NCBI GenBank assembly: GCA_021234155.1
Contig: JAJEKV010000014.1
Location: forward strand, 4,357,563-4,421,562
DNA length: 64,000 bases
Reading direction: 5' to 3'
Source of the DNA: Isoetes taiwanensis
Lineage: Eukaryota > Streptophyta > Lycopodiopsida > Isoetales > Isoetaceae
Shown here: piece after piece, positions 1 through 64,000 of the stretch
Layout: each line of letters opens with the position of its first letter
Numbering within the stretch: position 1 is the first letter of the stretch
Notes under the pieces: generated by a model
What the model was told of the DNA's origin: nothing
The model's database searches: none
The model's input: the letters and a program-made list of their open reading frames with translations, nothing else
Translations under genes and position numbers: made by a program

Positions 1-111
1 AAGGGTTGACCTAACCTTAATGGTTAAGCATTGATATTGAAGTCTGATCTATAATCTATAAGGTCATTTTTATATTATGGGGCTAATCAAATTCAAAGTT
101 AGAAGGGGATG
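1..111 (+). mobile_element. 3' internal end of a Ty1/copia element with polypurine tract
   Basis: These bases lie directly upstream of a complete LTR and end in a purine run at 101-111 (agaaggggatg), the expected polypurine tract before a 3' LTR. The same stretch occurs inverted at 11760-11872, again next to an LTR. The window therefore opens inside one copia copy, and the LTR that follows served as its 3' LTR. Confidence 0.75.
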
Positions 112-507
112 TGTTGGACCAATGGAAAAACTCCATTGGAATCTCGAAGAGACGGTTATGGCATAACCGACTGCAACAGACTCGGCCGGAGAGTAATAAA
201 GATCAACTGAATGCTGAGCAATTGCGAGGTCGGTTGGATTCGATCACATATGAGTGATCGTTTATAGTGAAATTCTCCTTCTTATTTATGTTAATGATGA
301 TCGAAGTAAATCTTGCACTAGTTCATTACTTTGATACTATTGAATGAATTCAATGGTTAAGGTTAAGGCTTAAGTTTATTGCATAGATTTCAATGGTTAA
401 GGTTAAGGCTTAAGTTTATTGCGTAGATCAAATAACACTAAGTTGGTTGTCTAGTTCAAATATTTAGGAGTTCTTTAACAATATATCTTGAGCATTATTT
501 TCTAACA
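112..507 (+). repeat. Full-length copia LTR (LTR1)
   Basis: It starts TGTTGGACC and ends TCTAACA, so it has TG...CA ends and is 396 bp long. A polypurine tract precedes it and a tRNA-Met primer site follows it, so it sits between two element bodies as a shared, tandem-type LTR. A unit of about 39 bp (ggttaaggttaaggcttaag and following bases) is duplicated inside it near 353-430. The inverted LTR at 11388-11759 is close to identical but has the unit once. Confidence 0.85.
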
Positions 508-508
508 G

Positions 509-521
509 TGGTATCAGAGCT
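509..521 (+). other. Primer binding site, initiator tRNA-Met
   Basis: TGGTATCAGAGCT lies one base after the LTR end. This is the standard plant LTR-element primer site complementary to the 3' end of initiator tRNA-Met. A second copy follows LTR2 at 918-930. Confidence 0.85.
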
Positions 522-524
522 TTG

Positions 525-592
525 ATGGCAACCAGACTTGGAGCTTCATTACTAAATGGAGTTGATATTTTTCAAGGGAAAGCAGGCTTTCA
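525..592 (+). pseudogene. Copia gag 5' fragment, cut off by a second LTR
   Basis: The first 68 bp of gag are nearly identical to 934-1001, then break at a GGCC and jump into the interior of an LTR. The shared GGCC at the junction (gag caggcc, LTR cggccg) suggests microhomology-mediated joining or template switching. Confidence 0.75.
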
Positions 593-916
593 GGCCGGAG
601 AGTAATAAAGATCAACTGAATGCTGAGCAAAATCGAGGTCGGTTGGATTCGATCACATATGAGTGATCGTTTATAGTGAAATTCTTCTTCTTATTTATGT
701 TAATGATGATCGAAGTAAATCTTGCACTAGTTCATTGCTTTGATACTATTGAATGAATTCAATGGTTACGGTTAAGGCTTCAGTTTATTGCGTAGATTTT
801 AATAGTTAAGGTTAAGGCTTAAGTTTATTGCGTAGATCAAATAACACTAAGTTGGTTGTCTAGTTCAAATATTGAGGAGTTCTTTAACAATATATCTTGA
901 GTATTATTTTTTAACA
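593..916 (+). repeat. 5'-truncated copia LTR (LTR2)
   Basis: It repeats the LTR from the internal ccggagagtaataaag onward to TTTTTAACA and is followed by a primer site and gag. At several variable positions (attgctttg, attgaggag, gagtatt) it matches the inverted LTR at 11388-11759 rather than LTR1. That is the best evidence that LTR2 and the inverted LTR are the two ends of one element. Confidence 0.8.
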
Positions 917-933
917 GTGGTATCAGAGCTTTG

Positions 934-1909
934 ATGGCAACCAGACTTGGAGCTTCATTACTAAATGGAGTTGATATTTTTCAAGGGGAAGCAGGTTTTC
1001 AGGCCTGGAAAGAAAGGATGAAGGATGTACTGCAAGCAGAAGATTTGTGGGATTTAATTGCAGGTTATGAAGAAGGAGACAGCAGTGCTACTCACTCAGG
1101 AGAAAGTGGAGCTAGTGAAGGCTCTGTTAATGCAGCTACTAGTGGAAGTGTGTCAAAACGTGCACAACAGGCTAGATGCATTATCTCAAGTAAGTTGAGT
1201 TCAAGCATTATGTTTAAACTAAAAAATAAGACACCTAAGGAGATGCGAGATTATCTAGTTAAACATTATGAAGTTAAGAACTCCTCTCAGATTGAGATGC
1301 TTGATAGAGAGCTAAGAAGGCTTAAGTTTAAAGATGAGAACAATCTTACACAATTCTTTCAAAAATATGACAATATAGTGACTGATATTGAGGCTGCAGG
1401 GGATCCTATAACAAAAAAATTTCATGTACTGTTACTATCTAGAGCTTTTTCAGAGTATGAACAATTGTCCATATTAGTAAGAGGTGTGGCTAGAAATCGA
1501 GAAAAGGCAGAACTAATGATAAGGACAGAAATTGAACAAAGAAAGATCATTAAAGGAGAGGAAGAAGAAAACTCTGAGATACTCTTTGTAGGAAAAGGAA
1601 AAGGGAGGTTTAGAAAGACTGGAAGTGACAAAAATAAGTTGGGACTATGTTATAGTTGCAAAAGTATGGGACATCTTAAAATAATTGTCCTAAGCTAAAA
1701 GAAAATAGATGTTTTAATTGTGAAGGGATTGGACATGTAGTTGCAGAATGTCCAAGTCCAAAAGGTGTTGGGAAAGGAAGGAATACAAATTATTCTAATT
1801 TAGAAAGGAAAAGCAACTTCTCAAGGGGAAGAAAGGAAGGAAATTCCAGCATCAATCTTACTCAAGAAACTAGCAATGATGAAGAGGACCCTGATGCAGA
1901 GGTAAGTTG
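934..1909 (+). pseudogene. gag: Copia gag polyprotein, frameshifted in the nucleocapsid
   Basis: The ORF starts at the ATG just after the primer site; the upstream TTG is not needed. About 250 residues of capsid-like sequence contain a Gly/Ser-rich acidic loop and then a Lys/Arg-rich tail. A zinc knuckle starts at about 1648 (CYSCKSMGH), but a one-base loss near 1680 changes frame and ends the ORF at 1698. A second CCHC knuckle (CFNCEGIGHVVAEC, 1710-1751) is read in the shifted frame. Two knuckles after a Ty1-type gag are usual for copia. The capsid would package element RNA in the cytoplasm; this copy cannot make a full protein. Confidence 0.85.
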
Positions 1910-1926
1910 AATGCTATCTGTTCTAT

Positions 1927-2820
1927 TTCAGAAAATTCAATAACAAAACCAATGACATGCCTGTTATAGATACTGGAACTGAGAGATCAGTAGTTAAAAC
2001 TACTGATGCTCTCAAGGAGAAAAGAAAAGAAAGGGGAACATTTGTGCAAATGGGTGATGGAGAGCTGCAAGAAGTGGATGAATCTGGAATGCTTGAACTT
2101 TATGATCTCGAAGACATAGTCAATTTGCATGATGTACTTGCTGTTCCAAAAATAATGAGGAACTTAATTTCATTCAGTCAACTAGTAGACATGGATTTCA
2201 TGCTTGTCTTTGACAATAAATGTTGTAAATTGTTCAGGGATAATAAAATTAAGTTCCTTGCAAAAAGAGTTGGAAATCTTTATGGATTTTATAATAAAAA
2301 TTTGTCTGGAAGCATTAATTCTGTTGAAATTCCAACTTTCAAACTGTGGCATGAGATACTAGGGCATGTCAATATGGATAATATTAAAGAAATGGCATAA
2401 AAAATAGAATAGTAGAAAAAAAAGGACTCATAATTGCTGCAGAAGGAGAGGATTCAGTCTGCTATGGATGTATGGTTGGAAAAAGTTCAAGATTACCATT
2501 TCCAAAAAGACAAGGACAAGCAGGTGATTTGTTAGAATTAATTCACAGAGACCTTTGTGGTCCCATCAATGTGAGAAGTTTACAAGGCAGCAGATATTTT
2601 ATTACATTTATTGATGATCATTCTAGATATACCAAATGTTTCTTTCTTACAGCCAAAGATCAAGCCTATAAGGCATATAGAATGTTTGAATCAGAAGCAG
2701 AAAGAAGTACAGGGAAGAAGGTAAAAATCCTAAGGTCTGACAGAGGGGGTGAATATGTAAATGATGTCTTCAAAAAATATTGAAAAGAAAAGGGATTAGA
2801 AGAGAGTAAAGCCTTACCCA
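1927..2820 (+). pseudogene. pol: Copia protease and N-terminal half of integrase
   Basis: Protease is recognised by the aspartic motif DTGT in the reading that starts at 1957. It is followed by a GAG-pre-integrase segment with HEILGHVN (2347-2370) and, after a stop and frame change near 2400, CYGCMVGKSSRLPFP and the integrase core. The core shows ELIHRDLCGP, FIDDHSRY and RSDRGGEY (2736-2759), covering the first catalytic Asp residues. Similarity fades after about 2785, just before the HTPQQNG motif. That motif begins the opposite-strand fragment at 14341, so the two pieces are complementary. Several stops make this a pseudogene. Confidence 0.85.
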
Positions 2821-2853
2821 TGTGTTTTGCTATACTATAACTGCTCTGTCTGG

Positions 2854-2969
2854 CATAAATCAAATTCCTTTAGAAGGAGGTTGCGGTCCACGACATAGTC
2901 GAATGGAAATTCATAAATCAAACTCCTTTAGAATGAGGTTGCGACCCACGACATAGTCGGATGGAAATT
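2854..2969 (+). repeat. Tandem duplication, 58-bp unit
   Basis: Two adjacent copies start cataaatcaa at 2854 and 2912. Each holds ccacgacatagtcg, with few differences. The block lies just beyond the point where the copia integrase ends, near the proposed inversion breakpoint. Confidence 0.85.
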
Positions 2970-3621
2970 TGTATACTACAGCAAATAAATAAACAACGAC
3001 GTAGGGGAAAAAGAAAGAATAGAAGAAAATATAAAAGGAGGTTGAGCCAGGCAAGGCGAGCAAATCCTTTGCATCCGTCAAAGAAGGGGCTTAATTTTGA
3101 AGGGTTTTTTTATTTTTTAGAACCGTTCAATTAAAAAATAGCAAATCTTATGGTTAAGATTAGGACACGTCACAAACTTATGTGGCATGCTAGATGGATA
3201 TGCTAGAATTATAAGGATTGTTGTAAGGGGGGTTAAGCAAGCCTGCTAAAAATCGTAGCTTTTCAAGAAAAACTATATTGTATCCTTGAAAAACCACACC
3301 TCCACATACGTATAGTTTTTTTTTAATAATTAAAAAAAAAAAAAAGACAACCCGTCTTTTGTTTTTATTATTGTTTTCGATTGTCGACCAAATGTGGTGG
3401 GGGAGGGAGGTGCGTTAATAAGCATAGTGAATAATCACATGAAAAAATCTTAGCATCTTTGCAAAATTTAACATGCTTCTCAAACTAATAAGAAAAACTC
3501 AATAGAATACAAAATTTTCGATAACTAGCATGTAAAAGCATCCAATATTATGATATTAAAAATGTATATAGAGAAACCATTCCATAAACTAATGATGATT
3601 TCTAAAGACCATTGTAAAATC
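2970..3621. other. AT-rich intergenic stretch
   Basis: It holds short A and T runs (3310-3345) and no supported gene or recognisable element end. If the copia inversion is real, this is inverted flanking DNA. Confidence 0.5.
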
Positions 3622-3950
3622 TAAAATTCATATAATTAAATATATTGCAGATTAGCATTGGTTTTGCACAATCAATATATGCTTAAAACACATCTTTTAA
3701 ACTATTGACGATTTCAAAAAATTATTGTACAACTGTAGAATTCATGTAACTAAACATGATATAAACTAGCGATGATTTTGCCATCTAGAATTCATCTAAT
3801 TAAATATAGTGCAGATCGGCATTGGTTTTGCAAAATTAATATATGCTTAAAACACGTCTTTTAAACTATTGATGATTTCAAAAAGTTATTGTACGACTGT
3901 AGAATTCATGTAATTAAACATGATATGAACTAGTGATGATTTTGCTAAAT
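3622..3950 (+). repeat. Degenerate tandem repeat, about 164-bp unit
   Basis: Two units are offset by 164 bp (anchor attcat..aattaaatat at 3626 and 3790), sharing cattggttttgcaaa, atatgcttaaaacac and ttttaaactattga. A weaker partial unit continues to about 4040. The repeat is AT-rich and noncoding, like a small satellite cluster. Confidence 0.75.
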
Positions 3951-4144
3951 CAATGTACACTGAAAAACAATCTTATAAACTAGTAATGATTTCTAGAAAC
4001 TAGCTTAAAATTTCAAATTAGTACAAAAAATATGATATGGACTATTATGGGTTTTGTAAAACTAGGAAGGACACATGGTTTTTTTTTACATTGTGGATTG
4101 TCATCTAAGAAAACCACATACATACTGGTTTTCATGCTAATTTT

Positions 4145-4573
4145 TTATACAAGTTCATTTTTGGGGGCCTTGTGCCACTTCTGCAAGTTTTCTTGCATCA
4201 ACCCTAGGGTATCCCTGAACTTGGCTTGTTCAGTTCTTATTTCGTTTAGTTCCCTAGACGATCGGTCGACAAGAACTTCATCATTGTTAGGTAAGTTCCC
4301 ATTTATGGGACCCCGCTCAGTACTTGCTCCCGGAGCGTTCCTGGCATCACCAAAACCCGCATTAGCTGCACTTGCAGCATGCATGGACAACACCTACAGG
4401 GTCAGCTGCTACTGGAGCAGCATCAGAGGTGCAATTTCGTCCAAATCGAACTCGGGCAGTTCATCTTCCAGATGAATGTCCTCGAGAGCAGGTATTATGC
4501 CGTCTTCTGGCGGATGCACTTCAAGCAAACCGTCAATTGGTCTAGTCGGCATATCAGGTGCAGGTTCAGCCAT
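4145..4573 (-). pseudogene. N-terminal gag of a minus-strand LTR retrotransposon
   Basis: On the minus strand an ATG at 4573 lies three bases after a tRNA-Met primer site, the usual gag position. The reading begins MAEPAPDMPTRPIDGLLEVH and is acidic. Stops occur near 4400, then an open stretch (4393-4145) contains a probable coiled-coil helix with many Arg, Glu and Gln. The layout resembles Ty3/gypsy-type gag, but no protease or RT is present to prove the superfamily. The gene stops abruptly near 4100. Confidence 0.55.
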
Positions 4574-4575
4574 TA

Positions 4576-4588
4576 GGCTCTGATACCA
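4576..4588 (-). other. Primer binding site on the minus strand
   Basis: Plus-strand GGCTCTGATACCA is the complement of TGGTATCAGAGCC, the initiator tRNA-Met primer site. It abuts an LTR whose end reads TGTTACA from 4590, which fixes the strand of this element. Confidence 0.85.
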
Positions 4589-4589
4589 C

Positions 4590-4975
4590 TGTTACAGCAC
4601 AAAAAATTTTCAAAGGAAAACCCTTGCCCGCGTCGCTATGCCGGTCAGAACCGCCCACACCTTGGATCCTAGATCCCCCTCACTGACCACGATAGCTTGC
4701 TACTATGCAAAACCACCCACACAGACTGGATCCTTCCAGAGAATTCTTCCTGGATGAATGGTTACCGGCTGGCCAAGCTTAATCCGGATCCTAGCAGTAA
4801 CAATCTGCCTTGGAGCCACACCTACAGCCTTGGAATCCAAATTCGAGCTCAAGGCCCAGCTCTTGAATCAATTAGCCAAGTCTTATAGCAGAATCGGCTC
4901 TCCTATTCTTCTCCTCACATGCCTCAGCTGCGATTGGATTATGAACATGCAGGGGCTTATGCCCAGATGCTTATA
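4590..4975 (-). repeat. 5' LTR of a minus-strand retrotransposon, outer end uncertain
   Basis: One boundary is clear: TGTTACA starts at 4590, one base from the primer site. The sequence is GC-richer than its neighbours (repeated ggatcc and ccgg words), unlike the copia LTR. The distal boundary is not defined; the next element seems to begin by about 4990. Confidence 0.5.
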
Positions 4976-5127
4976 GATGACCTGGCAGAAATTTTGCAAT
5001 ATCCTACACTAGAGCAAATTGAGCCAGCCGGTGACCGATGTGCTTAGGATTGGCGGCAGAGAGGTGCTTTTGGGATAAGCCGCCCGCATGACGCACTTCC
5101 AAGAACACAACCTTCCCAATGTAATCA

Positions 5128-7240
5128 ATGGTTTGATGCAGAGTGCAAGGAACACAAATGCCGGCTCCGCCAAGTCCACGACCACGCTTTTACCCACATG
5201 CGGTCGGACAAGATCGCATCTTCCTTAAAGCTAAGAAAGCCGTACATTGCAGTATCAAAGGGAAATGTTTTACCTCCTCGAACGTCACCCCAGGACCTTC
5301 CTCGGCGAAGGGTTCTTAGAAAGCGATCTGACCCACCGGGGAATATCACTCCCGAGCGGTGGAGGCAATACTTGCAACAACTATACGACCCTCGGGGTGC
5401 ACATGCAAGATTACCCTTGCAAGAAGGCCCCGCTGCTTTGGAAATCACGCATTCGGACGTGGAACAAGGCTTACAACGCCTTGCCAATGGGAAAGCCCCG
5501 ACTTGGATGGTATGCGGCGTAATTGCTTAAGTGGGCGGGGCCGTCCATAATACCAGTCTTGACCGCCTTTGTTCAACAAGGCATTACAGAAGGCTTCCCA
5601 CTGCGGTGGACCAATAGCGAGTTGTTCCCATCTATAAGGCGGGGTGACCCACACCGCCCGACCAATTATCGAACAATCATGGTCGGGCCGGTGTTTTTGC
5701 AAAACCGCTTCTTTGGGATTCTCGAGCAGCAGTTGACGGGCCGGGGCGGCGAGAGGTGCGGGCCCTCACCCGTGGCGAGATTCGCACCAGCACTCAACCA
5801 TTGACCACATCTTCACGCTATGCGAACTCGATTGAAGACAAGCCAGGAACCGCCGATCTATATTGTTGCTTTGTGGATTTTGCGAAGGCGTTTGACACCG
5901 TGCCTCGGGGAAAAACTATGGGCAAGACCGCAATGTACCGGGGGGTCCTCAGAGATTTGCGTAATGCGAATGTACAGGCTATATGAAAGATGCTCGGTCG
6001 ATTCGCGGCAGACAAGCCAACCATTTGATAGTAGTATCGGGGTTCGTCAGGATGCCCTCTCCCCCAACATTGTTTGGGCTTTACATTGATCAATTGGAGA
6101 GGCTTTTGCGCGATAATGGGGGCGATGGAGCTCACATTCTCTATCGATCATCGAGGCGGTTCATATATCGCGATGATGTGGACCTCCTAGCTTACACACC
6201 AGCGGACATGCAACGACATCTCGATGCCCCGGACACATTACGCCAAGCGGCCGATATGCGGCGTCAATCCGCCAAGACTAAGGTGGTTTTCATATCATCT
6301 TCACGTCGGTAGGGGTCCCCTCCTTCGCCACCAAGGCGAGAATGTGGAAGTTGCATCCACATACAAGTATTTGGGAGTGGAGTTTCCTTCTACTATGCAC
6401 TTTGGGACACATCCATACGGCTACGAAAGTGACGGCAGTTTGGAAGGCACTATATGCAATGCAAAACAATAGTCATAGAGCTGAGTTGTATGATTGGGCC
6501 CATCGGTCCACACCTTCAAGGTCTTAGTAGAGCCCGTCCTTTTATATGGGGTGGAAGTATGGGGCCCGATGTATCACTTGCTACCGGAATGACTTGGAGC
6601 AGTCCGAAAAGCCTTCTTAGTACGAAAGCACTAGGGGTGAAGTCCACAATCCCATATCAAATTCTCTACCGCAGGAGACAGGGATTCTTGCCTCTTCGTA
6701 GGGCGCCCCTTGATCGCCACATTGTCTATTTTCGGAAGGTGGTCAATATGGACGATGCTCGCCTCCCTAAACTAGCTTATATCATGGCAATGGGGCCGAC
6801 GCGCCTCAAGGCCTGCTGGAGGGAAAAGAGAGCTCAATGGTTGGCTAGATGGAATGTGCAGAGCACAGTGCATACATATGCAAATAGAGGCAGATCGCCA
6901 TAGCTTGAGGCAATATCTTGACGCTTGCTTCCTCAAAGAAGCTTTGGAATGCCAATGCCCTTGAACATGTCAAGACAAAGACACTATCGGCCACACATAA
7001 ATCCCACATTGGAACGCGGGCCCGAATGCTACCGCGTACCCACTTGCCCATGAAAAGGTGCGCACTCATTGCCTCCATTCGCATTGGGGCACATCATCTT
7101 CGAATTGAGACGGGCATGGATTGGTGAGCCACGCCAGATGTGCTCGGCTCAATGCCGCCAAATGGGAGTCATTGAGGATGAATCTCATACCCTTCAAAGT
7201 TGCCCAAAGATATGATCAAATTCGGACGCTTATTATGCCG
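5128..7240 (+). pseudogene. LINE reverse transcriptase, many frameshifts
   Basis: Motifs appear in the right order across several frames. WFDAECK (about 5133) marks the endonuclease-RT linker. An NGKAP segment (5485) and NYRTIMVGPVF (5660-5700) match the fingers. LYCCFVDFAKAFDTVPR (5858-5910) is the first catalytic Asp block. LYIDQLE (6082) follows, and FIYRDDVDLLAYT (6160-6195) stands where YADD-type residues belong. YKYLGVEF (6364) and a C-terminal block containing RLKACWREKRAQWLAR (6806-6855) complete it. The enzyme would copy element RNA at a nicked target. At least six frame changes rule out function. Confidence 0.8.
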
Positions 7241-7410
7241 AAGTTGGTCGCCCGCCAGCCATTACATGTGACATTGAGCACAGCATCCGTACGGGTGCTG
7301 GGATCATGTACCTTCAGGAGGTTATGGACATGCGAGATCAGCTATGTCCTCGGGCACACACTTGACATGTATATATACATTGATGTATACTTGTACAGTT
7401 TGACAGCATT

Positions 7411-7485
7411 CTTATTACTGCCACGATTTTTCCCTCGAAAACCCTTCGGGGCGGGGTTTTTTTTTTTAACCCGGGCAGTAATAAG
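7411..7485 (+). other. Conserved 3' hairpin of the LINE
   Basis: CTTATTACTGCC (7411-7422) pairs perfectly with GGCAGTAATAAG (7474-7485). Inside lies tttttccctcgaaaaccc and ggcggggtttttttt. Equivalent structures occur at about 37571-37640, 46930-47000, 62245-62313 and 63769-63837. Such a structure could be the recognition site for the element's own RT. Confidence 0.7.
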
Positions 7486-7563
7486 TTTGCTGCGCTCCTT
7501 CTGGGTCCCATAGGCCGATTGGCCTCAGTGGACGATAAAAAATCATTCTCATTCTCATTCTCT

Positions 7564-8239
7564 GATCCAAATTCGTGCCCTCAACCAATACTTCCTCCCA
7601 GCTTTATAATACAAGCTTTGGAGTTAACTATCGGTCCCATATGCCCAAAACTGGCCAGATTAGGCTTTTATTTGATCCAAATCCGTTCTCTACAACTAAC
7701 CCATCGATCTGGCAGCCGGATTCCTTCACGAATTCATCTCCTCCGATCAATATCAGATTTCTATGACCCATCGAATCCTTTGCTGCCACATGTCTCTTTA
7801 ATGGTTTATTAAAACCATAGCTAACATATTTATCTTTCATGTTAATAACATTGGCCCCTAGTGCCTATACAAGTTACATTAACATTAATATAATAATGTT
7901 AACCATGCAACCATATAGGTCTTCTGCCTCGGCAAACTCTGCTAGCTCCTTCTGCACTAATATTTAGTAATATTAGTGCCCCCTAGCGGACCGTTACCTG
8001 CCGCTAGCCATTACTACCCCTTATTTCACTTCCCGTCACCATAGACTGGTTACAGTCAATATGGCCCATTAAATCACAATTGCCCGGCAACCGTGACCAA
8101 CGGTACCCCCGTGCTCATGAACGTCCGTCAAGGGCCCGATTCCAGCTATGCCCTTGGGAGCACCTGTAACAAATATTGGTTATATTGTTTATATAGTACC
8201 ATTAAAACCATGATAGTCTAATTAAAAACTATAAAATGT
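7564..8239. other. Intergenic; possible solo LTR at 7897-8171
   Basis: No gene is supported. A 275-bp block starts TGTTAACC (7897) and ends CTGTAACA (8171), with flanks aataa and aatat, an imperfect 5-bp duplication. It is GC-richer than its surroundings, as LTRs here are, but no partner LTR or primer site is visible, so the call is weak. Confidence 0.3.
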
Positions 8240-8800
8240 TTATTTGCAAGGTTGTTTCCCTCATATTAGTTAGTGGCACTTTTGTGTCAAGCTTAGCCCT
8301 TTTTGTGTCAAGATATCTATGTATTCTGTCACTACATTGACACTTTTTTGACACAATCACAAGATATAAGTGCCACAATCTGTAACAAAAAGTTGACGTA
8401 AAATTGCCATTATATATGATACTACAAAATGATGCAAAACTTCTACAAAATGTGACAAGAAACTATCACAAAATGTGCCACAAATGCGTAGCAAAATCGA
8501 CCCAAAACTGTAGAACTGACGATGCTATAGTGGAAACAAACCTATTGCTACATTGACTTAAATTATGTCACAATCTTGTTGCAACAAACGATGTAATCAT
8601 CATTATAAAAGCTAACGAAAAAATTCCAAAAATTTGACATACATGTGCCATAAGAATGACGTTGTTATTGACACAATTGTATTGACACAAGTTCTGACGC
8701 AATGAAATTAATCTGTGTCACTTTCAAGCTTCTGACACAAATCTGACAAACCTTAGAAGGTAGTGACGCAGGGGTTGACGCAAAAACCCTATCCTCTATG
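8240..8800. repeat. Cluster of TGTGTCAA / GACGCAA motifs
   Basis: Short variants of ttgtgtcaa, tgacacaa and gacgcaa recur on both strands throughout the segment. A second cluster of the same motif class lies at 19440-20060. Dense short subterminal repeats of this kind are characteristic of CACTA (En/Spm) elements, but no clear CACTA terminus bounds this block. Confidence 0.45.
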
Positions 8801-9524
8801 CACCTACAATGCAAATATTCAAAAAAGGAAACACTTAACATACATTTCATATAATCTAATTAGCCTAAAAGGCAGCATGGACAACATTATATCACCATTA
8901 TAAGGTGCTAACGTTCTTTAAGAATGAAGGCACCAAAAGATCCTCTGAGATGATTATGCTTATTAAGGAATCAGGTAGCTACTTTGCATGCTTGTGCTTC
9001 TGCTTGAAATTATTATTGCTGTAGAATTATGGTAGTATTATTTTATTTTATTTCAGTACAGAATCTTGATGCAAGTCTTAGATTTATACCTTGGTTCAAC
9101 AGAATGAATCCATTGATAAGGTACCTATTATGTGGACTCTACCTTGCGATTATGCTGGTAGTTTTGAACCTTGAGCAAATCTTGGTATACACGAATGCAG
9201 ATAGCACTCAAGTCAAAGCAGCTACAAACAATCATAACAATTATAATCAAGTTGGAAAATAGACCTACCCAGTTGAGGATGCACTACAACTTGGTTCAAT
9301 CTCCATTTTGAGAATGAATCAAAACATGAATCATAAATGAAAAAATTACAAAAGAAAAACTGCATTACTCACTAATATATAAATTCATTACACGTCTTGC
9401 TAAAATCCATTCTCCAATAGTTGAAAATTGTTTTCTTTTAAAGTTTCCTTCCAACTGTGACGAGCCTGTCGAGTTGACCCTCCTAGCAACTAGGGATCTT
9501 GTCTTGTCCGATTATATATAAATA
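8801..9524. other. Intergenic, nothing recognised
   Basis: The stretch has only short reading frames without family features. It ends at the Helitron-like terminus. Confidence 0.5.
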
Positions 9525-9552
9525 CTAGAAATAGTGCCCAGCGTTGCTGGGC
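9525..9552 (-). mobile_element. Helitron 3' terminus on the minus strand
   Basis: Read on the minus strand, a perfect 7-bp stem with a 3-nt loop (GCCCAGC, GCTGGGC; 9536-9552) is followed after about 7 nt by CTAG (9525-9528) and then host T. Hairpin plus CTRR end inserted between A and T is the Helitron 3' signature. The element body would extend rightwards; its 5' TC end was not found and no Rep/helicase gene is present, so it is nonautonomous. Confidence 0.65.
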
Positions 9553-11387
9553 ATTTCATCAGGCATAGTTTCAAAAGCTATTGAAGACGACGGATTTAAA
9601 TAGAGAACAAACGTTAAATGAAACTTAAAAAATGGAGTGTGGTAAATAAATTTACAAATTCAAAAGTGTTACATGGTAATAGGATAGGAAGGTGTGGTTT
9701 GATCAATGATTCTGGACTGATCAACTTGAATTGTTCGCTCTAATTTGAAGTTTGAAGTTGTCATTCTACAATGTTTATTTATTTATGGTGGGCATTGCAG
9801 AACATTACTTGGTGATGCATTAGGTGTAAACTTGAAAGCATTGATACATGAAATGCAGACAATTAATACATGGGTCTTGTAAGTTGAATTCAAAAGAATC
9901 ATATGAAATGCACATAATCAATACATCGGCCTATATGAATGCATGCATTTTGTGTATTTTTATGAGAAGATAGGGAGGGAGGGAGAAAGAGCACGATTAC
10001 ACATGCAACTGTTATAAACAAAATTTGATGGTATTTTCTAACTTGAGTTCATATGGGCATGCATATTCCATCCTAGGAACACTTAGTCATCCAATTACTT
10101 CCACATTTCCTTGGTTCAGCTTAAATTTATATAAGCAATGGTATGGTTGATACAAGTATAAGGTGAAGACCTTGCATTCAAATACTATAAAAACTTTGTA
10201 GTTATTGCGTTTGAAATAGCAACAAATGTTATTGAGCATATTTCTGTTGAGCAATGGCCAGTGTTTGTACATCAACAATGTGTTGGGGAGGGAGGGAGGG
10301 AGGGAGGGAGAGGGAGAGAGCATGGATGCATGTGTGTTTTTGTATGAGGTAGAGAGAAAATGAACAAGCCTTCATGTTGAATGATCTGGTGCTAACCACC
10401 TTATTTCCAAACGAAAATCACATGCCTGTGATATGTAGCATAACCTGGTACACCATCTCTGCACATCATAATAAAATAAGGAATATCAATGCATATGAAA
10501 AGCAAGCAAATGAAAGATGCTCTTTTTGTTTCAACTGCGCCTTGTATTTTGTTCTTTATGTAACAAACGCTTCATGTCCGCAATTTGCTCTAAGGCCATG
10601 GCCTCTGAATTTGAAGAGACATAACTTAATTTATAAATTAAGAGGGACACAACGTAATTAATTATATTTATGTTCAACTTTATTTTCCATGTAGTCGCGG
10701 TGAACAGGCCCACATCATTTAGCTAGACAATTTTGTCGAGTCTGCATATTCTTCACATTATCAATTATAGCCCTAAGACTTAAGATAAAGTCAAGAACAT
10801 GTAAAATGCATGTTGTAACCCCATCTGGACTTTGGATATCCCATCCCTACCTTGGCCATTCTGAATAGATCTATTGATGTATAGGTACAGTACTGCACAT
10901 TATAAACTGGAGAGAGTCAAACTCAGGTTTCATGGCCTTCAGCGCCAATTGTGTAGAAGTATTCAATTCCTGACATGTAGATGAGAATTTATTGAATGAT
11001 ATGAATTTGAGATAGACACATATTATGGACTTTTAACACCGTATAATGCTGCCTAATCTGAATATATACTCAAGTTTCTGATCTGTAGAACAATAGACAA
11101 CAAATGCTAAGCTACAAGAACTAAATCTCATGAAGTTAAAAAGTTTAAAGGGCGTACAACATTTGGCATATCACTATGCCTATTGTTGAAATGTTGATCA
11201 AGAAACTCTTCTCACTGGAACATTTCTCTGCAGTAGCCACATTGCCAATGATGTAACTGCATATGTTCTAGTTTTCTTGATCACGAAACATATCATTACT
11301 TGGACCTGCAATTTGGAGACATATTGTATCCTACATTATCCGCAAATGGTAAAAGGTACTACAAAAAAGCCCAATTGGCCCATTTAA
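9553..11387. other. Intergenic, with a GGGA microsatellite
   Basis: No gene is supported. A run of ggga repeats occupies about 10285-10320. Part of this stretch may be the body of the Helitron whose 3' end lies at 9525. Confidence 0.5.
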
Positions 11388-11759
11388 TGTTAGAAAATAA
11401 TACTCAATATATATTGTTAAAGAACTCCTCAATATTTGAACTAGACAACCAACTTAGTGTTATTTGATCTAGACAATAAACTTAAGCCTTAACCATAACC
11501 ATAACCATTGAATTCATTCAATAGTATCAAAGCAATGAACTAGTGCAAGATTTACTTCGATCATCATTAACATAAATAAGAAGGAGAATCTCATTATAAA
11601 CGATCACTCATGTGTGATCGAATCCAACCGACCTCTGTGCAGCTCGCAATTGCTCAGCATTCAGCTGATCTTTATTACTCTCCGGCCGAGTCTGTTGCAG
11701 TCGGTTATGCCATAATTGTCTCTTCGAGATTCCAATGGAGTTTTTCCATTGGTCCAACA
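11388..11759 (-). repeat. Inverted copia LTR (3' LTR)
   Basis: On the minus strand it runs TGTTGGACC...TCTAACA, 372 bp. It is highly similar to LTR1 and LTR2 but lacks the 39-bp internal duplication and has a 10-12 bp insertion near 11634. A purine tract (minus-strand agaaggggatg) lies at 11760-11770, so this is a 3' LTR read from right to left. It shares variant positions with LTR2. Confidence 0.85.
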
Positions 11760-14345
11760 CATCCCCTTCTAACTTTGAATTTGATTAGCCTTATAATATA
11801 AAAATGACCTTATAGATTATAGATCAGACTTCAATATCAATGCTTAACCATTAAGGTTAGGTCAACCCTTCAATCTATTGTCTTCTTGTTTTTCCTATGC
11901 AGATTTGGCTTGAATATTATAAAATTACATATTTGCAGCATTCCCCTTAATGTTAAATATTCATTATCTGCTAAAAATCTTGCTCTAGTATATCAAACTG
12001 TACAAACTTCTGATTGTATTTCTCTGTGCCCTTTGATTTTACTGTATCTTTCTTCACTGAATTTGAATCACCTGTTTTTGTTTCACTTAAACCAATATTC
12101 CCCTATAATTTTGTAAAGCTATGTACTGGCAAGACCTTTGTTAAAATAACTGCAGTTTGATCTGCTGTGAATTTGTACTCCACAGAAATGATTCCCTTGA
12201 CAATCATATCTCTGATAAAATGTACTTGAAGCTCAATATACTTTGTCCTTTCATGTAGGACAGGGTTTTTAGCCATAGCTATGCAACTGATATTATCAAT
12301 AAACAATGTTGTAGGCTTATTTTGAACTGCTTCCAGTTCACATAATAATCTTCTGACTCAAACAACTTCTCTACTAGCTAAGGATGTTGCATTATATTCA
12401 GCTTCAGCTGTAGACATGGCTATGCAACCTCGCTTTTTACTTCTCCACGACACTGTGCTTCCACCAATCTGCAAAATATACCCTGAGGTAGATTCTCCTA
12501 TGTCCAAATCTCCACCCCAGTCTGCATCTGAGTATGCAGTTAATTCTAAACTTGTATTTGTGAATGTTAGACCTTCATCATATGTTCCCTTTAAAAATCT
12601 GAGTACCCTTTTGGCAGCAAGCCAATGTTGTTTTCCAGGATTATTTCCAAACCTAGTATGCCTAGTCTACTGCAGTTGGCTATGTATAGAAGACATCCCA
12701 CCAACTCTCTATATGGATAATTCTCCATTTGTGCCATTTCAGCTTCAGATTTAGGGCTTAGGTCAGAGCACAATCTCTGGCCTGTTGCTAGTGGTGTTTT
12801 CACACTATTGCAGTTAGCTAATCCTTTCTCCAACATACCTTGAATATTGTTGCTCTATGTCAGAGTTATTCTTTTTTGTTCTCGATTCCTGTGTACTTCA
12901 ATACCAAGGAATTTTTGCAATGACCCTAGGTCTGTCATTTGAAATCTATTGCTTAGTACTATTTTGCAAAAATTCAGACATTCCATATTGTTTGCAACCA
13001 TTATGCAGTCATCAACATACAAAGCAATGAAGCAAAAAGTATTTTTCTCTCTGTAGACATACAAATTACCTTCATTTTGAAGTTTAAAGAAACCTTGCTC
13101 CTTCATAAAGTTGTCCATGCATAAAATACCATTGTCTTGGTGATTGTTTGAGACCATATACTGCTCTTTTAAGTTTACATACTAAATTTCCTCCTTGTTC
13201 AAATCCTTTTACTTGTTGCATAAATATCTCCTCATCAAGGTTAGCATTTAGGAAAGCAGTATTTACATCCATGTAGTGAATCTCAAGATCCAAAGCATTT
13301 GCATATGCAAGAAGTATTATCAAACTTGTAGCTTTACTATTGGAGAGAAAGTTTCCTCATAATCAATCCCCCTTTTATGTGAAAATCTTTGTGCTACTAA
13401 TCTTGCCTTGAACTTTCTTTTGCCATCATTGTCAATCTTTATCTTATATATCCATTTATTTCCAACTATATTTTTGTGTACTGGTTTCTCAACAACTTCA
13501 TACGTTTTTGTCCTATCAAAGGATTCCATTTCTCTTTCCATTGCAATCTTCCATTCTTTTGCATTCTCACTAGTCATAGCTTCTTCATAACTCTGTGGTA
13601 TGCTTGGCTCAAGTATTGCCATGATTTCGTTTATCTCTACTTCATTCCTTTGTAACCTTTTTGATGTGCCTGTTACTGTCCTCCCAAGTTCCTCATAGTT
13701 TGCATCTTTATTCCCTTCTTTTAACTTCTCAACTTCTGTTTTCCTAGCTTCTTTACCATGTTGAACATCCCTGTTATCCACCTCAGCATATTCATGTTCA
13801 ACTTTATCCCTTTGCTTACTAATTTCTTCATCTTGTTTTGATTGCTTCACTTTGAGTTTCTTCAACAAACAACCCTGATCTATTGTCAATTTTCTTTTCT
13901 GTCTTTGTAAAGTATCATTTCATTGAATCTAACATCCCTTCCAACAATGATTTTCCTACTTTCTGGAATATATAAACTATAGCCCTTAGATTGTTCATCA
14001 TATCCTACCATAAAGCACCTAACTGCTCTGTCATCTAATTTTTTTCTTTTTTCTTTTTGAATATGCAAAAAAGCAATACTTCCAAATGCTCGAAAATTCT
14101 CATACCTTATTTTTGTGTTGCTCCAAAGATGCTCTGCTATTTGTCCATTTAGACTTGATAGAGGTTCCTTATTTTGTATAAATACTGCATTTTTTACAGC
14201 CTCCTCCCATAGAAAGTTGGGTAATCCTGATTGCTTTAGCATTGATCTTATTGAATCAAGAATTGACCTGTTTTTCCTTTCTACAACTCCATTTTGTTGT
14301 GGAGTATGGCTGCAAGTTACTTCGTCTACCAATGGATACATTTAA
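11760..14345 (-). pseudogene. pol: Copia integrase C-terminus, reverse transcriptase and RNase H
   Basis: Read right to left, it starts with HTPQQNGVVERKNR and GLPNFLWEEAVKNAVF of the integrase (14341-14150), then a Lys/Glu-rich linker. RT follows: ETFSPIVKLQV (near 13330), MDVNTAFLNANLDEEIFMQQ, VYGLKQSPRQWY and YVDD with CIMVANN (13030-13005). RNase H-like DNISCIAMAKNP and HFIRDMI lie at 12300-12200, then the polypurine tract and LTR. Frame changes at about 13886, 13320, 13150, 12840 and 12590 make it nonfunctional. Its first residues continue almost directly where the plus-strand integrase at 2783 stops. Confidence 0.85.
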
Positions 14346-16650
14346 TCTATGGCTAGAAAAATTAAAAACCTTTGGAAAATAAGCTATCGCTCTTTATTTG
14401 CGTTGAGCTTCGATGGTTGACGATATGCTCCTTGCCGGAGGTTAGCATCCCAAGGTCTGCAGATTGGGTCACAGAAGAAAGGTCGTCTGGTAGCTTTTTA
14501 ACTCACCTCACAATTATGTTTAATATGAAGAAGCTCGTGGCCAATGAAAGGCATGTGTAGCTCAAGGTAAAGGCCCCCAACTCTGCCAGATTGTTGCCAA
14601 GGCTCCACTCTGTTTGCTTGTCTGCCTATCGGCCTGCGTGATTTTTATTTAAATGCAGGTACATATTTCCAAATTCTTGCTTAAGATACCAATGACAGAT
14701 CTGAATCTCCATCAGGCTATCTTTCTTGGCCATGCACGAGGTGTGAAGATGGACTTTCAGCATTAGTAGATCTGCTATCCCCTTTAGATAAGTATCCCTC
14801 TACTGATCGTGAGTAGATGATCCATCCAACCCTGCAGAAAATTCATCCAAGCCATTTTCATTTATTGTGTAGAAAATCTAATTGCCTGGTCCATGTCCCT
14901 GTTTTCCAGCCCTTTGTACATAGTTGCAACAACACAAATCAGTTCAGGTCACATGACATTAAGGGCTACATTAATTGGAGTCTCATCTAGTGATGAAAGG
15001 TTGTGTTATAGATTGCCCAGATTGTACAAACAATGTAGGCTCTACAATAGTTCCAGTCGATTCCTGAGTTTCTTCCTTTTGTGCAGTCCATTAAGTTAAA
15101 GATAGGGTTATTGTTTTCATCCCAAGTTCATCCCATTTCGCGATGGCATGAGCATGGTGAAAAGGCAAAGATGAGTGATGGTGTGGCAAAACACGAAGGG
15201 GTGGAAATATGAAGAATTTGCCTAGCCAACTTCGCAATTTTTTAGAATAAGCATATTTCACCGTGGTGACTTGGCATTTCATTGTATGATGTGGCATGTC
15301 ACATGATGTCTAAGCATTTTATGCACTTTTCATAGAAATTGATACCGAAGGAGCCACCAATCTTCGGATATGAAGGTTCAGAAGCCACCAAGTTAGATGG
15401 CTGGGGTTTCCAAATCCCTCCTTGCTAATGATCTATAGAATTTAGCCAAAGTTAAAGATAAAAATTGGCTTTAGATAGATAATAATAACGTCGCAACAAC
15501 AAAGCTTGAATCCCTCATAACAACGGAGAAACCATATTCATGGGCATTGCCATTATTTTGTCAAAAACATATCACAATATGGATTAAAAGACATAAGTCA
15601 AATACAAAATATAGTGATTTGTGCAAGCTTTTATGCATTCACATGCATTGTTCGTTCCACCTAATAAAGAAGTCGAAAAACATTTGTGCATGTGTCTATA
15701 GGATCCTAGCATTAAGATCTTAGCATTCTTCTTTGCAAAAAAAAGGTGCCGAGGAAACATGGGGGGATTTAATTTAATCCAATAATGTTTGCCCGATCAC
15801 GAACCGTATCTTTATAACCTAAGATTGTCAAATGTTTTGGATGGTATTCGTATAAGAATACCGTAAAAGCTGACAGTGGCACTGTGGATTCGAAATAAAA
15901 GAATCGAATCTGGGGTTCTATTTCTCTGGCGTTTAGGCTCAAATGATGCCGATGCAGCAGGCGGCTATGGCGGCTATGGTGCCTCCATGCTTGTGCAGGC
16001 ACTGAGGCGCTCCATTTTTTCTGTAGGAACTATGGCAAGTATAGCGCTTCTGTAGGAACTGTGGCCGCTATGGCGGGTCGTTTTTCCCTTTTTTGTTGCT
16101 TGCTTTTGGTCTATTTTGACAGTTCAGCTTGCAAAGGAAAGGAAAGGAAAGCTCGAATGCAATTTGTCATCGAAAAACAGGGGTCGTGGCCATGGCTTGT
16201 TGGGCGCAAAACCCTGCTTCTTCTGGCATGACTCTGCAGTGAAGAGCATAAGACGACCTGTAGGTGTTTGAATCCTTCTGTGATACAGATGAAAGGAGGG
16301 ACATATTACCTTCAGAGTTTCTGGATAATCTGTGTCTTCAAAGGCTGGTTGATCAGGTGAGCCAAGGGCATAGGATTCTTGTTGGGGTTCAATTCCCCAA
16401 GCCCTGGTCTGTTGCAAGTCTGAGTTCTATCAGGATTTCCAGGTAAATAAGTGATGTGCCACCTATAAATTGCCGTGCTTGGCATACATATCATGGATGG
16501 CATTGCAGCAAGAATGCTAACTTAAGTAGCACTATCTATCTCTTGGCATGCCTGTTGCATGTGGCTACAGATTACATGCTGAGAATACAACCCAATCCTG
16601 AAAGAGCATGAGAGCAAATTCTGGTTATACATGTTGTCAAAAATCATTCG
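14346..16650. other. Intergenic, no gene recognised
   Basis: Only short, unsupported reading frames are present. A GGCGGCTATGGCGGCTATGG mini-repeat lies near 15960. Frames at 16124-16503 overlap on both strands and show no family features. Confidence 0.45.
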
Positions 16651-16699
16651 TGCATGATTTATGCTACCATATCTTCTATATGCAGTGTCGAGGATAGTG

Positions 16700-17251
16700 C
16701 CAACAATGACCTCTAGTCATATCACCATCAGGCATCCGAGCATGAATCATTTTAGTTTCTGCTAGGGCTGCAAGACTAGCAAATACATTTAAACTCCAAG
16801 CAGATATCGTCGGGCTGCAACCCCTTTTTGTTGGACTTTAGTCTCATGGTATTGATCGAAGACCCCTTGGGCATCATGAAGCCATCCACACTTACCATAC
16901 ATGATAATCATTGCAGAACTAATAATGGCAGTCCATGATAAGTGCCTTTAAAGCATCCTACCAAATAATTGTGTTGATCCTGTCAGATATCCACTCATGG
17001 ACTACCACCTCAGCGTGAAGTTTCTTTCCCTGCCCTATGAAAGTCAAGCATACACTTAGAATCATTGTATGTGCAAACTTATCTGTGCTGAGACCCTTTC
17101 TGCTGCATTTGCTCAAAAATCTTGAAAGCACTTCCCTTGTCTTTATGTTGTATATATGCAGAAAACACTCGCCATACATATTGATAAGAGCTTCTACAAC
17201 AACACCTTCGAACTCTAATCTTTTCATTATTTCATTATCAAATACCTGCAA
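16700..17251 (-). pseudogene. PPR protein fragment (PLS type), downstream piece
   Basis: The minus-strand reading includes EALINMYGECF and GQGKKLHAEVVVHEWISD. These match the plant organellar pentatricopeptide repeat pattern in which GxxLHAxVV and NALINMYGKCG mark the start of a repeat. Stops and frame changes follow below 16958. PPR proteins bind organelle RNA; this fragment has no start or intact repeat array. Confidence 0.6.
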
Positions 17252-17359
17252 AATGGTTCAGTGACATGACTCCAAACTCCAGTGCGTCCCCAACTCCAGT
17301 CTCCACTTCAGCCTGGAAAATAAATTCAAACAAGTCATCCAAGCAGTCTCTCTGAATCA

Positions 17360-18169
17360 TCATAGAATTGAATCACAGGCCGGCCCAGTGTAAGTGTAGA
17401 TATTTTCCATCAGATGATAGGAATTGTGGGGATCCATCTGGATGAGCTGCTGGAAGCATCTCAATCCTAGATCTGCTTCCCCATATGTATTGCAAGCACT
17501 AAGCAGAGATGTCCACATTTCTTTACATGGGGTACACGGTGCAGTTTGAGGTAATTTTTCTGCCACATACAATTGTCCTGATCGTGCAAGGAGATCAACC
17601 ATACAAGAATAACGATCCATTATTGCTGCAATCCCAAATTCTTCTGTCATTCTCTTGAAATAATTCCGGCCCTTCGAGATCAGATTCCCATGGCTACATG
17701 CATTGAGAAGACATATGAATGTCGTAGAATTTGGCTTTACTCCAAGTCACAGCCATCCTTAAAACAGTCCACAGCCATATTACCACTACTCATGCCATAT
17801 TCTATAGCCAACACATCAGTGCTTCCTTAAGAATACTAAGAAATGTGAGCTTGTTAGCTTCAACCGCTTTTTGCTTAAATAGTTTAAAAGCTGCTGGGCC
17901 ATCTGCTTTCTGAATATATGCTGCAATCATCCATGAAATAACATCCCGCTTAAGCAATCTGTCAAATACTTGTGGGGCATCATGGAACCTGGAACCTGAC
18001 ATAAACTGCAGTCATTATATTCCATGAGATCACGGTTCCATGGGACCTGGAAGATGCTGATTGCCGCCTTGTACAATCCATGGTGCCGTATCCTGCAATC
18101 ATACATCTTCCTGTATGTAACATCCACTTGGTTGACATCTTCCATGCATGTAACAGAGGATTTAGACAT
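17360..18169 (-). pseudogene. PPR protein pseudogene with C-terminal E-like motif
   Basis: Reading from 18169 downward, RDLMEYNDCSL, then APQVFDRLLKRDVISWMIAAY and NKLTFLSILKEAL are PPR repeat segments. A later frame gives RYSCMVDLLARSGQLYVAEKL, EMWTSLLSACNTYGEADLG and RCFQQLIQMDP, the usual end of a PLS-class PPR protein (E region). Several frames are needed, so it is broken. The 16700-17251 piece is a different repeat placed after the E region, so these are probably two fragments or a rearranged copy. Confidence 0.7.
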
Positions 18170-19439
18170 CTGCCTGTTCTTAGCTTTTTTATTTTCCGTT
18201 GCTTGTGTATCTATGATGTTAGTATATCGGTGTTGCCATAGCTACAGAATATTTTATTACTAATCTTGTTAACTGTTTGTCCTTTTTAAGCGCATCCAGT
18301 AATATTCTTAATTCCTCTAGGATTAGTTCATTAGAAACTTTGATTGTAGACATTTGTTGGAGGCCAGCTCAGAATCCTTTGTTTTATTCTATTGCTTGTA
18401 AAATGTAAGGTTATGTGAAAATCCCCTTTTTTTATATGTATTTTGATCACTTTCTTTGATGTTATAGTTCAATGACTTGAAGAACCAAGAACCTATTTAT
18501 CTTAATTTTGACGAGGTTAGCAATTTTATTGGAAATTTTAAGATGCCTCTCTATTTACATTTAATTGTTAACTAGAATAGCCTTGGAGCAGTGATTTCAC
18601 CTTTTTACTATATTCTTCAATAGTGGCATCCATCTCATTCCGAACATGATGCTTCCGAACATGATGCTGGTCTATCTTACAGCAAGAAAGTAATTCAGCC
18701 ATTTGTTATATAGTCAAAAGCAGATGTGGCCAAGCTTCAACCCTCTCTCATGCTCATGTTAATATATAAGGCTTAAAGACTTAAATTCAAAAATATAGAG
18801 GAGGCATATAACTTGATTGAAATACTTCCTTGCTGGATGCAGTAATACTGGCCTTTCCATAAGTAATGGAAGGCTAGTCCATAATCTAATCAGTAAATAT
18901 GGCCTTATTGATATTGTGATTTTAAGCAGCTTACTTAGAATCTGTGTTAAATCCAAAAATATAGAGACATATAACTTGTTTGAAATAGGTGCATAATTTG
19001 AGAATTGACCAAGTTCTTTTCTTTCTTAAACAGGTTAGCGAAGATGAAGAACGCAATCAGCCCAATGATAAAGGTCCATCTCCTACCAACGACGATAATC
19101 TGGAATGAAAATAATCCATGGTAGAAAGTGTTTCAAAATGAAAACTATTGGATTTATTTTGATCAATGTTAGAAGTACTCTAAATGTAAAACGATCTTCC
19201 ATTTGACCTTAATTTCCTTATTTTGTCAAGTAATTTACTGGTGCACGCAATTCCTTTTCATTTTTTCTTCCTCTGTTCATTGTGCATGATGCAACTATGG
19301 ACTCAAATGAAACCAATCTGGGATGATCTCAAATATAAATCCCTTCCCTCCCCCCCCCCCAAAAAAAAAGAAAAAAAAAATCTATTAATGAAAAGATAAA
19401 ATGACAAAAAATAAAGGTGGAATTGCCACAAAAGGACAT
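18170..19439. other. Intergenic, possible orphan terminal exon
   Basis: No gene is established. At 19034-19108 a pyrimidine-rich acceptor (tttcttaaacag) is followed by a short acidic reading (VSEDEERNQPNDKGPSP) to a stop, which could be a last exon, but no upstream exons were identified. A C-run next to an A-run lies at 19352-19380. Confidence 0.3.
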
Positions 19440-20060
19440 AAAGTGAAGGTATGATGGACACAAATTTGACAATAGTCTCATTATAAAATTGACATGCATA
19501 TGTTGCAAAAAGACTTAAATTTTGACACAATTTTGTTACTCAACTATTATAAAAAGGAAACTAGTTCGTCATAACAAAAAGATATACAACGTGTAATAAG
19601 AGTTGTAAATCTGACGCAAAGGATGTCAACCTATGCAAGCTAGGTGCACCAATATGATGTAACAAGTTAGTTGCATAATCGAGACTAATATGATATAAAT
19701 ATGACGCAGTTGTCGACAAACTTGAATATAAGTTTTGACATAAATATGCCATGCTATTGTTACAAACGTAGTCATTGTGTTAAGACTAATCTGATAAAAA
19801 ATAGGACACAAACATTGAATAACTTAGACATAAGCTCGACACAAATATGGCATGCAATTGCCACAAATGCAGTCATTGTGTCGAAACTAATATGATACAA
19901 AATATGACGTAATTATTGAATAACTTGGATACAAGATCGACGCAAACATGCTATGCAATTGCCACAAATGTAGTCATTATGTCATTTTTGCGTTATGTGG
20001 TCGTGACGGAATACTTGACGCAAAAGTTGACGTCCATGCGACATCAAAGTATAGCACTTT
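19440..20060. repeat. GACGCAA/TTGACAC motif cluster
   Basis: Repeated ttgacacaa, gacgcaa, cgacacaaatatg and gccacaaatg(t/c)agtcatt(g/a)tgtc words occur at 50-70 bp spacing, including three strongly similar blocks near 19745, 19845 and 19935. The motif class matches 8240-8800. It looks like the subterminal region of a CACTA-type element. Confidence 0.45.
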
Positions 20061-21746
20061 TAGCGTCATTATTCTAGAATGGGACTCGCAAGAAACCAAC
20101 AAAACCGCCCCAACTACCCACGAAAAATAAAGGGAAAATCCAATTATATCATTTGGACCCCAAAAAATACAATGCTAATAGATGTGTAAAAAGGCTGCCC
20201 TATTATGTTGTAGTAGTGAGGGGTGAAAGTGATAAGCCTTGACGGTAGCAAAAAAGGCATAAAATCCTCCCCCAAACCCCGTGGAGAAGTTCGGAGACCC
20301 TTCATACGTTTTTTCCACATCACCAACAAACAAAGTGAGACAACACAAACATACCAGGGGATAGCATCACCCAAGGGGTGGAAAAAACATCCTTCAAATG
20401 GAAGAAAAAAACATGATAAACAGAAATTTGTGCCAATACAATAAACAAAGAAGGGGAGGGTGGGTTCAAAGAGAATAAAATGACTGGCGAGAGGACCCGA
20501 TGAGATGTTGCTTAACTTTAAAATTTGTAATTTGAAAGGGCATCGCGCATGCATGCATGCAAGACATTTGCTACCCCATCCTAGAATGTCAAATGTCTCG
20601 GATCGAGAAGAATGGGGCTCGCGTGAAACCAACAAACCGCCATTACCTCTAGTATTCCATCAAACTCAAATCCAAAAACTATGGTGAATGAAGGTTAAAA
20701 ATCCGAGGCCGGACATGCCACAAAAATAGAATTCCAAATGATGCCAAACCCGGCGGGAAGAAGCCCCTCCCATGCAAACAATCCAAAGAGAATAAAGCTT
20801 ATGGTGCTTCTCATTCATCTCGTTTTTAATGGTGGGCTTGGTATTTCTTTCACACATCCTACCCACGAAAAATAAAGGGAAAATCCAATTAGATCATTTG
20901 GACCCCAAAAAATACAATTCTAATAGATGAGTGGCTGAACCGCCGAGGACTTATCATGCCTTAAAAACCCGCCCTTTCTATCAAAAACCCTAGTGTGATA
21001 AGCCTCTCAATTTCGAACAAGCGGATGTGATATCGCTCCCAAAACCCCGCGTAATATAATGAGGTTTGGGACACCAATGGTGTCATTCACCAACACATCC
21101 AAACAAGAAAAAATAAGGCCGATAGCATCACCCAAATGGTGAAAAAAGAATCACCTAATTGAGGAAAAATATGATAAACCGGACTTGTACAAGATATAAA
21201 CAAAGAGGGTTGGTTCAAGAATAAAGTAGAAGAAGAGGAAGGAAGGATGCGATTTCCTTTTATTTCGCATTCAACAAGCGGGCATCGGGCCATGCATGAT
21301 CCAAAAATTTCCCATTCTAGAATGGGTCAATCCGATGTCACCGGATCGATGCGATTCTAGAATGGGACTAAAAAGAAACCAAAAAACCGCCGACTACCTA
21401 TTCGAAAACAAGGTCAAGGGTGAACCCCGCGGGGCCGAAGGCCAAAGGCCAGGATAGCAAGAAAGACAAAATTGGCTAAACCCGGGCAGGAAGAACCCCT
21501 CCCCGCCTCGAAACAATTCAAAGAATAAAAGCATTGCGAAGAAAAGCCAGCCTCGCGGGATGCGGCTTCGCGCTGAAAAAATTAGAAGGAGGTTGTCATT
21601 CAGCGCGCGTGTGCATGACATCAATGTGTCCCATTCTAGAATGGCGATCCGATGTATGGGAAAAATATTTTTACAGGCCCTTTGAAAGCATGATCCAAGA
21701 TTTGACACTATACGGCGAAAAATGCCCTATTATTTGTAGTAGTGAG
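20060..21746. repeat. Degenerate large tandem repeat with TTCTAGAA palindromes
   Basis: About 700-750-bp units recur two to three times in diverged form. Markers include tacccacgaaaaataaaggg (20116, 20863), gatagcatcaccca (20361, 21121), gaag(a/-)cccctccc (20760, 21493) and tgccctattat.tgtagtagtg (20192, 21723). The palindrome CCCATTCTAGAATGGG or variants recurs at about 20069, 20579, 21311, 21351 and 21629. No coding potential is evident. The right edge abuts the TIR transposon at 21747. Confidence 0.6.
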
Positions 21747-21771
21747 GGGTGAAAATGACCTAGTGGGTCAA

Positions 21772-23727
21772 AAAGAAGGAACAGTACCGCACCCTTCATA
21801 CTATTTTTTCCACCCTTCACCAATTGAAGTGTAACCTATGCTATGCCCGAAGACCATAAAGGATAATATTTCAATCATAACCTTCTTAAGCCATAATCGC
21901 CCGTGATCCTAATGCCCGAAGGGTAGCGTGTCTTTGAATTTGTAATTTGATTCATTCTTTTGCTACTCGGCCAAATAGCCAGGGAGAAAGAAGCTGGCGA
22001 GAATTTCCGGATTCACTCTAGTATTCCAAAACTCAAACGCCAAAACTATGGTGAAGAAGGTTGTTAATCAAACTCGACCAACAATTCCAATGGATGCCAT
22101 GCGATGGAATAAAAAATGCAAATCCAATTTTGATTTTTAGGTGCCTGTTAATTTGTTTTTTCTTGATTTTTTCAGCCCGGAAACTACCTTCAAATTGGGG
22201 CTAGGAAGACTTCCATGCCTACTTGGCTAAACTAAATGGTTTTGCATCCATCACACTTTCTTGTGATTTTGGCTAAAATTTCACAAATGGTGTCATTCGA
22301 AAAGACAAATATTAAGCCATCAAGAAGCTTATAGTAATTTGAGCAAATATACCAAGGGTTTTGGCAAAGACATTGAATTTCCTTTTAAATACATTCAACA
22401 AGACATAAACATACATGAACATGTTAAAAACCTAAAAAAAAGGGACTACATTGTTCAAGAGTTTTCCTCTAATGCTTCAACTTAATGTACTTGAAACAAG
22501 AAAAGAAAGTGGAGAAAAAAAAAGAAATATAAACTGTGATTTGAAATTTCTTAAAGCTAGTACATACATTAGAAGTTGAATTTGTCATTCAATCTATCCA
22601 TTTTTCCAAGCCCATTCTATCTTAGGGGAAAATAATTGATGTCCTGAAAGATATGATCCAAGATAGGTGAAGGTTTGGCTATTCAACCTAAAAACTCACT
22701 TGGGGAACAAAAAAATTGGGCTAAAAAGCTTCTTTTTTTGGGCATTTTTTCCATTTACTTTAGCCGCTTTTTCCTTGGCAAAATCATTCTTTGGAAAGGG
22801 AGCCATTTGGCTAACCTTAGCCAAGTCCCTTTAAATTCCATGGTTGGTCGCACTAACTCACGAGATTGCCAACAACGAAGTCCCTCCTTGCAAAAGCCCA
22901 AAGCAAAGACTTACGTAAATGTCACCAGTCGAGGGAGATGACCAAGAGAAATGATCACCGGTCGCATCACTCCAATACCATTCCGATTGCCAATTGGAGA
23001 TGAGGAGAGATGCTCCACCGTGGTCTTGCATTCCGGATGATTACACCCTCACTGCGGATGAAATGTGGACATCATTATCACGTTAGCAATTCCCGGTTTG
23101 CTCATGGAAAAAGGATGTCACCGAGTGCACGAGACCATTCCTGTGGGTTAGTGCAGGAAATAGGTAAGCTTTAATACAAGAAAGCAGAAGTGTTGCATCT
23201 TTGGAACAGCTCACAAAACCGAGAAGAAGATAATTGATGTTGATGAGCATGTAGCCACAACTCCCCGGTAGCGGCGCAGGAAAAGGAAACAAAGAAATCA
23301 CACCAAAAGTAAAAGGACCCCAGATCAGCCAAGCACAAGTCCACAAGGGTTCACACTCCACGACCAAGACATGGGAAAAAGGTACATGCCTGCTTTTTCG
23401 TGGCTCGATTTTGAATTGGCAAAGATTAGAAGGTGCTGTAGACATTGGACATGACAAAGTACCAAAGAGCCTTCAAAGACACCGCGAAGACTGGCGAAGA
23501 CAACGGTCTTTGGAGACACCAAAGCATGCTGAATCCAAGGGAGATTCAAGTAGTACCGATGGTGCCAACAATTATAGTATAGTTCCAAATTCCGCATTTT
23601 GCCTCTACAAAGGCCTCCTCTAACACCTTGTTCTTTGCGGGGAAGGAAAACGATGGCGAAGATGTCGGCAATCGATTCGAGGCATCGTTAAGCGGTGAAA
23701 CATTGACACGGTCAAGGGCCGAAGGTT
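21772..23727. other. Left interior of copy C, no clear gene
   Basis: This corresponds in position to the coiled-coil/Ulp1 gene of the 51452-60933 copy. Only weak fragments are seen, for example a reading with APPWSCIPDDYTLTADEMW near 23020-23075. I cannot assign a gene here. Confidence 0.4.
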
Positions 23728-24290
23728 GTGGAAGAAGAAAGTGAGGGTGAGTCGAAAAATGACCTTGATGAGGACGTCCCCATAGAAGTAGCATTTGGAA
23801 AGAAAAACATGGCTAATGTAATTTTGCCTTATGTATTTCAAAGCGTGCAAACCTTGATTTTGCAAGACAACCCTAAACCATCACCCAAAAGGTTTTGTTC
23901 AAACAATTAATATATTTGATCCCCGTTTTATTCCACCTTTAATGTGCAAATTTTGGTTTGGATTATTCATTCAACTTAGGCTTCAGAAAAAACTTGTCCG
24001 CCGAAAAAAGAAGGCACCAATGGTTATACTTAGTGAATCGATGAAGAAGACAATACAGATAAAAGAAGTGCCAAAGACAAACTCTAACATACAAAAGGTG
24101 CCTCAAGTATCCCTGTTACATTTCAGAATGTGTATTCTCTACAAATTTCGGTTGTTAATTGGAGCTCATTCTTGCATGCGGGAGAACAAGACAGTCGTGA
24201 ATGAAGAAACCAATGACAAAGGCAAAGCAAGGGTTACCGATAGCCGGAAACACCCATACATTGGGGGCGGGGAGATACTAATAAGGATGT
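23728..24290 (+). pseudogene. Acidic/basic protein fragment upstream of the NIF domain
   Basis: Open stretches at 23728-23910 (acidic start, EEESEGESKNDLDEDV) and 24020-24290 (Lys-rich) precede the phosphatase domain on the same strand. They may be earlier exons of it or the tail of the preceding transposon gene. No family is recognised. Confidence 0.35.
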
Positions 24291-24297
24291 ATCGACT

Positions 24298-25282
24298 ATG
24301 GCTATCAGCACTCTCCATCATCCGGTAGCAAAGATAAAGCGTAGTCCAAAGAGGTTGCGGCCTGTCCAAAGACCTCCCGATAGCACTTCCCAGCAGAGTC
24401 CAGCACACATTGCAGCACAGACAAGCACGATGCAGCACACATCGACAGTGGTTGCAAACGCCCAAGGATGGACACCCAGACGGAAGTTGATGGTGCTGGA
24501 CGTAAATGGTGTACCGGCCACGCACACAACAGGGAGAATGAACGGGGAAAATCTTGCCTCCACCACAAACCAAGCATGTTGTAAAAGAAACAAATAAGTA
24601 CCTCATTTGCGCACCCGGGTATCATGAGTTTGTGGAGTGGGCACTGCAGAGGTTTGATATTGTTATTTGGAGTGCTTCTCTACTTCGGAATACAAGGGAT
24701 ATGGTGGATGCATTGTTCTCTGATTTGCAGACCAGATTCTTGAAGGTAGATGGTCAAGAGCATTGCTATGCATGCGAGCATCCAAACAGACCAGAAAAGC
24801 AGATTTTTTTCAAGGAGTTGAAGGTTGTACTTGAGGATTTTCCTCAAAATCATGGTATGATTTTCTTGGTTGATGACAGCCTACACAAAGGGTTTCTAAA
24901 CCCTGCACACACAACCCTTCCCATTATGCCTTTCAAGGGGCAAGAAGAGGACAACTTTTTGTAGAAGTTTGTGTGTCCAACTTTGGAATACTTGTCTTCT
25001 CATACAGTACAGGAAACGATCTCACAGGTTGACATCACTGATGCATGGTTGGAAGAGGAGACAGTTGTAGTGCTGGATTACTGCCTCAACAACTATCTTG
25101 TCTCGGCCTACTATATCCTCAATGCTCCATTAGAAGTACAAAGGCAGCTGCTGGGCACCCTTCCTGGCGACCGGATGACTCAAGAACCGATGACTCAGGA
25201 AGTAACCATTGTACACTACTTTTTTGTAATATATATGTATGATTACTTTGTCTTATCTTCAGTATTGAGTGATCTTGAGTGA
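24298..25282 (+). pseudogene. NIF/FCP1-like (HAD) phosphatase gene in transposon copy C
   Basis: KLMVLDVNGV (near 24484) is the HAD motif I position; plant NIF-domain proteins often have DxNG instead of DxDG. After a frame change near 24580 come the FVEWALQRFDIVIWSASLLR block, KELKVVLEDF and FLVDDS (motif III, near 24866), then NPAHTTLPIMPF. A stop at 24962 is followed by an open continuation to about 25225 (WLEEETVVVLDYCLNNY). The family removes phosphate from Ser/Thr, classically the RNA polymerase II CTD. As transposon cargo its role is unknown. It converges on the transposase-like gene with about 220 bp between. Confidence 0.7.
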
Positions 25283-25503
25283 TGTCTCTAATCTTGAGTG
25301 TACAATTTTCTGTAATATATATCAAGCTTACTCTCCAATACTACAAGCATTGTTTCCAATACTAAAATACTCCAATACAGCAGTCCAATACTACAAACAT
25401 TGTCTCACAAGCATTGTCTCCAATACAATGATCAAAATTTGAGACAAGTACACAAGTAACTACAGATTTGTTACAATGATAAAACAACTAGGCCAAAGCA
25501 TAT

Positions 25504-27810
25504 TCAACCTTCATATGGCAGACTGTCAAGGATCATCTGGTGAGTTTCAACTGGCCGGACAGATTTGAATTGGCTAGAACAACTATCTGACCAAACTATA
25601 TGCCTGGAGAAATCTACACCATTTGATACAAGCCATGAATTGTGCTTTCTAAGACAGTGCTGCACAAAAAGAGTGTCATGAAGCTTGTCATCACTCAAGT
25701 AAAAATGGGTTTCCTTCAATAGCTTTCTGATCCCAGAACTGATGTCCATCCTATACGTGATGTGGACGAGAATTGTTATCTGGTCATTGTGCCAATGCTG
25801 GCTTTGAACCTCCCTTTGTATTTTTATGCTGTAATTCTCTGCAAAATCAATTACAGAAACAATGGTGCCATCTTGGATATTGTCCAGGCAACTCCTGAAT
25901 TGCATGGCCTGCCATCTAGCCCTGTAATTGTGTGGCACGAATATCTTCAATGTGGAACACAGATATGAAATGAAATCCTTCACTGCCGTTCTCTTGTAAG
26001 ACAATCTGAGGACTGGCTTTGGTCCTTTCTTTTTTTCCCCCTTGCCATTTGAGGTCTCGTCTTGTGCTGCAGCTTCAGACTGTGTCCCACCAGCTTCCTT
26101 GGATTTCTTACTTTTGTTTCCCTTCTTCTCAACTTGTGCTGCAGCTTCAGGCTGTGTCCCACCAGCTACCTTGGATTTCTTACTTTTGTTTCCCTTCTTG
26201 GTGGCATTGGCTCTTTTCTTTCTGCTGCCACCTGGCACATCCTTGCTAACGCAGTCTGCAACTCCACTAGCCTCTTCTGTCTCCACTGGAATCTGTAACA
26301 AGGTCTGTAGCATAAAACAGAAGATTAGCGCAAGTTGAAAGCACAAAAGCAGTTTTCAGCGGATGACAGCACATATCAGCATGTTTCAGCATGCAATAAA
26401 GAGAGTATTACCTTTTCAAACGTCTTCCATTCAAGCAAGAACTCATGATTCTCTCTTTCTCTTGGACATATAGGAAGAGTTTTCATGCCACACTTCTGAC
26501 ATGTCTGCATCAAGCAGTCATGTTTATGCCATTCTTCACCCTCACTCTTGTTGCAAACCACAGCCCTCTAGAGCTCGCTGGTTGAGTCATACATATGTTG
26601 GCTGGCCAGACACGTCTCACCAGGTCCACAGACCTCGCAGGTGCACTTGCACTCTTCACCATGAAATCCAGTTTTCGCTGACCTTAATGCATTCAGGGCT
26701 ACCCTGGCATACTCCAACTTCATATGGTATATGCAACAACAGGTTTCCCTTTCTGATACTTTCTTTACATAAATAGGCTTCAACTTCTCGAAAGCCTTTA
26801 AGCAAACAGGGTGTTCAGGATGTGCCTTTTTGTATTGTTGAAATAGCTGCAGCTGAATGGTGGCCGTTGGTTAGAAATATTTATGCAATAATAGCAAAGA
26901 AAAATTTGTATGGAAACTTATACTTGTGTGACCTCCATAAGGTGCAAGGGATAAGAAATTCGGAAGCCTGACTCTCCAACAGTGTTCACAACATCTTTCT
27001 TGCAAGGAGAGACTCTGCTATTTTGTTTCCAGAATTCTGTTATGCTTTGCTTGCAAGCAGGGGTGAGAGAATCGCACTTCAACCTCCTTTGGAAGATTCC
27101 CAAGGACGGCTTTCGATTTTCTTAATGCAGCAGTTGCAATTGTTGACCTCATGCAACCTATCATAAGAAATATTGCACATTAATCAATGAACATATCCCA
27201 TCCAGAATCACTCAGCAGATACAAGCACTTAAAAGCACTTAAAAGCACGAAGAAGCACAGGCATGAAAGCAAGAATTAGATGCACCTAACAGCCCTGCCA
27301 TAGTGGAATTGCATCTCGATTTTGTGGAAGAAGCCATCACCAGTATTGAGGTTCTGGCTCTCCAAACATTATGGTTCCTTTGCCTCTTTGTGGCTGCCAT
27401 TGTCTGTTTCAAGTTGTTGAGCAGCACCCCCGCTGCCTTGCACTCCTTTGGATTTGGCAAAATTCCAGGTTCTGAGATTTCCTCTTCATCACATCGGCCT
27501 TGAGTTCGGGTGAACGCTTTTTGGTGAGCTTGAAGTAATCAACTACAAGCTTGGCTATTTCTTGCATGTGTCTTGTGCTCATAACCTCCCGTTCAGCCGC
27601 TGCTTTCCTCATCTTATTCCGTAATCTGTATTCTCTCTTTCTCTCTGCATCCAATTTCTTGTAAATTGCAGAGGAAACTGGATCTTCACGCGATATTTCC
27701 TGTGTTGCATTGACATCCAACAAATCTGGAACACTGTATTGGAATTCATCAGGCCGAAAGTGCAATGCTAAACGTGTGATTGCCTCCAGGCCGGTATCAG
27801 GGAGCGCCAT
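25504..27810 (-). pseudogene. Cys-rich DDE-like protein, probable transposase of copy C
   Basis: The probable start is the ATG at 27810 (MALPDTGLEAITRLALHF). Exons follow at about 27810-27290, 27165-26932, 26850-26412 and 26310-25504, with donors such as gtaatac at 26411. A Cys-rich region includes RETCCCIYH, CKCTCEVCGPGETC and CLMQTCQKCG. The last exon has a Lys-rich linker with a 23-residue duplication, then VIDFAENYS, SQHWHNDQITIL, KLHDTLFVQHCL and HIVWSDSCSSQFKS. The two Asp blocks resemble an RNase H-fold DDE core. A TAG near 26571 and a frameshift near 27460 disable it. The C-terminal catalytic region seems missing. A diverged relative lies at 58122-60621. Confidence 0.65.
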
Positions 27811-28093
27811 GAAATTCCTGAGAGAGGGAGAATTAGTGAATTGGAGGGAGAATTTTCGCGGGCCATGAGGTCGTGGTAGTTCTGGGCTCCAACGAATTTG
27901 CAACGTACTACCACTCGCGCGAAAATCCAGCCAAAATCCAACAATCATTTTCCTAACGGTTCGTTGGTGAGGTGGACATGCGAGTACATGAAGGGCGTCA
28001 AAAATATGACGGGCAGTTACGCCCACCAGCACCCAAATTAAGCAAAAGCAGGGGTGCTTTAAGCGGGCTAAAACCCTGCTATAAGCATGCTAC

Positions 28094-28117
28094 AAGCATG
28101 CGTCCGGACGCATGCTT
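28094..28117. repeat. 24-bp perfect palindrome beside the right TIR of copy C
   Basis: AAGCATGCGTCC is followed by its exact inverted copy. It lies 27 bp inside the element end, and gcatgc recurs just upstream (28083-28100). Comparable subterminal palindromes occur in the other elements of this window. Confidence 0.85.
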
Positions 28118-28144
28118 TTGATACCCACCAGCATACTTTCACCC

Positions 28145-30533
28145 TGAGGCCGAGCTAGAAGGTCTTTATCTGTGATGGATATATTTTTCCCATCATTTTA
28201 GTTGCTAAGATCATAACCTGCTCAAATCCAGCTGTTGAAATGAAGTTGTTAGTAGGCTTACATATATTTGCAGTTTTCTGATGTCAATTTATTCTATCAC
28301 AAGGATGTTTCGAAAGAGAATAGTTTCTATCAAAGATATATGTCAAGAATCATTAACTACAAAGAAGGTAAGATCTTCAATCTAATAATACTTGCCAAAG
28401 TTATCTTCATAAGTTGAATTCCTTTCCATCCCAAAGGTTTTCTTGTAGGTACATCTATTACTAGCCGCAAATCTCTTACATGAACAATAGGTGCAGACTG
28501 GCATGTCAACCCAGCTCCTTTCTTCTCCCATCATGCAATGCAACATGGTTATAATTAAATCATGTGAATTTACACATGCAAATTGCAACACGGAATTACA
28601 TAGCCTACATTTGTGAATTGTATAATTGATGCCTATATGTTAAGGAGATTTTGTGGCATTAGGTGCATTTAAAATGCAGATATCCTATTCAAATGAATTG
28701 TTGTTCATGCTTGCATTTATTACTTATAGTTTTTATCAATACATCATATGCTCAGACTGGAGACATCAAAACATAATTGCCACATAATAGAATTGGTATA
28801 TGAGTAGATAAGCTTTCTAAGTCTGTGTTATGTAGATTGAAAGCTTGGTGTTCATCGCAAAGATAATGCACATTTATTGGATTCTAATATTCTTTCTTAC
28901 AAGGATATCGGTAGCAAGAAATATGAAATTTAAGAAAGGAGCAGTTATTTAAGCTTTGAATACTTGACATGATTTGCAGAAAATGGTCGATGCTAATGGA
29001 TCCAAGTTGCAGGAATAATGGGAAGTAGATAGGTTTAGAGTACTACACGAAATAATGTTGATAGAGATGTGGATTAAGTTATGAGATGTTGTTGGACCTT
29101 CCACTGTCTTTGAGATACTTTGGTGCTTGACATGGTAATTCCTTGGGATGCTTTATGTGTCACAGTTCCTGCACATACCATCTAGCCAAGGTTTATAAAT
29201 GTATACATGGTTCTTAATTGATAATATGATTTTATTGTCTATATATAGTGGTTCTTTGGTCATGTGTTATATTGGGTTGACCATATCGCATATTTAATCC
29301 ATTTTGTATACTGCATGCAGTAATTGCAATCAGTGGAAACACGCTTGTAATAGAAGCTGTGAATATTCTTGCTCGAAATGAAATCTTCTTAGCTTTAATA
29401 AAAATATCATGATTTTTCCAAAACAAGTTGTCAGGGAGGTATTTGGGGGCATGGTGGGATTATTGAACAATAATTCTATGGGTACTGGAGAAAATGGGAT
29501 TAATAGCAGCAGCTCTAGCATCTGGTCCAGGAGCAATTGCTCCAAATGAGGGCCTTGGAAAAGATGCTCCATCCAACCGCTGCAGATGCATTAGGAAAAG
29601 ACTTTTATACAGTTATTCTGAATGAAGAACTTTTCAAGTCAACTAAAGTACGTACAATTGCTATCAGTTTATCCTTAATCTCCAACAGATTGATATATTC
29701 TCTTACTTTTGTATTAGTCTCCCATATTTTCTAAATAATGTGGCCTCTTTATAAATAGGTTTCATAGAGTGTCAAATCGTTAAGATGGATGTCTTTTCTT
29801 CCTGTTCATCTGAATGATCAATGTCAATTGTTCTTATGCTCCTGCCAAAATTTTGGTTGTGTAGCATCCCAGTTGTTGAATTAAGCAAACCATGTGGCCA
29901 GCTGTTACCAGTGGACACTCAATTTGAGGCCGTGATTGGTTTGATTGTATAACATATAAGACTATTTTCCAACTGCACCTTTCTTATATGACAGTTGACC
30001 AGGTTTGCTTCGAGCCAACGTCTAGATGTACATCTCAATTATAGTACCTGTTATGGATACAAATGAGAGAATCATCGTCAATGAGATTTATCCTATCTAT
30101 GGTACCCAAATCTATGAATGGTGCCCACATTATAAATTAGATGTTTTTGATCGATTATTGATGTCATACATTTTTTATTACTTCAAATATATCTTATACG
30201 TTTGCTATGCTATCTGTTTCAGCTTGGATCTTGGAGATTTAGGTGCGGACATTGAATATCAATTTCATTATTGGAGATTTATGTGCAGACATTAAATATC
30301 AAGTCCATGAGAATTTATGTTCATTTTGGAACGCATGAATATAACTGCACAATTAGTTGCAACATCATTCTCATTGGGTGAATACATTTCTAATTACACT
30401 TCTTCTGCAAGTTCCAACTAAAGTATCACAAAGTCCCCCCCTCCCTAAGCAACACAACCATTGGCTTATCCTAGAGAACAACATTTGAAAGCCCATTCTT
30501 TATAATAGTTTATATATGGTGTAGGGTAAAAGC
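28145..30533. other. Intergenic, one weak exon candidate
   Basis: No element ends or genes are recognised. At 29430-29650 plus-strand frames give RALEKMLHPTAADALGKDFY and ILNEELFKSTK followed by a possible gtacgt donor. This could be a decayed exon, but I do not recognise a family and the frame is interrupted. Confidence 0.3.
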
Positions 30534-32345
30534 ATGAAAGGGTGTCTATAAATGTAGCCCTTTTTGTACATGTACATATACAACGAATGCACATTTTTGG
30601 AATAACTGTCATCATGATCCGCTAGTAACTGCCATGATTAATGCTATCCACTACTCTGTAACCGCACCATTTTCGGATTTCAAAATTCTTTACCAAATTC
30701 TTTCCTAGTTTGCCTCTCGTTCACTATCCCGCCCCTGCCTTCTCTGCTTGCATTCCGATCACGAATTCTTTATCTAGCTATGGCCCCAAAACACCCCCAG
30801 ATCAGTGCTTGCTCATCACCACAGCCGAAGCAAGAAGCCAGTGCTTCCGGCAGTGGAATCTTACCTCCAAAGAGTAAACGTTTGGGTTCTGATGTGATCC
30901 AAGTCAAAGACCTCCGTGATAAACATGCCGAGGCCACATACCCAACCTAGAGAAGGTTATAACGAGGTATGGGATGAAGCTCCAAAAAATAGAAGAGGAT
31001 TCAAGGAAGGGAGAATCCAGAACGCATGGAAAGATGATTTTTTAAAATATTATAAATTGGTTTATGGCAAGAAACAGGTTACAAACCATTATATTTCTAC
31101 CTATTTTGCCAGAGCATTTGCTCTTCACTTGAAGGGACGACTTGTTGATTGGATGGACGTGGCTAGGACCGCCAAAGATCTTGCCAAAACTTCAGAAATT
31201 ATAGAGGACCCTACAACAGGTAAATCCTCAAATATCAAATAGGACACCGTATTGCAACAGAATATTAAAGCTCTGGGTTATTCTAGATCAGATGTTGACA
31301 CAATAAAGCAGTTACTTAAGCATGGGTCGGAGGAGAAAACTAACCTATTGAATGAAGTAGAAGCACTGGAAGCAAAAAGGAGGGATGCATTGAAGGTCAT
31401 CAGCCGGATTGAGGGTAGAAAGGATATGCTATCTGAAGATCTGCAGCAGATTTCCCAAAAAATAGATGAGACAAAATTGGAATTTGACAAATTGTCCCAG
31501 GATCCTGCTGGAAATCAAGTTAGCTTCGGAGTGTTGAAGTACAAGTTGGAAGACTTGGTTATGAGTAGACATGAGAAAGAGCAGCACTGTTCTAAGCTAG
31601 AAATTGGTTTGCAAGAAGCAACTACAGAAATTGAAAGGCATGAAATCTCAATTGAACAAGCAAAGGAAAAACTTAATTGCATTGCATTGGTTCAGCAAAG
31701 GCATTCACAGATTTTGGATTTCATGGGGAGAGCAGGACCTATTGTTCTGCACCCGAGGCCCTACCCTGTAGGAGCTACTTCTATAAAGCAGTTCATCACA
31801 TTCAGTTCATGTACCTGTTGTGGCCAAGGCTTTGGCAAATCTGGTTTGTTGCTGCTAGCTCCATGCTGAGATGCTTATTGCCTCTTCTGCTTGTGTTATC
31901 TAGTCCATGAAAAACAGAATTGCATAAAAGGTTGCATCTGGGATGAGGGCATTCGAATTCAGCTTGGTTTCCCTGCTGTGAAAGGTATGCATTACTCTCA
32001 AAATTTAAACTTATATTTCTCTTAATTCATATTTGTTATTGTAATCTGCATAGTTCTACATGTATGGCTTTCGGTGCATTGCTATTCCTTGTACATGTAT
32101 AACTTTTAGTGTACATCTGTAAGAAGAGGTACATAGGCATATATTTGCTTGTTTATTGATGCTTTTATTTTTTAGCTTGGACTGTAGAAGTATCAGTTGT
32201 ACATGTATCTAATGGAGTCTACATCTGTAAATAGATGTACATGCATTTATTTTTAGAGTGCATCTGTAGATGGATTCATAAGTATGTGCATTTTTTATAT
32301 ATATGTGCATTTTTTGGGCATAGATCTACATTCCCTAACTGGATA

Positions 32346-32465
32346 TCTGGGTACATCTAGGTAATTCTAGGTAATTCAAGGTAATTCTAGGTATATCTAG
32401 GTACATCTACGTACATTTAGGCACATCTAGGCACATCTAGGTACATCTAGGTAATTCTAGGTACC
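32346..32465 (+). repeat. Ten-bp tandem repeat, GGTACATCTA type
   Basis: About a dozen imperfect units (ggtacatcta, ggtaattcta, ggcacatcta) lie inside the intron upstream of the 32635 exon. The surrounding 32040-32540 stretch is also rich in gtacat/atgtac words. Confidence 0.85.
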
Positions 32466-34000
32466 TTAAATGTACAGAAGGTACATTGAGGTACATTACA
32501 TGTACATTTGCTGTACATGATATGTACATGTTGAAGCTGAATGTACCAGAATGTACCTGATATTTCTCATTGTTTAAGTTCTGTTTTCATGTTCTTTTAT
32601 GTCTATTGAAATTTAGATCATTTGTTTGTTTGCAGATGAGGCTGTTCCTATCCCAGAAGCACCTTTCATGGCTGATGTTCTTGAGCCATCTGCATCGACT
32701 CTCTTTACAGATTTTATTGACCATAAGCAGACTGAATCTGTAGACCCGAAACCTTCTAGCTCCAGATCACCAATGACATTTACAGTGCCGGTAATAGAAC
32801 CATTTGCAACAGTGCCTCTTCGAACATGGCAAAGTGAAGTTGAGGAAATAGAGAGGATGGCAGTTGAGAAAGCTAAAGCAGTTGTAGGTGCAGAGCCTTT
32901 ACTGACTGCTCCAACAGAAACACTTTCATCACCAAGTGCTAAATTACTAATTGGAAAAGCTCCTAAGAAAGATTCAGCTTCTGTCTCAGCATCATCTGCA
33001 GATGCCAGTTCTGTACCTGTTACAGAAGCTACAATGGACACAGATCCAGATTTTAACCCAAGAGAGTGCAGGGAATAGGAGTCCACTCCAAAGAGGAGGC
33101 AAAAGAATGCTGGTGATGTAACTCCAAGAGGTAAAAAACAGGCAAAATCTCCAGCAACAAAAAAAATGTCCTCCGAAAAGAAAATCTCTAGGCAAAAAAG
33201 TGCCACCACCACCAAGAAAGCGGTATGTACAAGATGAGCTAATTTTGTTAAACATCTCAGATTTATAATAATTAACCACATTGTTTTTGTACATAGGACA
33301 CGATCACAGGCCGTGAAGGAAAATGATCATGCTGAGTCGGAACCAGAAGATGAAGAGGAGGACCTACAAGCAAATATTGATGTGATAACAAAGAAGGTGC
33401 AGCAGTCCATAGAAGATGCTGAAGCATATGATGAAAAAACAAGGTGAGTAATATACAATTGATTACAATAGATATATTCTTTTGCTAATGCTGTTGTTTA
33501 CTTGTACAGTTTAGTGGACCGACTGAAAAGGTTGGTTCCATTCACTCCTTATAGGACTGTCCTCCTAAGCCTGCACCCTCTGTCTTTCAAAGTACTTTTT
33601 CTCTAAGATGGTAGATGTCTATGGGAGGTAGGCTAGCATTGAAACATATTTATGTTATTTCATTCCCTAAGTCACTCATCTTATGTATTAATATGTATTC
33701 TGGATTTGTGTGCAGATACCTTTGTAGCTGTCTTTCATCTGATTGGAAACGCAAGTTATTTATATTCCGACCGGACATCTTCCAGAATTTTGTGAATTCC
33801 CTCAAGAACAGAGGGGGGCAGATGTACAGAACACTCACATAAAGGAAGGGCTGGATGGCATTTTAATTGCAAGATGCCAATACATATTTGTTCCAATTCT
33901 GCAAGGCCCAAATGTGGCATTGGTAATACTTGTGCTTGCTGGTCCATCGAAAAGCACTCTTCCATCTATAGCTAGCCCAAGTATACAGATCCTCTCTCCT

Positions 34001-34322
34001 GGGTGAAAGCATGCTACGGTGTACCACTTTTGGAACCCTCACAAGTACCCACACTGGGTACTTTTAAAACTGATACTTTCTGTTTTTTCTTCCCATTAAA
34101 ATCAATCCAAAAAATTTGAATCGAAGGTTAATAACATGTCAATCTATAGTAATAGAGGATAACAATACTATTAGAGACTAAAATGAATGAATCAACTCTC
34201 AAACTTATTGTTTATTGAGACATTTATGCACGTTCCCAGTACCCAGTGCTGGGTACTTTTTTGGGTAGTTCTGCACTCCCTAAAAAGAACTTTAGATGGT
34301 ACACCCTAGCATGCTTTCACCC
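34001..34322. mobile_element. MITE (322 bp) of transposon group 2
   Basis: Both ends begin GGGTGAAAGCATGCTA and match at 25 of 26 positions. The flanks are TCCT at 33997-34000 and 34323-34326, a clean 4-bp target duplication. Removing the MITE and one TCCT rejoins the Ulp1-like reading (IQILSP before, PVKGYVPDA after). Two near-identical palindromes, GTACCCACACTGGGTAC (34045-34061) and GTACCCAGTGCTGGGTAC (34239-34256), lie near the ends. It is nonautonomous. Confidence 0.9.
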
Positions 34323-34842
34323 TCCTGTCAAAGGCTATGTACCCGATGCTAAAGTGGTCTAGAAGTAAGTATGAGTTTCTGTTTTGTTTTCTATGATTTG
34401 ATTATTCTCATATTGCAATTCTTATGCTTTGTTTATTCTCACATTGCAATTTTGCAGGTTTCATAAGCTTGTGATCAATACCATGATGCTGGGATCCAAC
34501 AGCTTAAGCCATGGCAGGAAGAACTTTGATGCTGCTATCTTCTGTCCTAAAGTGCCAGAAACTAGTACCAGCAACCCTTGCATGTACATTGTGGCTTACA
34601 TGTGCAAATTCATAGATGCCATGGTTGCTGCACAGCCAAGCTCCATTTTTGTAAGTAGAACATGTTATTTTCCTATTAGTTGTTTGTTGGTATAGTCCTC
34701 TAATACTTGTGCACCATGCAGATGACATCCAGTTGGTTCATTGATGCCTATGCCAAGTCACGGAGGGATCATCTAATGGAGGCATTAATTGTAGAAGGCG
34801 AGATAAATATACAAACAGTTGTTCCTACACAGGGTAGATAGT

Positions 34843-36880
34843 CTCTTTGACTTGTTTGTAAATTATAGTTTTGTATGAGCCATGCTCTAAGCTTCTTTGT
34901 ATTCAATAAATAATGGAAAAATGATTTTTTTTTTTTTGTCTCACTTACACCTGTGCAAATAACAATTGTGTAATTATCAATGTGTTTCAATTGTGTAATC
35001 TGAAATGTAATTATCAATTGTGAATAGACTCTCAAGTGCTTTCTTGCTGACAGGTGAACTACCAGGAGAACTACGCCCGGTGTCACAGAGCACAAGAGTA
35101 CCACAAAGAAACACAGATAAACATGAGCATGTTGGAGCAACCTAGGCCACCGAACCTAGAAGTCCGACCCCGGAGGATCCAAGAGATAACAAAATACCAA
35201 GATAACAGTGGAACAATTCAAAGACCAAGACATGTGAAGTTCATTAGATATTTACTATACATGTTCCTACATTTTACCCTTGCCGAGGTTGCCCATACAA
35301 CCTACTCATATTGAAGCGAGCTCTGCGATAAAGAGTAGAATAATGATTCAAAGATGAAGAAATATCAAGTCATGTTACCACATTGATGTAAATCCAACGT
35401 CGTGCACTTTGTTGAACAAATTAGAGATCTAAACATTCTCCAATAAAGCTTACCTTCGAATCATTTCCCCTATAAGGACTGCAAATATACTCATATCAAT
35501 GTCACTCACTAGTTATATTAAGAAGTGTTTCTTATTGCCAACGCTGGACTCCTTGCCATAACCGCATTGTAAAAGCCCCATAAGCTTCATATTCAGATAC
35601 TCTCTTCACCATAGTAACGTGAATCTCACATAAATTCCCCACGTTCTGTCGAGTCCCCATATTGACAGTAAATTACTTAGCTATGATTACTCATGTTTTA
35701 TATTTAAAATCCACATCCTTAGCTTATGCATTCAATTGGCACTACTAATGTGAAACCTCAAGCAAGCGCTTCCAACTTAAAAATCCATAAGGTCTCATGA
35801 CCGTAACTGCTTCTATCCCATGCCGAGTGATTATAAGCTCAGACTTCATCTTCAGGACACCTTCAAGAGTCAAATCTACAATTAGCTCATTATTATTATA
35901 ATTATATCATGTATTCTCTTAGTTAAACATGACTTCAACCATTCATAGAATGCAAGATCTTATTACTTGTTATTATTATGCCTAGCTCTTCATGCTCCAA
36001 TCTCCTCTGCTGCCAAGCTCAGATACAACCCAATTCCATCCATGGGTATTTAACTTTATATTATGACACACAATTGAATTGACAAAAGTAACGAATACAA
36101 GTCCAACAAGATAAAACACAAAACATAAAATGACAAAAACATAACATGAACACAAAATGGCATTGGGGAGCTCGGTGTCAACCAGATCAAATACAATCCT
36201 GCCTTTTCTGAAGTTCTCGTGCTGAATCGGTGCAATTTTTGGCCATTCCTGACTTAGAATCAGCCCTTACAGATATGTTTCCAATCATTGATTACCTTCT
36301 CTAGCCTTATGAGTCTCCAATAAATTCATAATTTATCATGATGATTACCTTCTCTAGCCTTATGAGTCTCCAATAAATTCATAATTTATCATATTTGCAT
36401 GCAAAAATCATGTACAGACTAATCATGGCAACTCATAGCACCTCAATTGATCATAGCAAAACTCACCTGAGAATTTCTTTGCACATAGACCTCTAGCCCC
36501 CTTGCAATTGATTGCTCCTCCAAAACTCCAAGAATCAAACTGCAGAAGAACATACATAGTGCAGCCAATTCTGACTCAGCATCACTATTTCTGCCATAAC
36601 TTTTGCATACGGATGAATTTTGGGCTAATCAGACACATTCCGGAAAGCTTACTCAGAAATCTTTCAAAAAAAAAGAAAAAGGATCTCGGGTCACCGAGAT
36701 ATGATGCTTCAAAGCTCGGGCTCCAAAACTGCCCAGAATTGCTCCCTGCCTTCATGCTCTGCAACAATTCTTTTTCCAAAGAGACAAAATCCTGAACTAT
36801 GCTGCATACATATTATAATGTGTACATATGTACATAAGTACATATACTGGCCAATCAAGTGCCTAGGTCTGTTACATTTG
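34843..36880. other. Intergenic, with a 53-bp tandem duplication
   Basis: No gene is supported. A 53-bp unit (tgattaccttctctagcctt and following) is duplicated at 36289-36394. The 36480-36800 stretch has short words reminiscent of LTR elements, but no LTR ends or primer site were found. Confidence 0.45.
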
Positions 36881-36889
36881 CAGTCTAGG

Positions 36890-37745
36890 AGTCAAAACTA
36901 TGGTGCCCTACGCTATTCTTTTACAAGAGACAGGTTTTTGGCCTCTTCAATATTCTGCCATGAAGCCCCATCTCCACTACATCAGCAAGTTGCAGCACAT
37001 GATGATGATAGGTACCCTCTTCTCGCGCTTACTATGTCTGAATCTCCCCAGCGTTTGAAACGATGTTGGAAAGAGAACTGTAATGCATGGTTTGCCCGCT
37101 AGCCTATGCAATCAGAACACTGCATGGTGCTTGCTAGTTCTGATCCTGAGCTTTTGCAACAATATCTTGATGGTCATTTTTCTCAGAAGATGTGGGGTGC
37201 AGTTACATGTGGGGTGCAGTTACCTTAGCCCAAGTTAAAACTGGTCATTATCATGCACATATAAATCCCACTTTGGCATCAGGACCACAAGCGTATTTGC
37301 TCGCTTCTTTGTCCAGGAAAAGGCTTTTAGCTATTGCACCAATTTGCACAGGGTCCCACAAGCTACGGATTGAGATAGGTATATGGGAGTGGCTGCAATT
37401 ACCATGAGAAGCGAAATTATGTGCATGTTGTCAATTACAGGTTATTGAAGATGAAAGCCATACTCTGCTAAGATGTCCTGCTGTCAGGTTCTGTTAATTA
37501 ACTTTAGTTCCACGTTGCGCCATCAGTAGTCATCGCCTACTTATATTTTCTTCTTGCTTGTCTAGTATCATCATTACTACAAAGATTTTTCCCTTGGAAA
37601 CCTTTCGAGATAGGGGTTTTTTTAATCCTAGTTGTAACGGTTGTACTGGACGATTGTATGGGTCCCATGGCCTCTTGGTCTTCGTGGATGTTAAAAAATC
37701 TATTCTATTCTATTCTATTCTATTCTTTTCTTTTCTTTTCTATTC
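36890..37745 (+). mobile_element. RTE-like LINE, 5'-truncated copy 2
   Basis: The translation PQRLKRCWKENCNAWFAR (37049-37102) corresponds to the C-terminal RT region of copy 1, followed by pieces matching its last residues (VIEDESHTLLRCPA, 37440-37485). The 3' hairpin core (tttttcccttggaaacc and aggggttttttt) and gggtcccatggcc follow. The tail is TATTC/TTTTC repeats (37698-37745), unlike the other copies. Confidence 0.7.
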
Positions 37746-37888
37746 TCTAGAGTAAAATAGCTCATTGGATCAGCTTTCTCTGCTACTTTGTGGGCTAATT
37801 CTTTGTACATGTCTATATGTTTCTTAACAATAAGTTCCAATATATGAAAAGCATATTATCTGGAGTGCCATGTTAGATTATATTCAAA

Positions 37889-38976
37889 ATGTCTCTTCTC
37901 TTATGGGCATCTAGTGCATCTAGAAAGGCAAGGGTAGCAACTGCTTTACAGGTGTTGTCTGAAGGCAGTAAGGATGAGTTGTCCGCAATCTTGGACACAT
38001 TGAAAGCTCGACAGAGTCAGCTTCAACAACAATTGCCTCCAGATGATATATTTTACCAGTCTGACTGTCAGGATGTAGTTCAAGCTTCTGTATTCATGTG
38101 GTTGAGGTAGACCATCAAGCTCATATTAAGTGTGCTGAGAACATATCCTCATGTGCAGTCCTTGGTTATTTTACTGGTGGCTATTTGGATTTTTCACGGT
38201 TCCGTATTTGGTTATCTCGGCTTTTGAGACGCCTTCAGCTTCCTCCTTTTCAGTCCATCAAGTTGTTGGCGAAAAACTTTGTTCTTATTATGTTTGAAAG
38301 TAGTGATGCAGTGGACTCTTTGGTATCAAGAGGGATTGATCCGCTTGGTGGAGAGTATATGATGTATCAGTATTACTCTCCTGGTTTTACACCAGATATG
38401 GTTCGCGCATTAAGGATGCCTTGCTGGTTCTCGATACGTAATCTTCCTCCTGATCTAATGGCCCATCAATTTCTAGTTGCAATTGCAAATGGTCTTGGGG
38501 TTCATATCTCACATTCCATCATGAACGGTCCGAGGATTTGTGTCTCCGTGCCAGTGGACTCGGCTTTACCAGATTATATGGTGGTGAAAAGTGGGCCTTG
38601 GTATAAGAAGTTGGATCTTAAGCTTCTGAATGGTCCAGAATTAGCCCTTCTGTTTCCTGACAAGGAGGCTTTTGCTAGCTTTCGTCGAGGCACTCGTGCG
38701 TCTCAGGCATCTGTTCAACCTTCTTCTCAGGCTCAAGCTCCCGTTGTTACTTCTTCATCTATTCATGATCAACCTTTACCAGTTGTGTTGCATTCCTCAT
38801 CCATGGAAGGTGCTCTAATTCCAGTTTCGACAGTGTCATCCTTAGTGCCATCATCTGTACCTGTAGTTCATTCTTCTCTCCATGTTGATGCTTCTTCCTC
38901 TCATGTTTCTGAGGTTGTTATGACTGATGGTCCTAATCTTCTGTGTGCAAAAGAGTCATGGCAGCAGGTCAATTAG
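37889..38976 (+). pseudogene. L1-like LINE ORF1 with DUF4283-type domain
   Basis: The first reading (37889-38110) has a short coiled coil (KDELSAILDTLKARQSQLQQ). A frame change near 38100 leads to a 293-residue stretch: LGYFTGGYLDFSRFRIWLSR, LLAKNFVLIMFESSDAVDSL, MPCWFSIRNLPPDLMAHQFL. This is the DUF4283 pattern of plant L1 ORF1/gag proteins, which bind element RNA. A Ser/Val-rich tail follows, with no zinc knuckle. ORF2 is missing, and the unit ends in poly(A) at 39267-39292, so it resembles an internally deleted or ORF1-only retrocopy. Confidence 0.65.
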
Positions 38977-39266
38977 AAGAAGGCGGCGAGGAAGAAATCT
39001 GTTATGTCATCTCACGAGGCTATCCCGCCTCGTTCTATTCAGTGGTATGATAATTTGATGTCTGTTGATGATCATCTCGATGTGGTAGACCATGTTGATT
39101 GTGATGAGGCCATTAAACGCCTCAAGGTGGCACAAGGAGTTTGAGTATATACTGTGTATGGGTGGTTTTGCTTAGTGGACTATTTCGTCCTCTAGGTTTT
39201 GAGTCCCATGTCACAAGTCCCTTGTATGTATCTTGATTTTTCTTGATAATAGATTGTCGTCCTTCA

Positions 39267-39292
39267 AAAAAAAAAAAAAAAAAAAAAAAAAC
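39267..39292 (+). other. Poly(A) tail of the L1-like element
   Basis: A run of A follows attgtcgtccttc. The same word with its own A-run occurs on the minus strand at about 61057-61085 (ttttttgaaggacgacaaac), so the two share one 3' end. Confidence 0.75.
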
Positions 39293-40389
39293 ACTTTGTA
39301 ATTTATATCCTTTATTCTGCAGGCACTTCTGTTACTAAATTTTCAAATCCAAATGCGGATTGGAGTTACATTCCAATCTACTCATGAAAATCACAGAGAG
39401 AACACAAGTTGTTGTAGATAAAAGAACTCTTATATCATACAAAATGTTATATCCTTCATTCAAGCGACCATGCGGAGCATTGTCTATACTTTATATTTTG
39501 TACTGTGTGAAATTGGACAGTCTGAAGATACTGGCTCTTCAATCCAACTAAAAGGCAAGTGAAATAATATTCATCTCCTAGATTTTTTTCTTGGGACTAT
39601 TTTTTGAAGCCTCAAAGGGAGCCTTTTTCATATCTTCAAGTGGATTCCTAAACCTAGTACTACTATTTTTGTTGGATGCATTGACATGTTTGCCAACTAT
39701 GCAGTCTGTCAAGCTTATTTGGATAATGGCTACTGGTCAGACCATGAGACCATAAGAACTGCTCACATTTCTTTATAATGCAACAAATGGCAACCATATT
39801 TGATCTGCACATGGTTCAAAAGCTTGTGCAAGCATCACAATGTCTAAGACTCTTTTGCATGGGTTCAATGAGTATGAGGAGCAGATATTCAAAGGTAGCT
39901 TAGATCCTTAGAAAGATTCATATGACAAGGATGAACTAGAACTGTTTGTCTTCCTTTTGTAAAACTGTTATTTCATATTTGAAAGTACATTTTTATTGTA
40001 AGGACATCTTCAACGGAATAGACATCTACAACTTGGATAAATGTGTTTGCTATACACAGATCTGCTGAAAGAAGGGCATGATTTGTTTAGGAAAGGGCTC
40101 CTTTATAAAGCAGTGCTGGTATTAAAAGCTAAAGTGTTGAAGAATCTACAAGGTGCAGAGATGTGGGGTTTGCAAGTAACGATTACTTCTAGAAAACGAT
40201 GATGAACAGATAAATTATTTATACAGAACGGCTTATGCAATACATAGATGAATGTCCTCCTGTCACTCTTCCTCCAGAAATGAAGCTGATACGTTTCAAG
40301 TATGTGCACTTGACATATATAGAGAGAGAGAAATAACATCAAGTTAGCAAAGTTGTAATTATATATAGCATTAAGCTCATAAATTAAGG
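39293..40389. other. Intergenic, nothing recognised
   Basis: AT-rich sequence with short frames only. Confidence 0.5.
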
Positions 40390-41056
40390 CATGGACTAGA
40401 GAAATATCAAAGTTTGTAACTATCATCAAAAATACGAAAACCTCCAAAACATATTAATTATTGGTCTTATGCAAATCAAAACCTTAATTATTACATACTT
40501 ATCTATGAGAAAGTAGCTATTGCTAGTAGAGCGTGATCTAATAAGCCACTTTTAATCCCGTAGATTCCACTATTCCGATTACTCTATTGGACCTTAAAAT
40601 ACTGCCAAACTACGCATATATGTATCATGAGGAAGAGTGGTCTTAATCCAAAAGAACTTGTGCTATTGACATTATGTTTTACTCAATATCGTTATTTTGC
40701 TGGCAGTAGTATTGTTGACATGTTCATAAAGAAAAGTATAGACATTGGGAATGATGACCTAATGCAAGGCACAACAACAGATGAATCATGGACTAGAGAA
40801 ATATCAAAGTTTATAACTATCATCTCAAATATGAAAACCTCCAAGACATATGTAATTATTGGTCTTATGCAAACTAAAACCTTAACTATCACACACTTAT
40901 CTATGAGAAAGTAGCTATTGCTAGCAGAGCACGATCTAATAAGCCACTTTTGGTCCCATAGATTCTGCTATTCCAATTACTTTTATTGGACCTTAAAACA
41001 CTACCAAACTACCTATATGTATCTTTAAGAAGAGTGGTCTGGATTAATCCAAAAGA
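40390..41056 (+). repeat. Tandem repeat, 407-bp unit, interrupted by the 41057 transposon
   Basis: Unit 1 spans 40390-40796. Unit 2 starts at 40797 and is cut at 41056, resuming at 50827 and ending near 50961. Unit 1 reads through the insertion point (aatccaaaagaacttgtgct), so it is an internal empty-site reference for the transposon. Confidence 0.85.
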
Positions 41057-41092
41057 AACAAGGTGACGGATCAATCGCACTAATGACCTGTA
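41057..41092 (+). repeat. Left terminal inverted repeat with hairpin
   Basis: It pairs with 50791-50826. AATCGCACTA (41073-41082) and TAGTGCGATT (41091-41100) also form a perfect 10-bp stem around atgacctg, so the tip can fold on itself. At the right end the equivalent positions give a direct repeat of tgcactaat instead. Confidence 0.9.
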
Positions 41093-41631
41093 GTGCGATT
41101 GCGTCCAAAAAAGATTCCTTTTTCAAAAAACCCCAAAATTTGGTACTTTTGGCATATCTTAAGAAAACATTTAGATAAACGGTCCTTTGACCTTAAAAAA
41201 AGTGCATTTTTTAGAACAAACAAACAAAGTACAACATTTATAATTAAAAGGAGGTTGTTTTTGGTAGTATTTTAAACGCTTTTGCACTTGACCTGGGCGC
41301 ACATACACACAAACACAATACTAAGAACAGTTAGAAGCATCAAAGAAATTGCAAAAAATGATACAAGGCCAAAATATGATGTAAAATAGATAAGAATGTC
41401 TATGCGCGCATAGACATGCACCCTGTTTAAACAAGCCACATTTTAAAAAAGTCATCATTTAAGTGCAAATAATGATACAAGGGCGTTTTCATCCAAAGTG
41501 TAGTTTAAAGAAGAAAGGCATGTCTATGCGCGCATAGACATGCTCCCCTTTTTTAACAGACGATTTCTTTTTCAAAGTCAATATTTAAAAATAAATGTTA
41601 TTTTTTTCAGTTTATAATCAGACACACAATT

Positions 41632-42818
41632 TTAAATGTCATGGGGGACCTCCTTATCATTAAGGGGTTCATCATCGGAAACATTGTGTTCTTCACCGTT
41701 GTTCGGATCCGTTTCTTCCTCCTCTTCCTCTTCCTCTTCCTCTTCCGGTTGTTTTTCCACCTCAGGTTCTTTATCTACCACTGGCATCAACTCAACATAC
41801 TCCGCTTGGTGATCAGTGTTGCCTGATGCAGGCATCTGTGGCTCTGAACTGCTTATTCCTGCTTGATCGCCACCGTCCTTCACACCCACTTCTTGTTTCT
41901 CATCAGGCAAGTTCATTAAAGAACATATCCTGGACTTAATGAAAGCAACACTATCAGAATCATACTCCACTGCAACACAGTTACGACCCTTCCTCAAAGC
42001 ACATGAAATGGTCGTGCCAGAGCCCGAAAATGCATCCACAACCCAGTCTCCTGGTTGTGAAAACATTTCCAGAAGCCTGTTGATTAGCTGCTGGGGCTTC
42101 TGGTACGGGTTGACAATGCGACCCTGGTGAACTGGGTCGGTCAACTTCTGTGTAACTGCAGGGAGGTGGAAGACATTTCGGTAGTCCATTCCCTGTGTGT
42201 TGTAGTGTTGTAAGGTCCTGGTGCCTAGTGTGCTGTGGTAACCGATGTGAATCTGTTCAAATACGTTTATAAGTCTAGCACCCCCACCATGGCCACGGAT
42301 GTTGGTCTTCACCCTGTAAAACAAATGAAAGAAGTCAGAGACAATTACGGACACCAAGTTTAAAAGAGATGCAGACTTACCATATCGCGGTTCGAATCCA
42401 AAGATTGCAAGTGTTCCTTCAAATAAGGCTTGAACCAAGCCGGCTTGGTTGGTGGAGTGAAAGACAACGATCCTCCACAAAGGTGCTGTGTTTAGCTTTA
42501 CCAGCCGTTTGACAAAAGAGTCAAACTCTGCGTACTTAAAAGGCGCGTCGTCACCTCGGCTGTCAGGCAACTTAAACCCGTAGGGTATGTCAGCAATGAT
42601 CAAGGAGTAGTCACCAGGTTTCAACACTCTGTCTATCTTCACACAATCCCCCTGGTAGACTTGGTAGAGACAGTGGTGGCCAAATTCATCAAAATTCTCA
42701 AAAGCATCCGGTACAATCGCCTGATCGGCCTCTTGTACCCTTTTCAACTTGGCTCTTTCATCTTTTGCTTGCTTCACCAAAGTCAAGAAACCTGGTGGTA
42801 CCGGGTCTTTTTTTCTCT
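41632..42818 (-). CDS. Beta-class amino-DNA-methyltransferase (N6-adenine or N4-cytosine)
   Basis: This is the 3' part of a multi-exon minus-strand gene. The exon starts after the acceptor ttatcttgcag near 42818. YQGDCVKIDRVL precedes catalytic motif IV, ADIPYGF (42574-42594). NPYQKPQQLINRLLE is followed by motif I, VVDAFSGSGTT (near 42011-42045), and AVEYD. Motif IV before motif I defines beta-class methylases, which move a methyl group from S-adenosylmethionine to an exocyclic amine of DNA. An acidic tail (Glu-run) ends at 41632. A 67-nt segment (42317-42383) has GT...AG borders but its removal shifts frame; it reads open if retained. Similar enzymes are bacterial or phage; eukaryotic captures (bdelloid N4CMT, Marchantia DN4MT) are known. 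Confidence 0.8.
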
Positions 42819-43301
42819 GCAAGATAAAAAGAAAGTGAGTACACTGCAACTCCATGCGTGCATGGCAAGGCAGCATCAAGTTTGCTGTGCACGCACAACA
42901 AAGATTTAGTTTTGTCCATGCGCGCATAGACAAAACTGAGGTTTTGCTATGCACGCATAGCAAAACCTAAACTTTGTCAATGCGCGCATGGACAAAACTA
43001 AATCTTTTGCCGTATGCGTGCATAGCAAAGACTTCGGCTTTTGTCTATCGCCAAGATAGACAAATGGTAAGATGCAAGATAAAAAGCAAGCAAATACTTA
43101 CCCAGTTAGTAAAATTTGAGGCAAATTGTTTTATCTTCTCATCGGACGAGGAAATAGGGTACAGCTCCTGAACTTTTTCCCAAGTGTCGCAATTTAAATG
43201 GAGCATTAGTTGTTGCTAGTTGTAGCACAATCTTTTTTGCTGCAAAAAATGATGTCGATCACACAGACAAAACCTACAAATGTAAGTGACAGAGTACTTA
43301 C

Positions 43302-45599
43302 TGTTTAAACTCGTGCTGCATTTCTTCTAAGGTGAACTGCCCGTCGACAACTTTTTGCAGAACCTCGCAAACTTTGTCCATGTTTTTGAGGCCCTGCATT
43401 TCCCTCCAAGGCATCACACTCATATCCTTTTGTTTGGAGGGCTCTCCCCTTTTTCTTTTTGTCTCAGGCTTCTTCCCCTTTGTCTTCAAGGTACCGTCCG
43501 CATACATATCAAAAATTTTCTCCTGCAGATCCCAAATCTGTGGTGCACACACAAAAAAGATTGAGTGTCTATGCGCGCATGGAGTAAGGTGAGATTCAAA
43601 CACAACAACTAGGGAAACTTACCCGGCCGTGCCTGAAGGCTAGCTGAAACAGATTGTCGTATTTAATCAATGAAGTCCTGGCATCTTTTTGATCGTAAGT
43701 CAAACAACACTCAATTGCACATTGCTCCTTTAAAGCGAGATAAGCGTCTGGATCATCCTTTATGTCTTTCTTTCCGGGGTTCTCTGCCCTATAATTATCA
43801 TATTCTCTGTGCATAAATTTAATTTTATCTGGCAAGCTCATGCTCAACCTGTAGTCGTTGTCTACGTTGTGGCTCATAGCAAGCAGTTTTGCTTCAGCGT
43901 CAGTTACACCAACGTAGACGACAGCGTAGAGAGATGAGAAGATTGCTTGCTTGAGTTCTTTCCAATTCTGCCTTTTTGCCTTAAATGTGTGTGTTCCACC
44001 AATCACAATGTACATGTAATTGTCAGCCTCTTCTTTCTTAAATTCTTCCAAGGTTTTATAGTACTTAGGGTCGACAATCACTATGTGTGGGGACACAGTT
44101 GCATTCGACCTGGCCCTGATTCTCTCTTTTAAGGCCGCCAGGTGGTTCGGATAAATCTTTCTTACCTGCAATGACCTGTTACCCTGAGGATCCTTTGGGC
44201 ACAACTTCACTCTATCAATCTGTAAATGCATAATGCCAGGCACCCGGCACCTCTTCTCAATGTCCTCCAGCATTTTGGAGGCCTCGTCCTTGCCCTTTGA
44301 GGCTATCTTCGTGCCGGGTCCTTGGGGCAAGTTACACTTCGAAGACTCCCCCTTTTCTGACTTCTTCGGCTTCCCCTTGACTTTGAATTCAGGCTCTGTT
44401 CCGGTCACAATGCTTGCTTTCCGCCAGTCCGCTGCCGTCTTTTTTTTCTTCTTTTTTGGCAAAACCAGTTCTTCCTCCTCCGAACTCTCCGTCTGTTCCA
44501 CCTCTTCTCCCTTTGGCTCTACCCCTTGCTCTACATCTGGATCTACCTCTGGCTCTACCTCTGGCTCTACCTCTGGCTCTCCCATTTCTGCTTCACCCAC
44601 CGCCTTTGGGTTCAAGAGTGGATCCTTGCACTTAAGCATCAGGTTCAAGTTTTTACGACAAGATCCCCGCAAAAAAAGTTAGAAAAACCCTATGCGCGCA
44701 TAGACAAACAAAAGTACTTACCTTTTCTTGCTTGAAACAAGCCTGTATGAATTCTTGGGCGTTCTCATTCGCGGACATACTCAGTCTAAAAAACATCGGG
44801 TCAACTAAGTACGTGGTGTCTTCTCCCTTTACGGTGGTGGTGATCGTTATTGTAGCCATGCCGAAAAGTTGAATTTCGGTGATTCTGCCACACTTCTTAA
44901 AATCTGATCCGGTCAACTTCGACTTTGGCAAGGAAGATTTCGTGGCAATGTACAGATACACATAGTGCCGTGTCTGGGGATATTCACCACCTCTAATGAT
45001 TAACCATTGACAGTTCCTACAGAAGAGAGAACCGCCATCATTGCGGGTCCACGCTTGCGGTGGTAAAGGTAGGGAGCTTCAGGAGCGGCACATCCTCGAG
45101 AAGGCTTTACGCCTTTGGGTTTCTTCCTCTGAAAATATAAAGTACAAATGAGTCGAAAAATAAAGAATGCTACAAAACAAAAGCGAGACTAAGTAAAGAG
45201 TGAAAACAAAAACATAATAAACCTATGCGCGCATAGACACACTAGGTTGTTGTCTAATGACAAGTAGACAAAATACCTATTGTGTCTATGCGTGCATAGA
45301 CATAAATGGTTTTTTGTCTATGCATGCATAGACAAAAACCTAGGGTATCTATGCGAGCATAGACACCTTAAGTTTTTGTCTCTGCGTGCAAGGACAAAAA
45401 AGAATTGTGTCTATGCGCGCATAGACACAACACTAGCAACTACCTACATATTTGCCTAAAATACAAAAATATACGAACAAATATCTAAAAAGTAGTGCAA
45501 CTAACCTATTTTTCATTTTCCACACAAGCTAACAACATCTAAAAAATGCAACAAACTAATTCTAAAAATAGGCAGGAAAACCGTACCTTGAACCTGCCA
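43302..45599 (-). CDS. ParB-like domain region, probably N-terminal half of the methylase gene
   Basis: Likely exons are 45599-45586 (MAGSR), a Cys-containing exon from about 45128 to 44722 (FCRNCQWLIIRGGEYPQTRH, then a beta-rich segment), 44634-43623 and 43537-43302, with gtaagt donors at the last three. The large exon has an acidic repeat (EPEVEPEVEPEVDPD), a basic run, then the ParB-like domain: IDRVKLCPKDPQGNRSLQVR, YIVIGGTHTFKAKRQ (ParB GxH pattern) and AKLLAMSHNVDNDYRLSMSL. In bacteria ParB-like domains are often fused to DNA methylases, which supports one gene with 41632-42818. Frame problems near 45050 and a TAG in a small exon near 43205 leave the splicing unresolved. Confidence 0.65.
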
Positions 45600-45828
45600 T
45601 TTCAGCGAGTGCTATACAGAGTTGTATGGAGATGTTCTGCAAACTTGGGAGAAGAGAACTCGAAGGCGAAGCGAGGCGGAGCGGCTGGCGCCTAGAAGCA
45701 AGGTATCTATGTGAGAAATTATTTATACTCCGTATTCGTAGTTGCAGTTTTCGTATGGAAAGATACATGGACCGTATATTTTTTTCCCATGGGGTTGCTT
45801 ATAGTACTAGTGCCGTCTATGCGCGCAT

Positions 45829-46026
45829 AGGCAACTGAGTAGACTTATGTTTATTTACTGAACCTATGCGTGCATAGTATTTGTTTCCTAATCCCATGCG
45901 TGCTTAGGATTTGTTTAGGCCATCTATGCGCCATAGATAGGCAACTGAGTAGACTTATGTTTATTTACTGAACCTATGCGTGCATAGTATTTGTTTGCTA
46001 ATCCCATGCGTGCTTAGGATTTGTTA
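45829..46026 (+). repeat. 110-bp tandem duplication with palindromes
   Basis: The segment ggcaactgagtagactta onward is repeated at 45831 and 45941, each with ctatgcgtgcatag and catgcgtgcttagg. It lies between the divergent genes, where promoters would be expected. Confidence 0.85.
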
Positions 46027-46036
46027 AGTGGAATGT

Positions 46037-49000
46037 ATGGGATTGCTCAGTGGATTGTCAGTGGACTTGCTTGTTAGCAACCGTGCCGAAGTTTTTATTC
46101 TGTACAAGTAAGTCTTACACAAGCTGCTTTTGTCTTGCAGCAAAACATGTCGACACGGTGATCCATGTTAAGCCGAAGTCCACGACATTTTGTTTTAGCT
46201 TGCACGGTGGTAAGTTCTCGCTCTCCCTCACCTCCACAAGACATTACAAATCGTGGCAAGAATCCTCAAGAAGAAATGGAGGAGTCTCCGCCCCCCGCAC
46301 ATTTGATCCGCCCCTCTTCCACATTTGTCACTCCTTCACCCACTCACATAATACGCCGCCGTGTAAATTTAGAACTCCTTCGCCAAAAACTTTCCACCAA
46401 GGCAAATATTCTCCATCTCCTTCATCGCAGGCACTGAAAATGGGAGGTCCTTCTCTTTTTGATACACCTTCTCCTTTACAAGGAGCACATCAACCCCGTG
46501 TTAGCCCGGGGCCCACAGCTCTACCTGCGTTCCCAGCTGCCCCTGAAAAAGTGCAGACTCATTGCCTCCATTCGCCGCAGTGCCCACCATCTTCGCGAGA
46601 TCGGTGCGGGTGGATTGGGGAGCCCCGCCAGACAAAGCTCTGTCGCTTTGTCAAACGGGTGCCATTGAGGATGAGTCTCACACTTTCCGAAGTTGCCCAA
46701 ATTGGGTCAGTCCGGGGCGCCAGCACGCTCCCTTAGTGCGGCTGGACTTGCCCTTGCATTTGCGATGAACACACCGTCGATCGTGCCCGGGGGTCGCGTA
46801 CATTCAGAGAGGTAATCTTGGACTGCGAGGTCACATTTGCCCCCGCCTGGCTGCCCGCTAATTAGGCACTACGGGTGTGGTGTATGACTATATATATTTG
46901 GGTGTTTCTGCATTTTATATGTTAGTCAGCAGGCTGATTGCTGCCACGGTTTTTCCCTCGAAAACCCTTCCGGGCGGGGTTTTTAACCCGGCAAAATCCG
47001 CTTTGTCGCTTTTTGTATTGGGTCCCATAGACCGATTGGTCTCCGTGGACGATAAAAGTACCTTCCTTCCTTCCTTCCTTCCTTCCTTTTAAGGAGCTCG
47101 AACAAACACTGGAGGATATTTCGCGTTACGCTAGGCAGATTCCACAACGAAGTAAGGGACCTTCTCTGGCAGAGAGGGTTGAAGAGGAAGATATCTCCAC
47201 GCTGAGAAGAAAAAATCAAGGACACTATTTCCACGGTCATTCTCCACTTTGCTCAACCTAATTAAGTGACGCCGAGGTTCGTACACCAGCCGTCATAACA
47301 AGCGAGTACCACAAGAGAGCCCTCCTTTGCAAGATCTAGCTTTTAAGAATCCCTACAAAGCCAGAAAGAGATTTAAAAGGGATCCTTTAAAAAAAGTTTT
47401 TCGTACAGTGTTACGGAACAAGCTCATGGGCTTGAAATATCTGAGGCCTTTAAGGAGGCTAACCTGTTGTCAGAAAAAATGTTTGCAGTCCTTCACATTT
47501 TCTGCCATAAGGAACGCAAGGCATAGCTTTCACATCAATGACCGGGGTGACCAGAAGCTTACCCTCGCTATTAACGCCGCCGAAGACGGAGACAACTTTT
47601 CTTACTACATGATGAGGAAAACTGTTTGTCAACTAGCTTTCAAAAGCATACATGCCTTAGGTAGCCGGCGAATGGCTAGAGTGCAGAAACGCTTGGATTT
47701 GAATCCACGTATTGATGACTACTGTCACCCAAAAAAAATAGTTGGCATGTACTGTTTAGAAGCGAAGGCTTGGCTTGTGGATTTCTTTGACAAGAATTGC
47801 GAAAGGTTGCCAAACAAATTCGGTTTATCATCTAATGGATAGCTTTTGCAAGAAAGAGGTCTATTCCTTGTACAAAGATCTCTTCCGTGCTTGGGACGAA
47901 GTTCATTTCTTACTCCTACTTCCTTCCGGTTGTGGAAGCGGAATTTAACCTCGTTAGGATTCAAGAGACACAGTTTTCCGTCTGCGCGCCTCGTTCTCTT
48001 TTGAAGGAGAAGAGATCTCGACTAAGGTTCCCGCAGAGAGAAGTAAGTACCCACGTTCATGTTTACCTACACGCACAATCAATGTTTTCATCGATCATGC
48101 TGGCTTAGTCAAAAAATCAATCTTGTCTATCGCGCCGATAGGGAAGAGTGTTTTTGTCTATGCGTGCATGGGCAAAGAAACAAGGTTTGCACCCGGTTGG
48201 TCTTCATGTCCACTTTCGAGCAAAGTGTCCTGTCTATGCGGCGCATAAGCATAGGACACCGATTTTAGCGATCTGTTTAAGTAAACCGACAAAGCTTCTC
48301 ATTTTGTTGCTTGATCAAATTTCGCGAAGACTCCAAGAGCACGAGAGGCTCGGGTTTAGAGAGAAGGAAACTTGCGAAGCATCGAAAAAAATCAAAACAA
48401 TCTGGAGAAGCCATTACAGTATATGTCTGTTGTGATTGATGGCATGGACCAGAAAAAGACAAACCTGTCTCACTTTGTGAATGTTCCTAAAGAGTTACCG
48501 GAAGCGGATTTTTTGAGGTTGCATTTAGTTGGCGCCCTGATTTTTAATTGTGGTGAACTGCAGAGTTTACTTGACTTACCCAAACATTCATGGTGATCCT
48601 AACCTTCTTGGACAATTCTTAACAAGATATTGTCGGCAAAAGAAAAGCTACCTCCGGTTTTTTATGTGCAAATTGGACAATACCACCGGAGAAACAAAAA
48701 CCGTGTATTCTTTGCTTTACGTGCTATCTTTGGTAGAGCTTGGCATATTTAGGAAGGTTAAAGTGGGCTTTCTTCTAGTGGGTCACACACATGACCAGAT
48801 CGACCAGATGTTCAGTCGCTTTTCGGTGAGACTCCGCAGAAAAAAAGCTTTCTGTCTTGACTCCTTGTTGGAAGTGATTGAACAATCTTACAATCCAGAA
48901 CCGGTTATCGAGGTCTTAGCCGAGACTATCGATTTCCGTGAATTTGTTTTTCAAAAACAGTCTACTTCAGGTCCTGCCATCCACCCGCTAAATAATTTGA

Positions 49001-50036
49001 CATTTCAGCATCATGTCAAATTCAAAATTCGCAACGGGAAAGCTTGTCTTCAAGGTAAATACTTTGTAACCTCCAAGTCCTGGCTGCCTGAACCAGGGTT
49101 GGAGTACCTTAAGTTTATCCCAGACGTTACAGAAATGAAAAGAGCTTTGCAGCAGCCCCTAAAAAGTTCCATTGACTACACCAAAAAGAATCCAGCCAAG
49201 GATCCCTTTGTCTCGCTGGCCAACATGGAGAAAAACATACGGTTGGGATTTAAGTACTTCAGTGACGTAGACAAACGCTGGTGGGAAGACTGGTTTGAGG
49301 TCATGACAGATTTAACAAAGATCTTGAAGAGCACTGTCTTAGAGGTTCCCTTTAGATGGCCTTGTAGTTGGCCGTCACAACCTGTTCAAATTCCACAGGA
49401 AAGTGCAGTCGGGACTGCACTCCCCAGCCTGGTGAATAACAAAGAACCTGACCGTCAAATGTATTTAGGGGCGAGAAAAGCAGTAAAAAAGAAAGTCGGT
49501 CAAACTCCAGAAAAGCTTGCAGACTTACAAAAGGACATGTTAATAGCAGTCCCTTCAACAGATGACGATGAGGAGCGTCCTTTCTGGATTGCAAGGGTCA
49601 AAGATATTACCTACAAAGATAACCTTCCTTCCGGTTGTAAAGGTTCACCGGTATGCCACTAAGGCTCTGAGATCCATATACTGGTAGATATGATCCTCAA
49701 GTCGTTCCTGTCAAGAAGGGAAGGAAAACAATGAATAAGAATCACGTGGATGATGTCAACTTGAATGAAACAGCTGTCCTTGCCTACGACTTTACTTTGA
49801 GGGTTGATAATAAACTTCGCAGCACAACAGTTACATTGTTGAAGGAACAAATCGAGGACAGCTCGGACGACACTGAAGAAACTGAGGAGCCTACTTCGTC
49901 CAGTTCTTCAGGCGAACCAACAGAGGGTCCTAGTAGTGGAGATGAAGAAGGAATCGATGAGTATGACGACGTTCCTGATGAAGCCACTCTCGCCGATTGG
50001 CAGCGCGCTAACCCTGGCAAGAAGCTGCTATTGTAA
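46037..50036 (+). pseudogene. DUF7869/DDE-like transposase gene of the 41057 element
   Basis: A candidate first exon (46037-46107, MGLLSGLSVDLLVSNRAEVF, gtaagt donor) precedes a LINE insertion. From 47090 pieces read KELEQTLEDISRYARQI, and LTCCQKKCLQSFTFSAI with VCQLAFKSIHALGSRRM (47470-47670). The core follows: VVIDGMDQKKTNLSHF (48431-48478), FMCKLDNTTGETKTVYSLL (near 48662) and FLLVGHTHDQIDQMFSRFS (48769-48826), which look like the acidic/His blocks of a DDE enzyme. The 48550-49662 frame is open for 370 residues, with KRWWEDWFEVM and a PFWIARVKDI barrel-like end. An acidic tail ends at 50036. Frameshifts near 47840, 48395, 48570 and 49660 disable it. DUF7869 assignment is from memory of motifs. 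Confidence 0.65.
46150..47089 (+). mobile_element. RTE-like LINE copy 3, nested in the 41057 transposon
   Basis: The last third matches copy 1 (KCRLIASIRRSAHHLRE, 46545-46600; IEDESHTF, near 46665; hairpin core at 46945-46996; gggtcccatagaccgattgg at 47020). The tail is CTTC repeats (47060-47087). Upstream, Pro/Ser-rich frames at 46165-46440 may be the element's 5' region joined by internal deletion; that part is not verified. It lies in the spacer or first intron of the transposase-like gene and is younger than the host transposon. Confidence 0.65.
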
Positions 50037-50790
50037 AGGTGTAAATTTGTAGTTACATTCCTGCTATGCACGCAGAGGCTTTAATATTTTTGTACGTAAG
50101 TTGTTTGAAAAGCAAGCAAGACTTTTGATATTTGTTGTGATACACTCTTGCTTTGCGTGCAAAGCTTGTGTAAACTTTGTAATGATGTTGAATATTAAAC
50201 AAAAAGACCTTTTGGAGTACTTTTTTTATTTTCATTTGCTGAAATAATTTTTTTGTCTTGGACTGTCTATGCGCGCATAGACATTTTATCTTAAAGTTTG
50301 TTCCAGGCTTGGTGAATGAACTCAGACAGTGCCTTCTTTGCAAGCTTTTTAGATCTTAAGTGAAAGAGATTCAAGCTCGTACAGCGTTTCGAGTGATTTG
50401 TATTATTTTTTGGTATACCAAAAAATTTCTAACTGGGACTGTCTATGTGCGCATAGCACCTTGTCTCCCAGGTTTTTCTAGGACTACTAACGGAACCTGT
50501 ATTTTTCCTTTTTTGCTAGCTTTTAAAAGTTGTACTAGCTAAGATTCCAACTATTTTTTTTTTGTTGATTTCTTGTCCGTGCTAACTTCCCCAAGTTTTT
50601 TTTTTTGTTTTTAGGACACCCAAAAATGGTGCACGGAAAGTAAAAAGAACAGCATTTTTTAATAATTAGACGCCAAAAAGAGCACCTGTTAACTAAATTT
50701 GTAGTCTATTTTTTTGAGTGACCCCCCAAAAGTGGTCGAATTTAAGGGAATCTTAGGGAATCTACAAAAGATGCTTTTTATTAGTGCAAT
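50037..50790. other. Right noncoding part of the 41057 transposon
   Basis: This is the 3' flank of the transposase-like gene. It carries palindromes at 50057, 50150 (GCTTTGCGTGCAAAGC), 50265-50282 and 50441, and T-runs. No gene is seen. Confidence 0.6.
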
Positions 50791-50826
50791 TGCAGGTCAT
50801 TAGTGCATTTGATCCGTCACCTTGTT
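50791..50826 (-). repeat. Right terminal inverted repeat
   Basis: Reverse complement AACAAGGTGACGGATCAA then ATGCACTAATGACCTG. It differs from the left TIR at two of 36 positions. Confidence 0.9.
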
Positions 50827-50961
50827 AAGAACTCATGCTATTGACATTGTGTTTTACTCACTATCACTATTTTTGTAATAGTAGTATTGTTGACATGTTC
50901 ACAAAGAAAGATATCGACATTGGGAATGATGACATAATGCAATGGACAACAACAGATGAAT

Positions 50962-51451
50962 CTCATTTCATCTGACCTGTAAATAACCAACCGTTCATAC
51001 CTTATTAATGCAGGAAAACTACCAACTTGTGTGCAAAAAGGTTATAAGGATTAGGCATTTGCAAGTATGTCATTACATGGCACTTTTGGGAACCTCATAA
51101 AGTCAGTTGGTCTTGGAGGTGTTTGACATCTACATAATGAGGGGCTATCCACTAGGTTATGTCTTGGTAAACAATGCAATTACTTGCTAAAATTGAGGCT
51201 CATACTTTTACCCCAAAGGAATCTAAATGATTGATTTCAATCTACATAAAATAATGGTTTGAACAGCATTGCATTTGTAGATCTCTTTCTGGCTTACATA
51301 TTTTTAGCCATGGTGGCAACAAGGGCCATAGCACCATTGCGAGAAAATTGCTTAGCTCATGTTACAGATGTAACTTGACATTAATTATTCTCTGTCTTCA
51401 AAATGATAAACAAAGTGTTCCAATACTAGTCTCTACTTTTCCTACCATGTC
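50962..51451. other. Spacer between two TIR transposons
   Basis: It begins where the 407-bp repeat stops and ends at target duplication TGTC (51448-51451). No gene or further repeat is seen. Confidence 0.55.
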
Positions 51452-51485
51452 GGGTAAAAGAAAGCTAGGGTGTCTAAAAAAAATG

Positions 51486-51510
51486 CCCTTACATTATGTA
51501 TAATGTAGGG
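51486..51510. repeat. Subterminal palindrome, left end of copy B
   Basis: ccttacattat and ataatgtaggg form an almost perfect inverted repeat 34 bp from the end. Confidence 0.8.
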
Positions 51511-51685
51511 CATGTAGGCACCCGTTTTTGTTATTTTTTTGAATTTTAGTTAGTTGGGATATGTAATGATTAGGAGTAGCCACGTCAGCAATTCAAAATT
51601 ATGAGTGGCAGTGGCAACCAGAACGGACCTTCATTGCAATTTTTCGGAGGGAGATTGCGAAGTGTTTCCTGTTTAGGAAAAAAAT

Positions 51686-54600
51686 TTGCCGCCGTTCCAA
51701 TTTTACGTGTTTTCGAAAGTGATCAACGGTAATTCGACCAACTATTCTTCTTCCTCGAAATCCTTGCCAAAAATCCAAGCAATGGACGCCTTTGCCTCCC
51801 TAAGTCACCCGAGATTAAACAAAAATTTGAAAATAGCCGATTCTAGCAAGAAAGCCGAAAAAAACAAGAGGAAGGTTCAAACTTCTGAGGAACCAGGGCC
51901 AAAAAGAAGACTTATTTGTGAAGAACCCATTGTTGTGGAAGCAAAGCATGTAAGATGTGTAAATGCATGAAATTTTCCAGGTTTACAACGATAATGGACG
52001 CCGAGCAAAGGGGGGCCCAAAGACATACGGGGTTCAAAGAATCTAGCGTGAAGCCAGAGTGGGCCGAGAACTTCTACAAACATTATGAAATTGTTTTTGG
52101 TAAGCGGGAGGTCACAAATCGCCATGTACCTGAGTACTTTGCTCGTGCATTTGCCCTTCAATTGACAGGTAAAAAAAGTAGATTGGGATACTTTTAAAGT
52201 TTTGGCCAAAGATTTGGCAAAGGGAGGAGCAAAAGAATCTGCTATTACGTAAGAAATTGCGACCTCTAAATCCACATCCAAGGTTCCTAAATTTCAGCAA
52301 GGATTTTACCCTAAGGAAGAGCTTGAATTTGCGTAAACTACATTGCGGCAGTGTCATGGAGAGTTAATTAGCGGCACATCCAAGGTTGAAGAACCGAAAA
52401 TCCAAAGCGGATTGCAATTACGTGACAATATAAATAAGATTTCGGGAAGAAAGGATGCACATGAAGAGGACCTAGCAATGATACAAAGAAGACATCAATA
52501 GTGTTCTCGGCGGCCTTCAAGAGAATAAGAGAGACATCAAGACTGCGGCAAAAGCAGGAGGTAGACCTTTTGATGAGAGATAGAAACAGGGAAGGAAGAA
52601 ATGCTTTGAGAATTCAGGAGCCATTGGAGAAAGCCATTCGGGAGAAGGAGTTATGTGAAAAGAGGATTGCGAACTTGAGGAGGCCCACAAAGTTCGGTTT
52701 GAGTCTTCTTGCAGACGGCTTGATGATATGCATAAGTACATGATGCATTCTGCAAATTCTCCTTCAGCCCAAAACAAGCTTAGTGATCTCTCCAAATGAA
52801 GAAAAATTCATATCCCCGTGCATGGATGTGTGTTTTGCGCGAATGGCTTTGCTAATAATGAACCTATCCTAGTTGCTCCATGCGAGCATTCATTTCATAT
52901 CTTCGTTTCTCATATTCTATTTACTCACTGGACTATCACGCCCAAGAGCATGCAAATGGGACGATAACATTTCAAAGACCTTGGGTGTGTACACCTGGAG
53001 GTAAGCGATTTTCATGATTTATGTTCAATTTGCTGCACCCGTGATTACCGCAATGTAGAATCCATTTACATGTAGAATCCATTTACATGTAGATTGTCGC
53101 ACTTAAGGTTTTGCTACAAAGATGTAGGAGTGTCTTGGTTATTTTATACTTATAGTTCCTTGGCTTGCATGTCATACATATATGTGTTTCTTACATACAT
53201 GTTGTACATTCACAGTTGTAGGGTCCTAAATGTAGAACTTAAATACATAAAATTAGGAGTTGTGTCTTGAGTTTTTGTGTGAGAACATTTAGAGGTATTT
53301 TATGTACTGTGTGATGTGTACATGTGCATACATTGGAGCACATTCATGTACATTACATGTACATTCCATCTGGATAAATAGCTGTTTACATATGTATGTA
53401 CTCAAAGTACTTCAATGTAGATCAGTTCTAGTAATATGTACAGCTATTGATATGTGCAGTAATGCTTAGAGACCCATTAGTTTGAGACCGATATCCGACT
53501 GTTATGTGATTTATTTTCGAGCTTCAAAGTGCCAAAAACTACATGAGCGAAATTACACCACGCATCAAAAAAAAGCTTGTTTTCAAATTCGATTTGCATT
53601 GTGTCGAGGGAAGCAATTTCTTATTCTTGGTTCGGTTTCCACGGTTTTGGAGGTTCCAAAGAAAATTGAGGTGCAAGATGTAGCCGAGGGAAAGAAATCA
53701 GTGATTGAAGGAAAAAGCAAAATCACTATTCCTGCGGTGATACAGGTTGAGGAGGCTGGCACTTCAGGTCTGCATGGTGACATTCCAGATTATGAGCAGG
53801 AACTCGAGAGATTGAGGGAGCAGGCTAAGGCCACATCTTCAAAAGTAAAGGCAGCAGCAGAAGATGTGACTCCAAAGAAGAACTCCACGCCTAAAAAGCC
53901 ACAGAAGAAGATAATTGAAGCAAGAAACAAAACAAAGAGAAAGCATTTTATTTTAGTGTACAAAGCAGCTGAGAAATCCATGACATCCTATGTTTACAGG
54001 TCCTAATGAAGAGGAATATTCCGAGCATCAAGATGTAGAGCCCTATACTTTTAAGTTTGTGTCAAAACTTGCTTCTGACATAGCAAAGGACGCTGAAATT
54101 CCTGACAATGAGAAATCGAGAAGGGTTTCGACGAGGATTCCGGACCTAATAAGAATGAAAGTGAGGAAACCAAAAAGTAGGGAAGGAAATGGATCGACCG
54201 ACTCAAAACAAAAGATGTCGTGAGAAAGCGAAGAATGATCTCTACAGTAACTTGATCTACATTTCTTACATTTTTTCTACATCTAGTATCCAAGTTAAAA
54301 ACTTTAAAATAATATGGATAGTAGTAGACGAATGTAGATGATTTGTGTAAATGTAGTGGTCATTGAACCCAATTTGCGCAGTTCAATACAGCCATACGAT
54401 GCCTTGTTCGAACCCGAATGATGAAGCTCAAGAAGGCAAGGATTTTCCCGGATCTTTGCCCGAAATGGAGTGTTATTTATTTGAACAAGATGTCTTTGGA
54501 CATGGATGTTGGGAAATTTTCCAACCGGCATGTGGATATGTATGCCGTCTTGGACTTTGAACTTGTTCATTTGTATGTGTAAGTCAAGTTAGTAATTGTA

Positions 54601-55800
54601 TCCTTTTCAACTTGTTATAGGTACCGCACTCTGTGTTCCGGATGATAAGAAGGTAAACTGTATGTTCCCACCCGGACTGATGATAAGAAGGCAATTAAAA
54701 AAGATAAATCGACGGCGACCTCCGATCGTGGAAGTTCTTTTACCAGATGGATCATGATTCCAATGCTATGTAGGAGTTACTTGAACATCACACTTTGGCC
54801 ATCTTCAACATGGCACTTACTAAGAGTAAGAACATGGAATTTTTCATCAAGGACATTGCGTTGACATGGGCCAAGGCAAGGGAAAAACGTTTAAAAAGAT
54901 GATAAATCTATGGCATATCTTATCTAGGATAGTTTTTCATGTTCCGGATGCCCTTATGTTTTATCGGAAGAGATATTGTAAAGGTAGCTCTTTACCCTTT
55001 CCAGTAAGATAAATTTTCCATGTAAGGTAAACCGAAGTTGCGATGGATCATGATTCCAATGCTATGTAGAGTTAATTGAAGGCATCTATCTACCGAACAT
55101 CACACTTTGGCCATCTTCAACATGGCACTTACTAAGAGATAAGAACACCATCAACATTCATGATCTTCAATTATGATCTCCTTCTACATAAATGCTTTAC
55201 ATTGACGCTGACATGCTTGCACTTAAGAGGTATTTTTCTATTTCACATTTGTTCTCCTTTTATTAATATTTTGGGAAAGTATGAAAGGAAATTGGATAAT
55301 CCATGTTTTGCGAAAAACTTTTGAAGCTTTCATTCATTTGCAAAGAAAATACAAAATAGATCCATGGGTCTCCATGCATTTTGCAGCTCCATATCCTCAC
55401 TATGGCACGCGGTTGTGTTTTAAGGGTATCGACAATTGTGTCCCATCTTTTTGAAAACATAAGCATGGACAAAATCCATTCACCTTTCATTCATTTGAAG
55501 ATTCATAAGTGTCCACAAGCATGGACAAAAATCCTTCACGAAAATTCATAAGTGGGGATTCATGTGGCCTCTATGTTGCAAAATTATATGCGTTTGTAGA
55601 CACAAATCGTGTGTGGTAAAACTACCAATGTGAGTGTCTCACTTCTTTTGTCTTGCAAACAAATGGTTTTTAATACTTATTATGTAAGTATTGTTGTCAC
55701 ATTTGCGTGATTACCCATGGAAAATGAACCTGTTCTTGACAAAGTATGCATCCGATCGTCGTGATGTTCTCACCCGAGCACTACTACTTGTGAGTTAGAC
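51686..55800 (+). pseudogene. Coiled-coil/RING/Ulp1-like gene of copy B
   Basis: Fragments follow the order of the 30780 gene. A Lys-rich N-terminus (from 51686, or the ATG at 51782) comes before a likely intron (gtaagatg at about 51949). Then come FYKHYEIVFGKREVTNRHVP and YFARAFALQL, broken coiled-coil frames (52250-52740) and a RING-like cluster (GCVFCANGFANNEPIL, PCEHSFH, 52820-52900). After a tacat-rich stretch a basic/acidic region follows (53640-54220). RRDVLTRALLL (near 55755) aligns with RRDHLMEALIV of the other copy's C-terminus. The peptidase core is barely recognisable. The gene is dead. Confidence 0.55.
53040..53480. repeat. TACAT/GTACAT-rich noncoding stretch
   Basis: Many tacat, atgta and tgtacatt words occur, including tccatttacatgtagaa twice near 53060. 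The equivalent intron of the 30534 copy (32040-32540) and the 59470-59920 stretch of this copy are enriched in the same words, echoing the TACATT half-site of the subterminal palindromes. Confidence 0.65.
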
Positions 55801-56006
55801 CACATTCAAATCGCACCAACCTATTAGACCACCGGTACTAATAAATGTTGCTAAGAAACAGACTCTCCCTATTGTCAATGCTAAACACTATTTGATTATA
55901 AAATACACATTTTTTTATTGAATTTGAATACAATCTCTTTTTATTCAACTCCACCATACTTTATTGATAAATTGCATGTTCTTTCATATCAGGTGTACAG
56001 AAAAGG

Positions 56007-56640
56007 TTGATAGTGTTTGATATCAATAATGTTTTGGCAAAACAAATACATAGGACTTTGGTATCAGATGATCAGCTAGTTGGAAATTATGACATAATAG
56101 GCAAGAAAGTGTTGTTTTTAAGGCCCCACCTAGACGAATTCCTGGAATTTGTATTTGAACACTTTGAAGTAGGAATATGGTCATCAATAGCTCCATGGAA
56201 CCTATCAAGAGTAGTGGATAAAATCTTGACAATGACGCAGATAAGGGACTTAAGGTTCACCTTTGATGGAAGCCATCGCTTGGAGTCGCCTTTCCGATTG
56301 CAAACAAGTGAAGATAAACCTTTGTATCTGAAGCCAATTGAGTTTATATAATGAGAAGTATCCGCATGTGAATAACAAAGAACACACTAATAGTAGATCG
56401 ACTCAAAGTACAAGATGCTCTTCAATCCCAACGAAAATTGCATATGCCCACCTTCATGGCGGAAAGTGATGTTGAAGACACGGTCTCTTTTGACACTTCA
56501 AACCATGGCTAGAGGGTTTGTTGATAGCACCGCACCTGCAACAAGATGTGTGAAGCGTAATCCTTTACATAATCCATCCCATGTACTAACACCAACCGCT
56601 TGGAGGCAAATACTTCGAGGGCTACAAGGATGAGAAGGCA
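56007..56640 (+). pseudogene. NIF/FCP1-like phosphatase fragment of copy B
   Basis: An acceptor (tcatatcag, 55993) precedes the reading. MIVFDINNVLAK is HAD motif I with DxNN in place of DxDG. FLRPHLDEFLEFVFEHFEVGIWSS (near 56118-56190) is the motif II region, and LRFTFDGSHRLE, TSEDKPLYLKPIEF lead to a stop at 56350. Motif III (the DDS block) is not found downstream, where later frames are unrelated or heavily shifted. It keeps the better N-terminal half, whereas the 24298 copy keeps the C-terminal half. Confidence 0.7.
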
Positions 56641-56925
56641 TGTCCAAGCTATGGACAAGCTGCAAGAAAGTAACATATTAAAACAGCAGAATAGTATGTA
56701 CTGGCTTCACATCGGCTGTGACCAGATTTTGAATGTAAATTAATGTTAATATAAAACATGAACAACAGACTTGTATATATTGGCATCATATATGATATGA
56801 CCAGGTTGTATATCTTGTGATATGTAATACAAGAGTTTTTGTCTCCATACATGTTCCACTTTCTTCTTTGTTTCATGAATCAAAAGAAAAGCTATTGATA
56901 TCCATTATAACAGAACAAGTTCACA

Positions 56926-57480
56926 GACTAGTTTAACTTCTTCATGCAACAATTGATGAACATTTTGTACTTTCTGATATACATTGTGCTTGGAAACAGA
57001 AGATATTGTGTGATACTGAAATTTAAGTATCAAAATGCACTTCAGATTAAAAAATAAGTAAATAAGAAAAAACTTGCAGCAATCGACTAGTTTTCTCAAC
57101 ATAACACATACTAGTTTAACTTCTTCATGCAACAATTGATAAACATTTTGTACTTTCTGATATACATTGTGCTTGGAAACAGAAGATATTGTGTGATACT
57201 GAAATTTAAGTATCAAAATGCACATCAGATTAAAAAATAAGTAAATAAGAAAAAAACTTGCAAAGAATCGACTAGTTTTCTCAACATAACACGACTAGTT
57301 TAACTTCTTCATGCAACAATTGATAAACATTTTGTACTTTATGATATACATTTTGCTTGGTCACAGAAGATATTCTCAGGATACCCAAATTGAAGTATCA
57401 AAATGCACTTCGTGATTAAAAATAAGTAAATAACAAAAAACTTACAAAGAATCGACTAGTTTTCTCAACATAACGTAAGA
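56926..57480 (+). repeat. Tandem repeat, three units of about 184 bp
   Basis: Units anchored by gtttaacttcttcatgcaac start at 56931, 57114 and 57298. They are highly similar and noncoding, lying between the NIF fragment and the 3' end of the transposase-like gene. Confidence 0.9.
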
Positions 57481-58121
57481 TGATGGCAAATATGAAAGTT
57501 CCTTTGTACGTAACTTAGTCATGTGCACTCAACAATCTCGTAGGCTTGATATAAGCATGTCATGCACCTCTCGTGTGATCATATATGTTGTACGTGTTCC
57601 CCTTCAACTTATGCTTGACTGCCGGCATCGTGAACTTTGCTCCAATTACGATTCAAATTGGTACCAATACTATTTTGTCATCCAAAGAACTTGTACTTGT
57701 GCTTTGTGCCTTGTAGCGGTTGATAGTAATGACCAGCTATAACCCCGTCACCAGCCAAAGATTCTATTTCCATAGTCGTCAATCACATCTTCCCGAAGAA
57801 TATGCATCTCCTTCACGATAGGAGGACGGCGTATGGAACATTTTCATGATTCCCAGGGCAGCAAAAGATGCAAATATGTCTCCAATTTGGAGTACATCGG
57901 ATAGTTCTTGCTCATCACCGCATAAAACCAACTAGCTCTTCTTGTTCGTCGACCGACTGGGCGAACTAGGCTCCAGTTTGTGCGCCTTCCATGCACCACA
58001 ATGCTCGAGATTCTCACATTCTCCCCATCTGAAATTCAAGCAACCATTGCAAAACATGACAGGGGATCTATACATGACAAGTGTTGGGTCACCGGATTAA
58101 TAGCGCATACACAATGTATAG
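57481..58121. other. Unassigned interior of copy B
   Basis: Short frames on both strands lack recognisable motifs. It may hold decayed 3' parts of the minus-strand gene. Confidence 0.4.
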
Positions 58122-60621
58122 CTAGAGTACCGTGCAATGTCTCACAATCTGAACGAGGGTCCCCAAGTAATGTCTTCTCGCCATCACCTCCCATATGACT
58201 CGTCCATTTTGCACTTCTTTTGTCTCAAAGAAAGTGCAAGCAGAGTTGGCACCCAAAAATCGAACACCATTCTCTTTCCTTTGCTCGTCTAGGAACCTTT
58301 TCTCCAAAGCACCGCCCATCATGTTCTCCTTTTCCATGGCCTCGAGCCAAAATAATTCCAATCGCATCCTAATTTTATACCTGTTATAATATTGGGCCAC
58401 ATTCAAATAAAAGGCTCGAGAACACTTAAACCGAAAGCAAAGACACCCATCGACCCACATGACATGGTATTTGATGTGGCCAAAACCTTTTGCATCATCC
58501 AAATATGGTGCTTCTTGAGTGCAAAATGAACAAAGAAAGCATCATGCTTCATAACATCTAAACATACAAATGAACAGCTTTTTTCAGCTCGCCATTGACT
58601 TTCATCATGGTTATATGCACCGAATAGTTATCCGGTCATTGTTCCAATGCTTTCTGACTGAACTTCCCTAAATGGTCGCAAAGTGTAGTTCTCTCAAAAG
58701 TCCATTACCGACAAAACAGAATCATCCCTCAAATTTTGCAATCGATTTCCTGAATTGTTTGCTCGCCAACTTGTTTGAAAAGTTGTGAATAGTGAACTTT
58801 GTAAGGTGCTGAAACATCTTGTCAAGCAATGTACCTGGAGTCCCGCTTTCAGTAACAAGCTTCAACCTCCTTGAAGTGCCAGCTTTGGAAGGTTCGTTCA
58901 CGTACTTGTAAACTTGCCATTCAATGTTCTCATTCTCATGACTCTTTCTCCTTAGGACAGATTTGAATATTTTCAGTGCCACAGTTCTGGCACTCTCCCT
59001 TCACACAGTCCAAACTATGCCACTCTTCGCCTTCCTTATCACAGACCGTAGCTCTCCACATAGCACCAACATTTTGAAATGTTTTAGAAGGAGCTTGGCA
59101 GACGCCATTGTTCTCATCTGCTGCACAAACACCACAAGAACATGTACAGTTGGCATGAAATTTGCTCCTCGGACGCTTAAAAGCTTTCCCCCAGATAGAT
59201 CAGCTTGTTCATGCTTCACGCAGCAGCATGTGTTCCTCTCTTTCAACCTTCTCACACACGTAGGCTTAAGCAGCTCGAACTTTCTGATGCTAATCTTCAC
59301 TTCAGGATGTTCATCTTTGAACATCTCATACAATTCACTCTGCAAGGAAAAAAATGGCATGTATAAGTAAGATATAAATTAGAACTACTTACGAATTCAA
59401 AGATGTTGCAGACATTGCATTAGTTCTATGGCACTCAGATCATGATTTGATATACATTCAACTACTATACCACACCATCATACATACCCTGTACATGATA
59501 TGTACAAATGTATAAATAATGTACTCCAAAGAGTTCCAGATGTACATAAAAAAACTCAATATGTAACCAGGTCACAGACAGTATCACTGTATTACAGATG
59601 TATGTATTTCATACTTTTCTTATGGAAGGAAGTACATTTAAATACTTTTATGTATCACCCTATCTTTAAAGACTATCCTGAGATCAGAAAGGCTTAAAAT
59701 GTACTATAATGTACTTGGGAACTACAAAAAGCAAGACTATAATAACACAGCCTGACTTTCAACACATTTTCTGCCTTATGCCACATTGGATGTAACTGGA
59801 AGTACATCCAAGTACTTTTCCCTTAAACATAGCCCATTCAAGACCTCCAAGTGTAAAAATATAATTATTGTAGTTGGATGTACTACAATGTATATCGAGA
59901 TACATCCCTTACATGGAATGCAAATAGGATTACTAAACTTATCCAGATGCACATAAGCTAGCTTCTATCAAGCTTGCAAGAAAGAGGATTAAAAGACTTA
60001 AAACTGACACAGGGGCATGTCCAAAAACGGATTGGAAGTGTCCTTTTCTTCCCGACATCCCCTCGTACTTTTGAGAAGTTTTTGTGTGGGTTAACCAAAA
60101 CTCATTTACCAACCGCTTGGTTGATTCCTAAGCATGTCCGCCTGGGTTGCCTTCCCGCCAGCTGCCCACATATTAGCACCTGATAATGACATCCGCTTTC
60201 TTCTAATTGCAGCTTTTGTGAGGTTTCTTGCTTGCACTTGAAGAATTCTCGAGGCTACTCCTTTTTGCCCGAGTTTTCCATTCTCACCAACAATCATTGA
60301 TAACGAGGAATGCTTAGTCGCTAATTTATCATTGCTATTTGCTCTTTTCACTTCCCCGCCAGACCTTCACGGATATTTTTTAGCATAGTATCCTTCGAAT
60401 TGCTTGCTTTGGATTTCCAATGGCAGGTTCAAAAAAGAAGTGCAGCCTTTCATCCCGAATGTTTTCATCGCTAAAGCTCTCCTTTTGCACAGACGTAAAT
60501 CTTGAACCCGATCATATATAAATTTACAAATTTCATCAATCTTACGCTTCATTTTCTTTGTCACATTCCCGATATTGCAATCTTCTTGCGCCATTTCTCG
60601 CGCTCCTTCGTTGTTCATCAT
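58122..60621 (-). pseudogene. Cys-rich DDE-like protein, probable transposase of copy B
   Basis: The likely start is the ATG at 60621 (MMNNEGAREMAQEDCNIGN). Further pieces lie at 60351-60106, then 59360-59001 with ELYEMFKDEHPEVKISIRKF and LKERNTCCCVKH, matching the 25504-27810 gene. The 58982-58722 frame continues (KIFKSVLRRKS, FTIHNFSNKLASKQFRKSI). The final part (58502-58122 and nearby frames) keeps HWNNDRITI, KKHHIWM and a degraded Trp/Ser-rich block where the other copy has WSDSCSSQFKS. An intron of tacat-rich DNA lies at 59400-59950. There are many frameshifts and the protein is not functional. Assignment rests on co-linearity with the other copy. Confidence 0.6.
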
Positions 60622-60891
60622 GGTTCTTAAGTGGTTTAGGGTTAGCCGGAGGAATTCTCGCAAGAAGGAGGGAAATCCTCGGAGTCACAAGTTTTACCCG
60701 TAAAGTGGGAAATTCTCCTAACGTTCAGGCGTTTCTTGGAGTGGTTACAGCGGCGGGAATTGAAATCTGCTTCATGATTGCGTTTTAATTGACGTGGCAA
60801 GTAGTTCCGAAAAAAAAGATTCCATAATATAGCTATTATGTACATACTGAAAAAACGGTTATGTATTTGAAATGTGATACATCTCTTACTC

Positions 60892-60909
60892 TACATTTGG
60901 CCAAATGTA
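60892..60909. repeat. Subterminal palindrome, right end of copy B
   Basis: TACATTTGGCCAAATGTA is a perfect 18-bp palindrome directly inside the right 24-bp TIR. It shares the tacatt half-site with the left palindrome. Confidence 0.9.
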
Positions 60910-60933
60910 AGACACCCTAGCTTTCTTTTACCC

Positions 60934-61340
60934 TGTCACAAGATACCAGTTCACACCAATGCAGCAACAGAAGACAAAATGAACGATCGGATTGAAGATT
61001 GGCATTCTACCAAATACATCTAAAAGCTCAATGTTCAAAAAACTAATTGCTAAATTCTTTTTTGAAGGACGACAAACTATTATTCAGTATTACAGAAGAA
61101 GTACACACATAGATGCAGAGACATGAATAAAATCTTTATATTCAAATAGCACAAACATTGACACACATATTACCCTACTTCCAGATGGAAACTAATAAAT
61201 ACTTATACAATTCTCACCAACTAACTCCATCAGGCAAATAAACGAACAAACAAAGAATGCATACAGCAAAACACGATAATCTAACCTAAGTAAGCATTCA
61301 ATTCAATCCAACCCACCCATTCCCCAAGCCTGCGTTACTG
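60934..61340 (-). mobile_element. Spacer with an L1-like 3' end on the minus strand
   Basis: Read on the minus strand, gtttgtcgtccttcaaaaaa (61057-61077) matches the 3' terminus at 39248-39275, including the A-run. Upstream of it no ORF is present, so this is a severely 5'-truncated copy or a SINE borrowing the same tail. The rest is unassigned. Confidence 0.5.
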
Positions 61341-61344
61341 CTAG

Positions 61345-64000
61345 TTAGACAATTTTTCTTACCGACCAATTCTATCTACCATCTTTGGTATCCTTTTGCA
61401 TCTCTTTTCTCCTAAACTTCGTATCTTGTACCTCTCTCCTTTGCTAGTTGTTGTCCTTGTCTATTTCACTTGAGACTTGTTTGAACCCATGGGCAATATA
61501 GTTTTATTTTCTTCTATCTTGATTGATGACTCTGCATAAACAACTTGTAATTTCTCACTTGTTAGACATTTTCCTCAACTTAATGTACCTTGAAGAGTCT
61601 ACATCTCTATACTCTAGCCGTCATACATTCTGTCTGCTTCTGTGTCAGCATGCATGTATTTTGGTTATGAAGGAGATGCCTAGAAAGCTTTGTCCATATG
61701 TGGTCCATAGTAGTTCTAGAAATGACATTTACCTTCGTTTCACAGAATAGAAGGTAAATGAGGTTCTAGAACTATGGAGGTAGTTACTAGCCAGTTAGTC
61801 CATTTTGTCTTGTCTTCTAGTTCCCTATTTAGCCTTCTTGCTCACGTTTCTTTCTCATCAGCTTCTTTGTTAGTCTATTTTGTCTTGTCTTCTAGTTCCC
61901 TATTCAACCTTTTTGCTCACGTTTCGTTCTCATTAGCTTCTTTGCATCTCCCTTCTCCTTTTCTTGCCTAGTTCGATGAGGCCTAGATGAGCCCTAAGGA
62001 CTTTAGGTTCATCTTGTCTTGGTATTTTGCAGGTTTCAAGCTAGAAGAACATTCCATATGATGTACCAAGCTGGCATAATGGCTGAAGAGCTTGATCACG
62101 AGATGGTTGTAGTTGGATATCTATTCAAAAAAAGCTTTACGTCATTTTCTCTTGTTCATTGTTGAGAACTCTAATTACGTACTTTCAACCCAAAAAGGTT
62201 GGTTGGTCGGAGGGTAGCACATTGAGCCCTAATGGCTTAGCGTTACTATTATTGTCAGGTTTTTTCCTCGAAAATCCAAAAGAACGAGGTTTTTTAATCC
62301 TGACCATAATGGTTTCTCTAATAAGAGCATGTATGTATTTTGGTTATGAAGGAGATGCCCGAGGCTTTATAGGAGCATGTATGTATTTTAGTTATGAAGG
62401 AGATGCCCAGGAGGCTTTGTCAGCTTGTATGTATTTTGGTTATGAAGGAGATGCCCAGGAGGCTTTGTCCATATGTGGTCCATAGTAGTTCTAGATTTGT
62501 TAATTTATTGCTCAAACCGAAGAGGTATACTGGATATAGTGGATCATTAGGTCATAAAATTTGAGAGGACATATATCGGATAAATTGCTTCAAAGGTATA
62601 AGAAGAAGAAGAACTTGAAGTTTTTCTGGCAGATGTACAAAATAGGTTCAAAGAACCATACCATCACTATGTGAGTTTCCAAATCCAAGAAATCCATATT
62701 ATTGTGTCAAAATAGAATTCCAATATAAGAGAAAAGCTGGGACTTTTAGTGATTACTGTTGAATAGATGATTGAATGCTGCTCGAAAAGATTTACTCAAA
62801 GGAAAAACAAATGGCCTACAAAGCAACAACAATGATAAGTATGAAAGTCGAATTAACAGTCAATTGATCATTTTGGAAGTTACATAATTAGACAATTTTT
62901 CTTACCTGCCAATTCTATCTACCATATTCCGTATCCATTTGCAACCCACTTCTTCTAAACTTCTTATCTTTTTGTTGTCCTTGTCTATTTCGCTTGAGAC
63001 TTGTCTAAACCCTTGGGCAATATAGTTTTATTTTAATCTATCTTGATTGATGACTCCGCATAAACAACTTGTAAGTTCTTACTTGTTGGGCATTTTCCTC
63101 AACTTAATGTATCCTTGAAGAGTCTAGATCCTATACTCTAGGCATCATACATTTTATGCCTTACGTGGTCGGCATGTATGTATTTTGGTTATGAAGGAGA
63201 TGCCTAGGAGGCTTTGTCCATATGTGGTCCATAGTAGTTCTAGAAATGACATTTACCTTCGTTTCACAGAATAGAAGGTAAATGAGGTTCTAGAACTATG
63301 GAGGTAGTTACTAGCCAGTTAGTCCATTTTGTCTTGTCTTCTAGTTCCCTATTTAGCCTTCTTGCTCACGTTTCTTTCTCATCAGCTTCTTTGTTAGTCT
63401 ATTTTGTCTTGTCTTCTAGTTCCCTATTCAACCTTTTTGCTCACGTTTCGTTCTCATTAGCTTCTTTGCATCTCCCTTCTCCTTTTCTTGCCTAGTTCGA
63501 TGAGGCCTAGATGAGCCCTAAGGACTTTAGGTTCATCTTGTCTTGGTATTTTGCAGGTTTCAAGCTAGAAGAACATTCCATATGATGTACCAAGCTGGCA
63601 TAATGGCTGAAGAGCTTGATCACGAGATGGTTGTAGTTGGATATCTATTCAAAAAAAGCTTTACGTCATTTTCTCTTGTTCATTGTTGAGAACTCTAATT
63701 ACGTACTTTCAACCCAAAAAGGTTGGTTGGTCGGAGGGTAGCACATTGAGCCCTAATGGCTTAGCGTTACTATTATTGTCAGGTTTTTTCCTCGAAAATC
63801 CAAAAGAACGAGGTTTTTTAATCCTGACCATAATGGTTTCTCTAATAAGAGCATGTATGTATTTTGGTTATGAAGGAGATGCCCGAGGCTTTATAGGAGC
63901 ATGTATGTATTTTAGTTATGAAGGAGATGCCCATGAGGCTTTGTCGAGCTTGTATGTATTTTGGTTATGAAGGAGATGCCCAGGAGGCTTTGTCCATATG
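61345..64000 (+). repeat. Tandem duplication of about 1.53 kb, second unit cut by window end
   Basis: The unit starting near 61345 repeats from about 62891. The offset is 1543 bp at the left and 1524 bp from 61774/63298 on, where the copies are nearly identical. Each contains a LINE-type 3' hairpin (62245-62313, 63769-63837) and then short repeats. Neither unit has a supported gene; the identical small frames are by-products of the duplication. Confidence 0.9.
62325..62470 (+). repeat. Short tandem repeats of about 48 bp after the hairpin
   Basis: Three units built on gtatgtattttggttatgaa and ggagatgcc occur here. A single unit lies at 61651 and again at 63176, and three recur from 63850. 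They sit where other LINE copies have their microsatellite tail, so they may be an expanded tail or 3' UTR repeat. Confidence 0.8.

Follow-up and report, generated by a model that had tools for sequence, protein, structure and literature searches.

A TIR transposon family of Isoetes taiwanensis with an amino-methylase gene divergent from its transposase gene and subfamily-specific palindromes as candidate methylation targets

The window analyzed here, a 64,000-nucleotide stretch of Isoetes taiwanensis contig JAJEKV010000014.1, contains a TIR transposon flanked by an exact 4-bp target-site duplication; inside the element, a spliced amino-methylase gene and a transposase gene are divergently transcribed (Table 1). 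An earlier sequence-only reading had proposed a plant TIR transposon at this place, and the TIRs, target duplication, genomic copies, and an empty site bear this out. The AAGA flanks it reported are present at both element ends; the TIRs, described as 36 bp with two mismatches, have two over 34 bp but three over the full 36 bp. When the element's flanks are fused minus one AAGA, they align without a break across the junction to an adjacent host-repeat copy (~40560-40751), so that the window itself also contains a paralogous empty site.

Other genomic copies bounded by the same TIR, on which the sequence-only reading had depended, do exist. For the left end, 40 matches were scored among 392 candidates, 18 of them (the window's own included) being identical over 144 bp; for the right end, 40 were scored among 488. 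Both TIRs occur in 14 of the 17 long copies fetched (8.7-9.3 kb; the pair was not found in L039-L041) and in all three short copies (3.6-3.7 kb), and the 4-bp duplication is exact in 17 of 18 copies, counting that in the window, with L028 the exception. We rejected contamination because the gene has spliceosomal introns, the contig is a plant contig, and copies are spread over tens of contigs; the element's own contig (C952) has three chlorophyll a/b-binding matches.

Table 1. Features of the transposon, in window positions
Feature	Position	Strand	Basis
Whole TIR transposon, GCGC-palindrome subfamily	41057..50826		TIRs, target-site duplication, genomic copies, empty site
Left target-site duplication AAGA	41053..41056		Flank comparison, empty site
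Left terminal inverted repeat, begins AACAAGGTGACGGATC	41057..41092	+	End-to-end match
Exact 20-bp palindrome TGTCTATGCGCGCATAGACA	41397..41416		Sequence match
Exact 20-bp palindrome	41521..41540		Sequence match
Methylase exon 2, motif I DAFSGSGTT, acidic tail	41632..42313	-	Pfam N6_N4_Mtase; GT-AG intron
Methylase exon 1, motif IV ADIPYGF	42381..42816	-	Pfam N6_N4_Mtase; GT-AG intron
Fusion-gene linker exon, out of frame here (gene model)	43102..43239	-	GT-AG borders; in frame in L045
Second fusion-gene linker exon	43302..43537	-	GT-AG borders
ParB-like exon (weak call), GGTHTFKAKRQ block	43623..44630	-	Weak ParB matches of L045 homologue; hhalign P 0.006
N-terminal domain exon (QWLIIRG...), 5′ limit provisional	44722..45042	-	Gene model; without Pfam match
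Intergenic cluster of seven palindrome cores, ≤1 mismatch	45224..45986		Core scan
Core starts of intergenic cluster	45224, 45287, 45350, 45412, 45818, 45865, 45975		Core scan
Exact 20-bp palindrome	45408..45427		Sequence match
Nested insertion, 590 bp, (TTCC)n run at end	46487..47076	+	Missing from L027, L034, L035
Transposase gene, upstream coding piece	47270..47842	+	Resembles L045 5975-6820 by eye
Transposase gene, 3′ part; DUF7869 domain ~48562-49059	48360..50036	+	Pfam DUF7869 1.9e-32
Exact 20-bp palindrome, right subterminal	50264..50283		Sequence match
Right subterminal palindrome cores	50268..50455		Starts 50268 and 50444
Right terminal inverted repeat	50791..50826	-	End-to-end match
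Right target-site duplication AAGA	50827..50830		Flank comparison, empty site

The amino-methylase gene proposed from sequence is supported by profile, with a match to Pfam N6_N4_Mtase (1e-17) over profile positions 3-216 of 221, a near-complete domain; we regard the assignment of this domain as certain. The two motifs reported for it, ADIPYGF (motif IV) and FSGSGTT (motif I), are both present, and motif IV lies ahead of motif I, the beta-class order also found in CcrM and RsrI. The canonical motif IV of beta-class amino-methylases is [DNS]PP[YFW], for example D-P-P-Y, whereas the window and L046 have DIPY and L045 has DLPY. Among solved structures, the best sequence matches are the N6-adenine enzymes CcrM (4.6e-11) and RsrI (8.5e-8), and the N4C enzyme PvuII ranks last of 10; NCBIfam matches, CcrM among them, fall far under their cut-offs. 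PADLOC methylase models also match the methylase (among the best 25 of 56, mad2 being one of them), and no PADLOC model matched the other two proteins examined. In L045, five exons with GT-AG borders yield a stop-free frame of 943 aa (5′ end provisional), and the spliced gene is predicted to encode a prokaryotic-type fusion that joins an N-terminal domain, a ParB-like domain (a weak call), and a beta-class amino-methylase. Against Pfam, nothing in the fusion protein exceeds the cut-off except N6_N4_Mtase.

The ParB-like domain has fared less well than the methylase: the GGTHTF block on which it was proposed is present as sequence, but a search with Pfam ParB_N, positive in 11 of 14 genomes as a control, gave no match genome-wide at E 0.1. 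The ParB-like ORF of L045 has weak matches to phrog_723 ParB (0.018), TIGR03764 ParB (0.039), and DUF6551 (0.069), and the window's own is without any ParB match. Its best Pfam match, Ribosomal_L18A (0.0044), is below the cut-off, yet stronger than the ParB matches of L045; together with IgA0_D2 (0.041, L046) and the DUF6551 match of L045, we discounted it as chance-level. Profile-profile comparison by hhalign gave P 0.006 (probability 6%), with two controls at P 0.31 and 0.52. A search of the ParB-like part against solved structures returned five chance-level matches, none of them a ParB, and tblastn against phages gave no match better than E 5. A single-sequence AlphaFold2 model of this part has a pLDDT of 45.8 and is unusable for a fold search. 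The ParB-like identity is thus a weak call.

The divergent gene had been read as DDE-like from DGMDQKKTNL, LDNTTGETK, and GHTHDQIDQMF; all three strings are present, and its product belongs to the Pfam family DUF7869. In the window copy, the transposase gene is interrupted by the nested insertion. A DUF7869 place lies within 15 kb of 31 of 102 methylase places, always divergently, against ~0.2 pairs expected by chance. A ParB-like place accompanies 35 of the 102, in each case upstream on the same strand (33 at 718-1450 bp), and DUF7869 places beside ParB-like ones (31 of 112) are likewise all divergent; among scored matches, a partner is listed for only 45 of the 110 DUF7869 places. The methylase/DUF7869 pair is a large, old family, with gene pair and codon pattern kept across subfamilies ~50% identical; we interpret it as a cut-and-paste transposon family of this lycophyte. 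Nine comparisons of open stretches show 1.6 to 5 times more divergence at the third codon position than at the first or second, and dN/dS is 0.054 for the DDE pair L045-L067, the sole unsaturated pair, so that the compared parts are under constraint.

Many copies carry stops, and the out-of-frame linker exon of the window could reflect decay or assembly error. Because the published Isoetes assembly used nanopore reads (PMC8566536), repeat interiors may be badly polished, and we did not take a stop or a frameshift to prove decay. Eight copy pairs differ by 1-5% over the first 500 bp, 0-1% over the last stretch, and up to 14% in patches of the interior, with 140-234 gap openings per pair; given this patchiness and these gaps, we dropped an age estimate.

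Searches of prokaryotic sequences recovered only distant methylases, with no close ParB-methylase fusion in phages, plasmids, IMG/VR, or GTDB, and we therefore name no prokaryotic donor. Among the best 15 of 681 phage and the best 10 of 2298 plasmid records, identity does not exceed 28%, across roughly two thirds of the query, and in none of eight regions examined does the methylase gene include a ParB part, judged by annotation and size. Short-peptide-pattern searches, which miss much, found nothing in one pass through IMG/VR, two loci (29% and 27%) in another, and in GTDB genomes one locus, in a Bacteroidales MAG (37% over 83 residues).

Each subfamily examined has one palindrome type: TGTCTATGCGCGCATAGACA, AAAGTGTATTCCGGAATACACTTT, or CGGTATAAATTTATACCG. 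These have 184, 1474, and 4415 exact genomic copies, respectively, and the reversed-pattern control has none in each case. All three share the frame TATnnn|nnnATA, which we noticed after the fact, and adenine is the only amino-group base methylatable by this enzyme class that is present in all three cores. Of 55 family loci, many of which overlap, 50 hold an exact core of one type and none holds exact cores of two; palindrome type was linked to protein clade by comparing percent identity among a few elements. The cores are non-coding in 16 of 16 cases in the window and in all 15 cases in L045, although the gene model assigns 5977 of the 8389 bp of that copy to coding sequence, and all six intergenic regions fetched at predicted coordinates hold 3 to 14 exact cores. 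Of the 50 GCGC palindrome sites listed, at least 20 are no more than 10 kb away from a scored family match, as is ~0.5% of the genome, and the other 30 are unassigned. Putative sites of this kind, palindromic and clustered, resemble those of ParB/parS systems, and the palindromes are a concrete candidate target for the self-methylation that the sequence-only reading had suggested without mention of any palindrome.

The sequence-only reading had taken the gene set to be undescribed in plant transposons; that claim is not borne out in this form, since PMC12477816 (2025) describes such a pair in Ectocarpus, a brown alga, where Sola1-1_Ec32 carries a ParB-methylase gene opposite a Sola1 transposase. 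That paper also cites green and red algal cases and proposes that the accessory protein binds and modifies the transposon's own DNA. As in Ectocarpus, the methylase gene is on the strand opposite the transposase (here in 31 of 31 divergent pairs), and one protein combines an N6/N4 amino-methylase with a ParB-like domain, the latter a weak call here. The Isoetes element differs from Sola1-1_Ec32 in its vascular plant host, its length (~9.2 kb against 21.5 kb), its >100 scored places of each gene, and its subfamily-specific palindromes; the main text of PMC12477816 does not contain the string "palindrom", and we found no target sequence named there for the algal protein. This cis side is what our analysis adds. 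A literature keyword search combining eukaryotic DNA transposon, adenine methyltransferase, and ParB found nothing, and one on DUF7869 found no paper.

The TIRs and 4-bp duplication are also shared with the Sola superfamily, the transposase here being known as Pfam DUF7869. Sola1 and Sola2 have the 4-bp target-site duplication in common. It is described for Sola2 in PMC3627910. Fungal TET/JBP transposons (PMC12730594) are likewise DNA transposons, of several superfamilies, carrying a DNA-modification enzyme, but theirs is a dioxygenase, and we found no amino-methylase in the available text of that paper. N4CMT of bdelloid rotifers (PMC8885841) is a captured bacterial N6_N4_MTase, but a host gene acting against transposons rather than transposon-borne. 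The VANDAL/VANC system of Arabidopsis (PMC5735166, PMC10398659) provides anti-silencing by an element-encoded factor, with short motifs that differ by family and are densely spaced across the non-coding parts of the element, as the palindromes are here. The VANDAL motifs are 8-9 bp and non-palindromic, whereas ours are palindromic; the transposase here is DUF7869 rather than a MULE transposase with a VANC protein; and binding and loss of methylation have been shown for VANC, whereas binding and methylation are predictions for the Isoetes element. VANC is not known to be a methylase.

We propose, as a tentative reading that falls just short of an even call, that the fusion protein recognizes the palindrome of its own subfamily and methylates the element's own DNA, probably at N6-adenine, as a form of anti-silencing. 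It would bind as a dimer, via the N-terminal domain, the ParB-like domain, or both, and would methylate adenines at the palindromes, thereby marking the element's promoters, introns, and subterminal regions. Either this mark or the protein while bound might then sustain element gene expression, despite the silencing of repeats in this genome, and leave the ends open to the cognate transposase. Palindrome specificity would limit the effect to related copies, and divergence of the central six bases would divide the family into mutually blind lineages. Counting against this reading are the noncanonical motif IV, the weakness of the ParB-like call, NCBIfam matches far under their cut-offs, the 30 unassigned GCGC sites, and the DUF7869 places that lack a listed partner. 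In its fullest form, which we offer as possible but doubtful, a ParB-like adenine methylase and coevolving palindromes would make up a prokaryote-style self-recognition system in a vascular plant, with a fixed TATnnn|nnnATA frame, a code that can change in the six bases at its center, and 6mA marking only the element's own subfamily and so evading 5mC silencing.

The palindromes could instead be sites for the transposase, or for another DNA-binding domain of its gene, used in end pairing or autoregulation, with the methylase an accessory acting on another target. Other plant transposons have subterminal repeats of such use, the window palindromes are subterminal on both sides (344 and 468 bp inside the left end, 371 and 547 bp inside the right), the 3.6-kb short copies L042 and L043 retain such places, and palindromes cluster between the two genes, the expected site of action for an autoregulator. 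We nonetheless find this somewhat unlikely, since 12 of the 16 window cores are internal, some in introns of the fusion gene, where end pairing needs none; moreover, the third short copy, L044, retains just one core, which lies 710 bp inside its left end, and the outermost left palindrome of L045 sits 1.2 kb inside.

Clustering and dyad symmetry, with the weak ParB similarity of the L045 ORF, would also suit parS-like nucleation sites for the ParB-like part, methylation being secondary or lost if D-I-P-Y is inactive; the intact motif I, the codon positions of the methylase, apparently under as much constraint as in the ParB-like part, and the failure of Pfam ParB_N make this improbable. It is more improbable still that the fusion is a functionless passenger, captured once, among palindromes that are expanded satellite-like repeats. 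Stops in many copies, and palindromes lying within short direct repeats (window 45827-46028 and 41369-41552), would fit, but the gene pair and codon pattern persist over subfamilies ~50% identical, and a neutral satellite is not expected to combine a shared TAT...ATA frame with differing centers and absence from coding DNA.

Returning to self-methylation by the fusion protein, a methylase beside a transposase, with palindromes particular to each lineage examined, looks like the element's way to recognize and mark its own DNA. The analysis supplies three candidate target sequences, matched to protein lineages, that are directly testable. The existence of 6mA in land plants is debated; if the proposal is true, the family would provide one such plant with 6mA (or 4mC) at specific sequences and would add an independent example of anti-silencing that, like that of VANC, is sequence-specific. 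The family may also offer a set of predicted sequence-specific methylases whose specificity has been changed in nature.

The sequence-only reading had taken this element for a TIR transposon, and further copies bounded by the same TIR are present: both ends occur 8.7-9.3 kb apart in 14 of the 17 long copies fetched from the same genome, and were not found together in the other three (L039-L041). Two mismatches apart, the inverted ends agree over 34 bp. The flanks, joined minus one AAGA, align unbroken across the junction to an adjacent host-repeat copy, which is a paralogous empty site. An exact 4-bp duplication borders 17 of 18 copies, the window's included (L028 is the exception), and three short copies (L042-L044) span 3.6-3.7 kb. 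Searches of the 1,658,258,908-bp assembly (1110 contigs; a plant by its 66 chlorophyll a/b-binding matches, three on the window's own contig) scored at least 40 matches to the left end among 392 candidates and at least 40 to the right end among 488. Each aligned to the copy L027, eight copies (L025, L028, L030, L031, L032, L034, L035 and the window's) show 1-5% divergence over the first 500 bp and 0-1% over the final stretch, but patches of up to 14% in the interior, and each alignment opens 140-234 gaps. This pattern could stem from gene conversion or from nanopore repeats left unpolished.

Coordinates of the element and of features in and around the family loci
Feature	Locus	Position	Details
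Whole window	contig	4357563-4421562	
TIR transposon	window	41057-50826	AAGA on either side
Insertion in transposase gene	window	46487-47076	590 bp; (TTCC)n run at its end; flanking alignments overlap by 19 bp
Host repeat around element	window	40390-40981, 50827-50962	spacing ~398 bp; neighbouring unit is the paralogous empty site
Reading frames resembling copia-type retrotransposon pieces	window	901-2400, 13320-14341	by eye
Pentatricopeptide-repeat-like reading-frame pieces, apparently flanking the element	L045	10-639, 8696-9493	by eye
Second, more distant DUF7869-like piece	L031, near end	9531-9746	DNASCQNKN, GHTHDNIDALF

The gene on the plus strand encodes a DUF7869 domain, matched at 1.9e-32 in the window and at 1.5e-51 in the divergent copy L045, and the distant piece in L031 suggests that other DUF7869 transposons exist in the same genome. 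The window copy is not intact, because the transposase gene is interrupted by an insertion, which resembles that of a non-LTR retroelement, and one linker exon of the fusion gene is out of frame in our gene model. This fusion gene is spliced and lies on the minus strand. Its proposed amino-methylase is upheld by profile search, the exons matching Pfam N6_N4_Mtase at 1e-17 from position 3 to position 216 of the 221-position profile. Among solved structures, the N6-adenine enzymes CcrM and RsrI match best and the N4C enzyme PvuII comes last of 10; the NCBIfam CcrM model matches at 3.4e-16, yet far below its cut-off. In L045, whose proteins are ~47-50% identical to the window's where they align, five exons joined at GT-AG borders give a 943-aa frame without a stop (5′ end provisional), ordered as N-terminal domain, ParB-like domain, linker and methylase.

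The ParB-like assignment fared less well, with Pfam ParB_N giving no match at E 0.1 in the genome and a control search positive in 11 of 14 genomes. Profile searches with the L045 ParB-like ORF gave weak matches to phrog_723 (a ParB-like partition protein, 0.018), TIGR03764 (ParB family, 0.039) and DUF6551 (0.069), and the window's own ORF gave no ParB match; its best Pfam match is Ribosomal_L18A at 0.0044, a hit below cut-off that illustrates how far chance can reach. An hhalign comparison of a three-member family profile with eight plasmid ParB proteins gave P 0.006 (its own probability only 6%), against 0.31 and 0.52 in two unrelated comparisons; it placed GGTHTFKA against the G-x-R-R block of ParB and HNVDN against its E-N stretch. 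Because of these weak hints and a precedent in Ectocarpus, we consider the putative ParB-like identity of this domain likely. That precedent, in a September 2025 paper (PMC12477816), means that the methylase/transposase gene set is already known in kind; the open-access literature searched for this gene set yielded no land plant case.

The genome holds at least 142 methylase, 110 DUF7869 and 115 ParB-like matches, which are lower bounds since 105 of 5539, 110 of 8391 and 113 of 4211 candidates, respectively, were scored; merging of pieces left 102, 110 and 112 places. A DUF7869 place lies within 15 kb of at least 31 methylase places, divergently in all 31 cases (chance expectation ~0.2 in total). 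At least 35 methylase places are accompanied by a ParB-like place, always upstream and on the same strand (at 718-1450 bp in 33 cases), and at least 31 ParB-like places by a DUF7869 place, again all divergent. Among the matches listed, a partner was found for only 45 of the 110 DUF7869 places, a shortfall that the limited number of candidates scored may explain. Nine comparisons covering the ParB-like, methylase and DDE parts, picked for open frames, all show third codon positions 1.6 to 5 times as divergent as first or second positions; only one DDE pair escapes saturation at synonymous sites (dN/dS 0.054). This pattern speaks for retention of the methylase rather than passenger status.

The window's element holds the 20-bp palindrome TGTCTATGCGCGCATAGACA and variants of it: its 12-bp core, allowing one mismatch, is present at 16 places inside the element and nowhere in the window's other 54 kb, and the genome has 184 exact 20-mers versus 0 of the reversed pattern. 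Seven related loci (L012, L014, L015, L018, L019, L024 and L046; proteins 53-67% identical) share this core, and L045 carries a different palindrome, AAAGTGTATTCCGGAATACACTTT, with 1474 exact genomic copies. Six intergenic regions from further divergent subfamilies, fetched by predicted place only, all contained palindromes, with 3 to 14 exact cores each; perfect palindromes of at least 12 bp number 3 to 16 there, a few of other sequence, versus 0.3-0.6 in shuffles. Four regions (L048, L061, L062 and L063) have the AAAGTGTATTCCGGAATACACTTT type, and two (L047 and L060) a third, GGTAT[AG]AATT[CT]ATACC or CGGTATAAATTTATACCG, the latter with 4415 exact genomic copies (control, 0). The types do not mix: in a set of 55 family loci, where many entries overlap as pieces of one element, 50 have exact cores of a single type and none has two. 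L013 and L044 have one-mismatch cores only, three coding pieces (L065-L067) have no core, and single one-mismatch matches to the third type in L026 and L032 are at chance level. The palindromes avoid coding DNA, with 0 of 16 in the window's named exons and 0 of 15 in coding parts of L045, where coding makes up 71% of the element by our gene model. A less tidy result comes from the GCGC sites listed: only 20 of 50 have a scored family match within 10 kb, a zone that covers ~0.5% of the genome, and the other 30 are unassigned.

Aligned on their symmetry centre, the half-sites read cTATGCG, gTATTCC and gTAT[AG]AA. All three types have TAT/ATA in common, occupying positions 4-6 outward from the centre (conservation 0.82-1.00 per position in sites chosen with a tolerance of three mismatches), and the inner three bases are kept equally well within a type and differ between types. 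The chance that two further palindromes agree in three letters is ~1 in 4096, a figure weakened by the frame having been noticed post hoc. From this shared frame with type-specific inner bases, we read the three types as one ancestral site whose centre diverged along with the proteins. Of the parts measured, the N-terminal domain is conserved least between types (11 of 43 residues identical in a local alignment of window and L045, versus 50% in the ParB-like part; 28 of 70 and 29 of 68 within a type), and is a candidate for the specificity part. The GCGC, CCGG and AATT centres disfavour a CpG-only explanation of the palindromes. Adenine is the amino base present in all cores, which, with the methylase's affinity to CcrM and RsrI, favours N6-adenine as the modification, provided that the palindrome is the substrate.

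The main rival candidate for binding the palindromes is the transposase, since some lie 344-547 bp from both ends of the element and these subterminal positions are retained in two of the three short copies. The fusion protein most likely recognises its own subfamily's palindromes in promoters, introns and subterminal DNA, and modifies these sites or occupies them. Two reports (PMC5735166, PMC10398659) describe VANC as acting for VANDAL elements through motifs that are dense in non-coding DNA and differ between families; an element-encoded factor and family-specific non-coding motifs are common to both systems, and here the fusion protein's role is proposed from sequence. Such marking or occupancy would let the element stay active in a host that silences repeats, the effect that VANC has on VANDAL elements.
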